Shown piece after piece: positions 1 to 64,000 of a stretch of 64,000 bases of DNA. Position 1 is the first letter of the stretch, and every line of letters begins with the position of its first letter. The stretch lies in contig NC_008610.1 of assembly GCF_000015105.1 (NCBI RefSeq), positions 372,001 through 436,000 of the forward strand, given 5' to 3'. This DNA is from Candidatus Ruthia magnifica str. Cm (Calyptogena magnifica) (GTDB lineage: Bacteria > Pseudomonadota > Gammaproteobacteria > PS1 > Pseudothioglobaceae). The notes beneath the pieces were generated by a model, which saw nothing but the letters and a program-made list of their open reading frames with translations, had not been told where the DNA came from and made no database searches. The position numbers were made by a program, and so were the translations under genes.

Positions 1-1203
1 GACAGAAAGAATTATTTTTATCCAGATTTACCAAAAGGTTACCAAATTTCACAAATGGACAGGCCTATTGTGGGCGAAGGTAAGATTGAAATTACGTTTG
101 ATGATCAAACCAAGATAGTTGGTATTACACGTGCGCACTTAGAGGAAGATGCGGGAAAGTCTATGCATGATATGTTTGATGATGATACTGCAATTGATTT
201 TAACCGTGCAGGTATACCATTGCTTGAAATTGTTTCCGAGCCTGACATGCGTAGTGCTAAAGAGGCGGTGATATATGCTAAAAAAATTCACGCCTTGGTG
301 CAATATATTGATATTTGTGATGGAAATATGCAAGAAGGCTCATTTCGTTTTGATGCGAATGTTTCTATTCGCCCTAAAGGGGAAAAAGAGCTTGGTACAC
401 GTACAGAGTTAAAAAATATCAACTCATTTAAATTTTTAGAACGTGCGATTAATTTGGAAGTTGAACGTCAGCAAGACATTCTTGAAGAGAGTGGCAGTAT
501 TGTACAAGAAACTCGTTTGTATGATTCTGTGAAACATGAAACTCGTTCTATGCGCTCAAAAGAAGAAACCAATAATTATCGTTATTTTCCAGATCCAGAT
601 TTACTGTCTGTTGAGATTTCTAATGAATTATTAGAAAAAATTAGACAAACTTTACCAGAATTACCCACTCAGAAAAAAGCAAGGTTTGTTTCAGAATTAG
701 GTTTAAGTGACTATGATGCAGATGTACTTACTTTGCAAAAACCTTTGGCTGATTATTTTGAGACTATGCTTGAGCATCATGCTAGTAATGCTAAGCTTTG
801 TGCCAACTGGATCATGGGTGAATTATCAGCCTCTTTGAATAAGCATAAAATTGACATTCAAAACTCGCCTATTACTGCGCAAGCCTTGTCACTATTAATC
901 AGTCGTATTAGTGATGATACTATTTCTGGAAAAGCTGCCAAAGATGTGTTTAAAGCCATGTGGAATAGTGAAGGTAATGCAGATGAAATTATTCAAGCCA
1001 AAGGCCTAAAGCAAATGATTGGTATGGGTGAAATTGAAGCAATTGTAGAACAGGTGATTGCTAATAATGCGCGACAAGCAGTTCAGTTTAAATTGGGTAA
1101 TGATAAGATTTTTGGCTTTTTTGTCGGTCAAATCATGAAGCTTACTGCTGGTAAGGCCAATCCTAAACAAGTTAACGAACTACTTAGAAATAAGTTGTTT
1201 TAA
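1..1203 (+). CDS. gatB: Aspartyl/glutamyl-tRNA(Asn/Gln) amidotransferase subunit B, 5' truncated by window edge
   Basis: The reading frame is open from base 1 ([17 protein letters not shown]...) to a TAA, giving 400 codons of a protein normally about 475 long, so roughly 75 N-terminal residues lie outside the window. GatB is the kinase-like subunit of GatCAB. It activates misacylated Glu-tRNA(Gln) or Asp-tRNA(Asn) before amidation with ammonia from GatA. Visible family features are the [15 protein letters not shown] and GKIEI stretches, the SFRFDANVS segment of the catalytic cradle, and the C-terminal YqeY-like tRNA-binding tail ending [16 protein letters not shown]. The next gene starts 4 bases downstream, so the two are probably co-transcribed. 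Confidence 0.97.
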
Positions 1204-1207
1204 AAAC

Positions 1208-2581
1208 GTGCTAGATTTTGCCACGCTAGGTAGTGATTTTTTCTCAAACATTGATACTCAATCATTAAAACAACCTTTTTTGATTCATAAAAATCAAGCA
1301 TTACAAGACAGACTTAAATTATCTATTAAGGATAATGAATTGTTAAATATTGCCTCAGGCAAAAATAAATTCCAATGTATGCAACCTATTGCTAGTATTT
1401 ATGCGGGGTATCAGTTTGGTCATTTCGTACCCCAATTAGGTGATGGACGTTCTTGCTTAATAGGGCAAGTGCAAGGTCTTGAGTTATCACTTAAAGGCGC
1501 AGGACAAACTCCTTATTCACGTGGTGCGGATGGTCGTGCAGTGTTGCGTTCATCTATTCGTGAATATTTATGTTCAATCGCTATGAAAGGCTTAAATATT
1601 CCCACTACAGAAGCGTTAACATTAGTTGGTAGTCATAGCGAGGTTTATCGAGAAAATATTGAAACAGGAGCGATTGTTATGCGTTGCGCACCTAGTCATA
1701 TTCGTTTTGGTCATTTTGAATTATTTGCCGTGCGTGGCCAAATTTCTCAAGTGAGACAATTAGCTGATTTTGTGATTGAACATCATTACCAGTATTGTCA
1801 AGGTGAAAATCAATATATTGATTTTTTTAATGAAGTAGTGCAGAAAACAGCAATTATGATTGCGCATTGGCAAGCGCAGGGTTTTGTACATGGAGTGATG
1901 AATACGGATAATATGTCAATTCTTGGATTGACGATTGATTATGGACCATTTGGTTTTTTAGAAACTTATAATCCTAAGTTTATCTGCAACCATTCTGATC
2001 ATGAGGGTCGTTACAGCTTTGATCAGCAACCAAATATTGCTTTGTGGAATTTATCTCGTTTGGCTGATAGTTTATCAAGTTTAATTAATACTAAACAAGC
2101 GAAATTAGTGTTAGATAAATATCAAAACTACTTAGTTGAGTCGTATTCTGTATTGATGAGACAAAAATTTGGCTTGCATGAAAAAGACAAGCAAGATCAT
2201 GTATTAATTACGCAATTTTTTGACATGTTGTATCAACATAAAAAGGATCGTACTAATTCCTTAAGGCAGTTGTCTAATGTGGATAAATTGGCCATTAATA
2301 CTGATTTTAATGATTGGATTGAGTTGTATGATAAGCGCGTATCTCAAGAAAATAATCGCAATAGAATCAGCATGATGAATAGCGTAAATCCTAATTATAT
2401 TTTACGTAATTACTTAGCAGAGGTGGCAATTCGAAAGGCAGAAGATGACAAAGACTATACTGAGATAGAAATTTTGTTTGATTTATTAAGTAAACCCTTT
2501 GAAGTTCATCAAGATATGGAATTTTATACTTATGAAGCACCTGATTGGGCGCAAGGGCTTACAGTAAGTTGTTCTTCTTAA
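1208..2581 (+). CDS. selO: SelO (YdiU) family protein adenylyltransferase (pseudokinase fold)
   Basis: The 457-residue product is close to E. coli SelO (478). SelO has a pseudokinase fold and transfers AMP from ATP to Ser/Thr/Tyr of target proteins, a role linked to redox stress. Visible family blocks are YAGYQFGHFVPQLGDGR, SLKGAGQTPYSR, GRAVLRSSIRE, APSHIRFGHFE, HGVMNTDNMSILG (about residues 228-240), DYGPFGF and ICNHSDHEGRYSF. The invariant C-terminal CSS tail (VSCSS) is retained, although the family's redox cysteine pairing cannot be judged from sequence alone. I use the GTG at 1208 because it is 4 bases after gatB and gives the usual N-terminus. The gene runs convergently into the M50 protease gene with a 4-base overlap of stop codons. 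Confidence 0.95.
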   Translation: MLDFATLGSDFFSNIDTQSLKQPFLIHKNQALQDRLKLSIKDNELLNIASGKNKFQCMQPIASIYAGYQFGHFVPQLGDGRSCLIGQVQGLELSLKGAGQTPYSRGADGRAVLRSSIREYLCSIAMKGLNIPTTEALTLVGSHSEVYRENIETGAIVMRCAPSHIRFGHFELFAVRGQISQVRQLADFVIEHHYQYCQGENQYIDFFNEVVQKTAIMIAHWQAQGFVHGVMNTDNMSILGLTIDYGPFGFLETYNPKFICNHSDHEGRYSFDQQPNIALWNLSRLADSLSSLINTKQAKLVLDKYQNYLVESYSVLMRQKFGLHEKDKQDHVLITQFFDMLYQHKKDRTNSLRQLSNVDKLAINTDFNDWIELYDKRVSQENNRNRISMMNSVNPNYILRNYLAEVAIRKAEDDKDYTEIEILFDLLSKPFEVHQDMEFYTYEAPDWAQGLTVSCSS

Positions 2582-3210
2582 ATGAGACCAGTAACGCTAA
2601 ACATAAATTGTTGGATGATTTTAACAATGGGAAAGACAACCCATTGAAATACACCTAAAAATAATAAACCCAACAAAATATACAAACCATAAGGCTCTAA
2701 CTGGTCGTATTGATAAGATAGTTTTCTTGGTAGTAATGAGCTTACAATACGACCACCATCGAGTGGTGGCAAAGGCAATAGATTGAGCACTGCTAATATT
2801 AAGTTAATTTGAACACCAACTTGACCCATATCAATTAGAAATTGTGAGTCGATATTATTAACTACCAGTAAAATTATTACCAGCCATATAATTGCCATGA
2901 TGAAATTTGACATGGGTCCGGCAATTGCTACCCAAAGCATGTCTTTTTTAGGCGATCTAAGTGCATTAAAATTAACAGGTACAGGCTTAGCCCAGCCAAA
3001 AATAAATCCTGAGGTAAGGTATAAAAATGCAGGTACTAAAATAGTACCAATTGGGTCAATATGTTTGATGGGATTAAGGGTAAGTCTGCCCATCATTCTA
3101 GCACTATGATCCCCAAGTTTTGAGGCAATCCAACCATGCGCTGTTTCATGCACAGTAATTGAAAATAATACGGGAATTGTCCAAATTAAAAGTGTTTGAA
3201 TATCGAGCAT
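2578..3210 (-). CDS. Site-2 protease family (M50) membrane metalloprotease
   Basis: This is a 210-residue polytopic membrane protein of the compact S2P/M50 group (YwhC/FPW-like). A zinc-binding HETAHG motif sits at residues 21-26 inside the first membrane segment. The second metal ligand motif is in LPLPPLDGGRIV near residue 150. Several hydrophobic segments fill the rest. Such proteases cut substrates within the membrane; the substrate here is unknown. I chose the ATG at 3210 (MLDIQTLLIW) because the longer frame starting at 3291 would run into divergent proS. The gap to proS is 35 bases, so the two genes share a very small promoter region. Confidence 0.88.
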   Translation of the reverse strand: MLDIQTLLIWTIPVLFSITVHETAHGWIASKLGDHSARMMGRLTLNPIKHIDPIGTILVPAFLYLTSGFIFGWAKPVPVNFNALRSPKKDMLWVAIAGPMSNFIMAIIWLVIILLVVNNIDSQFLIDMGQVGVQINLILAVLNLLPLPPLDGGRIVSSLLPRKLSYQYDQLEPYGLYILLGLLFLGVFQWVVFPIVKIIQQFMFSVTGLI

Positions 3211-3245
3211 AGGTAAAATTAGGTGTTTTCTTCTTGTTATTATAA

Positions 3246-4925
3246 ATGAAAACAACGAAGCTTTTAATCCCGACTCAAAAAGAAGTGCCAAATGATGCTC
3301 AAATTATTTCGCATCAACTCATGATTCGAGCAGGTCTTATTTCTAAATTGGCATCGGGTTTGTACTCATATTTGCCAATGGGGGTAAGAGTACTACACAA
3401 AGTTGAAAATATTATTCGACAAGAAATGAATAAATCAGGTGCCCAAGAAGTGTTTATGCCTGTTGTTCAGCCTGCAGAACTTTGGAAAACTTCTGGAAGA
3501 TGGGATAAATATGGCACTGAGTTATTGCGTTTTACCGATCGCCATCAGCGTGAATTTTGCCTAGGACCAACACATGAAGAAGTCATTACACACTTGGCAG
3601 CACAATATTTACGTAGTTATAAACAACTGCCAATGAATTTTTATCAAATTCAAACTAAATTTAGAGATGAAATTCGTCCTCGCTTTGGAGTGATGCGTTC
3701 ACGAGAATTTATCATGAAAGATGCCTATTCGTTTCATCTTGACCAATATTCTTTACAACAAACTTATGATGTAATGTATCAAACTTATTGTAATATTTTT
3801 GATCGATTGAGTCTTGATTATCATGCAGTTTTGGCAGATTCTGGCTCAATTGGTGGAGATGCTTCGCATGAATTTCATGTGTTGGCAGAAAGTGGAGAAG
3901 ATACCATCTGTTTCTCAGATGAGTCAAATTATGCGGCTAATATCGAAAAGGTTTCTTTTTTAAAACAGGAAAAAACTTGTAAGTCTACACTGACTGAGGA
4001 AAGAGTTCTAACCAAGAAAAAAAATAGTATCGAAGAAGTTGCTGAGTTTTTGAATGTTAATAAATCAGATTGCGTTAAAATTTTAATCATTAAAACCAAA
4101 GATGGTTTTAAAGCTTTAGCATTACGTGGCGACCATGAATTAAATGAAATCAAAGCGCATAATTTGTTTGGCAATTTTGAGTTTGCAATAGATGATGAAA
4201 TTAAGAATTTAGATTTAAAAAAAGGCTTCATAGGTATTAAAGATTTAGACATTGATTTGATTGTTGATTATTCAGCTAGCGTATTGTGTGATTTTGTTTG
4301 TGGCGCAAATGAATGGGATTATCATCTAATGAGTGTCAATTGGCAAGGTATTGAATTTGTTGATGCTGATTTACGTAGCGCTGTAGAGGGAGATTATTCC
4401 CCAGATGGTAAGGGAAAGTTGATTATTAAACGTGGTATTGAGGTGGGGCATATTTTTCAGCTGGGTACTAAGTATTCTAGTGCTATGAAAGTTAATGTTA
4501 TTGGAGAGTCTGGTAAAGCGATTACAACTACAATGGGTTGTTATGGCATTGGTGTGACACGTATTATTGCAGCCTCTATTGAGCAAAATTATGATGACAA
4601 AGGGATTATTTTTCCTCAAGCGATTGCGCCTTTTCAAGTCGTCATTGTGCCGATTAATTATAACAAGTCCACTCGTGTGAAAGCATTGTCTGATAAGCTT
4701 TATCAGCAGTTTATTGGGGCAGGCATTGAAGTCTTACTGGATGATAGAAAAGAACGTGCTGGTATTATGTTTGCTGATTCTGAGCTACTTGGTATTCCAC
4801 ATAGAATGGTGATTAGTGACACTCATGCTGATAATGGCAATGTGGAATACAAGGCAAGAGATAAAATAGATAAAATGCAAATGAAATTTGATGATGCCTT
4901 ATCATTTATTCAATTCAAGCTATAA
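3246..4925 (+). CDS. proS: Prolyl-tRNA synthetase (bacterial type with editing domain)
   Basis: The 559-residue class II synthetase charges tRNA(Pro). The N-terminal catalytic part carries LGPTHEE and the motif 2 region [18 protein letters not shown] YbaK-like editing insertion occupies roughly residues 230-385 and hydrolyses Ala-tRNA(Pro). Motif 3 is seen in [13 protein letters not shown] near residue 433. A C-terminal anticodon-binding domain follows, with DDRKERAG. Length is normal for the bacterial (prokaryote-type) enzyme. The ATG at 3246 is the natural start. The psd start codon lies 7 bases after the stop, so proS and psd probably form one transcript. Confidence 0.97.
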
Positions 4926-4932
4926 AAAAATT

Positions 4933-5745
4933 ATGATTTGGTGGCAGTACGTTATTCCTCAGCATTGGCTATCAAGGTTAATGTTGCATTTTGCATGCAT
5001 TAAAAATATTTGGTTGAAAAATAGGTTTATTGCTTGGTTTGTTAAGTCTTACCAGGTTAATCTATCAGAGGCAGTACGTGAAAATATTGAAGATTACCAG
5101 AATTTTAATGATTTTTTTACCAGGGCATTAAAACCAGATGCTAGAAAAATTGCCGACAGCCTGATTGTTTGTCCCGTTGATGGTAAGGTATCGAAAGTTG
5201 GTAATATTAATAATACTCAAATCATTCAAGCTAAAAACCATAAATATAGCGTTGAACAGTTGCTGGGCAATGATATTAGAAGTGTTGAATTCAGGGTAGG
5301 TTTTTTTATCACTATTTATTTGTCACCTAAAGATTATCATCGCATTCACATGCCTTATTATGGCAAACTAATTTCAATGAGTTATATTCCAGGTGATTTG
5401 TTTTCAGTGAATCAAACTACTGCTGAAAATGTGGACGGGTTGTTTGCTAGAAATGAACGTGTTGTGTGTTATTTTGAGACTGAATTTGGTTTGTGTGCGT
5501 TTGTTTTAGTGGGTGCTATTTTTGTAGGTTCAATGCAAACTGTGTGGCATGGTCAAATTAATCCACCTTATAAAAAACAAATTCAACATTTTGATTATTC
5601 AAATGAAGGAATAAGTCTTAAAAAAGGTCAAGAACTGGGTCGATTTAATATGGGCTCAACTGTAATTATGTTGATGCCAGATCAAACTAATAAATTTTCC
5701 TTAAAGGAAACTGAGGTAGTTAGGATGGGACAGGCTTTAGTCTGA
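4933..5745 (+). CDS. psd: Phosphatidylserine decarboxylase proenzyme
   Basis: This enzyme decarboxylates phosphatidylserine to phosphatidylethanolamine at the inner membrane. It is made as a proenzyme that cleaves itself at a Gly-Ser bond to create a pyruvoyl group. The cleavage site is GRFNMGSTVIM near the C-terminus, where the usual LGST appears as MGST. Upstream hallmarks are FNDFFTRALKP, CPVDGKV and the catalytic-region DYHRIHMP. I prefer the ATG at 4933 (MIWWQYVIPQ) to an upstream in-frame start at 4888 that lies inside proS. The 3' end overlaps the convergent CorB-like gene by 26 bases. Confidence 0.95.
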   Translation: MIWWQYVIPQHWLSRLMLHFACIKNIWLKNRFIAWFVKSYQVNLSEAVRENIEDYQNFNDFFTRALKPDARKIADSLIVCPVDGKVSKVGNINNTQIIQAKNHKYSVEQLLGNDIRSVEFRVGFFITIYLSPKDYHRIHMPYYGKLISMSYIPGDLFSVNQTTAENVDGLFARNERVVCYFETEFGLCAFVLVGAIFVGSMQTVWHGQINPPYKKQIQHFDYSNEGISLKKGQELGRFNMGSTVIMLMPDQTNKFSLKETEVVRMGQALV

Positions 5746-6976
5746 TTTTAACTAGTTTAATAGTTTGCTCAGAAATATGCATAATTTCAATCAATACATT
5801 GTCAATTTTTAAACTAACATCACGTTTAGGAATGCTTTGCAGTGTTTCTAAAATTAAGCCATTTAAGGTTTTTGCTTTAGTGACGGATAAATTTAATTGT
5901 AATAAATTGTTTAATTCTCGTATACTAATTCTAGGGTCGATCAAATAACTACCATCTTTTTGCTTGATGATCTCATCAATACTTTCATTTTGGTTTGAGG
6001 TGAATTGCCCTACAATTTCTTCTAAGATATCTTCTAATACAATCATGCCACACACCTCTCCATATTCATCCACAATCAAACCAAGTCGTCTTTTTTGTTG
6101 TTGAAAATGCGCTAATTGGTGAGCAAGGCTGGTACCTTCTGGCACAAAATAAGGTGTGCGAACCAGTGCTAATACATTGTCAATACTAAAATCACCCTTG
6201 GCGTATAAATTTACAATATCACGCATGTGCAATATGCCAGTAATATTATCACTTGATGTCTCATAAGTGAGTAATCTAGTGTGCTGTATACGTTCAAATT
6301 GTTTTAAAATTTCGTCAGGCTTGTTAATATCAATGCTGATTAACTCGTGTCTAGGAATCATAATATCTTCAACTTTAACCTTCTCTAAGTCAATAATATT
6401 AAGCAACATTTTTTGATAATTAGAAGCAATAATGGGCTTGGCATCATTAACCACCATTTTTAACTCCTCTGAGCTAATAAGATTGTCATGTGGTTCGTTT
6501 TTTATGCCAAATAATATCAATATCATCTTTGATAATTTGGCAATTAGCCAAACAAAAGGCTTAAATAACTTGATTAACGCTGTAATTATAATTGAGGCTG
6601 GTAAAGCAATTTTTTCAGGATTTTTAGCAGCAAATGTTTTAGGAGTTGTTTCTGCAAAAATCAAGATGATAAAAGTTAACGTCAAAGAGGCTGGTACAAT
6701 TGAGCCTTCACCCCATAGTTTAATGGCTAGTATAGTTGTAATACTAGAGGCAAAAATATTAACAAAGTTGTTGCCTAATAAAATTGTACCAATTAGATGA
6801 TCTAAGTCATTAAGTAAATGCTCGGTGCGTTTTGCATTTTTATTATTTTTGCTTAAGACTTTCAGACGATAGCGATTAATTGCCATCATTGAAGTTTCAG
6901 TACTAGAAAAAAATGCAGAACTTAATATCAGTCCAAAAAGGATGGTGCTAAGCCAAAAAGTTGAGAGTGATTCCAA
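5720..6976 (-). CDS. CorB/HlyC-CorC family membrane protein (DUF21 + CBS pair + CorC_HlyC domain)
   Basis: The 418-residue protein begins with a DUF21 (CNNM-like) membrane region at about residues 1-185, including the FFSSTETSMMAINRYRLK segment typical of the family. A pair of CBS domains follows (about 195-320, with VEDIMIPRHELI and LGLIVDEYGEVCGMIVLEDI). A small C-terminal CorC_HlyC domain lies at about 335-415. E. coli YfjD/CorB is the nearest architecture, and family members are implicated in magnesium or cobalt transport. The specific ion here is not shown by sequence. Its stop lies within the last codons of convergent psd. Confidence 0.88.
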   Translation of the reverse strand: MESLSTFWLSTILFGLILSSAFFSSTETSMMAINRYRLKVLSKNNKNAKRTEHLLNDLDHLIGTILLGNNFVNIFASSITTILAIKLWGEGSIVPASLTLTFIILIFAETTPKTFAAKNPEKIALPASIIITALIKLFKPFVWLIAKLSKMILILFGIKNEPHDNLISSEELKMVVNDAKPIIASNYQKMLLNIIDLEKVKVEDIMIPRHELISIDINKPDEILKQFERIQHTRLLTYETSSDNITGILHMRDIVNLYAKGDFSIDNVLALVRTPYFVPEGTSLAHQLAHFQQQKRRLGLIVDEYGEVCGMIVLEDILEEIVGQFTSNQNESIDEIIKQKDGSYLIDPRISIRELNNLLQLNLSVTKAKTLNGLILETLQSIPKRDVSLKIDNVLIEIMHISEQTIKLVKIRLKPVPS

Positions 6977-7011
6977 TCAGTTGTGTTGACTTATTATATA
7001 AAGTGATGAGT

Positions 7012-9401
<2,390 letters not shown>

Positions 9402-9414
9402 GTTTGCCTTATTA

Positions 9415-9456
9415 TTAAAAAACCCTCCTCAAGTGCTATCTCTTAGGGGAGGGTTT
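9415..9456 (-). terminator. Rho-independent terminator-like hairpin between dnaK and dnaJ
   Basis: Read on the minus strand, AAACCCTCC pairs with GGAGGGTTT across an 18-19 base loop, and a run of T residues follows at once. It lies after the dnaK stop and before the dnaJ start. This is the arrangement expected for a partial terminator that makes DnaK more abundant than DnaJ. The hairpin is seen in the sequence; the attenuation role is inferred. Confidence 0.75.
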
Positions 9457-9477
9457 AGAGGTTAGATTTTAAACCTT

Positions 9478-11385
9478 TTATTTATCGTCTTTAACCTCTT
9501 CAAAATCAGCATCAACCACATCGTCATCAGCTTTTGACTTTTCTTTAGAAGTATTTTCAGCACTTGATTTGGCTTGTACTTTTTCAGTTAATGGTTGTGC
9601 TTTTTTACTTAAGGTTTGAATCTTGGCATCAATGGCTTTTTTGTCATCATTTTTAATGGCTTTTTCAAGTTCGGTAATAGCCATTTCAATCACTGATTTT
9701 TCATCATCAGAAACTTCATTTTTTAGTTCTTCTAGCGTTTTTTTGGTTGAGTGTATTAAAGAATCTGCCATATTTTTACTGGCGACCAATTCTTGGAATT
9801 TTTTATCCTCATCAGCATGTGCTTCAGCATCTTTGATCATTTTTTCAACTTCTTCATCGCTCAATCCAGATGAGGCTTTAATGGTGATCGACTGCTCTTT
9901 ACCAGTATTTTTGTCTTTGGCAGATACATCTAAAATACCATCAGAATCAATGTCAAATGTTACTTCGACTTGAGGTTGACCTTTAGGCGCATTTGGAATG
10001 CCCTCAAGATTGAATTGACCTAATGATTTATTGGCACTAGACATGTTACGCTCTCCTTGTAATACATGCACAGTTACTGCAGATTGATTGTCAACCGCGG
10101 TTGAAAATATTTGGCTTGCATTAGTAGGTATGGTTGTGTTTTTCTCAATTAATTTAGTCATAATACCACCCATGGTTTCAATGCCTAAAGACAATGGTGT
10201 TACGTCTAGTAACAATACATCTTTAACATCACCACCTAATACGCCTGCTTGAATTGCAGCACCCATCGCTACTGCCTCGTCAGGGTTAACATCTTTTTTA
10301 GGCTCTTTACCAAAGAAGTCTTGTACCATTTTTGTTACTTTAGGCATACGTGTTTGACCACCTACTAAGATAACTTCATCAATATCACTTGCAGATAAAT
10401 CTGCATCTTTAAGTGCAGTTTTGCATGGCTCAATAGTGCGTTTAAGTAGATCTTCAACCAATAATTCTAATTTAGCACGAGTAATTTTGATATTAAGGTG
10501 TTTAGGGCCTGAGGCATCTGCAGTCACGTAAGGTAAGTTGACGTCAGTTTGTTCAGAAGAAGACAGTTCAATTTTGGCTTTTTCAGCTGCTTCTTTTAGG
10601 CGTTGTAGTGCCATAGGATCATTGGTTAAATCAACACCTTGGTCTCTTTTGAACTCATCTACTAAATAGCCAATAATACGTTGATCAAAATCTTCACCAC
10701 CTAGAAAAGTATCACCATTGGTAGAGAGTACCTCAAAGTGCTTTTCACCATCAATATCTTCCATTTCAATAATAGATACGTCAAATGTACCACCGCCTAA
10801 GTCATAAACAGCAATGGTTTTGTTACCTTTAACTTTATCAACACCATAAGCCAATGCTGCTGCAGTTGGCTCATTGATAATGCGCTTAACATTAAGACCT
10901 GCGATTTTTCCAGCATCTTTAGTTGCTTGACGCTGTGAGTCATTGAAATAAGCAGGAACTGTGATAACTGCTTCGGTGACTTCTTCACCCAAATAATCTT
11001 CAGCAGTTTTTTTCATTTTACCAATGACTTTTGCTGAAATTTCAGGTGCAGCCATTTTTTTACCTTTAACTTCAACCCAGGCATCACCATTGTCAACTTT
11101 AACAATTTTATAAGGTACAAGGTTAATATCTTTTTGTACAGCATCTTCGTCAAAACGACGACCAATTAAACGTTTAATTGCGTATAATGTATTTTCTGGA
11201 TTAGTAACTGCCTGACGTTTTGCCGGCTGACCAACCAAAACTTCTTCAGAATCTTTTGGATAAGCAATAATGGATGGTGTGGTGCGATCACCTTCAGAAT
11301 TTTCAATAATTTTAACGTTACCGCCATCCATAATAGCTACGCACGAATTGGTTGTACCTAAGTCAATACCGATAATCCTTGACAT
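9478..11385 (-). CDS. dnaK: Chaperone protein DnaK (Hsp70)
   Basis: DnaK is the ATP-dependent Hsp70. The 635-residue sequence shows the N-terminal [14 protein letters not shown] phosphate loop, the second phosphate motif in [15 protein letters not shown] (about 190-205) and the adenosine-region [12 protein letters not shown] (about 338-350). The [11 protein letters not shown] start of the substrate-binding domain comes near 390. The acidic tail ends [13 protein letters not shown], which matches the conserved DnaK EEVKD terminus. An AGGAG ribosome site precedes the ATG. A sigma-32-like promoter lies 32-59 bases upstream. The order dnaK-dnaJ is the usual one; grpE is not adjacent. Confidence 0.99.
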
Positions 11386-11416
11386 TTTTTACTCCTTAAT
11401 ATTTAATATACGCCCT

Positions 11417-11444
11417 ATATAGGGATGGGCATTTTTTTTTCAAG
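11417..11444 (-). promoter_or_regulatory. Sigma-32 (heat shock) type promoter of dnaK
   Basis: On the minus strand the sequence reads CTTGAAA (11444-11438), 13 bases, then CCCTATAT (11424-11417). This fits the heat-shock sigma factor consensus of CTTGAAA and CCCATNT-like boxes spaced 11-16 bases. The downstream box is part of a perfect 12-base palindrome, CCCTATATAGGG. Position and match make it the likely dnaK promoter; whether the organism still encodes RpoH cannot be seen here. Confidence 0.72.
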
Positions 11445-11461
11445 GATTAGGGGTAAAAATT

Positions 11462-11941
11462 TTATAAGCGTTGCTTGAGCAATGCCTCTACTGATGTAGG
11501 TACAAAAATACTAATATCACCCCCCAATGTTAGAATTTCTCTCACTAAAGAAGAGGAAATATTAGCATACTTCTCAGCAGACGTCATAAATAGAGTTTCA
11601 ATATTAGGATTAAGGTGTTTGTTCATGCTTGAGAGTTGAAATTCATATTCAAAGTCACTAACAGCGCGTAATCCACGTAAAATTACTTGTGCGTTTTGCT
11701 TAGCTACAAAGTCAACCAATAGCGTGTTAAAGCTTAATACTTTAATATTGCCAATATCTTTAAGTGTGGTATTGGCTGCATTAATTCTATCATCAATACT
11801 TAAAAAAGCTTTTTTTTTACTATTTTGAGTAATGCCAATAATAATTTCATCAAATAATTTACTGGCGCGTTTGATTAAATCAATATGGCCATTGGTAATT
11901 GGATCAAACGATCCTGGGTAAATTGCAATTTTTTTCATCAT
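11462..11941 (-). CDS. coaD: Phosphopantetheine adenylyltransferase
   Basis: CoaD joins ATP and 4'-phosphopantetheine to give dephospho-CoA, the penultimate step of coenzyme A synthesis. The 159-residue protein has the nucleotidyltransferase signature YPGSFDPITNGHIDLI at the N-terminus, with the T/HxGH element as NGH. It also has ILRGLRAVSDFEYE and the C-terminal SSSLVREI loop. Two consecutive ATG codons (11941 and 11938) could start it. It follows rsmD by 20 bases, the frequent rsmD-coaD pairing in gammaproteobacteria. Confidence 0.96.
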   Translation of the reverse strand: MMKKIAIYPGSFDPITNGHIDLIKRASKLFDEIIIGITQNSKKKAFLSIDDRINAANTTLKDIGNIKVLSFNTLLVDFVAKQNAQVILRGLRAVSDFEYEFQLSSMNKHLNPNIETLFMTSAEKYANISSSLVREILTLGGDISIFVPTSVEALLKQRL

Positions 11942-11961
11942 AAGATAATTCAGTTAAGATT

Positions 11962-12540
11962 TTATAATGGAGTTATTAAGCAATAATGCACTTGCCCTGT
12001 ATGTTTTTGTTTATTAATTTGAATGTTTGTTGATAGCCATTCAGCTGCTTCATTTTTTAAAATTTTAAATTCAGATTCTATATAGATTTTTGTATTTGAA
12101 GTCATAAAATTACCTTTTGAAAATGCTTTTAAAGTTTTTGGCAGATAATTTTTATTAAAAGGCGGGTCTAAAAAAATAAAATCAAAAGTTTGTGTGCTTT
12201 TTTTAGATAAGAAATTTAGTGCATCTTGATTAAAAATACTTATTCTGTTTGTTTTTAGCAGCGTTTTATTTTTTTTCAAACTTTGATAGACATTGAAGTT
12301 TTGTTCAATACTAACGACTTGTCTAGCGCCACGAGATAGTGCTTCAAAGCTTAAGCTCCCACTGCCAGTAAACAAATCTAGGTAAGTTTTGTTGTGTGAT
12401 TCAAATTGAATCCAATTAAATAAGGTTTCTCTTATTTTACCTGATGTAGGTCTTAAACTAGGCGTTTTTGGAAAGTTAAATTTTCTGCCCTGATATTCAC
12501 CTGATACAATTTGGAAGGAATTATTGATGATAGGCGTCAA
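11962..12540 (-). CDS. rsmD: 16S rRNA (guanine(966)-N(2))-methyltransferase
   Basis: RsmD methylates G966 of 16S rRNA in the small subunit. Family blocks are IVSGEYQGRKFNFP, the LRPTSGKIRETLFNW helix, YLDLFTGSGSLSFEALSRGA for SAM binding, and the catalytic FIFLDPPFNK. The start is uncertain. An ATG exists at 12591, but it would overlap ppa by 71 bases and add residues unlike the family. A TTG at 12540 gives an N-terminus of the usual length and leaves a 20-base overlap with ppa, so I prefer it. Confidence 0.9.
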   Translation of the reverse strand: MTPIINNSFQIVSGEYQGRKFNFPKTPSLRPTSGKIRETLFNWIQFESHNKTYLDLFTGSGSLSFEALSRGARQVVSIEQNFNVYQSLKKNKTLLKTNRISIFNQDALNFLSKKSTQTFDFIFLDPPFNKNYLPKTLKAFSKGNFMTSNTKIYIESEFKILKNEAAEWLSTNIQINKQKHTGQVHYCLITPL

Positions 12541-13051
12541 AAGAGTTTTGAAGCTCTTTTTTGGCTTCAATAGAATCACTCCAGCCATCAATTTTTACCC
12601 ACTTGCCTTCTTCAAGGTCTTTGTAGTAAGTAAAGAAGTGTTCGATTTGATTTTTAAGGGTAACATCGACGTCGTCAATGCATTTGATATTATGATAAGA
12701 TTTGCATGATTTATCAATAGGTACGGCTAAAATTTTAGAATCCTTTCCTGCTTCATCAGTCATGCGTAAAATACCAATCGGGCGCACTGTAATAACGCTA
12801 TCATGGATTAGTGGGTAAGGAGTAATCACCAAGACATCGGCTGGATCGCCATCATCTGCCAGTGTTTCTGGCACAAAACCGTAGTTACAAGGATAGAACA
12901 TAGGTGTTAATATAAATCTATCTACAAACATTGCACCTGTTTCCTTGTCAATTTCATATTTAATGGGTGATGAATTTGCTGGAATTTCAATAATAACATT
13001 AATTTCATTAGGTACATTACCTGCTGAGACTGGTTTTAAACTATTTTGCAT
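12521..13051 (-). CDS. ppa: Inorganic pyrophosphatase (family I)
   Basis: This soluble enzyme hydrolyses pyrophosphate and pulls biosynthetic reactions forward. The 176-residue length matches bacterial family I. Diagnostic sequences are IEIPANSSPIKYE, YPCNYGFVPETLADDGDP and the metal-binding DGDPADVLV (D-x-D-P-x-x-D). YKDLEEGKWVKIDGW lies near the C-terminus. Its 3' end overlaps the 5' end of rsmD, suggesting a ppa-rsmD-coaD transcript on the minus strand. Upstream begins a long stretch of decayed DNA. Confidence 0.97.
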   Translation of the reverse strand: MQNSLKPVSAGNVPNEINVIIEIPANSSPIKYEIDKETGAMFVDRFILTPMFYPCNYGFVPETLADDGDPADVLVITPYPLIHDSVITVRPIGILRMTDEAGKDSKILAVPIDKSCKSYHNIKCIDDVDVTLKNQIEHFFTYYKDLEEGKWVKIDGWSDSIEAKKELQNSFDAYHQ

Positions 13052-13259
13052 TTTTCTGATTCCTTTTTAAAGATTAAAGCGAAACCTATTAAGAAAATAA
13101 CTGAGCACTCACCATGAGTAAAACTTAACGATTATTTACTATTGGCAATGGTTCTATCGTATAAATTATACTAATTTTCTATATTTTGTATCAGTTTTTG
13201 TTGTTAGTGTTGTGTATTAACAATAATTTTAGCTTCATTCAGCTATTCATTTCTAACTA

Positions 13260-14045
13260 AAAATTCATTAAATGTAATTTTATACCAAAAAATAATGGCT
13301 CTTTTTTGAGCGCATAGCTGATTAATTTATCGTCACTCATTATTCATTTTCTAAGTTTATTCTTATGAATAGTCTGATGTTCTCTAAACATGACTAATTG
13401 TACGGTACAATAATATGTTTTTTGGTTAAACATGAAAATCTTTTGACGTTTTCCATGCGTTTTTAACGTCAGGATCTTAAAGATTGATATTTAATAAAAA
13501 TTAACCTTCTTGTTTAATCCAGTATAACTCATGTTAAGTTTTTAATTGGTTTTCAAGTTGGTAGAATTTTTAAATAAATATCGTACATTATCTAACGTAT
13601 ACTCAAGCTCTTCATTTGGCAATGGACGTATGGTTCAATCTAGGTGGATATAAGTTTTTATAAATAGAAATTTTATAAGATTTGAGTCAGTGCTTGATAA
13701 GAAATTTGCATAGGTAAATTTATGCTGCAATTTTAGTGTCAAACAAACGTTTAGGGAGTTATTTGGACAAATAGTGCATGATCTTAATATCTTGACGTGC
13801 TGTGCACAATTCATAAGCAATCTTTTTGATAAAGCTTTTCAAATAGCGGGTTTAAATCTTCAATTGCTAAGATGTCGATATAATCAATTACACTTTTAAT
13901 GATTATTTGTACCAAGTATAGTATTGGATAGTAAGTATTAACACGTTTAAATTCAGTATCAATGGCTAGTTTGATTTCGTGTTTTTAAATTTAGAAACTG
14001 ACTTAGTTGTGCTTACATTTGAACCATTTGTCGTATTTTATATCG
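13260..14045 (-). pseudogene. rnd: Ribonuclease D remnant
   Basis: Minus-strand translations in shifting frames reproduce RNase D in order. First comes the exonuclease DEDD motif 1 region LAIDTEFKRVNTYYP (near 13970). Then come EDLNPLFEKLYQKD and IVHS..R (near 13840), then RPLPNEELEYTLDNVRYLF (near 13620). An HRDC-domain-like end with FREHQTIHKNKLRK and SDDKLISYALKKEP (near 13350) closes it. At least five stop codons and several frameshifts interrupt it. RNase D trims tRNA 3' ends and is dispensable in E. coli, so its loss is plausible. The boundaries are approximate. Confidence 0.82.
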
Positions 14046-14154
14046 ACAAAGCCACTCATTTACCAAATTATAAATTGATTTTTATGTGATTAATTTTAGA
14101 TTATAAATTTTTTTATTGCATTCAAAATACTATAAAGTACAAAAATTTTCCTGA

Positions 14155-14173
14155 TATCGAAAAGGCTTCGATA
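14155..14173. repeat. Short hairpin TATCGAA/TTCGATA
   Basis: Seven-base perfect inverted repeat with a five-base loop, in the intergenic stretch between the dead rnd and the dead sugar-binding-protein gene. It may be a relic terminator or operator. It is too short to interpret alone. Confidence 0.4.
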
Positions 14174-14270
14174 CAAATGAATATTATATTATAGTAATGT
14201 ATAAAAATTGTTAAAATTTGGAATGCACATACACATATTCGGACGAGTAAGCGGTTGATTTTACTAATCA

Positions 14271-14288
14271 GTATTTTTATAAAAATAC
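14271..14288. repeat. 18-base perfect palindrome ahead of the dead polyol locus
   Basis: GTATTTTTATAAAAATAC is a perfect palindrome. It is followed at once by GGAGGA, a ribosome binding site, and by the ATG at 14301 of the decayed sugar-binding protein. Position suggests a former operator or leader element, but an AT-rich palindrome can arise by chance. Confidence 0.4.
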
Positions 14289-14300
14289 GGAGGAAATAGT

Positions 14301-14541
14301 ATGAAATTAAGACATATTGTCATAATAGTTATAAGTGGGTATTTTTTGTTATCTACAGTAATAGTTTAGATACAAATAAATTTTGTTATTGCAATAGTTA
14401 ATAATGAACATATGGTTGAGATGCAAAAGTTAGGAAAATATTTTGAGGCGGATAATCCTAATATTAATCTTGAATGAGTAGCGTTAGAAGAGGACGTTCT
14501 GTGTCAACGTGTTATAACAGATATTACAATGCAAGGTAGTT
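14301..14541 (+). pseudogene. ABC transporter sugar/polyol-binding protein remnant (SmoE-like)
   Basis: A GGAGG site precedes an ATG that opens a signal-peptide-like start, interrupted by a TAG. Frame-adjusted translation then gives FVIAIVNNEHMVEMQKLGKY, then FEADNPNINLE, a TGA, VALEED and LCQRVITDITMQG. This is the N-terminal block of periplasmic binding proteins for mannitol/sorbitol (family pattern: a TVNN, MQKL, F-NP-I-L-WV-LEE, LRQR-TTDI series). The TGA at 14475 replaces the conserved Trp. Only about 80 codons are recognisable of about 440; the permease and ATPase genes normally following have vanished, apparently by deletion. Confidence 0.72.
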
Positions 14542-14544
14542 AAG

Positions 14545-14720
14545 AAAAAAACCTTATCTCCAAACAGTATGGTTGATCGAATTACACTACGATTAACAAA
14601 AGAAATTGAGAGGTGAGTGCTTGAAGCAACAGGTTGTGTTGATAAGACCTCGGCTATGAGCGAGATATTTATTCAATGGGCGGAGAAAGATGTTGTTCTT
14701 TTTTATGTGCGTACCTGAGG
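14545..14720 (+). pseudogene. Mannitol dehydrogenase family (MtlK/UxuB-like) remnant
   Basis: Translation gives SPNSMVDRITLRLTKEIER, a stop, then VLEATGCVDKTSAMSE and FIQWAEKDVVLF. The PNSMVDRIT block, followed by a segment resembling CEPFxQWVxED, is a signature of long-chain polyol dehydrogenases such as mannitol 2-dehydrogenase and fructuronate reductase. This is an internal fragment of about 60 codons from a protein of roughly 480. It sits directly after the polyol-binding-protein fragment, consistent with a mannitol-type operon collapsed by deletion. Confidence 0.68.
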
Positions 14721-14927
14721 ATTTTTCAATGGCAATTTTTATACTGGCTAGATATTTAAGTATTTTTTGTATTTTATTATTTTGTAGATTAGCAGGTGAT
14801 ATGCGTCTCGTAAAATCGTTGTGTCAAATTTATAAAAAAGTTAACAAGTTTTGTATAAATTCTTATTAACCAATTGATTAATGCCTTTTTTGGAAAATAT
14901 TTTGTTAATGTTTTGATGTATTAGCTA

Positions 14928-15701
14928 ATGTCTAAGAGAAAATTAGTACGTAACTCAAAGATGGAATATAAGTTTCAGCATAATCCTAATCTTGGTTATG
15001 AGCCGAAGGTTCTTTTGGTTATATGTGTTATTTAGAACATGGTGCGTCCAATCCTCTAATTCATTGACATTATCATGAAGAGTATGAGTTATATTACATC
15101 GATAACACTGTAACAAGGTATTGTGGATGACTATATTGGCCTTTTAAGCCAAGTAATTTGACCGATACTAGCACATATTTTTCGTCATACTGTTGATTTT
15201 TATAATAATTTTAAGAGGCTTTACCGTTATTAGAACGCGCCAAACATGATGTGGAGTTTTTGGTATTAGTAATTTTTTGCAAAAAAATTAACACGTATTC
15301 AGCATACAACAGTCTTGCAATGCTTTAGTGAGTGTTAGATTTATTGGCTATCAGGAATACAACTCGTTGCTAAATAAACAGTTGCAGAATTTTGATGATG
15401 ACGTAACATTGCACAAATCATCGAAATGGTGGGTTATATTATTGTTCATTATGCAGATGTATTCACGATATCAGAAGCTGCTGATCAATTTAGAATGAAC
15501 TAAAGTTATTTTTCTAGGTACTTTTAACGAACTGTATGACTAACCCTCTTACTAATGGAAACTGATTAATATAATTAGTGCTGTTTGTTATGATGTTAGT
15601 TTTAATAATGTGCTAATTTTAATCGCTATTTTTAAGAAATTAAGGGCATTATATCTAATGAATTTAGACGTCAAAGTGAAGATAAATATGGGTTTACTTA
15701 A
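14928..15701 (+). pseudogene. AraC-family transcriptional regulator remnant
   Basis: The ATG at 14928 begins MSKRKLVRNSKMEYKFQHNP. After frameshifts the cupin-type sensor block appears as LEHGASNPLIH, TGA, HYHEEYELYYID (normally a WHYHEEYEL motif, so TGG became TGA at 15065). The C-terminal double helix-turn-helix is clear: YIIVHYADVFTISEAADQF, RMN, then SYFSRYF and later FNNV, FKKLR and SNEFRRQSEDKYGFT ending at TAA. Many stops make it non-functional. AraC proteins of this subfamily usually control adjacent sugar or polyol operons, which fits the neighbours. Confidence 0.82.
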
Positions 15702-16082
15702 GTATATGGTGTGTGACGAGACTTTGTTTAATATGTTTGTTAAACAAGGTGAAGTCATTAGCAACATAAAGGGTGAGTTTCCTGTTAAACAGGTATTTAA
15801 AATGATTTTTAGGAGAGCGTTTGATGACAGTATTTGTTAAAGAGCTAGTGTTGACTGAATTTATCGGTGGTGTTATTAAAGTTAACGATGAAGGTTTAGA
15901 GGCTTTATATCCATAGAAAACACTTGAAATGATTATTGCACTATGATAGTAGTTGATTAATGCTGCGTATGTTGTTGCAATAATCTGTACAAAACTCGGT
16001 ATTAACTTTTCATTGGAAAGCAGAGATAATTGTATGTTTGCAACTTCCATAAGCTTAAAAAATAAATGTCTAATATAAAATT
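15702..16082 (+). other. Unassigned decayed segment between AraC and xylulokinase remnants
   Basis: Frame fragments look once-coding (for example MTVFVKELVLTEF followed by GVIKVNDEGLEALYP, and LINAAYVVAIICTKLG) but are broken by stops. A weak likeness to ThiG-type barrels was considered and not accepted. From its position it may be another gene of the former polyol locus. Confidence 0.3.
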
Positions 16083-16520
16083 ATGTACTTAGATTTAGAT
16101 TTAGGCATTTCCTGATTGAAAATAGTATTGATTAATATATAAAGGTAAATGATTGTTCAGAACAGGACCCAGATGATTGCTGGGAAGATTATGCGTCAGT
16201 TGTTAATCAACTTAAAGGCAAAAGGGTATCAATTAGAATGTATTAAATCAATGGGTACGGTGGACATATGATATGTATTAATGGATAGGTGTTAAGACCT
16301 TGTATTTTGTGGAATGATGAACGTAGCTTTTCAGAGTGTGAAATACTAACCAAAAAAGTGCACAATTGTTCACAATGTAGTGTTATTTGGTTACTGTATC
16401 AAAGTTACTTTGGGCTGTTAAAACGAAGTGTAATATTTCTTCAAGGGTTGATAAATTTTTTTACTAAAGGATTATTTAAACTATAGTTTTACGGGTTTAT
16501 TTTGTAGTGAGTAATTATCA
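16083..16520 (+). pseudogene. Xylulokinase (XylB-like) remnant
   Basis: The ATG at 16083 begins MYLDLDLGISG, the FGGY-kinase phosphate-binding start (normally MYLGIDLGTSG), and hits TGA. Further on, EQDPDDCWED, then VLRPCILWNDERSFSECEILTKKV, reproduce the xylulokinase WxEQxP and LRPAILWNDxRS blocks. SKLLWAVKTKCNISSRVDKF follows in another frame, matching the APKLLWV...DKVLLPKDYL region. The C-terminal half is unrecognisable. Xylulokinase follows arabitol or sorbitol dehydrogenation, so it completes the polyol theme. Confidence 0.78.
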
Positions 16521-17643
16521 TGCCAATTTAAAGCATACAATACATGCTTTTGCCTCACTGTCAGGCACTAGATACCTCTGTCTTTAAGCGTAGCAAATTC
16601 TCTATCATGGTTTGCAAATTTGGTATAAATAAAAGCGTTTTAATTATTACAAGAGTTAAAAAATAGCCATATAAAGAACGTCTATTTCTCTTTTACTATA
16701 TTTGTCTTGAGAGCGTACACCTCATAATAACCCTTTAGCAATAGAATTGTTTCTTGAAATAATGACCTTTGCAAAAGATTACAAATATTTTAGATGGTAA
16801 TTTGAGATTTTTTGATATTTTAAAAAAGTTTTCCTACCTCCCGCTGTTGTATTCATTCATAAAACTGACTTTAGTATGCAGTATATTACAAAAAATAGCG
16901 TCAAAAATATCAAGATTTGTATCAACAAACACGAATGCTTAATCATTAAAAGTAATGGACTAAATTTTCTTAAATTTATCGGTTATTATCAAGGAGTGTG
17001 TGTGATACGGTTTAATTTAATAAATATCAAAGTTTTTAATACTTTGTATATTTGTTTAAAGCAAACTTATGAGTTTATTTCAAGATTTTTAAACTATTTT
17101 TTAAAAGGACTGCAATGTTAATAACATTGCATTTACTCTTAACAAGATCGCTATAGTTTTGTTTTAAACTATAAGAAACTTTTAGCGTATTAGTTGTCAC
17201 TGATGATGTATTTTTTAACTTATCGCTTTCAAGAGAAAGTTTTACGCCCTTTATTTGGTATAATATTGTAAGTAATATTTGTTTGCTTTTTATTACCTAC
17301 TGCTGTATTTTCCTTATATCTCATATTTTTTAAAAAATTAGTTTTTGTTGAGTTAAAACTAACGATACTATACTATCTACAAAGTTTTGTATAAAAGTAA
17401 TATGATGTTGTCAACAGGCGATACTATCTTGCCATGGGTAGCACTAACATTTTAATAATCAATAATTCAATATAGATACAATAGGTGTTATGTTTTATTA
17501 AAAATAGTAAGTTCAAGATTTGAAAAATGATGTTTTATTTATCAAAGTATTTAAATAGTAGACTGAGTTATTTGAGCTATCTTTAATGAATAACTTGTGA
17601 AGATATTTATTTAAAAAAATTATGACTATCTGCATTGTTTTCT
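16521..17643. other. Long non-coding stretch upstream of ntrY
   Basis: About 1.1 kb of AT-rich sequence with no intact gene. The longest open stretch, 16876-17121, has no recognisable family and no ribosome binding site. In relatives the genes before ntrY are often rsmB and a DUF4390 gene. I looked for them and could not recognise either here. The promoter of ntrY presumably lies near 17500-17640 but I cannot define it. Confidence 0.5.
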
Positions 17644-19806
17644 ATGATTTTTAGCCAATATTTAAGTTTAAAAAAAACACCGCCAGCATGGGTTTGGGTG
17701 TTTGTTTTTTTACTGTCTATTTCTGGCACGTTTTATTTAGGACTTAACCCTGATTTTATTGAACACTGGTGGGGGTATTTGGTTGGGTTTAATATCATTA
17801 TGAGTTTTGTTGCTATTTATTATGTTTATGCGGATGTATTACGTCTTAAGCGTGATGTTAAGGGCGGTATTGTGGGTTCTAAATTTACTTGGTCATTTGT
17901 TAAAATTGTGCCGGTTTTGGTGATTGTTCCAGTGTTGTCTTTTTATATATTCTCATTTCAAACGATTCAAAACAACGTTAAAGATTCAGAAAAAGCTTTT
18001 AATGTTTTTAGTCAAAATTTTATTCAACAAGTCAATGGTTTGTATAGTGGTGTGCAAAAAATTAGAGATGAGCGTTATACTGAACAGACAAAAAGATTAC
18101 TAACTTTAATTACCTCCTTTGGTAGCTTTCAAAAAGATGCTGAAAATTATGCACAAAGTATGCAGATATTTCTTGATGGTTTAATTGATAAGGGCTGGGC
18201 TTGTCAAATTACATTATTAAATGCTCAAGAAGAGGTGGTTGCTAAAACAGCAGATGTGACTAATTGTATGGCGATTGAAGAACAGCCATTGCCAGGCACA
18301 CAGCCACGTATGATTAACGAAGACGAGACTGCAAACGTTATTCAAGTAAAAATGTCAACACGTTATCTTTCAAATATATCAAACCAAGATTTGTTTGTGG
18401 TTGATATGGTGTATGCAACTGATCCAGGGCTTTTAGGGTTTTTGTCACAAGTTAGAGGGTTTGCCAATGCAGCACAAAATATTAAGTTTGAAATCAACAC
18501 TTCAATCACTCAAAAACGTTTTATGATTGATTTTTCATCTACTGTGTTACTGGCAATACTTAGCGCACTTATGGTAGTTTTTCGCATGATTGAACGGTTA
18601 ATGAAGCCGCTGAATAATTTGTCCATAGCTACGAAAGAAATTGCTAAAGGTAATTATGATGTGCGCATTACTAAACAAAAAGAAAGTGAAGATGTACGTA
18701 GTTTGATTGAGCAATTTAATACCATGTCTAGACAAATCAAGGCATCTCGTGAGGGCTTGGATACGCATAATTTGTATTTAGAGACGATTCTTAAATATTC
18801 TTATGGTGTGATTGCACTCGATCAAAATAGGAAGATACGTCTTATTAATCCAGTGATTGGTACAATGCTGGGCATTGAAGATGAGAAATTATTTTTTGGT
18901 AAAAAATGTAGCACTATTGTTGATCGATATTCAAATTTAGAGCCTCTATTTTTAATGACACAAGATAAATTTAAACGAGATGAAAGTGAATGGAGTGAAG
19001 AGATTAAAATTACTTTAGCTAATCAACATTTGTTATTATCATGTCAAGGTGCAGCACTTAAAAATGACAATGAAACCTTGGGTTTTGTCATTGTGATTAA
19101 GGACATTTCGAGGTTAAATAGGACTCAGAAAAAAGCTGCTTGGGGAGAAGTGGCAAAGCTCATGGCACACGAAATTAAAAATCCACTAACGCCTATTTTA
19201 TTATCTGCTCAGCGCCTTAGAAATCGATTTATGGACTCTTTAGAAGGCAAAGATTTAGATGTTATTGATAAAACTACAAATACTATTATTCACCAAGTTC
19301 AATCTATGGATACTATGGTGAGTGCATTTGCTGATTATGCTAACACCCCACAAATTGAAAGGAAGCCTTGTGATTTGAATATGTTAATTAAACAATCTAT
19401 CGCACTTTATGACTCTCAAAGTAATATGAATATTGATTTTGATTTATTTGCTGGTATTCCACTACTACTTTTAGATAGTCATAGTATTTCTAGAGTGTTG
19501 ATTAATTTAGTGAAAAACGCCAGTGAAGCAATGATTGACGGGCGTGATTTAAACGTTAAAATCATAACAGAATATTTACCAAAACAAGCCATTGTGCGTT
19601 TAAACACCATAGATGATGGTGATGGCTTTGATAAGTATGTACTTGATAGGGTATTTGAGCCTTATGTAACAACTAAAATTAAGGGTAGTGGGCTAGGAAT
19701 GGCAATTGTGCAAAATATTATTAAACAGCATGAGGGTAAAATATTTGCTAGTAATGTTAAGCCCCATGGCGCTATGATTACCATCGAGTTTAATTGTAAT
19801 AAATAA
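17644..19806 (+). CDS. ntrY: NtrY-type sensor histidine kinase
   Basis: Membrane-bound two-component kinase of about 720 residues. Three N-terminal membrane helices (roughly residues 15-35, 45-65, 85-108) precede an extracytoplasmic segment. A further helix (about 298-318), a HAMP linker and a PAS domain (about 385-490) follow. The HisKA domain has the phosphorylatable His in MAHEIKNPLTPILLSAQRLR (about residue 509), and the HATPase domain has LVKNASEAM, DDGDGF and GSGLGMAI. The start is probably ATG 17644; an in-frame TTG at 17635 is possible. NtrY paired with NtrX and trkAH is a known gammaproteobacterial arrangement. The signal sensed is unknown. Confidence 0.92.
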   Translation: MIFSQYLSLKKTPPAWVWVFVFLLSISGTFYLGLNPDFIEHWWGYLVGFNIIMSFVAIYYVYADVLRLKRDVKGGIVGSKFTWSFVKIVPVLVIVPVLSFYIFSFQTIQNNVKDSEKAFNVFSQNFIQQVNGLYSGVQKIRDERYTEQTKRLLTLITSFGSFQKDAENYAQSMQIFLDGLIDKGWACQITLLNAQEEVVAKTADVTNCMAIEEQPLPGTQPRMINEDETANVIQVKMSTRYLSNISNQDLFVVDMVYATDPGLLGFLSQVRGFANAAQNIKFEINTSITQKRFMIDFSSTVLLAILSALMVVFRMIERLMKPLNNLSIATKEIAKGNYDVRITKQKESEDVRSLIEQFNTMSRQIKASREGLDTHNLYLETILKYSYGVIALDQNRKIRLINPVIGTMLGIEDEKLFFGKKCSTIVDRYSNLEPLFLMTQDKFKRDESEWSEEIKITLANQHLLLSCQGAALKNDNETLGFVIVIKDISRLNRTQKKAAWGEVAKLMAHEIKNPLTPILLSAQRLRNRFMDSLEGKDLDVIDKTTNTIIHQVQSMDTMVSAFADYANTPQIERKPCDLNMLIKQSIALYDSQSNMNIDFDLFAGIPLLLLDSHSISRVLINLVKNASEAMIDGRDLNVKIITEYLPKQAIVRLNTIDDGDGFDKYVLDRVFEPYVTTKIKGSGLGMAIVQNIIKQHEGKIFASNVKPHGAMITIEFNCNK

Positions 19807-19818
19807 AAGGAAAGGATT

Positions 19819-20394
19819 ATGGATAGGACATTAGCTATTGGTAGAATTCTTATCATTGATGATGAAAATATTAATGCAGAAACGATGATGGATACATTGG
19901 AAGATGTTAATTATCATGTGGTTCTTGCGGCTAATGCTAACCAAGCTAAAACTATTGTAGAAGATCAAATTTTTGACTTAGTTATGATGGATGTTTGGAT
20001 GCCTGCTCAGGATGGTATGTCATTGTTAGAAGAATGGACTCAATCTGGTTTTTCTACACCGATTGTGATGATGTCTGGACATGCAGAACATCAAGATGTA
20101 GTCAAGGCAATTAAACTAGGTGCGGTTGATTTTTTGGAAAAACCACTGCATGATATTTTACCATTGGTACGTAAAATTCTATCTGAGCAAGTACTAGAAA
20201 AGTCTGAACATACTATTAATGGTATTGAATTTAATGCACCACTTAAAGAGGCAAGAAATATTTTTGAAGTACAATATTTCAATCACCATCTGCAAGAGAA
20301 CAAGCATAATATTGCTAAAGTTGCAATCCTTGCAGGATTAGAAAGAACCACTTTATATCGTAAGTTAAAAGATTTAGGTATTGATAAAAAATAA
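19819..20394 (+). CDS. ntrX: NtrX-like response regulator lacking the sigma-54 AAA+ domain
   Basis: The 191-residue protein joins a receiver domain directly to a Fis-type DNA-binding helix-turn-helix. The receiver domain (about 8-125) has the acidic pocket D14/D15, phosphoacceptor D58 in MMDVWMP and K108 in EKPL. The helix-turn-helix (about 145-188) reads KVAILAGLERTTLYRKLKDLGI. True NtrX is about 450 residues with an AAA+ sigma-54-activating domain between these parts. That whole domain is missing, with no stop or frameshift scar. The result resembles RegA/PrrA architecture, but the receiver and its partner kinase are NtrX/NtrY-like. It starts 12 bases after ntrY with an AAAGGA site, so both are co-transcribed. 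Confidence 0.88.
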   Translation: MDRTLAIGRILIIDDENINAETMMDTLEDVNYHVVLAANANQAKTIVEDQIFDLVMMDVWMPAQDGMSLLEEWTQSGFSTPIVMMSGHAEHQDVVKAIKLGAVDFLEKPLHDILPLVRKILSEQVLEKSEHTINGIEFNAPLKEARNIFEVQYFNHHLQENKHNIAKVAILAGLERTTLYRKLKDLGIDKK

Positions 20395-20400
20395 AATAGT

Positions 20401-21774
20401 ATGAAAATATTAATTTTAGGTGCAGGACAAGTTGGTGCAACATTAGCTAAATATTTAGGCTCAGATAATGATAATGACATTACCATTATTGATAAAGATG
20501 AATCTAATTTGTCAAATTTGCAACGTCATTTAGACATTAAAACTATATGTGGACATGCCTCGTATCCTAATGTTTTAGAAGAAGCGGATATTAAAAATAT
20601 GGATATGATGATTGCCGTAACACGTTCTGATGAAGGTAATATGTTGGCTTGTCAGATGGCGCACACCTTGTATCAAGTAAAAAAGAAAGTAGCACGTATA
20701 CGTACTGCTGAATATCTACATAGAAAAGAATTGTTCTCTCCTAATGCCATCCCAATTGATTTTATTATTACACCTGAAGAGTTGGTGACTAACTATATTA
20801 AACGTGTAGTTGAAGAACCAGGTGCTGAACAGGTGTTTGAGTTTGAAAATGGTTTGGTTCAATTGGTAGAAACTAGGGCTTATGCAGGAACGCCAATTGT
20901 AGGGCATCCTATTAAAGATTTGCATGAGCATTTGCCAAAAACACGGGTGCGTATTGTAAGCTTATATCGTAATGGTAGAGCAATTCCTGCATCAGGAGAG
21001 ACGGTTATTCGTGACGGTGATCGGGTTTATTTTATGACGAAAAAAGCTAGTATTTCTAAAGTGATTAAACAATTTAGGCGTGAAGACAAGACTTATAAAA
21101 ATATTATTATTGCTGGTGGTGGACGTATTGGCCTTAATTTGGCAAAGTTCTTAGAAAAAAACCATCACGTTCGTATTATTGAGATGAATAAAAAGCGTGT
21201 TAGTGAAATTGTTGATGAGCTTGAAAATACGTTAGTGCTTTTAGGTAATGCCTCAGATGAAGAGTTATTATTAGAAGAAGGTATAGAAAATACAGACTTA
21301 TTTTTAGCCTTAACAGATTTTGATGAAATCAATGTTATTGTTTCAATTTTGGCCAAACGTTTAGGTGCACATAAAACAGTCGCTTTGGTGAAACGTAATG
21401 TTTATGAAGATTTGGCCAAACAAAGCGAAGATGTAGATATGGTTATATCACCTGACCAAATTACAGTTAGCGGCATTCTGGCACACATTCGTAAAGGTGA
21501 TACTATGATGGTGTATTCATTGCGTCAAGGTAAAGCAGAAGCAATTGAGATTATTGTGCATGGCGATAAACACCATTCAGATGTTGTGGGTAAAACCATT
21601 GAACAAATTAATTTACCTGATGGTGTAGTTGTGGGCTCAGTGGTTAGGAATCATGAAGTGATTATGGGGTCGCGTACTTTAATAATCAAAGAAGGAGACC
21701 ATGTATTGTTAGTGTTGACTGATATTAGTAAAATTCATGAAGTTGAAAAGTTGTTTGAAAGATATTTTGATTAA
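20401..21774 (+). CDS. trkA: Trk potassium transport regulatory protein TrkA
   Basis: TrkA is the cytoplasmic gating ring of the TrkAH potassium uptake system. The 457 residues contain two RCK repeats, each a Rossmann NAD-binding domain plus a TrkA-C domain. Nucleotide-binding motifs are MKILILGAGQVGATLA at the start and IIIAGGGRIGLNLAKFLE at about 237. Acidic residues ending the second strands (IIDKDE, IIEMNKKR) fit NADH binding. Length is the full two-repeat form. It begins 6 bases after the ntrX stop and lies just before trkH. Confidence 0.97.
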   Translation: MKILILGAGQVGATLAKYLGSDNDNDITIIDKDESNLSNLQRHLDIKTICGHASYPNVLEEADIKNMDMMIAVTRSDEGNMLACQMAHTLYQVKKKVARIRTAEYLHRKELFSPNAIPIDFIITPEELVTNYIKRVVEEPGAEQVFEFENGLVQLVETRAYAGTPIVGHPIKDLHEHLPKTRVRIVSLYRNGRAIPASGETVIRDGDRVYFMTKKASISKVIKQFRREDKTYKNIIIAGGGRIGLNLAKFLEKNHHVRIIEMNKKRVSEIVDELENTLVLLGNASDEELLLEEGIENTDLFLALTDFDEINVIVSILAKRLGAHKTVALVKRNVYEDLAKQSEDVDMVISPDQITVSGILAHIRKGDTMMVYSLRQGKAEAIEIIVHGDKHHSDVVGKTIEQINLPDGVVVGSVVRNHEVIMGSRTLIIKEGDHVLLVLTDISKIHEVEKLFERYFD

Positions 21775-21786
21775 TGATTGTTAAAA

Positions 21787-23235
21787 ATGCAATTTAGTAT
21801 TGTTTTTAAAACTATTGGTTTGTTGCTAATGGTGTTCAGTTTAACTCAATTACCACCCATTGTTGTTGACTTTATTTATGCTCAAAATGAAGCTTTATCT
21901 TTTATGGTTGCTTTTTCTTTAACACTACTCAGTGGTTTTGTTTTGTGGTTTCCTTTTAGAAACTCAACTAAAAATTTTAGAATTCGTGAAGGTGCGTTGG
22001 TGGTAGTGAGTTTCTGGTTTGTTTTATCCTTATTTGCTACCACACCATTTTTATTATCGGTATCTTTGGATATGTCCTTTAGCGATGCATTTTTTGAATC
22101 CATGTCAGGGCTAACAACCACAGGTGCAACGGTTCTTTCTGGGTTAGATGATTTACCTAAAGCGCTTTTATATTATCGCCAGCAGCTTCAGTGGTTAGGT
22201 GGTATGGGTATTATTGTTTTAGCAGTTGCAATTTTGCCAATGTTAGGTGTTGGCAGTATGGAGCTTTACCATGCAGAATTAAGTGGTATTTCTAAAGAAA
22301 GATTGACACCAAAGCTAACTCAAACCGCCAAAGCATTGTGGAAAATTTATATCAGTTTTACTGTCGTTTGTGCACTAGGATATTATTTTGCAGGCATGAA
22401 TGCATTTGATGCAATTGGGCATAGTTATGCAACCGTTGCTATTGGTGGTTTTTCTACTCATGATGCCTCTATTGGCTATTTTAATTCTTATGCAATTGAG
22501 ATGGTAGCAATGATATTTATGCTACTAGCAGGTATTAATTTTTCGCTACATTTTCTTGTTTGGCGTAAGAATAATTTATTTTTTTATTTAAAAGATTCTG
22601 AATTTAAAGCCTATTTATTAATTTTAAGTGCATCAATTTTATTAGTATCAAGCTATTTATTTGATAAAGGTTATTATCAAACCATTGAAGAGTCAATTAG
22701 ATATGGCATATTTCAAAGTATTTCTATCATAACTACCACGGGTTTTTCTGGTACTAACTTCTCATTGTGGCCATTTGTGTTGCCTGTATTTTTAATTTTT
22801 GCTAGTTTTATTGGTGCTTGCGTTGGCTCTACAGGTGGCGGTATTAAAGTTGTTAGAATATTATTAATGTTTAAGTTAGCGATGAAGGAGATTAAAAAAT
22901 TTATTCATCCTAATGCACAAATCAACATCAAGCTTAATCAAAAAAGTGTTCCTGAGAATACTTTGATATCAGTCTGGGGGTTTTTTTCTTTGTATGTAAT
23001 CGTCTTTGTTATGTTAATGTTAATGTTAATGTTTACTGGTCTTGACCAGGTCAGTGCATTTTCAGCAACAGCAGCATCTATTAATAATTTAGGTCCAGGA
23101 TTGGGTGACGTTGCTGATAATTATGGTAATATCAATGATACTGCTAAATGGATTTTAAGTTTTTCAATGTTATTAGGGCGCTTGGAAATATTAACTTTAA
23201 TGGCCTTGTTACATAAGTCTTTTTGGCGTTTTTAA
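21787..23235 (+). CDS. trkH: Trk potassium uptake channel protein TrkH
   Basis: TrkH is the membrane channel of the Trk potassium system, with four membrane-pore-membrane repeats. Filter segments are visible as SMSGLTTTGATV, TVAIGGFSTHD, SIITTTGFSGTN and TAASINNLGPG. The loop GACVGSTGGGIK is the family's hallmark between repeats. The 482-residue length is normal. I take the ATG at 21787, though a TTG at 21778 is in frame. It lies 12 bases after trkA. A run of TTAATG repeats near 23010 encodes alternating Leu-Met in a membrane helix. Confidence 0.96.
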   Translation: MQFSIVFKTIGLLLMVFSLTQLPPIVVDFIYAQNEALSFMVAFSLTLLSGFVLWFPFRNSTKNFRIREGALVVVSFWFVLSLFATTPFLLSVSLDMSFSDAFFESMSGLTTTGATVLSGLDDLPKALLYYRQQLQWLGGMGIIVLAVAILPMLGVGSMELYHAELSGISKERLTPKLTQTAKALWKIYISFTVVCALGYYFAGMNAFDAIGHSYATVAIGGFSTHDASIGYFNSYAIEMVAMIFMLLAGINFSLHFLVWRKNNLFFYLKDSEFKAYLLILSASILLVSSYLFDKGYYQTIEESIRYGIFQSISIITTTGFSGTNFSLWPFVLPVFLIFASFIGACVGSTGGGIKVVRILLMFKLAMKEIKKFIHPNAQINIKLNQKSVPENTLISVWGFFSLYVIVFVMLMLMLMFTGLDQVSAFSATAASINNLGPGLGDVADNYGNINDTAKWILSFSMLLGRLEILTLMALLHKSFWRF

Positions 23236-23256
23236 TATATTCCAAACCAAGGAAAA

Positions 23257-25314
23257 TTATTCCACTATAATATTGTAGCTTGGTAAAGCGTTTAATAGTT
23301 GTTTTCCATAAAATTTAGAAACTAAACGATTATCAAAAATGGTGATCTTTCCTGTGTCAGTTTCTGTGCGAATCAAGCGACCACAGGCCTGAATGAGTTT
23401 AAGCGACGCATCTGGTAAGGATATTTCCATAAAAGGATTCCTATTTTGTGATTCAAGATAAGTGGCTAATGTTTTATCAATGGGCGAAGTTGGTACACTA
23501 AAACGTAATTTGGCAATGATAACATGGGTAAGGTTGTCGCCTTTTAAATCTACTCCTTCAGCAAAACTATCTAGTCCAAAGATGACGCTACCTTTACCTT
23601 GTTTACGTAAGTCAGTGTGTTTTTCTAAAATGTACTTTTTGGGATATTTACCTTGAACAAACAAAGTGCAATCTAGCTTTTTTTCTATCAAATCTGCTAC
23701 TATTTGCATTTGCTTATTAGAGGCAAATAATACTAATGAACCTTCATTACTATCAAGTCGTTTAAGTAATTGTAATGCTACTTCTTGTGTGTGCTCATAC
23801 ACTTGAGTTGGGCTGGCTTTAAGTTTAGCAGCGATAAAATCTACTTGGTCAAATACAAAAGGTGAGGGTAGACGTAAATATTGGTTTTCATTTCTTAGTA
23901 GACCTAATTGTTTGTTTAAGCGCTCAAAACTACCCAGCGATGTTAGAGTGGCTGAAGTGAGAACAGCACCTGAAACTTTTGACCAAATAAGCTGGTCTAG
24001 ATTTTTTGAAATATTGGTTTGAGCACTATTAAGCAAGTAGCTATTTTTTTTATTTGCGAGTGTGCTTTTTTCAATCCAACGTGAATGTGGTGCTTTGTTT
24101 GGCTCGTCTGTTTGCAAGAAAGATGAAAATAAAGCAATAATACTGAGTAAATGTTGTTCGCATTCACCAGTTGCATTATTAATAGAATCACTGATGCTTT
24201 TGTCTATAACTGTTATTTTTAAATAGTCGTCCCAGGATTCTTTTAAAAGCATGAATTTAGTTTGAATGGCACCAATAAGTGTTAGAATATTTTCACTTAT
24301 TTGGTTGATAGATTTATCAATAATACCCTGGTTGAATAAATAAATATTGTCATTAAATTCTAGTTTTTTAAATAATTGAATTAAATTAGTCAAATAATCA
24401 TCAATTTGTTTGATGTCAATATCAGGCATATCTTGTTTGCTGATTTTGCATAATTGTTCACTAACTGCTTTAGTTTGTTTAACGCTGGTTTTAATAAGTT
24501 CAGTACTGGTAGTTAATGAAAAGTGAGACAGTGCCTTTGAATTTAAGTGGTGCGCCTCATCAAAGATAAAGATTGATTTGTTAACATTAGGTAGTATGGT
24601 GTTTCCTGTGCTAAGATCGGCCAAGACTAAATCATGATTAGCGACAATAACATCTGCTTTAGTAATTTTCTGTCTGGCTTTAAAAAAAGCACAGTTTTGA
24701 TAAAATTCACAGCTTTTTGTGGTGCAAGTAAAACGATTGCAAGCTATTTTTTTCCAAATAGAGTGATCTGGAACACGCATTAAATCATCAATTTCTCCAT
24801 TCCATTTTTTGGTTGAGTAATCATTTAGCATCTCATTGAGTTGCTCTAATTGATATTTTCCTGGCGGCTTATCAAACAGTGGTATTGATTCAAATAAAAA
24901 ATTATCACTCGTGTTATTTTCACACACGTTAATTAAATTGTGAATACAAACGTAACGTGAACGCCCCTTAACTAAGGCATACTCAAAATCAATGCAACAA
25001 TATTTTTGTACTTGTGGTATATCTTTAAAAAATAATTGTTCTTGCAAAGAGACATTAGCACTAGAAATAATCAGTTTCTTTTTATTGGCTTTAGCGATAA
25101 GAATACTACCAATTAAGTAAGCAAATGTTTTTCCTGTACCTGTAGGCGCTTCAATACATAGAATATTATTATTGCCTTTGTATTCTCCTGATAAAGTTTT
25201 AGAGATTTCAGCAATCATTCTATTTTGTGTTTGGCGTACTTTAAAGCCATCCATGTTTTTTTTTAAGCTCATAAATGACTGACGGATTTGAGCTTTTAGC
25301 TCATTTGAAAGCAT
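23257..25314 (-). CDS. dinG: DinG-family ATP-dependent DNA helicase
   Basis: Superfamily 2 helicase of the XPD/DinG type, 685 residues. Walker A is EAPTGTGKT at about residues 55-63, the DEAH box is FIFDEAHHLNSKA, and the C-terminal motif VI region is ACGRLIRTETD. Cysteines for the iron-sulfur cluster are visible in RYVCIHNLINVC and in CNRFTCTTKSCEFYQNC. DinG unwinds R-loops and D-loops and helps replication pass transcription units. It converges on trkH with a 21-base gap. It lies 4 bases downstream of ispB, with which it is probably co-transcribed. Confidence 0.93.
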   Translation of the reverse strand: MLSNELKAQIRQSFMSLKKNMDGFKVRQTQNRMIAEISKTLSGEYKGNNNILCIEAPTGTGKTFAYLIGSILIAKANKKKLIISSANVSLQEQLFFKDIPQVQKYCCIDFEYALVKGRSRYVCIHNLINVCENNTSDNFLFESIPLFDKPPGKYQLEQLNEMLNDYSTKKWNGEIDDLMRVPDHSIWKKIACNRFTCTTKSCEFYQNCAFFKARQKITKADVIVANHDLVLADLSTGNTILPNVNKSIFIFDEAHHLNSKALSHFSLTTSTELIKTSVKQTKAVSEQLCKISKQDMPDIDIKQIDDYLTNLIQLFKKLEFNDNIYLFNQGIIDKSINQISENILTLIGAIQTKFMLLKESWDDYLKITVIDKSISDSINNATGECEQHLLSIIALFSSFLQTDEPNKAPHSRWIEKSTLANKKNSYLLNSAQTNISKNLDQLIWSKVSGAVLTSATLTSLGSFERLNKQLGLLRNENQYLRLPSPFVFDQVDFIAAKLKASPTQVYEHTQEVALQLLKRLDSNEGSLVLFASNKQMQIVADLIEKKLDCTLFVQGKYPKKYILEKHTDLRKQGKGSVIFGLDSFAEGVDLKGDNLTHVIIAKLRFSVPTSPIDKTLATYLESQNRNPFMEISLPDASLKLIQACGRLIRTETDTGKITIFDNRLVSKFYGKQLLNALPSYNIIVE

Positions 25315-25318
25315 GATT

Positions 25319-26290
25319 TTATGATTGGCGCTGTAAGGAAAGATCGCACAATAAAATCAATGCGTCTTTATAATCTGAGTCAGGTATTAGCTTGAGTGAT
25401 TGCTTGGCAAGTTGGGCTGATTTGTGTGCTTGATTGCGAGTATAGTCAAAGGCTTTTATAGATTGCAGAATTTTAATCACTTGTACTATTTTGGAATTAT
25501 CTGCTTGGTTAATAGCATCTTCTAGAAGTTGTCTATTATCACCGGAAGTATGGGCAAGTGCATAAATCATAGGTAGCGTGGTTTTCCCCTCACTTAAATC
25601 ATCACCTACTTCCTTGCCCATTGTTTTTACATTTGACTCATAATCAAGCACATCGTCAATAATCTGGAAAGCATTACCAAGATGTAAGCCGTAGTCTTTT
25701 AATGCAGATTCTTGGGCTTTATCAACACCTGATAGTAGCCCACCAATTTGAGTGGCTGCTTGAAATAAACACGCCGTTTTTCGCTCAATCACTGCGTAAT
25801 ATTCAGTCTCAGTTAACTCAGTATTTTTGCAATTTAATAATTGTAATACTTCACCTTCAGCAATGCTATTGGTTGTTTTAGAAAGAATACGTATAATGTA
25901 CATTGAATTAGGTTCAATCATCATTTCAAAAGCGCGAGAATATAAAAAATCACCCACTAGAACACTAGGTGCATTACCCCAAACTTCATTAACTGTGTCT
26001 TTCCCTCGGCGCGTTATAGACTCATCAACAATATCATCATGCAGTAAAGTGGCAGTGTGAATTAACTCTATCACTACTGCCATAAGGTAGTGGTGTGTAC
26101 CTTGATATTCAGTTGCACGTGCACAAAGCAATAACAGCAGTGGACGTAAGCGTTTACCGCCAGCGTGAATAATATAATGACCCATTTGATTAATCAAAGC
26201 AACATTTGAACTTAAACGATTAATGAGTATTTCGTCTGTTTTTTGTAAATCTAATTTTAAGAGGGATTGAATATCGCTTAAACTTTTCAT
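25319..26290 (-). CDS. ispB: Polyprenyl (octaprenyl) diphosphate synthase
   Basis: Trans-prenyltransferase that builds the ubiquinone side chain from isopentenyl diphosphate. The 323-residue sequence has the first aspartate-rich motif LLHDDIVDESITRRG (about residue 82) and the second, QIIDDVLDYES (about 210). GGKRLRPLLLLL is the IPP-binding region. Chain length cannot be fixed from sequence; octaprenyl is assumed from IspB homology. Its substrate comes from the Dxs and IspG pathway also encoded in this window. Confidence 0.94.
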   Translation of the reverse strand: MKSLSDIQSLLKLDLQKTDEILINRLSSNVALINQMGHYIIHAGGKRLRPLLLLLCARATEYQGTHHYLMAVVIELIHTATLLHDDIVDESITRRGKDTVNEVWGNAPSVLVGDFLYSRAFEMMIEPNSMYIIRILSKTTNSIAEGEVLQLLNCKNTELTETEYYAVIERKTACLFQAATQIGGLLSGVDKAQESALKDYGLHLGNAFQIIDDVLDYESNVKTMGKEVGDDLSEGKTTLPMIYALAHTSGDNRQLLEDAINQADNSKIVQVIKILQSIKAFDYTRNQAHKSAQLAKQSLKLIPDSDYKDALILLCDLSLQRQS

Positions 26291-26345
26291 GGTGGTTATT
26301 TTACACGTACGTAGTATGGGTTATTAAAAAAACCAATGCTTGTAC

Positions 26346-26969
26346 TCAAGTTAGCTTTAACTTACTTGTAAGCAAGTACACCTCTTTAGATCTTAATTTT
26401 GAGGCTTTTGGTTTGCGGATAGTAACAAAAGAAAAAGAAGATCTACACAATTTAACAAACTCGTTAAACCCATTTCCTTGAAAAACTTTGACAAAAAAAT
26501 AGCCTAAAGGTGTTAAGGTTTTAATTGCCATATCTAGTGCCAGTTCACACAAGTACATGGATTTAGGAATATCAATTGAAGATTGACCGCTCATATTAGG
26601 TGCCATATCGCTTAAAACAACATCAACTTTTTTACTCATAGTGATATCTAGAAGTGTTTCATAAACACTATCTTTAGTGAAATCGCCACGTAAAAAATCA
26701 ACTCCATCAATGGGCTTTATGTCCAATATATCGCTAGCAATAACTTGACCAGATTTGCCCACAATTTTTATTGCCACTTGACTCCAGCCACCAGGGGCGG
26801 CACCAAGGTCAAGCACTTTATCTCCTAATTTGATAAATTTATCTTTATTTATCACTTCTATAAGTTTGTAAACGGAACGAGAGCGATAGCCTGATTTTTG
26901 TGCCTTTTTTACAAACTCATCGTTTATATGTTCGCTCATCCAACGTCCTGAACTGCCTTTTTTTACCAT
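26346..26969 (-). CDS. rlmE: 23S rRNA (uridine(2552)-2'-O)-methyltransferase
   Basis: RlmE (FtsJ/RrmJ) methylates U2552 in the ribosomal A loop and is heat-shock induced in E. coli. The 207-residue protein shows SAM motif [15 protein letters not shown], the catalytic Asp in [13 protein letters not shown] and the Lys in YFFVKVFQG. The final Glu lies in RSKEVYLL, together giving the K-D-K-E tetrad pattern. It is divergent from typA with a 70-base gap that must hold both promoters. In many relatives ftsH follows rlmE; here ispB does. Confidence 0.96.
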
Positions 26970-27039
26970 ATCAATAATTCCTAATATTGGAGAGTATTTT
27001 ACGGGATAATGATATTTTTTTGCATTGACTTATCCCTGC

Positions 27040-28857
27040 ATGAATACTAAATTAAGAAACATTGCCATTATTGCACACGTTGACCACGGTAAGACAACTT
27101 TGGTTGATAAATTACTTGAGCAATCTCAAACGTTTGATGAACGTTTTGAATCAACGGATCGAATGATGGATTCAAACGATCTTGAAAAGGAACGTGGTAT
27201 TACCATTTCTAGTAAAAATACTGCGATTAAATGGCATGATTACCATATTAATATTGTAGATACACCGGGCCATTCTGATTTTGGCGGTGAAGTAGAGCGT
27301 GTATTGTCTATGGTTGATAGTGTACTTTTGCTTGTAGATGCACAAGAAGGCCCAATGCCACAAACACGCTTTGTGACGAAAAAATCCTTTGACCAAGGCC
27401 TAAATCCGATTGTGGTTATTAATAAAATTGATAAAGATGCAGCACGCCCTGATTGGGTAATTGACCAGGTGTTTGATTTATTTGATCAACTAGGTGCAAC
27501 TGACGAGCAATTAGATTTTCCAATTATTTATGCTTCAAGTATTAATGGCTACGCCTCGTTAGAAGATGACGTACGTTTAGGTGATATGACACCTATGTTT
27601 GAAACCATTATAAAACACGTTAAAGCACCAGAAGTTGATATTAATGCGTTTTTACAAATGCAAGTTACTGCACTTGATTATTCCTCATTTATTGGGACAA
27701 TTGCTATTGGTCGTATTACGCGTGGCACAATCAAGAAAAACATGCAAGTTGTAGTGGTTGATACACAAGGTAATGAACACAAAGCTAAAATTGCAAACCT
27801 TCAAGGTTTTCTTGGTTTAGAGAGGATTGATACAGATAGTGCACAAGCAGGCAATATTATTGCCATTACTGGAATCGAAGGTATTTCAATTTCAGATACA
27901 ATTTGTGATCCTGAGGCTATTGAGGCGTTACCACCTTTGAGTGTAGACGAACCAACCATTTCTATGGCATTTCGTGTGAATGATTCTCCATTTGCTGGGC
28001 AAGATGGTAAGTTTATCACTTCACGAAATATCTGTGACCGACTAGAAAAAGAGCTCATTTACAACGTTGCACTTCGAGTTGAAAGTACAACTGATCCATC
28101 TGAATTTATTGTTTCAGGTCGTGGCGAATTACACTTGTCAATTTTAATTGAAACCATGCGTAGAGAGAGTTTTGAGTTGGCAGTGGGTCGTCCACAGGTT
28201 ATTTTAAGAGAAATTGATGATGTGATTTGTGAGCCATTTGAGGATTTAAGTGTTGATGTAGAAGCCCAACATCAAGGCACTGTGATGGAAAAGTTGGGTG
28301 AACGTAAGGCTGAGCTAACTAATATGATTCCAGATGGTAATGGTAGAATAAAGCTGTATTTTAATATTCCTGCACGTGGCTTGATTGGTTTTAGAACAGA
28401 ATTTTTAACAGCAACGACAGGCACAGGTCTGATGAATTCAACCTTTGATGCTTATAAACCTCAAAAGCAAGGGAAAATTGGTCAGCGTTCTAATGGTTCT
28501 TTGATTTCTATGAATCAAGGACAAGCAGTTGCTTATGCTATTTTTAACTTACAAAAAAGTGGTAAATTTTTTGTAGAACACAATACCGATATTTACGAAG
28601 GTATGGTAGTTGGCATTCATACACGTGATAAAGATTTAGTGATTAATGTTATGAAGGGTAAGCAATTGACCAATGTACGTGCATCAGGTACTGACGAAGC
28701 CATATCACTAATACCTGCTATTAAGCTTGATTTAGAACAAGCGTTAGAATTTATTGATGATGATGAATTGGTAGAAATAACGCCCCATAACATCCGTATT
28801 CGTAAACGTTTATTAACAGAGAATGAACGTAAAAGGGCGCGTAGAAAATCTAAATAA
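27040..28857 (+). CDS. typA: Translational GTPase TypA/BipA
   Basis: Ribosome-associated GTPase of the elongation factor family, involved in 50S assembly and stress adaptation. G motifs are [14 protein letters not shown] (G1), [12 protein letters not shown] (G3) and [10 protein letters not shown] (G4). EF-G-like domains III and V and the TypA-specific C-terminal domain follow, with [12 protein letters not shown] and [14 protein letters not shown]. The ATG at 27040 ([13 protein letters not shown]) gives the family N-terminus; a TTG at 27025 would add five unrelated residues. About 605 residues is normal. Confidence 0.97.
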
Positions 28858-28940
28858 AAGGTAGCTTTTGCTTTTTTGTTATCAGAACCAGCATTAGTGC
28901 TAATGGTATACTCCTGTTATATTTTTTTGATTAAACGTTT

Positions 28941-31900
28941 ATGGACAACATTCTTAATTTTTTCGTTAAGCAGAAAAAGTTAGCACTGGTCTTTACGGTT
29001 TTCATTATTGCTCTTGGTCTTTTGACATTAAGTGGCATTCAAAGAGATAAATTTCCAGCGGTAGATTTTGAAGAAATGAGCATTGTAACCATCTATCCTG
29101 GTGCCTCTCCTGAAGATGTTGAGCAGAATGTTACCAATCCAATTGAAGACGAACTGAGAAGTATTTCAGGGATTGATAAATTCAACTCAACTTCTAAAGA
29201 GGGAAAATCTAGCATTATCGTCACACTTTCTCAAGATATTAGTGATATTGAATCGTTAAAGCAAGAGATTAGGAATGCAGTTAGTCGTATTAAGTCATTA
29301 CCAGAAGAAGTGAATGATTTACCTTGGGTAATTGATCGGAAAAATTCACTAAAAAGTATCTTAAAAATAAACATTAGTAGTGGTGAATTATCTTATCAAG
29401 CGTTGAGAGATATTACTGATGATATGGCTAATTCTTTAGCACTGGTTGAAGGTGTATCAAAAGTTGTTAAAGAGGGTTATCTTGACCGTGAAATTCAAAT
29501 TAAGGTTAATCCTGATAGTCTGTATCAACATAAGCTGTCTTTGCCTCAAATAATTGAAGCGATTAAAAAGCGCAATAAACGCTACGCTGTTGGTAGTAAT
29601 CATGATTACATTAATGAAAAAACTATTGTTGTTTTGGCTAAGTTTGATGAAATTCAAGCTGTGGGGAATGTGATTATCAAATCAACATTTGATGGACCTA
29701 TTATTCGCCTAAAGGATGTTGCAAGCATTGTTGATGGAAACAAGGAAGAAACTTCTATTACTCGTGTGAATGGCACTAAAGGCTTTATTCTGAAAATTCG
29801 TAAACAAGAGAATGCCGATATAATTACCACGGTTGATTTGATTAAAGAAAAAGTGTTGAATTTAAGGGTTAAATATCCAACTAATCTGCAAGTTTTTTAT
29901 TCATCAGATGAGTCTAAACATGTTCGTAATCGGCTTAATATCGTGATCAATAATGGCTTAATTGGTTTATTTTTAGTGTTGATTATATTGGCTTTATTTT
30001 TGTCACTTAAAACAGCTTTTTGGGTATCAATTAGCTTGCCAATATCTCTTTTGGGCACAGTGACTTTATTAGGTGCAACGGGCGAAACCATTAATCTTAT
30101 TTCACTAGCTGCGATGATTCTAGTGCTTGGTATTGTGGTGGATGATAGTATTGTGATGGCAGAGAGTATACATCATTATAAACAATTAGGAAAAGATAGA
30201 TATCAATCTACTGTGCGTGGGTTTAAGCGTGTCATTGCACCTGTAATAACGACAATTTTGACCACGATTTTAGCTTTTTCTTCGATGTTTTTAATGGGTG
30301 GTACAATGGGTAAATTTATCTATGTCATTCCTTTAGTGGTTATTTTTGCTTTAACCCTTTCTTTTTTAGAAATTAGTTTAGCATTGCCAGCGCATCTTGC
30401 TAGTAGTGATGAAAAAACTAAAGGCAAGATATGGTTTGCGTGTATTGAAGATTGGTTTGAAGGTTTTTTAACAAAAGTATTGAAATGGCGTTATGGTGTT
30501 GTTGTTATTTTTAGTCTTGTTCTGATAGGTACTTTGTATTTTGCTAAAACTCAAATGAAGTACGTACAATTCCCTTCAGTTGGAGCAGATAGTATTAGCG
30601 CAAGATTGCAAATGTCTGTTGGTACCTCGTTAGAACGTACAGAATCTATTTCCAAACAAGTAGAGAAAATGATTATAGAAGTTGTGGGTGAGGATTTAGA
30701 CTCATTAACCAATAATGTTGGCCATTATTTTACTCATGTGGCTAAGTTTACTATTAAACTAGTACCATTTAGCATAAGAGTGCAAACGCCTAAAGCTTTA
30801 CTTGTACAGTTAAAAGCACGTGTTAAGAACATAAAAGCTGCACAAAAATTAAAGTTTTCAATAGGTAGGCCAGGTCCTCCACAAGGTGAAGATGTAGAGA
30901 TTAATTTGGTAGGTAGTGATAATATTCAGCGTCAGAATGCTGCTGATTCTTTAGAAAAAATATTATTAAATATTGATGGTATAGATAACATTGAGCGAGA
31001 TGATGAACCGGGTAAAACACGTATCGAGGTGGTAATTGATTTTGAAAAAATGGCCAGATTCGATGTTGATTTTTCAACGATTAATGATTATTTAAAAGCA
31101 GCTTTTACAGGTATTAATGTCACTAACGTACGTTATGGTGATGATGACGTTGATTTTAGAATTTATCTGGGTAGTGATAAACAATCAGAGGACTTTCTAG
31201 CATTATTAAAAGTTAATAACCGCCAAGGCCACCCTATATTGCTTAAACAATTTATTTCGTTGCAAAAAATTAAGGGTGAGCCAAATTTTAATCATTTTAA
31301 TGGGCAGCGCTCAGCCGTACTTAGCGGTAGTGTTGATGATGAGATAACTACTTCTAGTATGGTTGTTAGTCAAGCACTCAAGCGCCTAGATTTAGCTAAC
31401 AAGTATCCTACAATTAGAGTGACTAGTGAGGGTGGCGATAAAGATACAAAAAAAGCAATGGATAACTTTAAAAAGGCATTTATCATGGCAATTTTTGTCA
31501 TATTTTTATTACTAATCTTGTTATTTAATTCTTATTCACAACCAATACTGATCTTAATCATTGTGCCTTTTTCTATTATTGGTGTTATTTGGGCCTTTTT
31601 TTTTCATGGAGAGACGCTTAGCTTTTTTGCAATATTAGGTACACTAGCATTAGTGGGGGTTATTGTGAACGATTCTTTAGTGATGGTCGCCCATTTGAAT
31701 TATTTAAAAGCAAAGTTTGCATCTACTATGAGTGTTTACGAGTGGGTTGTTCAAGGTGCAAAAGACCGATTACGCGCTGTTGTGTTAACAACATTAACGA
31801 CTTTAGCAGGTGTAATGCCACTTGCTTATGGTATTGGTGGTACTGACTTTATTTTACAACCCATGGTGCTTTCACTTGGCTATGGCTTGTTGTTCGGCAC

Positions 31901-31994
31901 ATTAATAACACTTATTCTATTACCTTGTTTGTATTTAATTAATCATGATTTAATCAGCTGGGTAAAAAATTTTGGAGCGGGCTTTAAGATTTAG
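28941..31994 (+). CDS. Efflux RND transporter permease subunit (AcrB/MMPL superfamily)
   Basis: Inner-membrane proton-driven pump of 1017 residues with the duplicated RND layout. A first membrane helix precedes a large periplasmic loop; five helices follow near 335-470, and the pattern repeats. The proton-relay pair is visible in LGIVVDDSIVMAE and its counterpart in VIVNDSLVMVAH. The N-terminus (FVKQKKLALV...) and PGASPEDVEQNVTNPIEDEL are typical of heavy-metal/multidrug and HAE1-like members. The substrate is unknown. No membrane fusion protein or outer-membrane channel gene is adjacent, unlike most operons of this family. Confidence 0.92.
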   Translation: MDNILNFFVKQKKLALVFTVFIIALGLLTLSGIQRDKFPAVDFEEMSIVTIYPGASPEDVEQNVTNPIEDELRSISGIDKFNSTSKEGKSSIIVTLSQDISDIESLKQEIRNAVSRIKSLPEEVNDLPWVIDRKNSLKSILKINISSGELSYQALRDITDDMANSLALVEGVSKVVKEGYLDREIQIKVNPDSLYQHKLSLPQIIEAIKKRNKRYAVGSNHDYINEKTIVVLAKFDEIQAVGNVIIKSTFDGPIIRLKDVASIVDGNKEETSITRVNGTKGFILKIRKQENADIITTVDLIKEKVLNLRVKYPTNLQVFYSSDESKHVRNRLNIVINNGLIGLFLVLIILALFLSLKTAFWVSISLPISLLGTVTLLGATGETINLISLAAMILVLGIVVDDSIVMAESIHHYKQLGKDRYQSTVRGFKRVIAPVITTILTTILAFSSMFLMGGTMGKFIYVIPLVVIFALTLSFLEISLALPAHLASSDEKTKGKIWFACIEDWFEGFLTKVLKWRYGVVVIFSLVLIGTLYFAKTQMKYVQFPSVGADSISARLQMSVGTSLERTESISKQVEKMIIEVVGEDLDSLTNNVGHYFTHVAKFTIKLVPFSIRVQTPKALLVQLKARVKNIKAAQKLKFSIGRPGPPQGEDVEINLVGSDNIQRQNAADSLEKILLNIDGIDNIERDDEPGKTRIEVVIDFEKMARFDVDFSTINDYLKAAFTGINVTNVRYGDDDVDFRIYLGSDKQSEDFLALLKVNNRQGHPILLKQFISLQKIKGEPNFNHFNGQRSAVLSGSVDDEITTSSMVVSQALKRLDLANKYPTIRVTSEGGDKDTKKAMDNFKKAFIMAIFVIFLLLILLFNSYSQPILILIIVPFSIIGVIWAFFFHGETLSFFAILGTLALVGVIVNDSLVMVAHLNYLKAKFASTMSVYEWVVQGAKDRLRAVVLTTLTTLAGVMPLAYGIGGTDFILQPMVLSLGYGLLFGTLITLILLPCLYLINHDLISWVKNFGAGFKI

Positions 31995-33049
31995 CCAATA
32001 AGTTGTTTTCAAGTAGTGTTTTACTTACTTAATCAACACAAGGGGCGTTACATACCTCATAAACCTTAACGGGTTCCTAGTACCTACTTCTCATTTTCGT
32101 ATTTACTAATAAAAGATTATGACATTTGTTTAGCTTTTAAACTAATTAATCTTATTTGATTAATAATTTTTAACAATAGACGTTTGTGTTATATGGATTT
32201 AGTTTAACTAAATCCATATATGGTAGTAGGCTTTGTTGTGATGGATGCAGTTTCATCAACTACTTTGAAAAACGGCAAAGACTTTTACGATTATAATAAA
32301 AAATATAACTTAATGCTAAACCGCTAATACGTATGTCTATGAGTCGTTAAAATTTACCGTATTGAACAAAAATATCTGCAGCGTGATTTCAGCAACAAAG
32401 AGTTTCTTAGAATAGCAAAAGAACAATTTATTATTAATCAGCAAGAATAAAACATAATAACAATGATATAAAAAAATAGTAAGAATGAATAGAAAATTTA
32501 TCACATTAAAGTGTTTATTTATAATGTTCTTTTGTGTTTCAGTGTTGTTTTGGTTTGCCAATGTAATTACCGATGATAATAGAAGTAAAAATTGTGATAA
32601 TTTAAAAGTTAGTTTGCTAAAATCGAAAAATGATTTTTTAAGCTAAAAAAGTTATTTTCGTTGAAAAGAGAAAAATCGACAAATATTATGGTTAATGGTA
32701 GTAGAGAATTCGATTAATACGTTTTACGAAGTGGAAATAGATAAAGCAATATGAAAAAGTTAGGGTTTGCTTAGCTTACTATTTGAATGGTTGTGCTAAT
32801 AATAGTGGAATATTGTTAGACGGTGAGTTTCGAGTGCTAGACATATTTTATCGCTACAAACTTGTAAAGTTTGCGAGTGACTTTAGTTTATATTTTATTA
32901 TTGTAAATAGAAATTTTTTCTTTTTAGAAGCCTAAATCAAACAGTTCACCTTGCGGATAAGTGATATGGTTTATCGTTCAATAGTTAGTGTCAGTGTTGA
33001 AAATTTTAGTAGCAATTAAAGTATTTTTGTAGAGGTTTGTTAGAATTAA
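31995..33049. other. Decayed intergenic DNA after the RND transporter
   Basis: About 1 kb with no intact gene on either strand. Short once-coding-looking pieces exist (for example VVMDAVSSTTLKNGKDFYDYN near 32240, plus strand) but I cannot assign them. A 31-base palindrome lies at 32190-32220. Confidence 0.5.
32190..32220. repeat. 31-base near-perfect palindrome (15-base arms)
   Basis: TATATGGATTTAGTT and its exact complement AACTAAATCCATATA flank a single T. It lies about 200 bases after the RND transporter stop. It has no T-run tail, so it is not a clean terminator. It could be an extruding cruciform, an operator or a relic. Confidence 0.6.
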
Positions 33050-34761
33050 TGTGCCAAAGTGGTTATAGTGTCCAAGGTTGATCAAACTGACTATTATGAA
33101 AGCAAGAATGTACACGATGTCTATTATAAATCGCTTAAATAGAGCTCAATTCTTCATTTAATTGGTTATTAATACCTAAAAATGAAGCCTTGTATTTTGG
33201 TTAATTTGTTTAGCTTTATCAATACCCTATAAGTTATTACGTTGGTAAAAAGAATTGCACCATCAAAACTTTATTTTTGGTTTATGTTAAATATTTTTTG
33301 TTATTGCTTGCATTAAAACTATTCTATCAAAGCCATTTTTTATCATTGGTTTGGTCAAACACAAATAAATAAGCGTAGTCTTTATAATAGAATAGAGGTT
33401 CAAAGTTAATTGACACTCTGTAAAGCTAGTTATTTTTATTGATTTGCCTCAAATAAACTACGAATCATTAGCGCATTCGATGACAGTAATATCTTGTTAC
33501 CCGTAATAGGTCACTTTTTGTTTCTAATTTAATATAGCTTATTTAATAAGGTATCGATTGCTTTATCGTCTTTTGAATTGACATTATTGATATTTTTAAA
33601 GCGAATAACATGGCCCGATTCAAAATCGGTATTGTTTAAATTACGTTAACTTTTGTTGATTAAAAATAGTGTTTAGTTTATCAATTGATCAGATAAAAAA
33701 ATACGCTTTCTTCACCTTAAGAATCAGCATTAATGGTAGAGAAAAATCCACCATTGGTATCTTGCATTTCTGTCAATATGTAATTTAAGGTTTACTTGGA
33801 AATGTGTTTGTATAAAGTATTTCTTGTTAGTACATAGGCGTAAGCATAAACTAGTTAAAGTTGTGCTTGATTGTATAACATTTTTTCAAAGTGTGTTACA
33901 AATCAAATGTTATCTGTTGAATGCCGATGAAAACCACTATCAACAACATATAAACCGCCACTTACCATCATATCTAGTGTTTAATTTATTCGCACTAGGA
34001 TTTTATTTAGCAATAGCAATATAGATTCGTGTGGAAATTTTAGCGCTTATTCAAATACCCATTCAAGTTCATTAAAGTTCTCCAATATGGTTTTAATAGA
34101 TTTGACAACAATGCTATTATCAACAATTTGGTGGGATGTTGTTTTTGGTTGATTGAGCTTTTGATTAATTTTAATTTCTTATTTGTTTAACTCACTTGCT
34201 TCATTCTTCCATAAATTTTGTACTTGTATCAAGATGTTTAACAATTATTTTTTAGGAAAATAAGCCTCTGTAAAAAATGTTTTACTATTAGGGAGTAGAA
34301 TCGCATTGAGCGGCTAACCATAAGAGCGATTTAACAGTTGTGATACATTCATGTAGGTGTTATCAATATCAGAATGAATCTCATGATCCGCTTTAATAGT
34401 AACAAAATATTTGATTAAAAATGTTGCTATTTCAATATCATCAAAACTTTCCTTTTTCATTATGTGGCACCAATGAAATAGCGTAGCCAATAGAAATAAA
34501 AACAGGTTTATTTTTACGCTTTGCTTTGTCAAAAGCTTCATCTGAAAACTTATACTAATTAACAGGATTATGAATATGTTACAATGAATAAAGCTAGAAT
34601 GATATGATCAACAAATTTAGCATGACTTTTCTGATTGAGATGTTGTGTTCTAGGTATGTAATCTTTACCCTTATCACGATAAGTTATTCTAACTCATTCA
34701 TAAGGTGTGCCCATGTTGTTAGTATGGATATAAAAATCAAAGATATAAATATTCTAAACAT
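33050..34761 (-). pseudogene. YyaL/DUF255 thioredoxin-domain protein remnant
   Basis: Minus-strand pieces follow the family from end to end. A signal-peptide-like start MFRIFISLIFIS lies at 34761. YIPRTQHLNQKSHAKF comes next, then DEAFDKAKRKNKPVF and FHWCHIMKKESFDD (thioredoxin-like HWCH motif). These are followed by IKADHEIHSDIDNTYM, WPLNAIL, FHRHSTD, HFEKMLYNQAQL and NGGFFSTINADS. The conserved NPVNWY is read as NPVN-TAG-Y. Many stops and frameshifts run throughout. Intact members are about 600-680 residues and combine this domain with a glycosidase-like barrel; their function is poorly known. The 3' limit near 33050 is approximate. Confidence 0.85.
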
Positions 34762-35209
34762 ACTTTGATGTCAATTTTTTGCATCAATTGGTAATATGCA
34801 GGTTATTGTTCATTTTAATAATCAAAAATTATCAATCGAATTTAAATATAAAATTGACACAAGTCTTAATCAAGGTAAGATTCATTTAAGTATTTGATTT
34901 TGTTGTCTAAGACTTGCTTGATTTTTAAATTTTATTAAACAAAGTAATTATTATTCAACATGCTTCTCTTTATGTAGTTTGACGAGTTAACTTGTAATTA
35001 GGTTTGAAGACTATTTTTATAATTAGCGACAGTAATCTATCTCAATTATTATCCAAACAATTAGACATTGAATGTATAAAACTGTGTTATTTTTCTTGTC
35101 TCGTCCTTGTAGTATTGGCGATGCTAAAATTGGTTATTTTAGAGATAGTGCGAAGTTATGTTAATACTTTTTAAGGAGTTATAGATGGAATGATGCTTAC
35201 AAATATCAA
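34762..35209. other. Unassigned stretch between two diverging dead genes
   Basis: No intact gene. It separates the minus-strand YyaL remnant from the plus-strand metallopeptidase remnant and probably held their promoters and the 5' end of the latter. A fragment reading FLSRPCSIGDAKIGYFRD near 35100 looks once-coding but was not recognised. Confidence 0.4.
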
Positions 35210-36603
35210 TAAGATGAACATATTAAATTTTATCTAGGTCGTATATTACTAGGAGAAACGAAAGTAAAATGTATTTTGTATCCCATAGATATTGTTATAC
35301 GTACAGATTATGCCGTTAAAATTTCCCAAATATTGGATGTTGATGACAGTCTAGATAATGTCATTGATGTAAAAGAACAATTTGAAAATACATAAGGTAA
35401 AAAATTGTCTGCAAACGAATCTGTAATTCATATTCTATCTACTGCTGATACAGAGGTTTTAAAATTAAAATACAGACAAGTAGTGCCTATTTTTAGGCGT
35501 CTTGTTGTCAGCTATCTGTGAGTAGAAAATAGCATACACAAGGTTGTTGAAGATGATGAAAGCTTTATAAGATTCATTACATAAAGTAATGATAGTGGCG
35601 ATAACATTGACAATCAAATTGTTAGAAGAGCGGTGTTATTATCTTAATTATTTTATTATCAGTTCACGAGTGTTAGGTGATTTTAAAATAAACAAACAGT
35701 AAAAAAAGATGGCAAAATATATGAACATTTAGCAGTAAACTAAAATAGATAGTCGTTTCTATTTGAATAATATTAGTCGTTGTGACAATGGACTTACTAC
35801 AAACGTAAACAAACCTTAAAATCTATTGGAGCAAGAGAACTTAAACTTACTAGACATAGTGTCGAGTTGGCTGAGAGGTTAGAGTAATTAGGAGTTGATG
35901 CACATGCAAATTCTATTGTGGTTTATGATAATCAAGGCTCTCTTATTGATTATCTATATCCTCGTTTTAAAACATCAAACACTAGCTCAAGTTTTCTCAA
36001 TTTAATGCTCTTTATTTTGGTAATAGTATTTGTTATTACACATCTGATAAAGGATATGATAAAAGCTTATTTTCAATTGTTAATGTTGTTGTTCATGAGT
36101 GAGGATATGCCATTACTATCAGGACTTTAATTTAATATATTTGAGTGAATCAGGTGTATTAAATGAAGCCTTTTAGATTGCTTTGGGTTTTATTACTATA
36201 GAGCGTTTTACGAGAACAGATAATTGGCTTATTTGTTTCGTAGATAAACCTTAGAGATCAATGAATAACTCAGAAGATAAGTATCACATCAAGATTATTT
36301 TGATTATGAAATAACCAAAGATGATTCTGTTTATTAGCCAATGGCAGAAGAAAAGGTTTATTATCCAAATACTCACAAAATCGATAATTAGGTTTTAATA
36401 GATGTGACTAATGTACTACGCCAACGGATTATAATGACTTTTGTGGTGTTCATATCAATAACAACGTGGCAAATAAAATGTTTTATTTGTTATCTGTGGG
36501 TTTGGTTATGCATAATAGCGTTAATGTTACTGGTATTGAACGAATATACAAGAATAGATTAGATTGGTTTAGGAAAGCGGTTGGTGTAACTGATGACAAT
36601 TAA
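35210..36603 (+). pseudogene. Thermolysin-family (M4) metallopeptidase remnant
   Basis: A propeptide FTP-like block is visible near 35480 (LKYRQVVPIFRRLVVSYL, stop, VENSIHKV). The mature domain follows in three frames: FNALYFGNSICYYTSDKG, then FSIVNVVVHE, TGA, GYAI. The zinc motif HEWGHAI has thus lost its Trp to TGA and its second His to Tyr. NLIYLSESGVLNEAF and WLI...RSMNN then match the thermolysin glutamate-ligand and downstream blocks. FCGVHINNNVANKMFYLLS and NVTGIERIY match the active-site GGVHxNSGxxNKAxYLL block. The intact ancestor was probably a secreted protease. Confidence 0.8.
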
Positions 36604-36910
36604 TGATTTTTTTAAATGCTAAATGGATAATATCTTCAGTGGAAAGTGTTTTGTCATTGATAACAGGCAACATCGACATTTATTTGTGAGACAAAATAGC
36701 TAACGTTACTTTAGGAACAAAATCATTTACTCTAATTAGCTATCTAAATAAGGTTTTTCATCTTTGGAGATAAAGCCAGGTGTGTACATCTTCTTTAATT
36801 GATAAGTGAGTGTTAACGAGAATTATTTTTCGTTACCTATTGCATAAAAACTGGACATTTGGCATAGAATTTGGCACATTTTTTTTAAAAAATACCTGTG
36901 AATTTATCAA
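36604..36910. other. Gene-free stretch before leuD
   Basis: About 300 bases with no recognisable coding or RNA feature. The leuCD transcript reads towards this region from the right. I see no strong GC-rich terminator. Confidence 0.5.
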
Positions 36911-37525
36911 TCATAACCAGTTGTATTTATTAAAATAGTCTTTCTCAAAAGCTTTAATATCATCTGTGTATTGTAAGGTTAAACCAATATCATCAAGACC
37001 ATTGATTAAGCGTCTTTTTCGTTCTATGTCTATTTCAAAAAAATAAGTTTTACTATTCGTATGGATACTTTGGGCATCAAGATTAATCATAATTTCACCA
37101 CTTAAAGTAAAAAATTCATCCATAATGTTATTATCTTGCACAATAGGTAGAATACCGTTTTTAAAACAATTGTTATAAAAAATATCTGCAAAACTAGGGG
37201 CAATAATTGCTTTAAAACCATAATCCTCTAATGCCCAAGGTGCATGCTCACGGCTTGAGCCACAACCAAAATTTTCTCGTACCAGTAGTATTTTAGCACC
37301 TTGATATTTTGCCTGATTCAACACAAAATCCATATTAAGTGGACGTTTAGAGTTATCCATGCCAACTTCACCATGGTCTAAATAACGCCACTCATCAAAT
37401 AAATTAACACCAAAACCAGAACGTTTAATAGATTTTAAAAACTGTTTTGGAATAATCGCATCAGTATCAATATTGGCACGTTCAAGTGGTATAGCTATTG
37501 AAGTAAATGTAGTAAATTTTTGCAT
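36911..37525 (-). CDS. leuD: 3-isopropylmalate dehydratase small subunit
   Basis: LeuD is the swivelling small subunit of isopropylmalate isomerase, the second step of leucine synthesis. The 204-residue protein has [14 protein letters not shown] near the start, and the substrate-binding [14 protein letters not shown] and [16 protein letters not shown]. Its ATG overlaps the last base of leuC (TAATG), implying translational coupling. Downstream is decayed DNA; leuB is not adjacent. Confidence 0.97.
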
Positions 37526-38925
37526 TATTTAACCTCTGAAAAATGACCAGTAATAGCACTTGCAGCCGCAATAGCTGGGCTAACTAAGTGGGTAAATGAG
37601 CCTTGACCTTGACGACCTTCAAAGTTACGATTTGAGGTGCTTATGCATCTCTCGCCTACTTTTAGCTTATCGGCATTCATGGCTAGACACATTGAGCAGC
37701 CTGCTTCACGCCATTCAAAACCACTATTTATAAAAATCTTATCTAATCCTTCTTTTTCGGCTTGTTTTTTAATTAATCCTGAGCCAGGCACAACCAAGGC
37801 AAGTTTAATATTGTTGGCAATTTTTTTATCTTTTAAAACACTAGCTACAATACGCAAGTCTTCAATTCGTGAGTTGGTGCATGAGCCAATAAAGACTTTG
37901 TCAATTTTAATGTCTGATATTTTTATATCAGCAGTGAGTTGCATGTAATTAAGTGCATTTTCCCAACTAACCTTTTCGGTATGATTTTTGGCGTTAGCAG
38001 GGTTGGGTATATACCCATCAATTGTTATTACCATTTCTGGAGATGTGCCCCAAGTTACTTGGGGCTTAATATCTTTTGCATTAAAATGTGCGATTTTTTC
38101 AAAATGTGCGTTTTTGTCAGAATGTAGTGTGTGCCAATATTCTACTGCTTTGCTCCATTTAGCACCTGAAGGTGCTAGTATACGACCTTTGACATAGTCA
38201 ATGGTTTTATCATCAACAGCAACCATACCTACACGTGCACCTGCTTCAATTGCCATATTGCATAAGGTCATACGACCTTCAATAGATAAGCTTTGAATGG
38301 TGTCACCGCTAAATTCAATCGCATGGCCTGTGCCACCAGCGGTGCCAATTTTGCCAATAATGTAAAGCGCAATGTCTTTTGCGCTGACATGTTTGTTGAG
38401 TTTACCACTGACTTCAATATTAAAGTTTTTAGATTTAGATTGCCACAAACAACCTGTGGCTAAAACATGTTCAACTTCACTGGTACCAATGCCAAATGCT
38501 AATGCACCAAGTGCACCATGAGTTGAGGTGTGTGAATCACCACAGACAATGCTCATGCCTGGTAGGGTAAAGCCCTGTTCAGGGCCAACCACATGTACAA
38601 TGCCTTGGCGAATGTCATTCATGGGTATTTCATTAATACCAAAAGTTTTGCAATTTTTGTCTAAGGTTTCAATTTGCAATTTTGAAATAGGGTCGCTAAT
38701 ACCATTAATACCTGATGAACGATTGGTTGTTGGTACGTTATGATCAGGCACTGCCAGGTTGGCACTTGTACTCCAAGGTTTTCTGCCTGCTATCGCCAAG
38801 CCTTCAAATGCTTGAGGCGAGGTTACTTCATGAATGAGTTGCCTGTCAATATAAATAAGTTCCGTTGAATTATCTCTACGTATGACGTGCGCATTCATCA
38901 GTTTATCATAAAGTGTTTGAGTCAT
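37525..38925 (-). CDS. leuC: 3-isopropylmalate dehydratase large subunit
   Basis: LeuC carries the [4Fe-4S] cluster of isopropylmalate isomerase. Aconitase-family motifs include [21 protein letters not shown] and the cluster cysteines in [13 protein letters not shown] and [10 protein letters not shown]. The C-terminal [15 protein letters not shown] is typical. I take the ATG at 38925 ([15 protein letters not shown]), since the upstream in-frame ATG at 38958 adds residues absent from the family. About 466 residues is normal. The gene diverges from the amidotransferase gene across 54 bases. Confidence 0.97.
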
Positions 38926-38979
38926 TATTGATACGCAATACTTGATAAAATAACTCATTTTACATTTTCATTAAACTTT

Positions 38980-40755
38980 ATGTGCGGACTTTGTGGGCAG
39001 TTAAGATTTGACAGCCAAGTGGTGAGTGGCGATGAACTTAAGGTAATGATGCAAAAAATTGCTCGTCGTGGCCCTGATTCTAGTGGTCTTTGGGTTGATG
39101 ATAATATTGGTTTTGGGCATCAAAGGCTTGCTATTATTGATTTATCTAATCATGCTCATCAGCCAATGATTGATAAAAATCTTGGTTTGATTTTGATTTT
39201 TAACGGTACGATTTATAATTATCAAGCTTTACGTCAAGATTTAACCAAGCAAGGTTATCAATTTTTCTCGCATTCTGATACTGAAGTGATTATCAAAGCT
39301 TATCATTATTGGGGTGAGAGTTGTGTCACGCATTTAGATGGGATGTTTGCTTTTTGTATTTGGGATAAGATTCAAAATCAATTATTTATTGCTCGTGACC
39401 GAATGGGGATTAAACCGCTTTATTTTAATTTAACAAATCAAGCATTTAGCTTTGCTTCTAACATGCAGGCGTTGATAACACAAGGTATAGATAAAAGCAT
39501 TAATCCTATCGCTCTACAGCAGCAACTTTCATTGCATGGTGTTGTGCCAGCACCTAATACGATTATTAATGGTGTGAATAAAATTAAACCAGCAACCACG
39601 TTAACCATTAGCGCTAAGGGTAAAGTTGTTGAAAGAACTTATTGGAAGCCAAAGGCCATACGCCCAAAGGAGACATTAACGGATGAGCAGTTTATTCAGC
39701 GCACGCATGAACTTTTAACAGACAGTGTTTTAAAACGCATGAATGCTGCAGATGTACCAATTGGCGTGTTGCTTTCTGGCGGTCTAGATTCATCACTCTT
39801 AGTAGCATTACTTAGAGAGGCAGGACATGAAAATGTGCGTACATTTTCAATTGGTTTTGAAAATATTGATGATGAGGTCGGGTCTGAATTTGAATATTCT
39901 GACCAAATTGTTGCCCAGTTTAAAACCCGACATGAAAAATATGTCATTAGTAATTCACAAGTGTTACCACGCCTTGGTGAAGCAGTTTCAAATATGAGCG
40001 AGCCAATGGTAGCTCAAGATGCAGTGGCATTTTATTTATTATCTGAACAAGTATCTAAGCATATTAAAGTGGTGCTTTCTGGCCAAGGTGCAGACGAGGC
40101 TTTTGCAGGTTATTTTTGGTATGAGCGCATGCAAGCACAGACAGGCTCTGAGATTGAACGTTTTACCAAGCATTATGTGGACAGATCATACGAAGAGTAT
40201 TTGCAAACGGTTAATCAGCAATATCACAGTAACAATCATACCGAAACTTGGCTTCATTACGAATTTGCTAAGGCAAGTGCAGATACATTTATGGATAAAG
40301 TATTTCGCACTGATATTACTCGTTTAGTGGTAGATGATCCTGTGAAAAGAGTAGATAACATGACCATGGCTTGGGGTTTAGAGGCGCGCGTTCCATTTAT
40401 GGATTATAAGTTAATAGAACATGCTTTGAGCGTATCACCGAGTTTAAAAATGCTTAATAAAGGCAAACATCTCCTTAAACAAATTGCTAGAGGTTTGTTG
40501 TTGCCTGATAGTGTAATTGACCGTAAAAAAGGTTATTTCCCAATGCCAGCACTCAAATATGTGCGTGGTGAATTTTTAGACTTTATGTCAGGCATATTAA
40601 CTTCAAGCAAATGTATTAATCGTGGTGTGTTTAATCAGACATTTATTGCTAAAATAATTAATAAACCGCAAAATTATATGACTGCACTTAATGGTTCACG
40701 TTTATGGCATTTAGCATTATTGGAATATTGGCTGCAAATAAATATTGATGAATAA
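38980..40755 (+). CDS. AsnB-family glutamine amidotransferase, N-acetylglutaminylglutamine (NAGGN) amidotransferase type
   Basis: Class II amidotransferase of 591 residues. The N-terminal glutaminase domain has nucleophile Cys2 ([10 protein letters not shown]) and RRGPDSSG. The C-terminal synthetase domain has the ATP pyrophosphatase motif [16 protein letters not shown] (about 262-277) and [11 protein letters not shown]. Several blocks ([44 protein letters not shown]) resemble the enzyme that makes the osmolyte N-acetylglutaminylglutamine amide rather than standard AsnB. The NAGGN synthetase partner is not adjacent. It could instead serve as the cell's asparagine synthetase. It overlaps rnhA by 8 bases. 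Confidence 0.85.
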
Positions 40756-41188
40756 AATAATCATTTATACAGATGGTGGCTGTCGTGGTAATCCTGGTAT
40801 TGGTGGCTGGGGTGTATGGCTTAAATACGGCGATTATGATAAAAAACTTCAAGGTGTGCAACAAGATACCACTAACAATCAAATGGAGTTGACTGCAACC
40901 ATTAAAGCACTAGAGGTAATTAAATCTAACGACATTGCCATTGATTTATTTACCGATTCTAAATATGTGATAACAGGTATTAGCGAATGGATTAAAAACT
41001 GGAAAGCCAAAGGTTGGAAAACTGCCAATAAAAAACCAGTTAAAAATATAGACTTATGGCAGCGCTTAGATGTGCTTAATAATCAGCATAATGTTACCTG
41101 GCATTGGGTCAAGGGCCATAGTGGTGATAAGGGTAATGATATGGCGGATGCATTGGCTAATTTAGCCATGGATAAAATCAGTACTTGA
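40748..41188 (+). CDS. rnhA: Ribonuclease HI
   Basis: RNase HI degrades RNA in RNA-DNA hybrids. The 146-residue protein keeps all four catalytic acids: Asp in [11 protein letters not shown], Glu in NNQMELTA, Asp in LFTDSKYV and Asp near the end in GNDMADALA. The ATG at 40748 lies inside the last codons of the preceding amidotransferase gene, so the two are translationally coupled. Length is standard. Confidence 0.97.
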
Positions 41189-41530
41189 GTTAAAATGTTC
41201 AATTAATAATTAAAATATTTAAATAACCTCAAAGAAGCTTGCAATCAAAAATAGTTATAATATAACGACAATTCCTGATTATTTAAATAAAAAATTAAGT
41301 GTGAGGAAATTAGTTATATTGTTCAGATTTTTTAAGTTTTAACGCTTTTTCTGATGTAAAAGATAGGGTTAAACCATTAAATGTTTATGGCTACGAAAGC
41401 ATAAAGAGAAGTTATTCATAATGCTGTAAAAGATTCTTGCGATAGTAAAGATGATGAACGTGTTATGAATTATCTCTCAAATCACAATTTGGAAGACTAT
41501 CAATAAGAAACTCAAAAAAAGGAGAGAAGT
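41189..41530. other. Decayed stretch between rnhA and the rhodanese remnant
   Basis: No intact gene. A short plus-strand run reading REVIHNAVKDSCDSKDDERV, then MNYLSNHNLEDYQ and a stop (about 41407-41505), looks like the end of a former gene. It is followed by an AAGGAGAG ribosome site for the next remnant. I do not recognise the family. Confidence 0.4.
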
Positions 41531-42028
41531 ATGAAATTTCAAACATTAGTAATTAGCGTCATATTAGTGGTATTTTAATATTAACAGTAGTTAATGACAA
41601 ATCAGTTAGCTTTGCATTCAGCCAATATATTCGTTTGCTCTAACTGTCGTTGAAACGGTAACAGAGTTAAATGTTATTCACGCTGTGTGTGATATTGTTA
41701 ATGGTGATTGATGCGTGTACGTCAAGTTGGATTAAGAAAGACACGATTCCACAGTACCGTTTACCAAACTAAATTCTAAGGCGTTAGCTAAGGGACCTTA
41801 TTGCTGTGGTAGAAATTTTAACCGAATGTTTTGGTATTTAAGACATGAATGGCGTATTTAAACTATAACAATATTAAAACTTTGTGTTTATTCTCTAATG
41901 GTTCATAGTGTGTTCAATCATCCGTAGCAATTAGAACATTGTTAACAATGGATTATCTGCAAAGTAAAATCAAATATTATCGTGATGGTATGAATGATTG
42001 GAGATTGTTAAGTTTGACAACTAAATAA
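41531..42028 (+). pseudogene. Rhodanese-like (exported) protein remnant
   Basis: A good ribosome site (GGAGAG) and ATG begin a signal-peptide-like MKFQTLVISVILVVF that ends in TAA. Further frames give VVETVTELNVIHAV, and the last third reads SSVAIRTLLTMDYLQ, then KIKYYRDGMNDWRLLSLTT and a stop. This resembles the C-terminal block of single-domain rhodaneses (CxGPxCxQSxxAIxxLLxxGY...YYRGGMxDWxxLGL). It is one of the sulfur-transfer-type proteins common in sulfur oxidisers, here broken by many stops. Confidence 0.62.
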
Positions 42029-42046
42029 TTGATTGTCATTTGTTTC

Positions 42047-42078
42047 AAAAAAGGAGTGTTAATAGTACTCCTTTTTTA
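42047..42078. terminator. Terminator hairpin after the rhodanese remnant
   Basis: AAAAAAGGAGT and ACTCCTTTTTT form an 11-base perfect stem with a 9-base loop, 19 bases after the remnant's stop. The flanking A and T runs allow it to work on both strands. Confidence 0.8.
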
Positions 42079-42149
42079 TCTTAAATCTATCTTTTGTTAA
42101 GGTTCAAATTGCGTCTAATCGCTGGCATCAAATTGGTTATGATTTTATT

Positions 42150-42478
42150 CGTTCAAGGTCGTAAATGCTTTTAATTAGATCTTGCATACTACTCAGGAAA
42201 GTCATATTGGTTTAAGTGATTTGCTAAACAAGTCTTATCTTATGCACAAAATGAGCTTGCTATGTTTTATTATCAAAGTAAAAGCGTTAAGAAAAATATA
42301 CAAGGTATATGGTTGGTAGTTAATTACAACTAAACAAGAAGATGAGTATGCGTAATTTAACCTTATCTCATTATTGTTAGAAAAAATAAGGTCAAATAAG
42401 TGTATTATTGGTTTAATCAAGCAACTAAAAACAATCATTCTTAGTGCTCAAGGAGTGTTGAAAAAATTAGGAGAGAAG
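42150..42478 (+). pseudogene. Possible Sel1-repeat protein remnant
   Basis: Frame-adjusted plus-strand fragments read LAYYSGKSYWF, FAKQVLSYAQNELAMFYYQSKSVKKN (split by my reading into adjacent pieces) and YWFNQATKNNHS. The pattern of Ala, Leu, Tyr and Gly spacing recalls Sel1/TPR-like repeats (A-x-x-NLG-x-MY-x-x-G-x-x-V). Stops interrupt all frames. The assignment is tentative. Confidence 0.35.
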
Positions 42479-42482
42479 ATGT

Positions 42483-43358
42483 ATGTTAAGTAAATATTTA
42501 TTGGTTTTGATTGTATTATTTTCTCAGGTGAGTATTGCGTTCATTCCCAATATACTGCAATTACCAGAATTACCTATGTTTGGTGATTTTAACCCGAACC
42601 AGCTTAGAAGAAATTTCAATAAATTTATAGGTATTGAGCCTGACTATGCTCGTGAAGCACGTATGGTTCTTCAAATTGAAGACGCTGTTTTAGATGGGGA
42701 GGTTGAATACCTAACCTTAAAAAATAAGAATCAAGTTTTTAGTATTTATATACAAAGCGAGTTAGATAAATCTAAAGGTGGGGTGATTATTTTGCACAAT
42801 CGTGGACAACACGCGAATTGGGGTGATTTGATCAAGCCACTTAGAGTTGGACTTGCAGAAAAAGGTTGGGATACTTTGTCAGTACAAATGCCAGTATTGG
42901 ATAAACAGGCAAAATATTATGATTACGTTTCTATTTTTCCATATGCTCATGAGCGCATAGAAGCAGCGATTAATTTTTACAAACAGCTTGGTATTGATAA
43001 TATTATTCTAATAGGTCATAGTTGTGGTGCTCATATGTCAATGAGTTATATTGATAAGTTTGGTGATGATAAATTTTCAGCTTATGTTGGTATTGGTATG
43101 GGTGCCACTGATTATAAGCAAAAAATGGTTAAGCCATTTCCATTGGATAAAATGCACATCCCAGTATTAGATGTATTTTCTGAAAATGATTTTGCTAGTG
43201 TTATTCGTCTTGCAAAGTTTAGAAAGGTTTTAGTGGAGGCTACTGGCAATACGCACAGTGCACAATTAGTTATTGAAAATGCAGGTCACTATTATCAAGA
43301 ACAAGGTGCGGCTAAAAATCTAACTAATCAAGTGGGTATCTGGCTTGATACGCTGTAA
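42483..43358 (+). CDS. DUF3530 family alpha/beta-hydrolase-like exported protein
   Basis: The 291-residue protein begins with a signal peptide (MLSKYLLVLIVLFSQVSIAF). An alpha/beta-hydrolase core follows. It has VIILHNRGQHANWGDLIKPL, the nucleophile elbow IGHSCGAHMSM (about 178-188), an acid candidate in VLDVFSENDFAS and a histidine in ENAGHYYQE. This matches DUF3530, a proteobacterial family of unknown substrate. An AGGAGAG ribosome site precedes ATG 42483. Dead genes lie on both sides, so its survival suggests selection. It is followed by a strong hairpin. Confidence 0.82.
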   Translation: MLSKYLLVLIVLFSQVSIAFIPNILQLPELPMFGDFNPNQLRRNFNKFIGIEPDYAREARMVLQIEDAVLDGEVEYLTLKNKNQVFSIYIQSELDKSKGGVIILHNRGQHANWGDLIKPLRVGLAEKGWDTLSVQMPVLDKQAKYYDYVSIFPYAHERIEAAINFYKQLGIDNIILIGHSCGAHMSMSYIDKFGDDKFSAYVGIGMGATDYKQKMVKPFPLDKMHIPVLDVFSENDFASVIRLAKFRKVLVEATGNTHSAQLVIENAGHYYQEQGAAKNLTNQVGIWLDTL

Positions 43359-43385
43359 ATTTTTGTACCTAAAGTTTTACAAAAA

Positions 43386-43423
43386 ACAAACTTCATTTTA
43401 TTTTAAAATAAGGTGAAGTTTGT
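43386..43423 (+). terminator. Hairpin after the DUF3530 gene
   Basis: A 38-base inverted repeat (outer arms ACAAACTTCA and TGAAGTTTGT; inner arms AT-rich with two G-U pairs) lies 27 bases after the stop. There is an A-run before it but no long T-run after it on the plus strand. It could serve as terminator or mRNA 3' stabiliser. Confidence 0.6.
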
Positions 43424-43632
43424 CTAGAATTTTAAATAATCTAATTCTTGTTGAAAAAAATTAGTAAGTTTTCTGGCTTTAATATTTAAAAAGCCTCTAA
43501 GTTGATTGCCAGTGTGGTTTTTAACCAATTGGCCTGGGTTTGTGTTGGGTTTAAAAAGCGTTGTTGATAGAGGACGTGAAACCAATAATTGCCTATTTTT
43601 ACTAATACACCATAATTGGTATCTTTTGTCAT
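43424..43632 (-). pseudogene. Small unrecognised gene with one frameshift
   Basis: The ATG at 43632 opens MTKDTNYGVLVKIGNYWFHV in one frame. The neighbouring frame carries LLVSRPLSTTLFKPN, then PGQLVKNHTGNQLRGFLN and KARKLTNFFQQELDYLKF to a TAG at 43424. Together they look like a protein of about 68 residues with a single frame change. The second frame looks more natural. No family was recognised, so it could be a recently lost small gene. Confidence 0.4.
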
Positions 43633-43779
43633 TTTTTACAAACTATTATGCGTCTAAAAGTTACCATACTGATAGCTAATTTTAATTAAATAATGATTAA
43701 TCAAGCTAAAATAGCTAAGATTCTTAACAAGTGACTTGTGTTCAGTTTTAGAAATCATTTAATCTATTTATAAAATTGA

Positions 43780-44318
43780 TTTTTTCATCAATTCCTGTAC
43801 TCATTAGCTTGATAAGTTAGTTTTAAGAGCTTCATAAGCTTTTTATCAATTTGAGATCTAATTAATCGTAAAGTTAGAAAATCAATATGGACTGTCATAC
43901 GCCTAATTTGATGATTCTTACCTTCGGTGAAGGTTAACTCAATTCAAGAAGTGAGGATATTTTTACGTATACGTATGGGTTGCATACGATTTTACAGTCA
44001 ACTTAGTTGTTTGGTAATTTTTGCTTTTGAGGATTTAATTTTAGCATCTTTTAATACAATATCAAGCATCAGGCTATTAATATTAGCATTAGTAATATTG
44101 TCATCAACTTGCATAATATAGGTTTTTTCCTTATCAAATTTTTGATTGGAAATTTTATGTTGTAATTTATCATCATCAGTCAATATAATTGAACTTTATG
44201 AGTCTTTGTCTATCAGTTTAATAGGACAAATATCTTTCATAGTAATATAAAACCAGACAAGGTATTATACTTTCACCATTAAATTGGTATAAAACGCTAA
44301 ATGGCTTGTTAAAGATAG
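43780..44318 (-). pseudogene. rluE: 23S rRNA pseudouridine synthase RluE remnant
   Basis: Minus-strand frames give NKPFSVLYQFNGES, then LIDKDS, stop, SSIILTDDDKLQHKI (family GRLDxDSEGLLLLTDDGxL). EKTYIMQVDDNITNANI follows, and finally LTFTEGKNHQIRRMTVHIDF and TLRLIRSQIDKKLMKL (family EGxNRQVRRMTAxVGxPTLRLIR). The catalytic Asp region survives as IDKDS, but stops and shifts disrupt it. RluE makes pseudouridine 2457 in 23S rRNA and is dispensable in E. coli. The remnant's 5' end abuts the ratA stop. Confidence 0.82.
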
Positions 44319-44321
44319 GTT

Positions 44322-44753
44322 TTAGCTATAGACTTGTTTGGCCCTTGTTACAAACGCATCCAGTTGAGAATTGGCAATCGAAGTAAAAATGGGCGATATG
44401 GCGATGTCTACTAGTTTTGATGAAAAATTAAACGCCAAATTGAGTTCAATTTTGCAGGCGTTACTACTTAGTTTTGTAAATATCCAAGCACCATTTAGAT
44501 ATTTAAATGGCCCCTCCTTAAGTCGCATATCAATTTTTTTATGGGGGATTAAAGTATTGATTGTTGTGAAAGTTTGATTGAAAACCCCTTTATTAATTTT
44601 AACCGAAGCTATAATTTGGTCATTAGATTGTTTTAAAATAGAAGCATCTGAACACCAATTAAGAAATTGAGGGTATTGATTAACTTGATTAATTAATTGA
44701 TACATTTGTTCACAAGAATAAGTAACAATAGCATTTTTAGAAATATGATGCAT
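44322..44753 (-). CDS. ratA: RatA family START/polyketide-cyclase-like protein (coenzyme Q-binding domain)
   Basis: The 143-residue protein is a single START-like (Coq10/RatA) domain beginning MHHISKNAIVTYSCEQMYQLI, close to E. coli RatA. EGPFKYLNGAWIFTKL and the C-terminal FVTRAKQVYS are typical. RatA was described as an inhibitor of 70S formation, while relatives bind quinones. The role here is uncertain. I prefer the start at 44753; an in-frame ATG pair at 44795 would put 44 bases inside smpB. The 44753 start codon overlaps the smpB start codon on the other strand. Confidence 0.88.
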   Translation of the reverse strand: MHHISKNAIVTYSCEQMYQLINQVNQYPQFLNWCSDASILKQSNDQIIASVKINKGVFNQTFTTINTLIPHKKIDMRLKEGPFKYLNGAWIFTKLSSNACKIELNLAFNFSSKLVDIAISPIFTSIANSQLDAFVTRAKQVYS

Positions 44754-45249
44754 GGCTAAAAACAATAAAAAAATAAAAACAAGTTTAAACATCATTGCGC
44801 TTAATAAAAAGGCAAGACATAACTATTTTATCGAACAAACCTTAGAAGCTGGTTTAAGTTTAGAGGGTTGGGAAGTAAAAAGCTTGCGAGACTCTAAAGT
44901 CCAAATCAAAGAAAGTTATGTTATTTTAAAAAATAACGAACTATTTTTGTTTGGTGCACATATTTCACCACTTAAGAGCGTGTCAACACATGTTAATTCC
45001 GACTCTACTCGTACTCGAAAATTATTACTCAATCGTTTAGAAATTAATCGTATTAAAGACAATATTAACCAAAAAGGAGCCACTATTGTACCACTTAAGC
45101 TTTATTGGGCTAGGGGCAAGGTGAAGTTAGAAATTGGCATGGCTAAGGGTAAAAAATCTCATGACAAACGTCAAGACATTAAGTTAAAAGATTGGCAAAG
45201 AGACAAGCAAAGAACGCTAAAAGAGACAAATAAAATTTTTAATTTTTAG
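44752..45249 (+). CDS. smpB: SsrA-binding protein SmpB
   Basis: SmpB delivers tmRNA to stalled ribosomes in trans-translation. The 165-residue length is typical. Core blocks are LNKKARHNYFIEQTLEAGL, GWEVKSLRDSKVQI, YVILKNNELFLFGAHISP and GKKSHDKRQDIKLKDWQRD, the last being the C-terminal tail that enters the decoding centre. The gene diverges from ratA with the two ATG codons sharing the sequence CATG, so it has almost no private upstream region. No clear ribosome binding site is visible. Confidence 0.97.
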   Translation: MAKNNKKIKTSLNIIALNKKARHNYFIEQTLEAGLSLEGWEVKSLRDSKVQIKESYVILKNNELFLFGAHISPLKSVSTHVNSDSTRTRKLLLNRLEINRIKDNINQKGATIVPLKLYWARGKVKLEIGMAKGKKSHDKRQDIKLKDWQRDKQRTLKETNKIFNF

Positions 45250-45321
45250 TTTTGATTGGTGATTATTTATTTTTTATAAATTTGTAATTTACTAAGAAAA
45301 ATGCCTTTATAATTTGAAGGT

Positions 45322-45404
45322 CTAAATGTTGGAGGTTGGCAATAGATAGTTTTTATTTGCTTTTCATTCTCTACCTCCTTTAATGGCCAACCTTTAGCAT
45401 TTAG
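45322..45404. promoter_or_regulatory. Long stem-loop in the HU gene leader
   Basis: CTAAATGTTGGAGGTTGGC (45322-45340) and GCCAACCTTTAGCATTTAG (45386-45404) can form an uninterrupted 19-base stem with three G-U pairs. The stem closes a 45-base loop that is rich in T and contains ACCTCC. It ends 33 bases before the HU start codon and has no strong T-run tail. It may be a leader structure controlling HU, a small RNA or a remnant of a mobile element. The pairing is seen; any function is inferred. Confidence 0.55.
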
Positions 45405-45437
45405 TATTTTTACAAATTAATTTTTCGAGGAGAAAAA

Positions 45438-45713
45438 ATGAATAAATCAGAATTAATCGATGCAATTGCATTAGCAGCAAACTTATCTAAAGTAGACGCC
45501 TCTCGTGCATTAAATGCAACAACAGATGCTATTACTGGTGCTATGGCTAGTAGTGATGGTGTGCAACTTACTGGCTTTGGTAGTTTTGTTGTCAGAAATC
45601 GTGCAGCACGTACAGGTCGTAATCCACAAACAGGTGCAACGATTCAAATCAAAGCATCAAAAGTGGCTGCTTTCAAAGCAGGCAAAGCATTAAAGGAAGC
45701 GGTTAATAAGTAG
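45438..45713 (+). CDS. hup: HU family DNA-binding protein
   Basis: HU is a histone-like protein that bends DNA and organises the nucleoid. The 91-residue product shows MNKSELIDAIALAANLSKVDASRAL at the start, and the beta-arm signature GFGSFVVRNRAARTGRNPQTG. KAFKAGKALKEAVN-like residues close it. It has a GAGGAG ribosome site and is followed by a strong terminator, so it is probably a single-gene transcript. HU and IHF subunits are hard to separate, but the arm sequence favours HU-beta. Confidence 0.96.
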   Translation: MNKSELIDAIALAANLSKVDASRALNATTDAITGAMASSDGVQLTGFGSFVVRNRAARTGRNPQTGATIQIKASKVAAFKAGKALKEAVNK

Positions 45714-45730
45714 ACTTATTAATTAGTTTT

Positions 45731-45757
45731 AAAAAGCACCTTTAGGTGCTTTTTTAT
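45731..45757 (+). terminator. Rho-independent terminator of the HU gene
   Basis: AAAAAGCACC and GGTGCTTTTT form a 10-base perfect stem with a 4-base loop followed by T residues, 18 bases after the HU stop. Confidence 0.92.
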
Positions 45758-45808
45758 GTCTAAAATTTAGAAAAATTTTCGTTTTATTTACGATTAGTGG
45801 AGATTTCT

Positions 45809-46234
45809 ATGGAACGTACTTTATCAATTATCAAACCAGATGCGGTTGCAAAAAACATAATCGGTCAAATCTATTCTCGTTTTGAAGAAGCTGGTTTTAA
45901 AATTGTTGCCAGCAAAATGATTCATCTTGATAATTATTTGGCAGGTGGTTTTTATGCAGTGCATAAGAATCGTCCATTTTATGGTGAGTTGATTGAATTT
46001 ATGACATCTGGCCCAGTAATGGTTCAGGTTTTAGAAGGGGAAAATGTTGTTGTTAGACATCGTGAAATTATGGGCACTACTAATCCTAAAGAGGCTGATT
46101 CAGGCACTATTCGTGCTGATTTTGCAAAGTCTTTAGATGAAAATGCAGTACATGGCTCTGATTCTTTAGAAAATGCAGCTATTGAAATCGAGTATTTTTT
46201 TGGCAAAGATGGTGTATTCCCAAGAACTCGTTAA
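45809..46234 (+). CDS. ndk: Nucleoside diphosphate kinase
   Basis: Ndk exchanges terminal phosphates among nucleoside di- and triphosphates. The 141-residue protein starts [21 protein letters not shown] and ends with the conserved catalytic region [21 protein letters not shown], whose His is the phospho-acceptor. The ATG at 45809 has a GTGGAG site 7 bases upstream and gives the family N-terminus; a GTG at 45797 is in frame but is itself part of that site. The gene is followed closely by rlmN, a common order in this class. Confidence 0.97.
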
Positions 46235-46282
46235 CACTAATACACCTTTCTTGTATTAAGCAAGGATTGATGCAAAAAATAT

Positions 46283-47353
46283 ATGAATAAGAAAAATCTT
46301 TTAAGTTTTAATCAGAATGCACTGAATGATTTTTTTGTGGGTTTAGGTGAAAAGCCTTATCGTACTAAGCAAATCATGCAGTGGATTTATAAAGATCATG
46401 AGTTTGATTTTGAAAAAATGCTTAATTTTAGTAAATCTCTAAGAGATGAATTAAGTAAGGTAGTTTGTGTTGAGTTGCTCAGAGTTGTTAAACAAAATTT
46501 TATTCTAGATGGGGTAATTAAATGGGTATTGGCATTGGATAAAAACAATCATATTGAAATGATTTATATCCCTGAAAAAAACCGTGGCACACTTTGTATT
46601 TCTTCCCAAGTTGGCTGTGGCTTGGCTTGTACTTTTTGCTCAACTGGTATGCAAGGGTTTAACAAAAATCTCACAACGGCTGAGATTATTGCCCAAGTAT
46701 TGATTGCCAGTAGGTATCTTAATTCCAAAACCAAACGTATTTCTAATGTTGTGTTTATGGGTATGGGCGAGCCTTTATTAAATGAACACGCAGTGTATAA
46801 TGCTTGTGATTTATTACTTGATGATTTGGCGTTTGGTTTATCCAGGCGTAAGGTGACCATTTCTACTTCTGGTGTGGTACCAGCTATGCTACGTATGAGT
46901 GAACGAACTCCTGTGAGTTTAGCTGTTTCCTTGCATGCATCTGATGATCATCTGCGAAATGAATTAGTACCTATTAATCAAAAATATTCACTTGAAGAAT
47001 TGCTAAAGGCTTGCAAAGTGTATTTGCAAGCTGGCACTCAGAAGCGCCATATTTTGTTTGAATATGTCATGCTTAAGGGTGTGAACGATTCTATTGAACA
47101 TGCTAATAAGTTAGTAAAATTATTAAAAGGTATTTCGGCTAAAATAAACCTAATTCCATTTAATTCATTTGAGAAAACTCAATATCAAACATCAAGTGCA
47201 CAGACCATTGAAAAGTTTCAAAATATTTTATATCATCAAGGCATTCGCACCATGACGCGCCGCACTCGTGGTGAAGATATTGGTGGCGCTTGCGGGCAAT
47301 TGGCTGGAAAAGTGTTGGATAAAACCAAAAGAACTTATGATAGAAGGCATTGA
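46283..47353 (+). CDS. rlmN: Dual-specificity 23S rRNA/tRNA adenine-C2 methyltransferase
   Basis: Radical SAM enzyme that methylates A2503 of 23S rRNA and A37 of some tRNAs. The 356-residue sequence has the cluster-binding CGLACTFCSTGMQG (about 113-126), SNVVFMGMGEPLLN, and near the C-terminus the methyl-carrying cysteine in GGACGQLAG. Length is normal. The stop is TGA, and the following small gene starts inside its last codons with a 17-base overlap. Confidence 0.97.
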   Translation: MNKKNLLSFNQNALNDFFVGLGEKPYRTKQIMQWIYKDHEFDFEKMLNFSKSLRDELSKVVCVELLRVVKQNFILDGVIKWVLALDKNNHIEMIYIPEKNRGTLCISSQVGCGLACTFCSTGMQGFNKNLTTAEIIAQVLIASRYLNSKTKRISNVVFMGMGEPLLNEHAVYNACDLLLDDLAFGLSRRKVTISTSGVVPAMLRMSERTPVSLAVSLHASDDHLRNELVPINQKYSLEELLKACKVYLQAGTQKRHILFEYVMLKGVNDSIEHANKLVKLLKGISAKINLIPFNSFEKTQYQTSSAQTIEKFQNILYHQGIRTMTRRTRGEDIGGACGQLAGKVLDKTKRTYDRRH

Positions 47354-47642
47354 TTACTATCCCAAAAAAAGAAATAAAAAGCTTAAATTAAAATGGTGGA
47401 TACTACTTATTTTGGCTTTTATGATAAGTATTTTTTGGTATTTAAATCAAAAATATGACACTAAAAAAATAAAAGAAGCACCTATTTTAATTATTATTAG
47501 TAAGGGCGAAAAAGAACAAAAAGAGATTACGAGTACCGTTATAATTGATAATCATTCATCGCTTGATTCAGATTCTAATAAAAAAATTATTAACCCAAAA
47601 GCACTAGATGAAGCAATTTATAATTATATCAAAAAGAATTAA
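47337..47642 (+). CDS. Small single-pass membrane protein of unknown function
   Basis: The 101-residue product has a strongly basic N-terminus ([12 protein letters not shown]), then one membrane helix (about residues 18-36). A soluble, Lys/Ser/Asp-rich tail of about 60 residues follows, ending IYNYIKKN. It overlaps rlmN by 17 bases and shares TAATG with ispG, so it is translated within an operon. In many gammaproteobacteria this slot holds pilF and rodZ, and RodZ also has a basic segment before a single helix. It could be a much-reduced RodZ tail, but the helix-turn-helix is absent and similarity is not shown. Confidence 0.72.
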
Positions 47643-48718
47643 TGAAGCCAGTATATATAATTCAAAGAAGAAAATCTAAACAAGTATTTGTAGGTGATGT
47701 TGCAATTGGTGGTGATGCGCCAATTTCAGTACAAAGTATGACTAATACTGAAACGACTGATGTCAAGGCAACAGTTGCGCAAATACAGGCCATTCAAAAT
47801 GCAGGTGCTGACTTGGTACGTGTATCTGTACCGACAATAGATGCGGCAGAAGCTTTTAAAATCATAAAGAAACAGGTCAATATTCCATTGATTTCTGATA
47901 TCCATTTTGATTACAAAATTGCACTCAAGGTAGCAGAATATGGCGCCGATTGTCTGCGAATCAACCCAGGCAATATTGGACGAGAAGACAGAATAAGAGA
48001 AGTAGTGGCAGCAGCTATAGACCATAATATTCCCATTAGAATTGGTGTAAATGCAGGTTCTTTGGAAAAAGATTTGCAAAAAAAATACACAGAGCCAACG
48101 CCTGAGGCAATGGTTGAATCTGCCTTTAGGCAGATTGACATTTTAGATAAACTAAATTTTGATAATTTTAAGATTTCACTCAAGGCCAGTGAAATTTTTA
48201 TGACTGTATTTGCTTATCAGCAACTAGCTTCTCAAATTGATAATCCATTACATTTAGGTATTACTGAAGCAGGATCTCTGCGTTTTGGTACGATTAAATC
48301 TTCGATTGGCTTGGGTTTGTTATTATCAGAAGGTATTGGTGATACAATTAGAATTTCTTTAGCCTCTGATCCAGTTGATGAAGTACGTGTTGGTTTTGAT
48401 ATTTTAAAATCTTTAAATTTACGCTCAAAAGGAGTTAATTTAATTGCTTGTCCATCGTGCTCTAGACAGAAATTTGATGTGATTAAAATAGTTAATGAGT
48501 TGGAGTCTCGTCTTGAAGGCATTACTGCGCCAATTGATGTGGCAGTGATTGGTTGTGTGGTTAATGGGCCCGGTGAAGCAAAGGCAGTGTCAGTCGGCTT
48601 AATAGGTGGTGAGCCGAATCTTTTGTATCTTGATGGTAAAACCCATTCTAAAATAACTAATGAAAATTTGGTGAATGAACTTGAAGCTCAGGTTAGAAAT
48701 AGGCTTAAAAGCCCTTAA
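47642..48718 (+). CDS. ispG: 4-hydroxy-3-methylbut-2-en-1-yl diphosphate synthase
   Basis: IspG (GcpE) is the iron-sulfur enzyme of the penultimate step in the methylerythritol phosphate route to isoprenoids. The 358-residue protein shows [34 protein letters not shown] and the cluster cysteines in IACPSCSRQ and [12 protein letters not shown]. Its start overlaps the preceding stop (TAATG). The 3' end overlaps the convergent DUF2062 gene by 14 bases. Dxs, the first enzyme of the same pathway, is encoded nearby on the other strand. Confidence 0.97.
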
Positions 48719-49199
48719 CCCTTTTGTAAACCTTGTAGCGATAAATAAATTGTATCAATAAATAGCTAAGTACTGAACTGACGATAGAAACAATCAAACA
48801 CCCAAGTAAGAAAGGCTGCCAAATAACATTAAATACTTGCCAAACATACTCAAGTGACATAACAAGGTCTTTCTCGATACTAACATCCAAGATCCAAGAA
48901 CCAAGTTTATAGCAACCATAAAAAATAACTGGCATAGTAATAGGATTGGTAATCCAAACTAGTGCAATAGATAGTGGTAAGTTTGCACTAGATATAACTG
49001 CAATTGGTGCAGCCAATAGCATTTGGAAGGGTATGGGAATAAATGCACAAAATAGCCCAATTGCAAATGCTTTAGAGATAGATTTTCTATTAAAGTTCCA
49101 CAAGCTTGAATGATGTAAATGCTTACCAAGCCAGCCTAAATGCTTATGATTTTTTAACTCATCTGGATTAGGACTGTAGCGTTTTAATAGTTTTTTCAT
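48705..49199 (-). CDS. DUF2062 domain-containing membrane protein
   Basis: The 164-residue protein has an amphipathic N-terminus ([25 protein letters not shown]). Two or three membrane helices follow, with the DUF2062 hallmarks [20 protein letters not shown] and [19 protein letters not shown]. The family is common in proteobacteria and its function is unknown. Its ATG overlaps the dxs stop (ATGA), so it is translationally coupled to dxs. It converges on ispG with overlapping ends. Confidence 0.88.
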
Positions 49200-51001
49200 G
49201 AATGTACAGCATTTATAATGCCTATTTCGTTTAATTCATACAAATCATACAATTCTTGTTGCTCACCTTGCTCGCTGAATTTGTCTTGCAAGCCTAAAAT
49301 GCTTAAAGGTGTGTTGATATTTTTTTGATGTAGCAGTTCACTGATTGCACTGCCTGCACCACCTATGATGACATTATCTTCAATAGAGATAAGTTTGGTG
49401 TGTGAACTGGCTAATTTAATAATTAGTGCTTTATCAAGCGGCTTAACAAAACGCATATCAACCACAGTTGCATTTAGTTTTTTACCTGCGGTAAGTGCAC
49501 TTTTGACCATAATACCAAAAGCAAAAATTGCTACATTAGAGCCTTCAAGTATAATTTTTGCTTTACCCAATGGAATTTTCTCATCAGTGATGTAATTTTT
49601 AATATCTGATGTTCCTTTAGGGTAGCGTATACAAATAGTACCGTTAGTTTCAAATGCAGTATTAAACATTTGATACATTTGCATTGCATTGCTTGGCACC
49701 ATAATAGTTAAGTTGGGAATGCATCTTAAAAAACTCAAATCAAAACTGCCTGCATGGGTTGCGCCATCACTTCCTACTAATCCAGCTCGGTCAATTGCAA
49801 AAATAACATTTAGATTTTGCAATGCAATGTCATGAATAAGTTGATCATAACCACGTTGCAAAAAAGTAGAATAGATAGCTATTATCGGTTTTAAACCTTG
49901 AGTGGCAAGTCCACCTGCAAAAGTAATAGCATGCTGTTCTGCAATACCCACATCAAAATATTGCTTAGGATAATTTTTTTTAAATTCGCTCATACCAGAT
50001 CCAGTGCACATAGCAGGCGTAATAGCAATTAGGTTTTTATGATGAAGTGCGGTGTTATTTAGCCAAACACCAAATACAGTACTATAACTGGGCAGATTGG
50101 AAGAGTTTGATGAAATAGGTGACACACTATGAAATTTGCACGGATCGTTCTCTGCTGTTTTAAGCCCGTAACCTTTTTTGGTAATAATGTGTAAGAGTCT
50201 TGGTTTTGTTTGTTGTTTTAGGTTTTGTAGCGTTTGGATTAATGTGGGTAAATCATGTCCATCAATAGGCCCAAAATAATCAAGCCCCAACTCCTCAAAT
50301 AAAGTACTAGGCAGAACCATGCCTTTAAGGTGTTCTTCTGAACGTTTGGCAAATTTATGGATTTTAGGCATTTTTTCTAAAAATCCTAGTGACTTTGATT
50401 TCATGATTGAATAAACCTTTCCAGAGATAAGCTTGGTAAGATATTTATTCATAGCACCCACATTTTTTGATATTGACATATCATTGTCATTTAAGATAAT
50501 GAGTAAGTCTGCATCACTATCACCTGCATGATTGAGTGCTTCAAATGACATGCCGCCTGTGAGTGCGCCATCGCCAATCATAGCAATAGATTTACTATTA
50601 TTATTGTTAATACCGTTACCAATAGCAATACCTAAAGCGGCACTAATTGAAGTTGATGAATGTCCAGCACCAAAGCTATCGTGTTTGCTTTCACTACGTT
50701 TTGTAAAACCTGACAAGCCGCCCTTTTGACGTAATGTGTGCATTTTATCAAAACGACCTGTGAGGATTTTATGGGTATAAGCCTGATGCCCAACATCAAA
50801 GACAAAGCTATCATTAGGTGTGTCAAACACATAATGTGTGGCAATGGTCATCTCAATTGTGCCAAGATTGGGCGCTAAGTGGCCACCTGTTTTTTGAATA
50901 CTCTCAATTAAAAACGTACGTACTTCTTCAGCTAAAGATTGCAATTTTGCAATGTCAAGTTGTTTAATATCTAGAGGAGACGTTATTGAATTTAACACCA
51001 A
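49196..51001 (-). CDS. dxs: 1-deoxy-D-xylulose-5-phosphate synthase
   Basis: Thiamine-diphosphate enzyme that condenses pyruvate and glyceraldehyde 3-phosphate at the start of the non-mevalonate isoprenoid pathway. The 601-residue sequence is slightly short of the usual 620. Key blocks are GHQAYTHKILTGR, FGAGHSSTSISAALG, the cofactor motif GDGALTGGMSFEALN...NDNDMSIS, FDVGIAEQHAITFAGG and DRAGLVGSDGATHAG. Loss of length lies in the loop between the first two domains. Its product also feeds thiamine and pyridoxal synthesis. Confidence 0.97.
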   Translation of the reverse strand: MVLNSITSPLDIKQLDIAKLQSLAEEVRTFLIESIQKTGGHLAPNLGTIEMTIATHYVFDTPNDSFVFDVGHQAYTHKILTGRFDKMHTLRQKGGLSGFTKRSESKHDSFGAGHSSTSISAALGIAIGNGINNNNSKSIAMIGDGALTGGMSFEALNHAGDSDADLLIILNDNDMSISKNVGAMNKYLTKLISGKVYSIMKSKSLGFLEKMPKIHKFAKRSEEHLKGMVLPSTLFEELGLDYFGPIDGHDLPTLIQTLQNLKQQTKPRLLHIITKKGYGLKTAENDPCKFHSVSPISSNSSNLPSYSTVFGVWLNNTALHHKNLIAITPAMCTGSGMSEFKKNYPKQYFDVGIAEQHAITFAGGLATQGLKPIIAIYSTFLQRGYDQLIHDIALQNLNVIFAIDRAGLVGSDGATHAGSFDLSFLRCIPNLTIMVPSNAMQMYQMFNTAFETNGTICIRYPKGTSDIKNYITDEKIPLGKAKIILEGSNVAIFAFGIMVKSALTAGKKLNATVVDMRFVKPLDKALIIKLASSHTKLISIEDNVIIGGAGSAISELLHQKNINTPLSILGLQDKFSEQGEQQELYDLYELNEIGIINAVHS

Positions 51002-51059
51002 ATTTAAATTTAACTTAAAAAAACATCATTATACTGGTAATAGTAAGGCTATTTTAAAA

Positions 51060-52415
51060 CTACCAGGAAGGGCGGCGAATTTTTAGCAAAGGATCTTTTT
51101 GAATGTTTTTGTTTTTAATTTTAATCTTTTCATCAAAATTTCTAGCGATAAAGCCAAGTTCTGGCTTGATATCACGCATCGGAATCCACACTCTATAGCC
51201 ACTACCCTTGGCAACATTTAACACTTCGTTATGTTCAGTTAGCATCGATTTAATAGTGGTATTAAAACAACCATTAGGCAAGATAACTTCAATAGAATCA
51301 CCCACACTAAATTTATTCTTAGCTTCGATAAAAGCCTTGCCATCTTTATAATCTAGGATTTCTCCCACTACTTGTTGCTTATTTGAGCGTGAATAATTAT
51401 CAAAATAAGTTTGTAATTCTTCTGGTTGGTGTCTTTGATAAAAGCCATCGGTATACCCTCGATTGGCAAGATTTTCTAGCACACCAAAGGCATCTTTATT
51501 AAATTCATGACCAGCAACAGCATCATCAATGGCTTGTCGATATACTTGTGCTGTGCGTGCAGCGTAGTAATGTGATTTGGTTCTACCCTCGATTTTGAGT
51601 GAATCAATCCCAATAGCTGTGAGTGTGTGTACGTGCTCAACGGCGCGTAAGTCTTTAGAATTCATAATATAAGTACCATGTTCATCCTCAAAAGCTGGCA
51701 TCAACTCACCAGGACGACTTTGTTCTTCAAGTAGCACAATTTGATTTTCAGAAGTTTTAATTTCAACTGCTTTAATATCACCCTCAAGAGTTTCTTCGGC
51801 TTGTTTGACGTCATATTTCCAACGACAAGAATTGGTGCATGAACCTTGGTTTGGGTCACGGTGATTAAAATAACCTGATAACAAACAACGACCAGAATAA
51901 GCAATACACAGTGCGCCATGCACAAATACTTCTAATTCAATATCTGGGCATTCTTGGCGAATTTCTTTAACTTCATCTAATGACAACTCACGCGAAAGAA
52001 TAATGCGATTAATATCCACATTTTTCCAAAATTTTACCGTTGCGTAATTAATCGCATTTGCCTGAACTGATAAATGAATAACTTGATTTGGAAATTTTTC
52101 TTTCACCATCATGATTAAGCCAGGGTCTGCCATAATCAAAGCATCAGGATTAAGATTAACGATAGGTTCAATATCTTTCATGTAAGTTTTAATCTTGCTA
52201 TTGTGTGGAATGATGTTTGAGGCAACAAAGAATTTTTTATTATTTGCATGCGCCTCAAGTATACCTCGTTCTAAAGTCTTACTATCAAATGAGTTATTAC
52301 GCACTCTAAGGCTGTATCTTGGTTGTCCTGCATAGATAGCATCTGCACCGTAAGCATAAGCATAGCGCATATGTTTAAGACTGCCAGCAGGAGAGAGTAG
52401 TTCTGGTTTTTTCAT
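51060..52415 (-). CDS. yegQ: U32 family peptidase-like tRNA hydroxylation protein (YegQ/TrhP)
   Basis: The 451-residue protein matches E. coli YegQ (TrhP) in length. That protein is required for prephenate-dependent 5-hydroxyuridine formation at tRNA wobble positions. Visible family sequences are MKKPELLSPAGSLKHMRYAYAYGADAIYAG, the U32 signature around ELEVFVHGALCIAYSGRCLLSG, CTNSCRWKYDV with paired cysteines, and SLKIEGRTKSHYYAART. I start at ATG 52415; the in-frame ATG at 52433 adds six residues. It diverges from a methyltransferase gene. Confidence 0.92.
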   Translation of the reverse strand: MKKPELLSPAGSLKHMRYAYAYGADAIYAGQPRYSLRVRNNSFDSKTLERGILEAHANNKKFFVASNIIPHNSKIKTYMKDIEPIVNLNPDALIMADPGLIMMVKEKFPNQVIHLSVQANAINYATVKFWKNVDINRIILSRELSLDEVKEIRQECPDIELEVFVHGALCIAYSGRCLLSGYFNHRDPNQGSCTNSCRWKYDVKQAEETLEGDIKAVEIKTSENQIVLLEEQSRPGELMPAFEDEHGTYIMNSKDLRAVEHVHTLTAIGIDSLKIEGRTKSHYYAARTAQVYRQAIDDAVAGHEFNKDAFGVLENLANRGYTDGFYQRHQPEELQTYFDNYSRSNKQQVVGEILDYKDGKAFIEAKNKFSVGDSIEVILPNGCFNTTIKSMLTEHNEVLNVAKGSGYRVWIPMRDIKPELGFIARNFDEKIKIKNKNIQKDPLLKIRRPSW

Positions 52416-52462
52416 AGTTGTATATTTTATCATCAGCAGTTTATTAAATACCCTTATGTATA

Positions 52463-53062
52463 ATGAGACGTGATATGTTTACAAAAAAAGATATTCCAAG
52501 ATTAAAGCAAGATTTAACCATTCAAACAAATTTACTTGGGATTGATTTAACTCTAAAAACTCGCTGGGGTGTGTTTAGTCCTCGTTCTATTGATGATGGC
52601 ACTGAATTATTCATGAAGCATTTAAGAATTTCCAATGATGATAAATGCCTTGATTTAGGCTGTGGTTATGGCCCTATTGGTTTAGCAGTCGCCAAGTCTT
52701 GTCCACAAGGAGAAGTGCACATGGTAGATAAAGATTTTGTTGCTGTTGAGTTGTCAAACATCAATGTCAAACTTAATCATATTAACAATGCACAGGCTTA
52801 TTTGTCAAATGCGTTTTTAAGTGTTAACAAAACAAATTATTTTGATAAAATATTATCAAATGTACCTGCGAAAGTAGGCAGAGAACAGCTTAGTATTATT
52901 TTGTATGATGCTTATGATGCGTTAAAACCAAATGGTAAAATAATGTTTGTAAGCATTAATGGCTTAAGACATTTTATTAAAGACAATTTTAAATCCGTAT
53001 TTGGTAATTATAAAAAACTCAAACAAGGACAAAAATACACAATTTCTCAGGCGATTAAATAG
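52463..53062 (+). CDS. Class I SAM-dependent methyltransferase (RsmC/MTS family-like)
   Basis: The 199-residue protein is one MTS-type domain: WGVFSPRSIDDGTELF, the SAM motif CLDLGCGYGPIGLAVA (about 71-86) and MVDKDFVAVELSNINV. In place of the NPPF motif of N-methyltransferases it has ILSNVPAKVGREQL (about 134-147). That SNxPAK form is seen in a distinct set of small methyltransferases of unassigned target, so RsmC activity should not be assumed. An alternative start is ATG 52475 (MFTKKD). Confidence 0.8.
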   Translation: MRRDMFTKKDIPRLKQDLTIQTNLLGIDLTLKTRWGVFSPRSIDDGTELFMKHLRISNDDKCLDLGCGYGPIGLAVAKSCPQGEVHMVDKDFVAVELSNINVKLNHINNAQAYLSNAFLSVNKTNYFDKILSNVPAKVGREQLSIILYDAYDALKPNGKIMFVSINGLRHFIKDNFKSVFGNYKKLKQGQKYTISQAIK

Positions 53063-53112
53063 AAAATATGAGTAAAATACTCAGCAATTAAGTATTAAAG
53101 GAGTAATACAAG

Positions 53113-53442
53113 ATGGACGTAATGGACAGAATTCAACAGCAAGTAGACAGTGCAGCAATTATACTTTATATGAAGGGTACGCCACAATTTCCACAATGTG
53201 GCTTTTCCGCTACAGCAGCGAGAACGCTTGCCTCAACAGGTGTTGAGTTTACCTATGTTAATATTTTTGAAGACCAAGAAGTCTTTCAGAGCTTACCTGT
53301 ATTTGCAGACTGGCCAACATTCCCGCAAATTTATTTCAACTCAGAGTTAGTGGGTGGTGGCGATATTATTGTTGAAATGGCTGATATGGGTACTTTAAAG
53401 GGTGAAATGGAAAAAGCTAGCGAAAAATTCGACACCAAGTAG
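53113..53442 (+). CDS. grxD: Monothiol CGFS glutaredoxin (Grx4 family)
   Basis: The 109-residue single-domain glutaredoxin carries the CGFS active site in PQFPQCGFSATAARTL (about 27-42). It also has the glutathione-binding WPTFPQIYFNSELVGGGDI, where the family has WPTxPQ and GGxDI. CGFS glutaredoxins bind and transfer [2Fe-2S] clusters, often with BolA or other Fe-S assembly partners. This fits a cell with many Fe-S enzymes (IspG, NadA, LeuC, RlmN). An AAAGGAG ribosome site precedes the ATG. Confidence 0.96.
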   Translation: MDVMDRIQQQVDSAAIILYMKGTPQFPQCGFSATAARTLASTGVEFTYVNIFEDQEVFQSLPVFADWPTFPQIYFNSELVGGGDIIVEMADMGTLKGEMEKASEKFDTK

Positions 53443-53487
53443 TGTTTTATAGTTATACATAGTAGTATCATTTTTTAAGAGTTTTAT

Positions 53488-53567
53488 CTACTTTATTCTT
53501 AAAGTAGTAGGGAGTGGAGTTTTAACTATTTTTATCATGATAATAATAAAACTCTATCCTCTACTGC
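53488..53567 (+). terminator. Two overlapping alternative hairpins after grxD
   Basis: CTACTTTA/TAAAGTAG with a TTCT loop forms one 8-base hairpin (53488-53507). A larger 21-base stem with one mismatch and four G-U pairs (53504-53524 with 53547-53567) shares the GTAG, so the two exclude each other. They lie 45 bases after the grxD stop and probably end its transcript. Confidence 0.5.
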
Positions 53568-53829
53568 ACACTTATTATTGTATCTGTATAATTCCTGTCA
53601 ACAATAAATATCCAATATTTATTTAACTAAACCAAATGAAATATTTTATAGTAAAAAATTTGCCTAGAAATAAATAAGTCGCGCCGCTGGCAAGAGTAAA
53701 TAAATCACAGATTAGTTATATTAGTGATTGTTAATCAATTTTACTTGGCCACAAATTATGATTTGTAGAGATACCTTGGGGATAAAGTTAAAATCTTCTT
53801 AGCATCACCTTTTAAGCTGGAGTGTAATT
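53568..53829. other. Gene-free stretch after grxD
   Basis: About 260 bases without a recognisable gene. It may contain the vanished N-terminal nucleotidyltransferase part of the following remnant, but no motif (such as GSxxxG) could be found. Confidence 0.4.
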
Positions 53830-54355
53830 TAATTGTGTATGCCTTGGACAAGGTAAATAGTGCTTTAAAAGAAGGGCAATATTTCTTTATTGATTTAAGA
53901 GCGGAGTTGTTCCTATATGAGTTAAGCAGAAAAGAATTGATAATACTTGGGAATTTAACCTAAGAAAAATGTAAAAAAAATGGTGATTTTTGATTATGAT
54001 GAGTGGTTTTGTAGTATGAATGAATTTTTTCTAATTTTTAATTCTGTTTTTTGATAGAGGAAATTTAAAATAAGCAATTTTTATATTTTATTAAGTAGTA
54101 GAAAATTGTTACTCTTGTCTATTCTTAGTTTTAGCTTAATATAAACCTTATACTCATAATTTATAACATGGTGGTTCATCAAGATGAAATATTAATTGAT
54201 GTTTTTTACAAAATAACAAGTTTAAGCGTAGTTGTTTTCAGTTGCTTAAATAAGCCTATGTTAAAGCACACTATTCTATACATGATAAAATCATAGAAGA
54301 AGAATTAAACTATTTGAGTGAAAGAACAACTCACTTACAAACTTTAACCAAATAA
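53830..54355 (+). pseudogene. Nucleotidyltransferase/HEPN-domain protein remnant (HEPN part)
   Basis: Plus-strand frames give VYALDKVNSALKEGQYFFID, then YELSRKELIILGNLT and DFDYDEWFCSMNEFF. Later come SSRKLLLL, FQLLK, AYVKAHYSIHDKIIEEEL and YLSERTTHLQTLTK. This matches the C-terminal half of proteins combining a nucleotidyltransferase with a HEPN domain, whose end has an AYxxARYSxHYxIxxEEL pattern. HEPN and minimal nucleotidyltransferase pairs are often toxin-antitoxin or defence genes; the fused version has unknown function. Stops and shifts are frequent. Confidence 0.72.
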
Positions 54356-54386
54356 CTTTTCGAGAAAAAATTAAATTGAATATATT

Positions 54387-55046
54387 TTACAATCTTCTTA
54401 ATTGATGGCCTTGTTCTTTAAGCCAATTCTTGGCTTGATGATAGTTAGGCAAAATAGATTTAACTAATTGCCAAAACTCACTTTGATGATGCTTGTGTTT
54501 GATATGGGCAAGCTCATGTACAATAACATAATCAATTACATTCATTGGTGCCATGATGAGTAGATAATTTAAGTTAATATTATTAACGTGACTACAAGAC
54601 CCCCATTTGGTTTTTTGTGCTTTAAGATACACCTTTTTGTAATTAAGTTGGTGTAAGTCGGCATAGTAATCAAGTCTGGGTAGAGCAATGTTTCTAAATG
54701 TGTTTTTATACCATGTGTGAAAATGCGTTTTACCATCGCCACTTAAATAAAAGTTCGTACCATCAAAATGTATTTGTGGTTTTTGCATGTGTATGAGTTT
54801 AAGTGGGTAGGTGTTACCTAAATACAAAAGATCTTCGTCCTCATGGTAATGCATTTTTCGTTTGGTGTTTTTAATCAGCGCTTGTTTTTTTTCAATCCAG
54901 TGTTGCTTTTCACGGATAAAACTTTCAATTTTTTTGATACTTAGCCTGTTTGGTGTACGTATCAATAGTTCTGCATTGTCAGAAATTTGTAAGCTTAGTG
55001 TTTTTCGCTTAGAGCGAATAAGTTGATATTTCATGAGTTGAATCAT
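54387..55046 (-). CDS. DUF45 (YgjP-like) M48-type zinc metallopeptidase
   Basis: The 219-residue soluble protein has the family's N-terminal strand-rich region (RSKRKTLSLQISDNAELLIRTP). The diagnostic KTKWGSCSHVNNINLN comes next, then the zinc motif VIVHELAHIKHKHHQSEFW near residue 178, where HELAH plus a later HxxxFW is typical. It resembles E. coli YgjP, whose physiological role is unclear. The alternative start ATG 55031 (MKYQLIRSKRK) is likely closer to the family. It lies between two decayed genes. Confidence 0.85.
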   Translation of the reverse strand: MIQLMKYQLIRSKRKTLSLQISDNAELLIRTPNRLSIKKIESFIREKQHWIEKKQALIKNTKRKMHYHEDEDLLYLGNTYPLKLIHMQKPQIHFDGTNFYLSGDGKTHFHTWYKNTFRNIALPRLDYYADLHQLNYKKVYLKAQKTKWGSCSHVNNINLNYLLIMAPMNVIDYVIVHELAHIKHKHHQSEFWQLVKSILPNYHQAKNWLKEQGHQLRRL

Positions 55047-55120
55047 TTATTAAAACCAGTATAGAATGTTATTTTAATTTGTATATGAAAAGCTCTTATC
55101 TAAAAGATAGTGGAGAAATC

Positions 55121-55406
55121 ATGGCAATAAATAATAAAAAGGCAGATAATGACAATATACAAAATTCTTAACCAATAAAACTAGAACATGAAATATATGT
55201 TTATGATGCAATGGTGAATTAGTTTACATTCTGGCGTGACTAAGATTGATTTTTATAAAGTACTTGGCATGATTGATGGAGATGTGTAAAGTATTCAACG
55301 TTTTGTATTATCAATTGTTGGTTTGTTTAAATTAAATGGTATTTTTGAAAAAATATTTGAAGTAATTAAAGATAACGATACAGCACAAAAACTAAGTAGC
55401 AATTAA
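55121..55406 (+). pseudogene. Small unrecognised gene, decayed
   Basis: A GGAG site precedes ATG 55121 (MAINNKKADNDNIQNS, stop). In other frames IKLEHEIYVYDAMVN, LHSGVTKIDFYKVLGMIDGD and SIQRFVLSIVGLFKLNGI, FEKIFEVIKDNDTAQKLSSN, then TAA follow. This looks like a protein of about 95 residues killed by a few point mutations and a frameshift. I do not recognise the family. It lies between the divergent DUF45 gene and the end of purL. Confidence 0.5.
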
Positions 55407-55439
55407 TCATAACTTTTTAAATAATTGTTAAAGTTTGTA

Positions 55440-58400
55440 TTAATCAACCCAAGCTCTAGCGTTTTCAAATATTCTCATCCATGGGCTGCGTTCATGCCAG
55501 TTTTTTGGATAGTGTGAGTTTTGTACCGTTCTGAATACTCTTTCTGGATGTGGCATCATGATGGTAACTTGTCCAGATTTACTGGTAACACCTGCTGTGG
55601 CAAAATCTGAGCCATTTGGATTGTGTGGGTAATTTTGTGTTGGTTTGCCACCATGATCAACATATTGCATGATTGAATGGTTTTTATCCATTTTAGGTGC
55701 AAAGCTTGCACGACCTTCGCTATGAGCAATGGCAATTGGCATGATTGAGCCTGCCATATCTTTTAAAAAAATTGAGTTTGATTGTTTAATTTTAACTGAG
55801 GAAAAACGCGCTTCAAACTGCTCTGAAACATTACGATGAAAACTTGGCCAGTGTGATGAGCCAGGGATAATGTCTGTTAAATTAGACATCATTTGACAGC
55901 CATTACAAACACCGAATGCAAAACTGTCTTTTCTAGAAAAAAAAGCTTCAAATTCATCTTTAGTACGCTCGTTGTACAAAATAGAGCTGGCCCAACCACG
56001 TCCTGCACCAAGCACATCGCCATAAGAAAAACCACCACAAGCTACCAAACCTTTAAAATCAGCTAGGAAGACTTTATCAGATAAAATATCACTCATATGT
56101 ACATCAATGGCATCAAATTCAGCTTTTGTGAACGCAGCACTCATTTCTATCTGTCCGTTAATACCTTGTTCTCTTAGAATAGCAATTTTTGGTTTTACTG
56201 AGCTTAGGATATAAGGTGCTGAAACCGATTTATTAATATCAAAACTAGGGTTAATTTTGATACCTGGAGTATTATGAGCTATATTATTAAATTCTTGTTC
56301 GGCACAATTAGGTTTATCTCTTAACTTAGCGATTTCAAATGAAGTGGTTGACCATAAGGATTGTAATTTAGCCCTTGGTTTATTGTAAATAATTTTATCA
56401 TTTACAATGATTTCAATTGTATCAGTATGATTAATCGAAGCAATTTTGTGTGTACAGTTTGACAATCCAACGTAGTTTAAAAGGTTAGTAACAGTCTGTT
56501 TATTTTTCGCTTTAACTTGAATAACACAACCTAACTCTTCATTAAACAAATCCTCAATTTTACCATTAGAAGTAATATTTAAGCCACAATGTGAAGCAAA
56601 TGCCATTTCCATTAAAGTGGTGATAACACCGCCATCACTCCTATCATGATAAGCACTGATTAAGCCCTCTTTATTAAACTGATTGATGACTGTAAAAAAG
56701 TTTTTAAACACAGAAGCATCATCAAGATTAGGTGCATCTTTACCGACTTGGTTATAAACTTGTGCCAAACAAGAGCCCCCCATTCTATTTTTTCCAAAGC
56801 CAAGATCAATCAACAATAACTCGCTATCTTGGTCAGTTTCAAGTAGTGGTGTAAGTTGCAAGCGAACATCAGGGGTTTTAGAAAAAGCAGTAATAATGAG
56901 CGAAAGTGGAGCGGTGACTGATTTATCCTCACCTTGTTCCTGCCATGAAGTTTTCATGCTCATTGAGTCTTTACCTACAGGTACTGTCAAACCTAATTCT
57001 GGGCATAAATCCATACCTATAGCTTTAACGGCTGAGAATAATTTTGCGTCTTCATTTGTATGTCCATTGGCACTCATCCAGTTGGCACTTAAACTAATGT
57101 GGTGAATATCTTCTACAAAGCCACCTAATATATTGGTTAAAGCTTCACCAATTGTCATTCTAGCTGCAGATTCAGCATTACACAATGCCAAAGGTGTTTT
57201 TTCACCCAAAGACATGATTTCACCTTGGTAGTTTGTGTAGTCTGCTAACGATATAGCACAATCTGCAACAGGTACTTGCCACGGCCCTATAAATTGGTCA
57301 CGTGCGACTAAGCCGGTGACGCTTCTATCGCCAATGGTAATTAAGAAATTTTTACTGGCAATGGTTGGAAGTTGTAATAGTCTAGAAATACCGTCATCAA
57401 TAGTGATATTATTAGTATTCAATGCATTAAGATGATCACTTTCTGAGCGTACATTAATACTGATTTTTGGTGGATTGCCAAGCAGAACATCCATGGGTAT
57501 ATTAATGGGGTTGTTGTCAAATAATTCATCGTTCAAGATAAGTACTTGTTCCTTGGTTGATTCACCTAGCACTGCAAAAGGCGCCCGCTCACGAGTACAA
57601 ATATCTGTAAATATCTTAAGATTTTTTTCCTCAATCGCTAACACGTAACGTTCTTGTGATTCATTACACCAAATTTCAAGTGGTGACATTTTAAAATCAT
57701 CATTGGGAATAGCACGCAATTGGAATCGTCCACCTCTAGCAGAATCATTCACCAGTTCAGGCAAGCCATTAGACAAGCCACCTGCGCCAATATCGTGAAT
57801 AGAAACAATCGGATTGTCTTTGCCCATATTGGTACAGCTATCAATCACCTCTTGAGCGCGCCTTTGCATTTCAGGATTAGCACGTTGCACTGAAGTAAAA
57901 TCTAAATCCTCGTTTTGCTCACCACTTTTAATACTTGATGCTGTACCACCACCCAAGCCGATTAACATTGCTGGGCCACCTAAAACGATAATCTTACTTC
58001 CCACTGGAATATTACCTTTTTTAATGTGTTGTTCTTGAATATGCCCCAAACCACCTGCCAACATAATTGGCTTATGATAGCCACGCACGTCGCCATTCGG
58101 TGTTTTTTGTTCAAAAGTTCTAAAATAGCCCAAGGTGTTTGGACGACCAAATTCATTATTAAAACTAGCTGTCCCAATTGGTCCTTCAAGCATAATATCA
58201 AGTGCTGATTTAATTTTATTGGGCTTTCCATAATTAATCTCCCAAGGCTGTTGAGCATTTTTAATGTTTAAATTAGAAACACTAAATCCACATAAACCTA
58301 CTTTAGGCTTGGAACCTTGACCTGTCGCGCCTTCATCGCGAATTTCCCCACCAGAGCCTGTGGCTGCTCCTGAATGAGGCGCAATAGCAGTAGGATGGTT

Positions 58401-59264
58401 ATGAGTTTCAACTTTCATCAAAATTGCTCGATGTTCTTTTGAAGTGACGTATTTGCCCTTGGTATTTGCATAAAAACGTTCACCCTGATAACCCGCCATC
58501 ACCGCTGAATTATCTGAATAAACACTTAATAACCCTTCTGGATGTTGATGATAAGTATTGCGGATCATAGAAAATAGGCTTTTTACTTGAGACTTGCCAT
58601 TAATCATCCAATCCGCATTAAAAATTTTATGCCGACAATGTTCTGAGTTTGCTTGTGCAAACATCATCAATTCAATATCTGTAGAATTGCGCTTTAGTTT
58701 GGTAAAACTATCCACTAAATAGTTAATATCACCACTCGATAATGCTAGACCCAATTCTATATTAATACGTTCTAGTATAGATTTTCCCTCAGCTAAAATA
58801 TTAATATTTGCTAATAGTCGAGGCTCAAAATTGTCAAAAATTAAATGCGCATCATCAATTGAACTAAGTTCTGATTCGGTCATTTTGTCCATGATGATAG
58901 ATAAAATTGCCTTTTTATCTGTGATTTTTTTATCAAGATGATAAATCACCCCACGCTCAATACGATGCACCTTTTCAAGCCCGCACAAATGCAAAATATC
59001 ACTCGCCTTTGACGACCAAGGCGAGATTGTACCAAGGCGTGGAATAATAATAATTTGCATGTCATTGGTTATTTCAACATAAGAGCCGTAACTTAAAAGT
59101 TCTTCAAGTGTAATTACTTCATTATCAGTCAGTAAACTTTCATAATTTACAAAATGCACAAACTCAGTATTGATTAATTTGACCCCAAGCCGAGCTATTT
59201 TTTTATTAAGCATATCTTGCTTAAAATCACTTAATGCTTGAATGTGTTGAATAGTTTTTATCAT
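55440..59264 (-). CDS. purL: Phosphoribosylformylglycinamidine synthase (single-chain PurL)
   Basis: Large single-polypeptide form (1274 residues) of the fourth step in purine synthesis. The N-terminal PurS-like domain precedes FGAM synthetase blocks MFAQANSEHCRHKIFNADW, KVETHNHPTAIAPHSGAATGSGGEIRDE and VGKDSMSMKT. The C-terminal glutaminase domain has the nucleophile in FAFGVCNGCQMM and the triad His/Glu region MMPHPERVFR. Length matches the proteobacterial type, so no separate purS or purQ is needed. No clear ribosome binding site is seen before ATG 59264. Confidence 0.98.
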   Translation of the reverse strand: MIKTIQHIQALSDFKQDMLNKKIARLGVKLINTEFVHFVNYESLLTDNEVITLEELLSYGSYVEITNDMQIIIIPRLGTISPWSSKASDILHLCGLEKVHRIERGVIYHLDKKITDKKAILSIIMDKMTESELSSIDDAHLIFDNFEPRLLANINILAEGKSILERINIELGLALSSGDINYLVDSFTKLKRNSTDIELMMFAQANSEHCRHKIFNADWMINGKSQVKSLFSMIRNTYHQHPEGLLSVYSDNSAVMAGYQGERFYANTKGKYVTSKEHRAILMKVETHNHPTAIAPHSGAATGSGGEIRDEGATGQGSKPKVGLCGFSVSNLNIKNAQQPWEINYGKPNKIKSALDIMLEGPIGTASFNNEFGRPNTLGYFRTFEQKTPNGDVRGYHKPIMLAGGLGHIQEQHIKKGNIPVGSKIIVLGGPAMLIGLGGGTASSIKSGEQNEDLDFTSVQRANPEMQRRAQEVIDSCTNMGKDNPIVSIHDIGAGGLSNGLPELVNDSARGGRFQLRAIPNDDFKMSPLEIWCNESQERYVLAIEEKNLKIFTDICTRERAPFAVLGESTKEQVLILNDELFDNNPINIPMDVLLGNPPKISINVRSESDHLNALNTNNITIDDGISRLLQLPTIASKNFLITIGDRSVTGLVARDQFIGPWQVPVADCAISLADYTNYQGEIMSLGEKTPLALCNAESAARMTIGEALTNILGGFVEDIHHISLSANWMSANGHTNEDAKLFSAVKAIGMDLCPELGLTVPVGKDSMSMKTSWQEQGEDKSVTAPLSLIITAFSKTPDVRLQLTPLLETDQDSELLLIDLGFGKNRMGGSCLAQVYNQVGKDAPNLDDASVFKNFFTVINQFNKEGLISAYHDRSDGGVITTLMEMAFASHCGLNITSNGKIEDLFNEELGCVIQVKAKNKQTVTNLLNYVGLSNCTHKIASINHTDTIEIIVNDKIIYNKPRAKLQSLWSTTSFEIAKLRDKPNCAEQEFNNIAHNTPGIKINPSFDINKSVSAPYILSSVKPKIAILREQGINGQIEMSAAFTKAEFDAIDVHMSDILSDKVFLADFKGLVACGGFSYGDVLGAGRGWASSILYNERTKDEFEAFFSRKDSFAFGVCNGCQMMSNLTDIIPGSSHWPSFHRNVSEQFEARFSSVKIKQSNSIFLKDMAGSIMPIAIAHSEGRASFAPKMDKNHSIMQYVDHGGKPTQNYPHNPNGSDFATAGVTSKSGQVTIMMPHPERVFRTVQNSHYPKNWHERSPWMRIFENARAWVD

Positions 59265-59269
59265 TTAAA

Positions 59270-59960
59270 ATATTTTTATTCTAATTTTATTTTTGCACTT
59301 TTGGCAACTAAACCACCTTTTCTAGCAACAGTTTAATTTTTATTTAAACCTTTTATTTATTCATTTTTACTAGTCTCAGCAGTGGATGCTTCAGCTAACA
59401 TATTGAGCAGCAATTCTAAACTACTTATATTATTCCTTAACGACTCTTTGTGTAGTCCTTTAAATTTTTTGTATTCTTGGGTATTTATCTTACTCCAAGA
59501 TTGTAGAATTTCATTAGTTAAAATAGCATATTCAACATCTTCTTTGGTACTACATTTTTATCATTCATTAATCAAATTTTTGCGAATTTCAATAGATTTT
59601 AGTCTCTGATTAATTCATTTCCCATTATAACTCTTTTGATGATAACTTTGAATAGCATGATTAATTACAAGTTCTAAGTCGTAAATTTTATCAACTATAT
59701 CATTACCAATCTTAGCTAGTCAAAATTTAAATGGCTTGACTTTTAACGAGGGAATAGATTAAATTAGTCTAAAAATAGCTTTAGTATTTGCCACATTAGT
59801 TAAATAATATTTTCAACTGCCATAATCTGGGGACAGCTCATATTCATTTTGTTTTAGTTTTTTAAAAAGTATTCCAATATTTACATGTAGGAGGTCTTAG
59901 CATTCACCATTGAAAATATCATTTTTGTTGATCTTCCTCCAATTTTTACGGATAGATTTA
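59270..59960 (-). pseudogene. Prophage-type BRO-N antirepressor remnant
   Basis: Minus-strand frames give KSIRKNWRKINKNDIFNGE, then KKLKQNEYELSPDYG and KYYLTNVANTKAIFRLI. Next come SIPSLKVKPFKFWLAKIGN and RLKSIEIRKNLINE, EYKKFKGLHKESLRNNISSL and ELLLNMLAEASTAETSK. The last piece, VARKGGLVAKSAKIKLE, runs to the purL side. This order matches BRO-family antirepressor-like proteins of phages and genomic islands (EYKRHKGLKKESLRDNMTxxEL, LAEASTTEIS). Several stops disrupt it. It is the only phage-like sign in the window. Confidence 0.82.
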
Positions 59961-60599
59961 TCTTGAAATATAATAGGCTGAGTTTTTTAAATGACTTACT
60001 TGGTATTTTGTAGTTGTACCACAGTCTTTATTAATAGTTACTTGGACTTGAATTTTAACTATCTTCTAAAACGTCAGTAATACAATCATTTAGTACATTA
60101 TAATTTGGATCAAGACTCTTCTTATCTTTGATAATTGCTTGCATATTTTGACACTAATAATCAGACAAATAAGACTTAGAATTTTCAATGATCTTGATTG
60201 TATTTTTTAACTTAATATTTTTTTTACAAAATCTCGTACACCTGAGCCTTTTCTTTAAATAAAAGATTAATGGTGATTTGTATTTCATTTGATGGATGTT
60301 TACTATATTTTTTTGAAATGCTTCTTCATTGGTTTTTGAGCGAATATGCGAACACAAAATTTGTGCAATTTGTTTACGATATTTCTTTTCCTCTATATTT
60401 CAGTTTATATAAGGTATAAATTGCTTTTATATGTTAGAGGCTTCATTTTATTTTAAACCTTTCATTCATTCGCTGTTCAATTTGAATGTCAATTTATTTT
60501 TTTGTTTTTGGACGTATAGAAAATAAAATTAAACCACTATTAATATTTACAACAGTAATATTCCAAAATTTTTTAATCATTCATGTTTCATAAATCACA
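59961..60599. other. Decayed stretch upstream of the BRO remnant
   Basis: No intact gene. Minus-strand pieces such as KDKKSLDPNYNVLNDCITDVLED (near 60090, given here only as a label) and NEEAFQKNIVNIHQMKY (near 60320) look once-coding but match nothing I recognise. They may belong to the same lost mobile segment. Confidence 0.4.
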
Positions 60600-61340
60600 T
60601 TATAACCGCACCATTACCTTATCGGAAATATCTGCATTATGATAGATTTTTTTGGTTTCGTCTAAATCTTCTAAGTGGTCAATTAATTTCATGAATTTTT
60701 CTGCATCACTCAGATTAAGTTCAACACGGCTGGCAGGTTCCATCGTTACTTCTGCGTGACTTGGTTCAAGCCCTGATGTTGTAAGTACATCTTTAATGGT
60801 GAAAAAATCTTCAGGTGTAGTGATGACATCGATGGAATCATCGTCATTGGTGATGATATCTTGCGCACCTTCATCAAGGGCTATTTCCATAATTTGGTTT
60901 TCATTGCCTGTATCGAAACTAATAAAACCCTGTTTGGTGAATAGATAAGATACCGAGCCATCTCTTCCTAAATTACCGCCGTGTTTTAAAAAAGCGTGAC
61001 GTATATCAGATATCGTGCGATTACGATTATCACTCAAACAGTCAACCATAATAGCAGTGCCACCTAAGCTATAACCCTCATAACGAATTTTTTCATAATT
61101 ATTCCCATCAAAATCGCCATTACCACGTTTGACGGCATTTTCAATGGTATTACGCCTCATGTTTACTGCTAAGGCTTTATCAATTATTATTTTAAGAGAA
61201 TGATTATTTTCAATTCTACCACCACCTATTTTGGCAGAGATGACAATTTCTTTAATCAGTTTGGTGAATATTTTTCCACGCTTAGCATCTTGTGCGCCTT
61301 TTCGGTGTTGAATATTGTGCCATTTACTATGTCCTGCCAT
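60600..61340 (-). CDS. yebC: YebC/PmpR family (TACO1-like) regulatory/translation protein
   Basis: The 246-residue protein begins with the family signature MAGHSKWHNIQHRKGAQDAKRGKIFTKL (shown as a label of its first residues). It continues with NMRRNTIENAVKRG, YEGYSLGGTAIMVDCLSDN and FLKHGGNLGRDGSVSYLF. Length is standard. Members act as transcription regulators or help ribosomes pass proline-rich stretches. In many gammaproteobacteria yebC sits between aspS and ruvC; here nadA lies between aspS and yebC, and ruvC is absent downstream. Confidence 0.96.
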   Translation of the reverse strand: MAGHSKWHNIQHRKGAQDAKRGKIFTKLIKEIVISAKIGGGRIENNHSLKIIIDKALAVNMRRNTIENAVKRGNGDFDGNNYEKIRYEGYSLGGTAIMVDCLSDNRNRTISDIRHAFLKHGGNLGRDGSVSYLFTKQGFISFDTGNENQIMEIALDEGAQDIITNDDDSIDVITTPEDFFTIKDVLTTSGLEPSHAEVTMEPASRVELNLSDAEKFMKLIDHLEDLDETKKIYHNADISDKVMVRL

Positions 61341-61378
61341 AATGATATTTCGTTAGTGAGGGTATAAATTTTTACTTT

Positions 61379-62329
61379 TTATACGGTAAAGTCAAGCAAT
61401 TTTTGAATTGCATTTTTTGCTTTTTTGCAAATGTCGGTATTAATAAATATTTCGTTATTACCTATTTGCAAAGTATTTAAACAGTTTTCCAGTGTATTCA
61501 TTGCCATCCATTCACAGTGCGCACACGACTCACAATCTGCGCCTTCGCCCATAGTGGGGGCTTCTATTAGTTTTTTATTGGGTGCAACTTCATGCATTTT
61601 ATGAAAAATACCATTATCAGTTGCCACGATAAAAGTAGTTTCAGGCCTATTTTTAACCGCATCAATTAGTGCGCTGGTTGAACCGACAACATCTGCTAGA
61701 TTTACTACAGATTGAGGGGATTCAGGATGAACCAAAACAGCCGCCTCAGGGTGTAATGTTTTTAAGACTTTTAGTGCATCTGCTTTAAAACGTTCATGTA
61801 CCACACAAGCACCTTGCCACAAGAGCATATTAGCATTTGTTTGAGTTTGCACGTAGTGTCCTAAGTGCTTATCAGGCGCCCATAAAATTTTTTCCCCGTT
61901 GTCTTTAAGGTGTTTGACGACATTAAGTGCACTGCTTGAGGTAACAACCCAATCAGCGCGTGCTTTAACTTGTGCTGAAGTGTTTGCATAAACCACCACT
62001 ATTCTATCAGGATGCTGGTCACAAAGTTCTGAGAATTGATCAATTGGACAATCTTCATCGAGTGAGCAGGTTGCATGGGAATTTAAGACCAATACTCTTT
62101 TTTCAGGCGAGAGAATTTTGGCAGTTTCTCCCATAAATTTAACCCCTGCAATAATAATAGTATGTGCATCACAGTTTTGACTAAAGCGTGCCATTTCTAA
62201 TGAGTCAGATACAATACCGCCCGTTGCTTCTGCTAAGGTTTGCAATTTAGCATCTACATAATAGTGCGCAACTAAAACTGCATTGTGAGTTTTTAATTCA
62301 GTCTTAATTTGTTCTTGGGTTGATAACAC
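61379..62329 (-). CDS. nadA: Quinolinate synthase A
   Basis: NadA condenses iminoaspartate with dihydroxyacetone phosphate to quinolinate in NAD synthesis, using a [4Fe-4S] cluster. The 316-residue protein has [26 protein letters not shown] and [18 protein letters not shown]. Cysteine regions for the cluster are [18 protein letters not shown] and [22 protein letters not shown] and STSALI are family blocks. It starts 6 bases after aspS, implying co-transcription. The cysteine-rich end (CESCAHC) is longer than the single Cys needed. Confidence 0.96.
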
Positions 62330-62335
62330 GAATGA

Positions 62336-64000
62336 TTAGTCTTTTTCTGGAAGATTGATCTTAACACTTAATTCACGCAATAATTTTCTTGATATACTGG
62401 TAGGTGTATCGGTTAAAAGACAAGCGGCAGTTTGAGTCTTTGGAAAAGCAACCACATCACGAATAGAGTTTGCACCTGTCATAATCATCATCAAGCGGTC
62501 AAGACCAAATGCCATACCACCATGAGGTGGGCAGCCATATTCTAGCGCATTCAGAAAAAAACCAAATTTATCTTGTATCTCTTGGTCGGAAATACCTAGT
62601 AGCTTTAGAACAGTTTTTTGCATATCAATTTGATGGATACGAATAGAGCCACCACCCACCTCAGAGCCATTAATGACTAAGTCATATGCTTTGGATAGGG
62701 CGGTAGTGGCAGTTTTTTCTAAAGTTTTAGCATCAACACTAGGAGCAGTAAATGGATGATGAGTGGTATTTAATGAGCCATCGTCACCCACTTCAAACAT
62801 CGGAAAATCAACCACCCAAATAGGAGCCCATTGTGTATCGAATAAATCTAAATCTTTAGCAAGTTGTTCACGCAAATTACCCAAAGCTTCATTAACAATT
62901 TTGCTTTTATCAGCGCCAAAGAAAATAATATCCCCTGTTTTTGCATCTGTCATTTCGATAACTTTAGCGATTACTTCATCGCCTAAGAATTTTAAAATAG
63001 GGGATGCTGGACCGTTTTTATTAAGCTTGATATAAGCCAAACCTTTTGCGCCATAAATGCTAACGTATTTTGTATATTTGTCGATATTTTTACGGCTAAT
63101 ACTGGCACCATTTGGTACTTTTAAAGCGGCAACACGAGAATCATCGTAATTAGCCGGACCTGAAAATACTTTAAAATCAACGCCTTGCATTATTTTGTCT
63201 ATGCTGACTATTTGCATTGAAATACGCATATCTGGGCGGTCTAGCCCGTATTTTGCCATGGAATCTGCATAAGTAATGGTGGGAAAATTATCACCTAAGT
63301 CAACATTAATGACTAATTTAAACAAGCCTCGTGTCATTTTTTCCATCATTGTCATGATTTCATTTTCACTCATAAATGAAGTTTCAACATCAAGTTGGGT
63401 AAATTCAGGTTGGCGATCAGCACGTAAGTCTTCATCTCTAAAGCATTTAACAATTTGATAATAACGCTCAAATCCTGACATCATTAAAAGTTGTTTGAAT
63501 AATTGTGGTGATTGTGGCAAGGCAAAGAATTTACCTGAATGAGTGCGCGAAGGCACTAAATAATCACGCGCACCTTCTGGGGTGGCTTTGGTTAAAAACG
63601 GGGTTTCGATATCTAAAAAATCATGCTCATCCATAAATTCACGCATATAACGAGTAACGCGTGAACGTAAACGTAAGCGATTTTGCATGGTATCACTACG
63701 TAAGTCTAGATATCTATATCTAAGTCGCACTTCTTCTGAGGTGTCAGTTGCATCAATCTGGAATGGTACGGGTTTGGAAGTGTTAAGAATTTCAATATTT
63801 TGCGCTTTAATTTCAATTTTACCAGTGCTTAGTTTTGGATTAGTTAAACCCTCGCCTCTGGCAATAATTGTGCCTGTAATTTTTAATACAAATTCGTTAC
63901 GAACGGTTTCAGCCAAAGAAAAATCTGCATTATCAGGATTGATAACCACTTGAGCAATACCGTGTTTATCACGCATGTCTAAAAAGATAACACCACCATG
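62336..64000 (-). CDS. aspS: Aspartyl-tRNA synthetase, 5' end beyond the window
   Basis: The frame is open to the right edge ([17 protein letters not shown] reads from base 64000), so about 35-45 N-terminal residues are missing. The class II enzyme charges tRNA(Asp), and possibly tRNA(Asn) if non-discriminating, which would fit the GatCAB subunit encoded at the other end of the window. Visible are the OB-fold anticodon domain, motif 2 [18 protein letters not shown], a bacterial GAD insertion and motif 3 [14 protein letters not shown] near the C-terminus. It leads an aspS-nadA-yebC gene series. Confidence 0.97.

Follow-up and report, generated by a model that had tools for sequence, protein, structure and literature searches.

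Between two well-kept gene blocks on the chromosome of Candidatus Ruthia magnifica, which oxidises sulfur as a symbiont of Calyptogena magnifica (genome 1,160,782 bp; PMC3035367), lies an interval (13050-17640) whose longest reading frame measures 118 aa, whose G+C is lowered to 28-30%, and in which broken yet recognisable stretches become visible on translation. Which genes stood here, and what became of them? Coordinates refer to the window, the whole 64,000-nucleotide stretch of DNA analysed, which corresponds to bases 372001-436000 of the single 1,160,782-bp R. magnifica contig. An initial annotation had proposed a collapsed polyol utilisation locus in what it rightly suspected to be a chemosynthetic symbiont (PMC3035367). 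We conclude with high confidence that the interval holds a dead polyol operon of the type smoE-F-G-K/dalD (MtlK family)/araC/frk/xylB, which R. magnifica would share by common ancestry with a sister genome (G009), which decayed separately in each, and which was presumably acquired horizontally.

Remnants were called with a frameshift-aware protein-to-DNA aligner, using as references the proteins of 80 fetched bacterial loci that each carry a SmoE relative, many of them cut by contig ends. The alignment score given for a gene is the best obtained with 4-9 reference proteins, and Gumbel P values were derived from 100 dinucleotide-preserving shuffles of 13051-17640. Pfam searches of the raw fragments recognised araC and xylB and, weakly, the dehydrogenase; smoE and frk became recognisable only with the help of reference proteins or of the sister genome.

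The locus occupies 14301-16761 on the plus strand, with remnants in the order smoE, dalD, araC, frk, xylB. The smoE remnant (14301-14543, +) comprises the opening ~80 codons of a gene for a polyol-binding protein, interrupted in the alignment by three in-frame stops and one frameshift; it scores 169 against a shuffle mean of 39 and maximum of 55 (Gumbel P 3e-20), represents the single SmoE match in the whole genome (E 2.3e-15), and has an intact nearest relative with a match to 4RYA, a sorbitol-binding structure (E 2e-168). The dalD remnant (14539-14691, +) covers profile positions ~186-238, including an SPNSMVDRIT motif, and contains one stop (score 120, P 7e-12, 100 shuffles). A C-terminal dalD tail (14767-14836, +; LAGDxRLxxSL) was recognised by DNA identity to G009, whose dalD 3' end and araC are matched at 79% over 14767-15159. 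The junction of the internal dalD deletion is occupied by a 54-bp filler (14706-14759, -) that repeats, in inverted orientation, chromosome segment 347645-347699, part of a conserved hypothetical gene of 93 aa (84% identity, E 3e-8). In the genome G006, the same hypothetical gene neighbours a rearrangement breakpoint at the site of the polyol locus, on its ntrY side.

The araC remnant (14936-15692, +) covers almost the full length of the gene but has internal deletions, six stops and ~12 frameshifts (score 438, P 5e-54, 100 shuffles); 126 of 246 aligned residues are identical to the regulator of the Thiothrix operon, and HTH_AraC matches the decayed fragment at E 4e-4, under its curated cut-off. 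The PfkB fructokinase gene frk (15785-16059, +) survives as an N-terminal fragment (15785-15864) and a fainter central one (15867-16059), both weak as protein (P 0.015 and 0.0004). At the DNA level, the N-terminal fragment matches G009 frk with 83% identity (E 4e-15), and the probable identity of the R. magnifica gene depends mainly on this DNA homology. Placement of 15900-16050 at the C-terminal end of frk was rejected, the alignment assigning this stretch to the central part. The FGGY xylulokinase gene xylB (16083-16761, +) extends from the start-codon region to an ERTPHNNP stretch, with six stops and 6-9 frameshifts (score 155, P 7e-18, 100 shuffles). FGGY_N is matched at E 1e-5 with 25.5 bits against a cut-off of 28.8, the XylB match in the whole R. 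magnifica genome falls at 16083-16761 only (E 1.5e-4), and no other xylulokinase was found across the genus genomes. SmoF, SmoG, SmoK and the short-chain dehydrogenase stayed at chance level in the interval (P 0.16-0.96, shuffle null).

The four remnants originally named, together with their strand and order, are borne out, with scores far above those of dinucleotide-shuffled controls. The locus begins at 14301 as proposed, but xylB carries its end from 16520 to 16761, in the ERTPHNNP stretch, and a fifth gene, the fructokinase between araC and xylB, had been missed. The expectation that SmoE, an MtlK-family dehydrogenase, AraC and XylB would be encoded together also held, as they co-occur in 29 of the 80 loci with a SmoE relative.

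The enzyme first described as a member of the mannitol-dehydrogenase family does belong to the MtlK family, and can be refined to the DalD type, D-arabinitol 4-dehydrogenase. The R. magnifica fragment matches NF043014 (DArabDhDalD) at E 6e-12 and no other family, and this profile finds one match only in the whole genome (E 1.1e-11); the G009 remnant reaches 337 bits, with the next family at 112 bits. DalD is therefore the best match for both copies among the dehydrogenase profiles, a set without a mannitol 2-dehydrogenase equivalog. The curated NF043014 cut-off of 600 bits applies to the whole protein and both symbiont copies are broken; their nearest intact relatives (L055, L049 and L120) score 704-756 bits, above that cut-off. 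A PF08125 search returned no match for the R. magnifica dehydrogenase because the fragment falls outside that domain, and a PF08125 match in G048 was dropped, as it sits within an unrelated gene cluster.

In Sinorhizobium meliloti, SmoEFGK imports both mannitol and D-arabitol, MtlK oxidises both, and Frk and XylB pass the oxidation products to central metabolism (PMC10433430). With both frk and xylB, the ancestral operon would fit a substrate range of mannitol plus D-arabitol. When intact, the SmoEFGK ABC transporter would have brought in polyols, the dehydrogenase would have turned D-arabitol into D-xylulose (and, as in relatives, mannitol into fructose), and XylB and Frk would have phosphorylated these products to xylulose-5-P and fructose-6-P, with the AraC protein as the likely regulator of the set. 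This past function is deduced from gene content, and the R. magnifica lineage probably descends from a bacterium equipped for sugar alcohols. The present-day R. magnifica locus cannot yield working proteins.

The unity of these scraps is established by the sister copy. The genus comparison covered 12 genomes (R. magnifica, G009 and ten others), all of which keep the flanking genes; the polyol locus is found in R. magnifica and G009 only, and no operon traces were detected between the flanks in the other ten. The G009 copy lies at the same chromosomal site, is less decayed, and reads smoE, smoF, dalD, araC, frk, after which come an open porin-like gene of 309 aa and ntrY. Its alignment scores are 1037 for SmoE (reference residues 128-438), 519 for SmoF (8-156), 852 for DalD (90-453), 431 for AraC (8-116) and 459 for Frk (27-186); xylB, smoG and smoK are undetectable there. 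The R. magnifica remnants were therefore one locus, with smoF between smoE and dalD and the fructokinase after araC. The intact Thiothrix operon (L055) has ~4.5 kb between smoE codon ~80 and dalD codon ~186-200, two points that are directly joined in R. magnifica. A deletion of about that size thus brought smoE and dalD together, and stops and frameshifts occur throughout the remainder. Because G009 retains smoF between the same two genes at the same site, R. magnifica lost this permease gene by deletion. The earlier suggestion that deletions removed the permeases and ATPase thus stands for smoF; smoG and smoK would have been present as well, judging from canonical gene order only.

Further decay is visible around the operon. 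An rnd gene for an RNase D-like 3'-5' exonuclease (13039-14027, -) persists over its full length in R. magnifica as a pseudogene, with 13 stops and 10 frameshifts, and its syntenic G009 counterpart is open (347 aa). A 49-codon scrap of a porin-like C terminus (17168-17315, -) adjoins ntrY in R. magnifica; the porin-like gene is open in G009 (309 aa) and in G007 (about 302 aa). A further long region with low G+C (28%), at 32000-36900, is without reading frames of 100 aa, is partly alignable to G009 at 78-82%, and is perhaps another pseudogene stretch.

The lesions found in the stretches common to both copies are private to each genome: none of the disabling lesions is common to R. magnifica and G009 in roughly 600 bp. 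Where araC is common to both, R. magnifica carries four deletions of one base each, some larger ones and a TGG to TGA change (Trp to stop) that G009 does not have, and in the common part of dalD the stops differ between the two genomes. The 5' part of G009 araC is an open frame, and the frk part is likewise undamaged. Differences between the copies are spread across all codon positions, with a slight third-position excess in araC only (P 0.04), and identity is 79-84% in the operon remnants against 90-93% in the intact flanks, indicating that both copies have mostly drifted, each separately. The ancestor common to R. magnifica and the G009 symbiont would have carried the operon at this site, with decay proceeding separately after their split.

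What the operon did before its decay can be read in more than one way. One far-reaching reading, of less than even probability, is that the symbiont ancestor of the Ruthia lineage was a mixotroph and not an obligate autotroph, had gained the whole arabitol/mannitol operon by horizontal transfer and used it to channel polyols into the Calvin/pentose-phosphate pool, with separate losses in several clam lineages once symbiosis was established. It is unlikely that the operon reached the symbiont by horizontal transfer already useless, decayed at once and never served polyol use in symbiosis; differences of about 20% over all codon positions do resemble free drift since the split, but the lack of any common disabling lesion over roughly 600 bp and the undamaged araC 5' and frk parts of G009 argue against it.

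Regarding the origin of the operon, a DalD-type enzyme above the cut-off occurs in none of the 83 Thioglobaceae genomes searched and in four of the 369 sampled genomes of the class. In quick maximum-likelihood trees, the araC remnants fall beside Thiothrix and Cocleimonas (SH-aLRT 97), and for the dalD remnant this group also includes Marinobacterium (SH-aLRT 99). Together, these trees and the scarcity of DalD-type enzymes in family and class favour transfer into the symbiont lineage, likely from a Thiothrix/Cocleimonas-like gammaproteobacterium, a reading tempered by long branches, mosaic genomes and possible multiple losses. Old vertical inheritance within the Thioglobaceae, as for the family's mannitol-type operons, with loss elsewhere in the genus, appears unlikely. 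A few other family members do carry related operons (smoE-F-G-araC-mtlK-smoK-frk), but these place araC before mtlK and smoK after it, their dehydrogenases fall under the DalD cut-off (371-409 of 600 bits), and both trees set the mannitol-type operons of G017 and G034 apart from the remnants, beside alphaproteobacterial operons. Chance similarity in AT-rich decayed DNA has a negligible probability, for although some fragments, frk among them, are weak when taken singly, it is refuted by the shuffle controls, the genome-unique matches, the operon order and the syntenic G009 copy.

Against the preferred reading of a horizontally acquired, separately decayed operon stand the traceless smoG and smoK in both genomes, the weakness of the R. 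magnifica frk piece as protein, and the quick trees with their long query branches. Furthermore, the placement of G009 conflicts between trees, as two short flank pieces join it to G006 and a 5.6-kb tree to G011. A sliding comparison (G009 L172/L175, G006 L173/L176, G011 L174/L177) found that its flanks resemble G006 over most of their length and G011 in tracts at window-equivalent 20.1-23.4 kb and 25.5-27 kb, which suggests homologous recombination between symbiont lineages. Because G009 is a mosaic of this kind, the timing of operon gain and loss is blurred.

The last common symbiotic ancestor has been predicted to be an obligate autotroph without organic-carbon transporters (PMC2642828). 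The decayed operon qualifies this prediction (PMC2642828), since two genus genomes with a dead operon for polyol import and oxidation show that at least one branch formerly had such a transporter; the autotrophy of the living symbionts stays standing. The dead operon also provides a syntenic marker for tracing the loss of heterotrophic traits. Our literature search found no report pairing arabitol with Ruthia or xylulokinase with vesicomyids, although mentions elsewhere are possible.

The operon type itself is well known, and what seems to be new is its ruin in the Ruthia lineage. The smo locus of S. meliloti (smoEFGK, smoS, mtlK, frk, xylB), with a polyol range of D-arabitol, sorbitol and mannitol, resembles it in transporter family, dehydrogenase superfamily and kinases (PMC10433430). 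That locus, however, is intact, functional and SmoC-regulated, with no AraC gene noted, whereas R. magnifica retains fragments and a dehydrogenase of the DalD branch. Within the Thioglobaceae, the mannitol-type operons of G017 and G034 encode SmoE proteins that share 66% and 59% identity, respectively, with the remnant in G009 and also contain AraC, MtlK and frk, but differ in gene order, have a non-DalD-type dehydrogenase and form a separate clade. Closer counterparts are the smoE-F-G-K-dalD-(SDR)-araC-(xylB) operons of a Thiothrix MAG (L055), Cocleimonas flava (L049), Marinobacterium (L058) and many Betaproteobacteria, which agree with the symbiont in genes and in the order smoE ... dalD ... 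araC. They differ in the position of the kinases: frk lies downstream of araC in the symbiont but upstream in Cocleimonas, and the symbiont order of frk then xylB is reversed in several Betaproteobacteria. Among them, SmoE and AraC match best to the Thiothrix operon, whose DalD is also the nearest in the tree.
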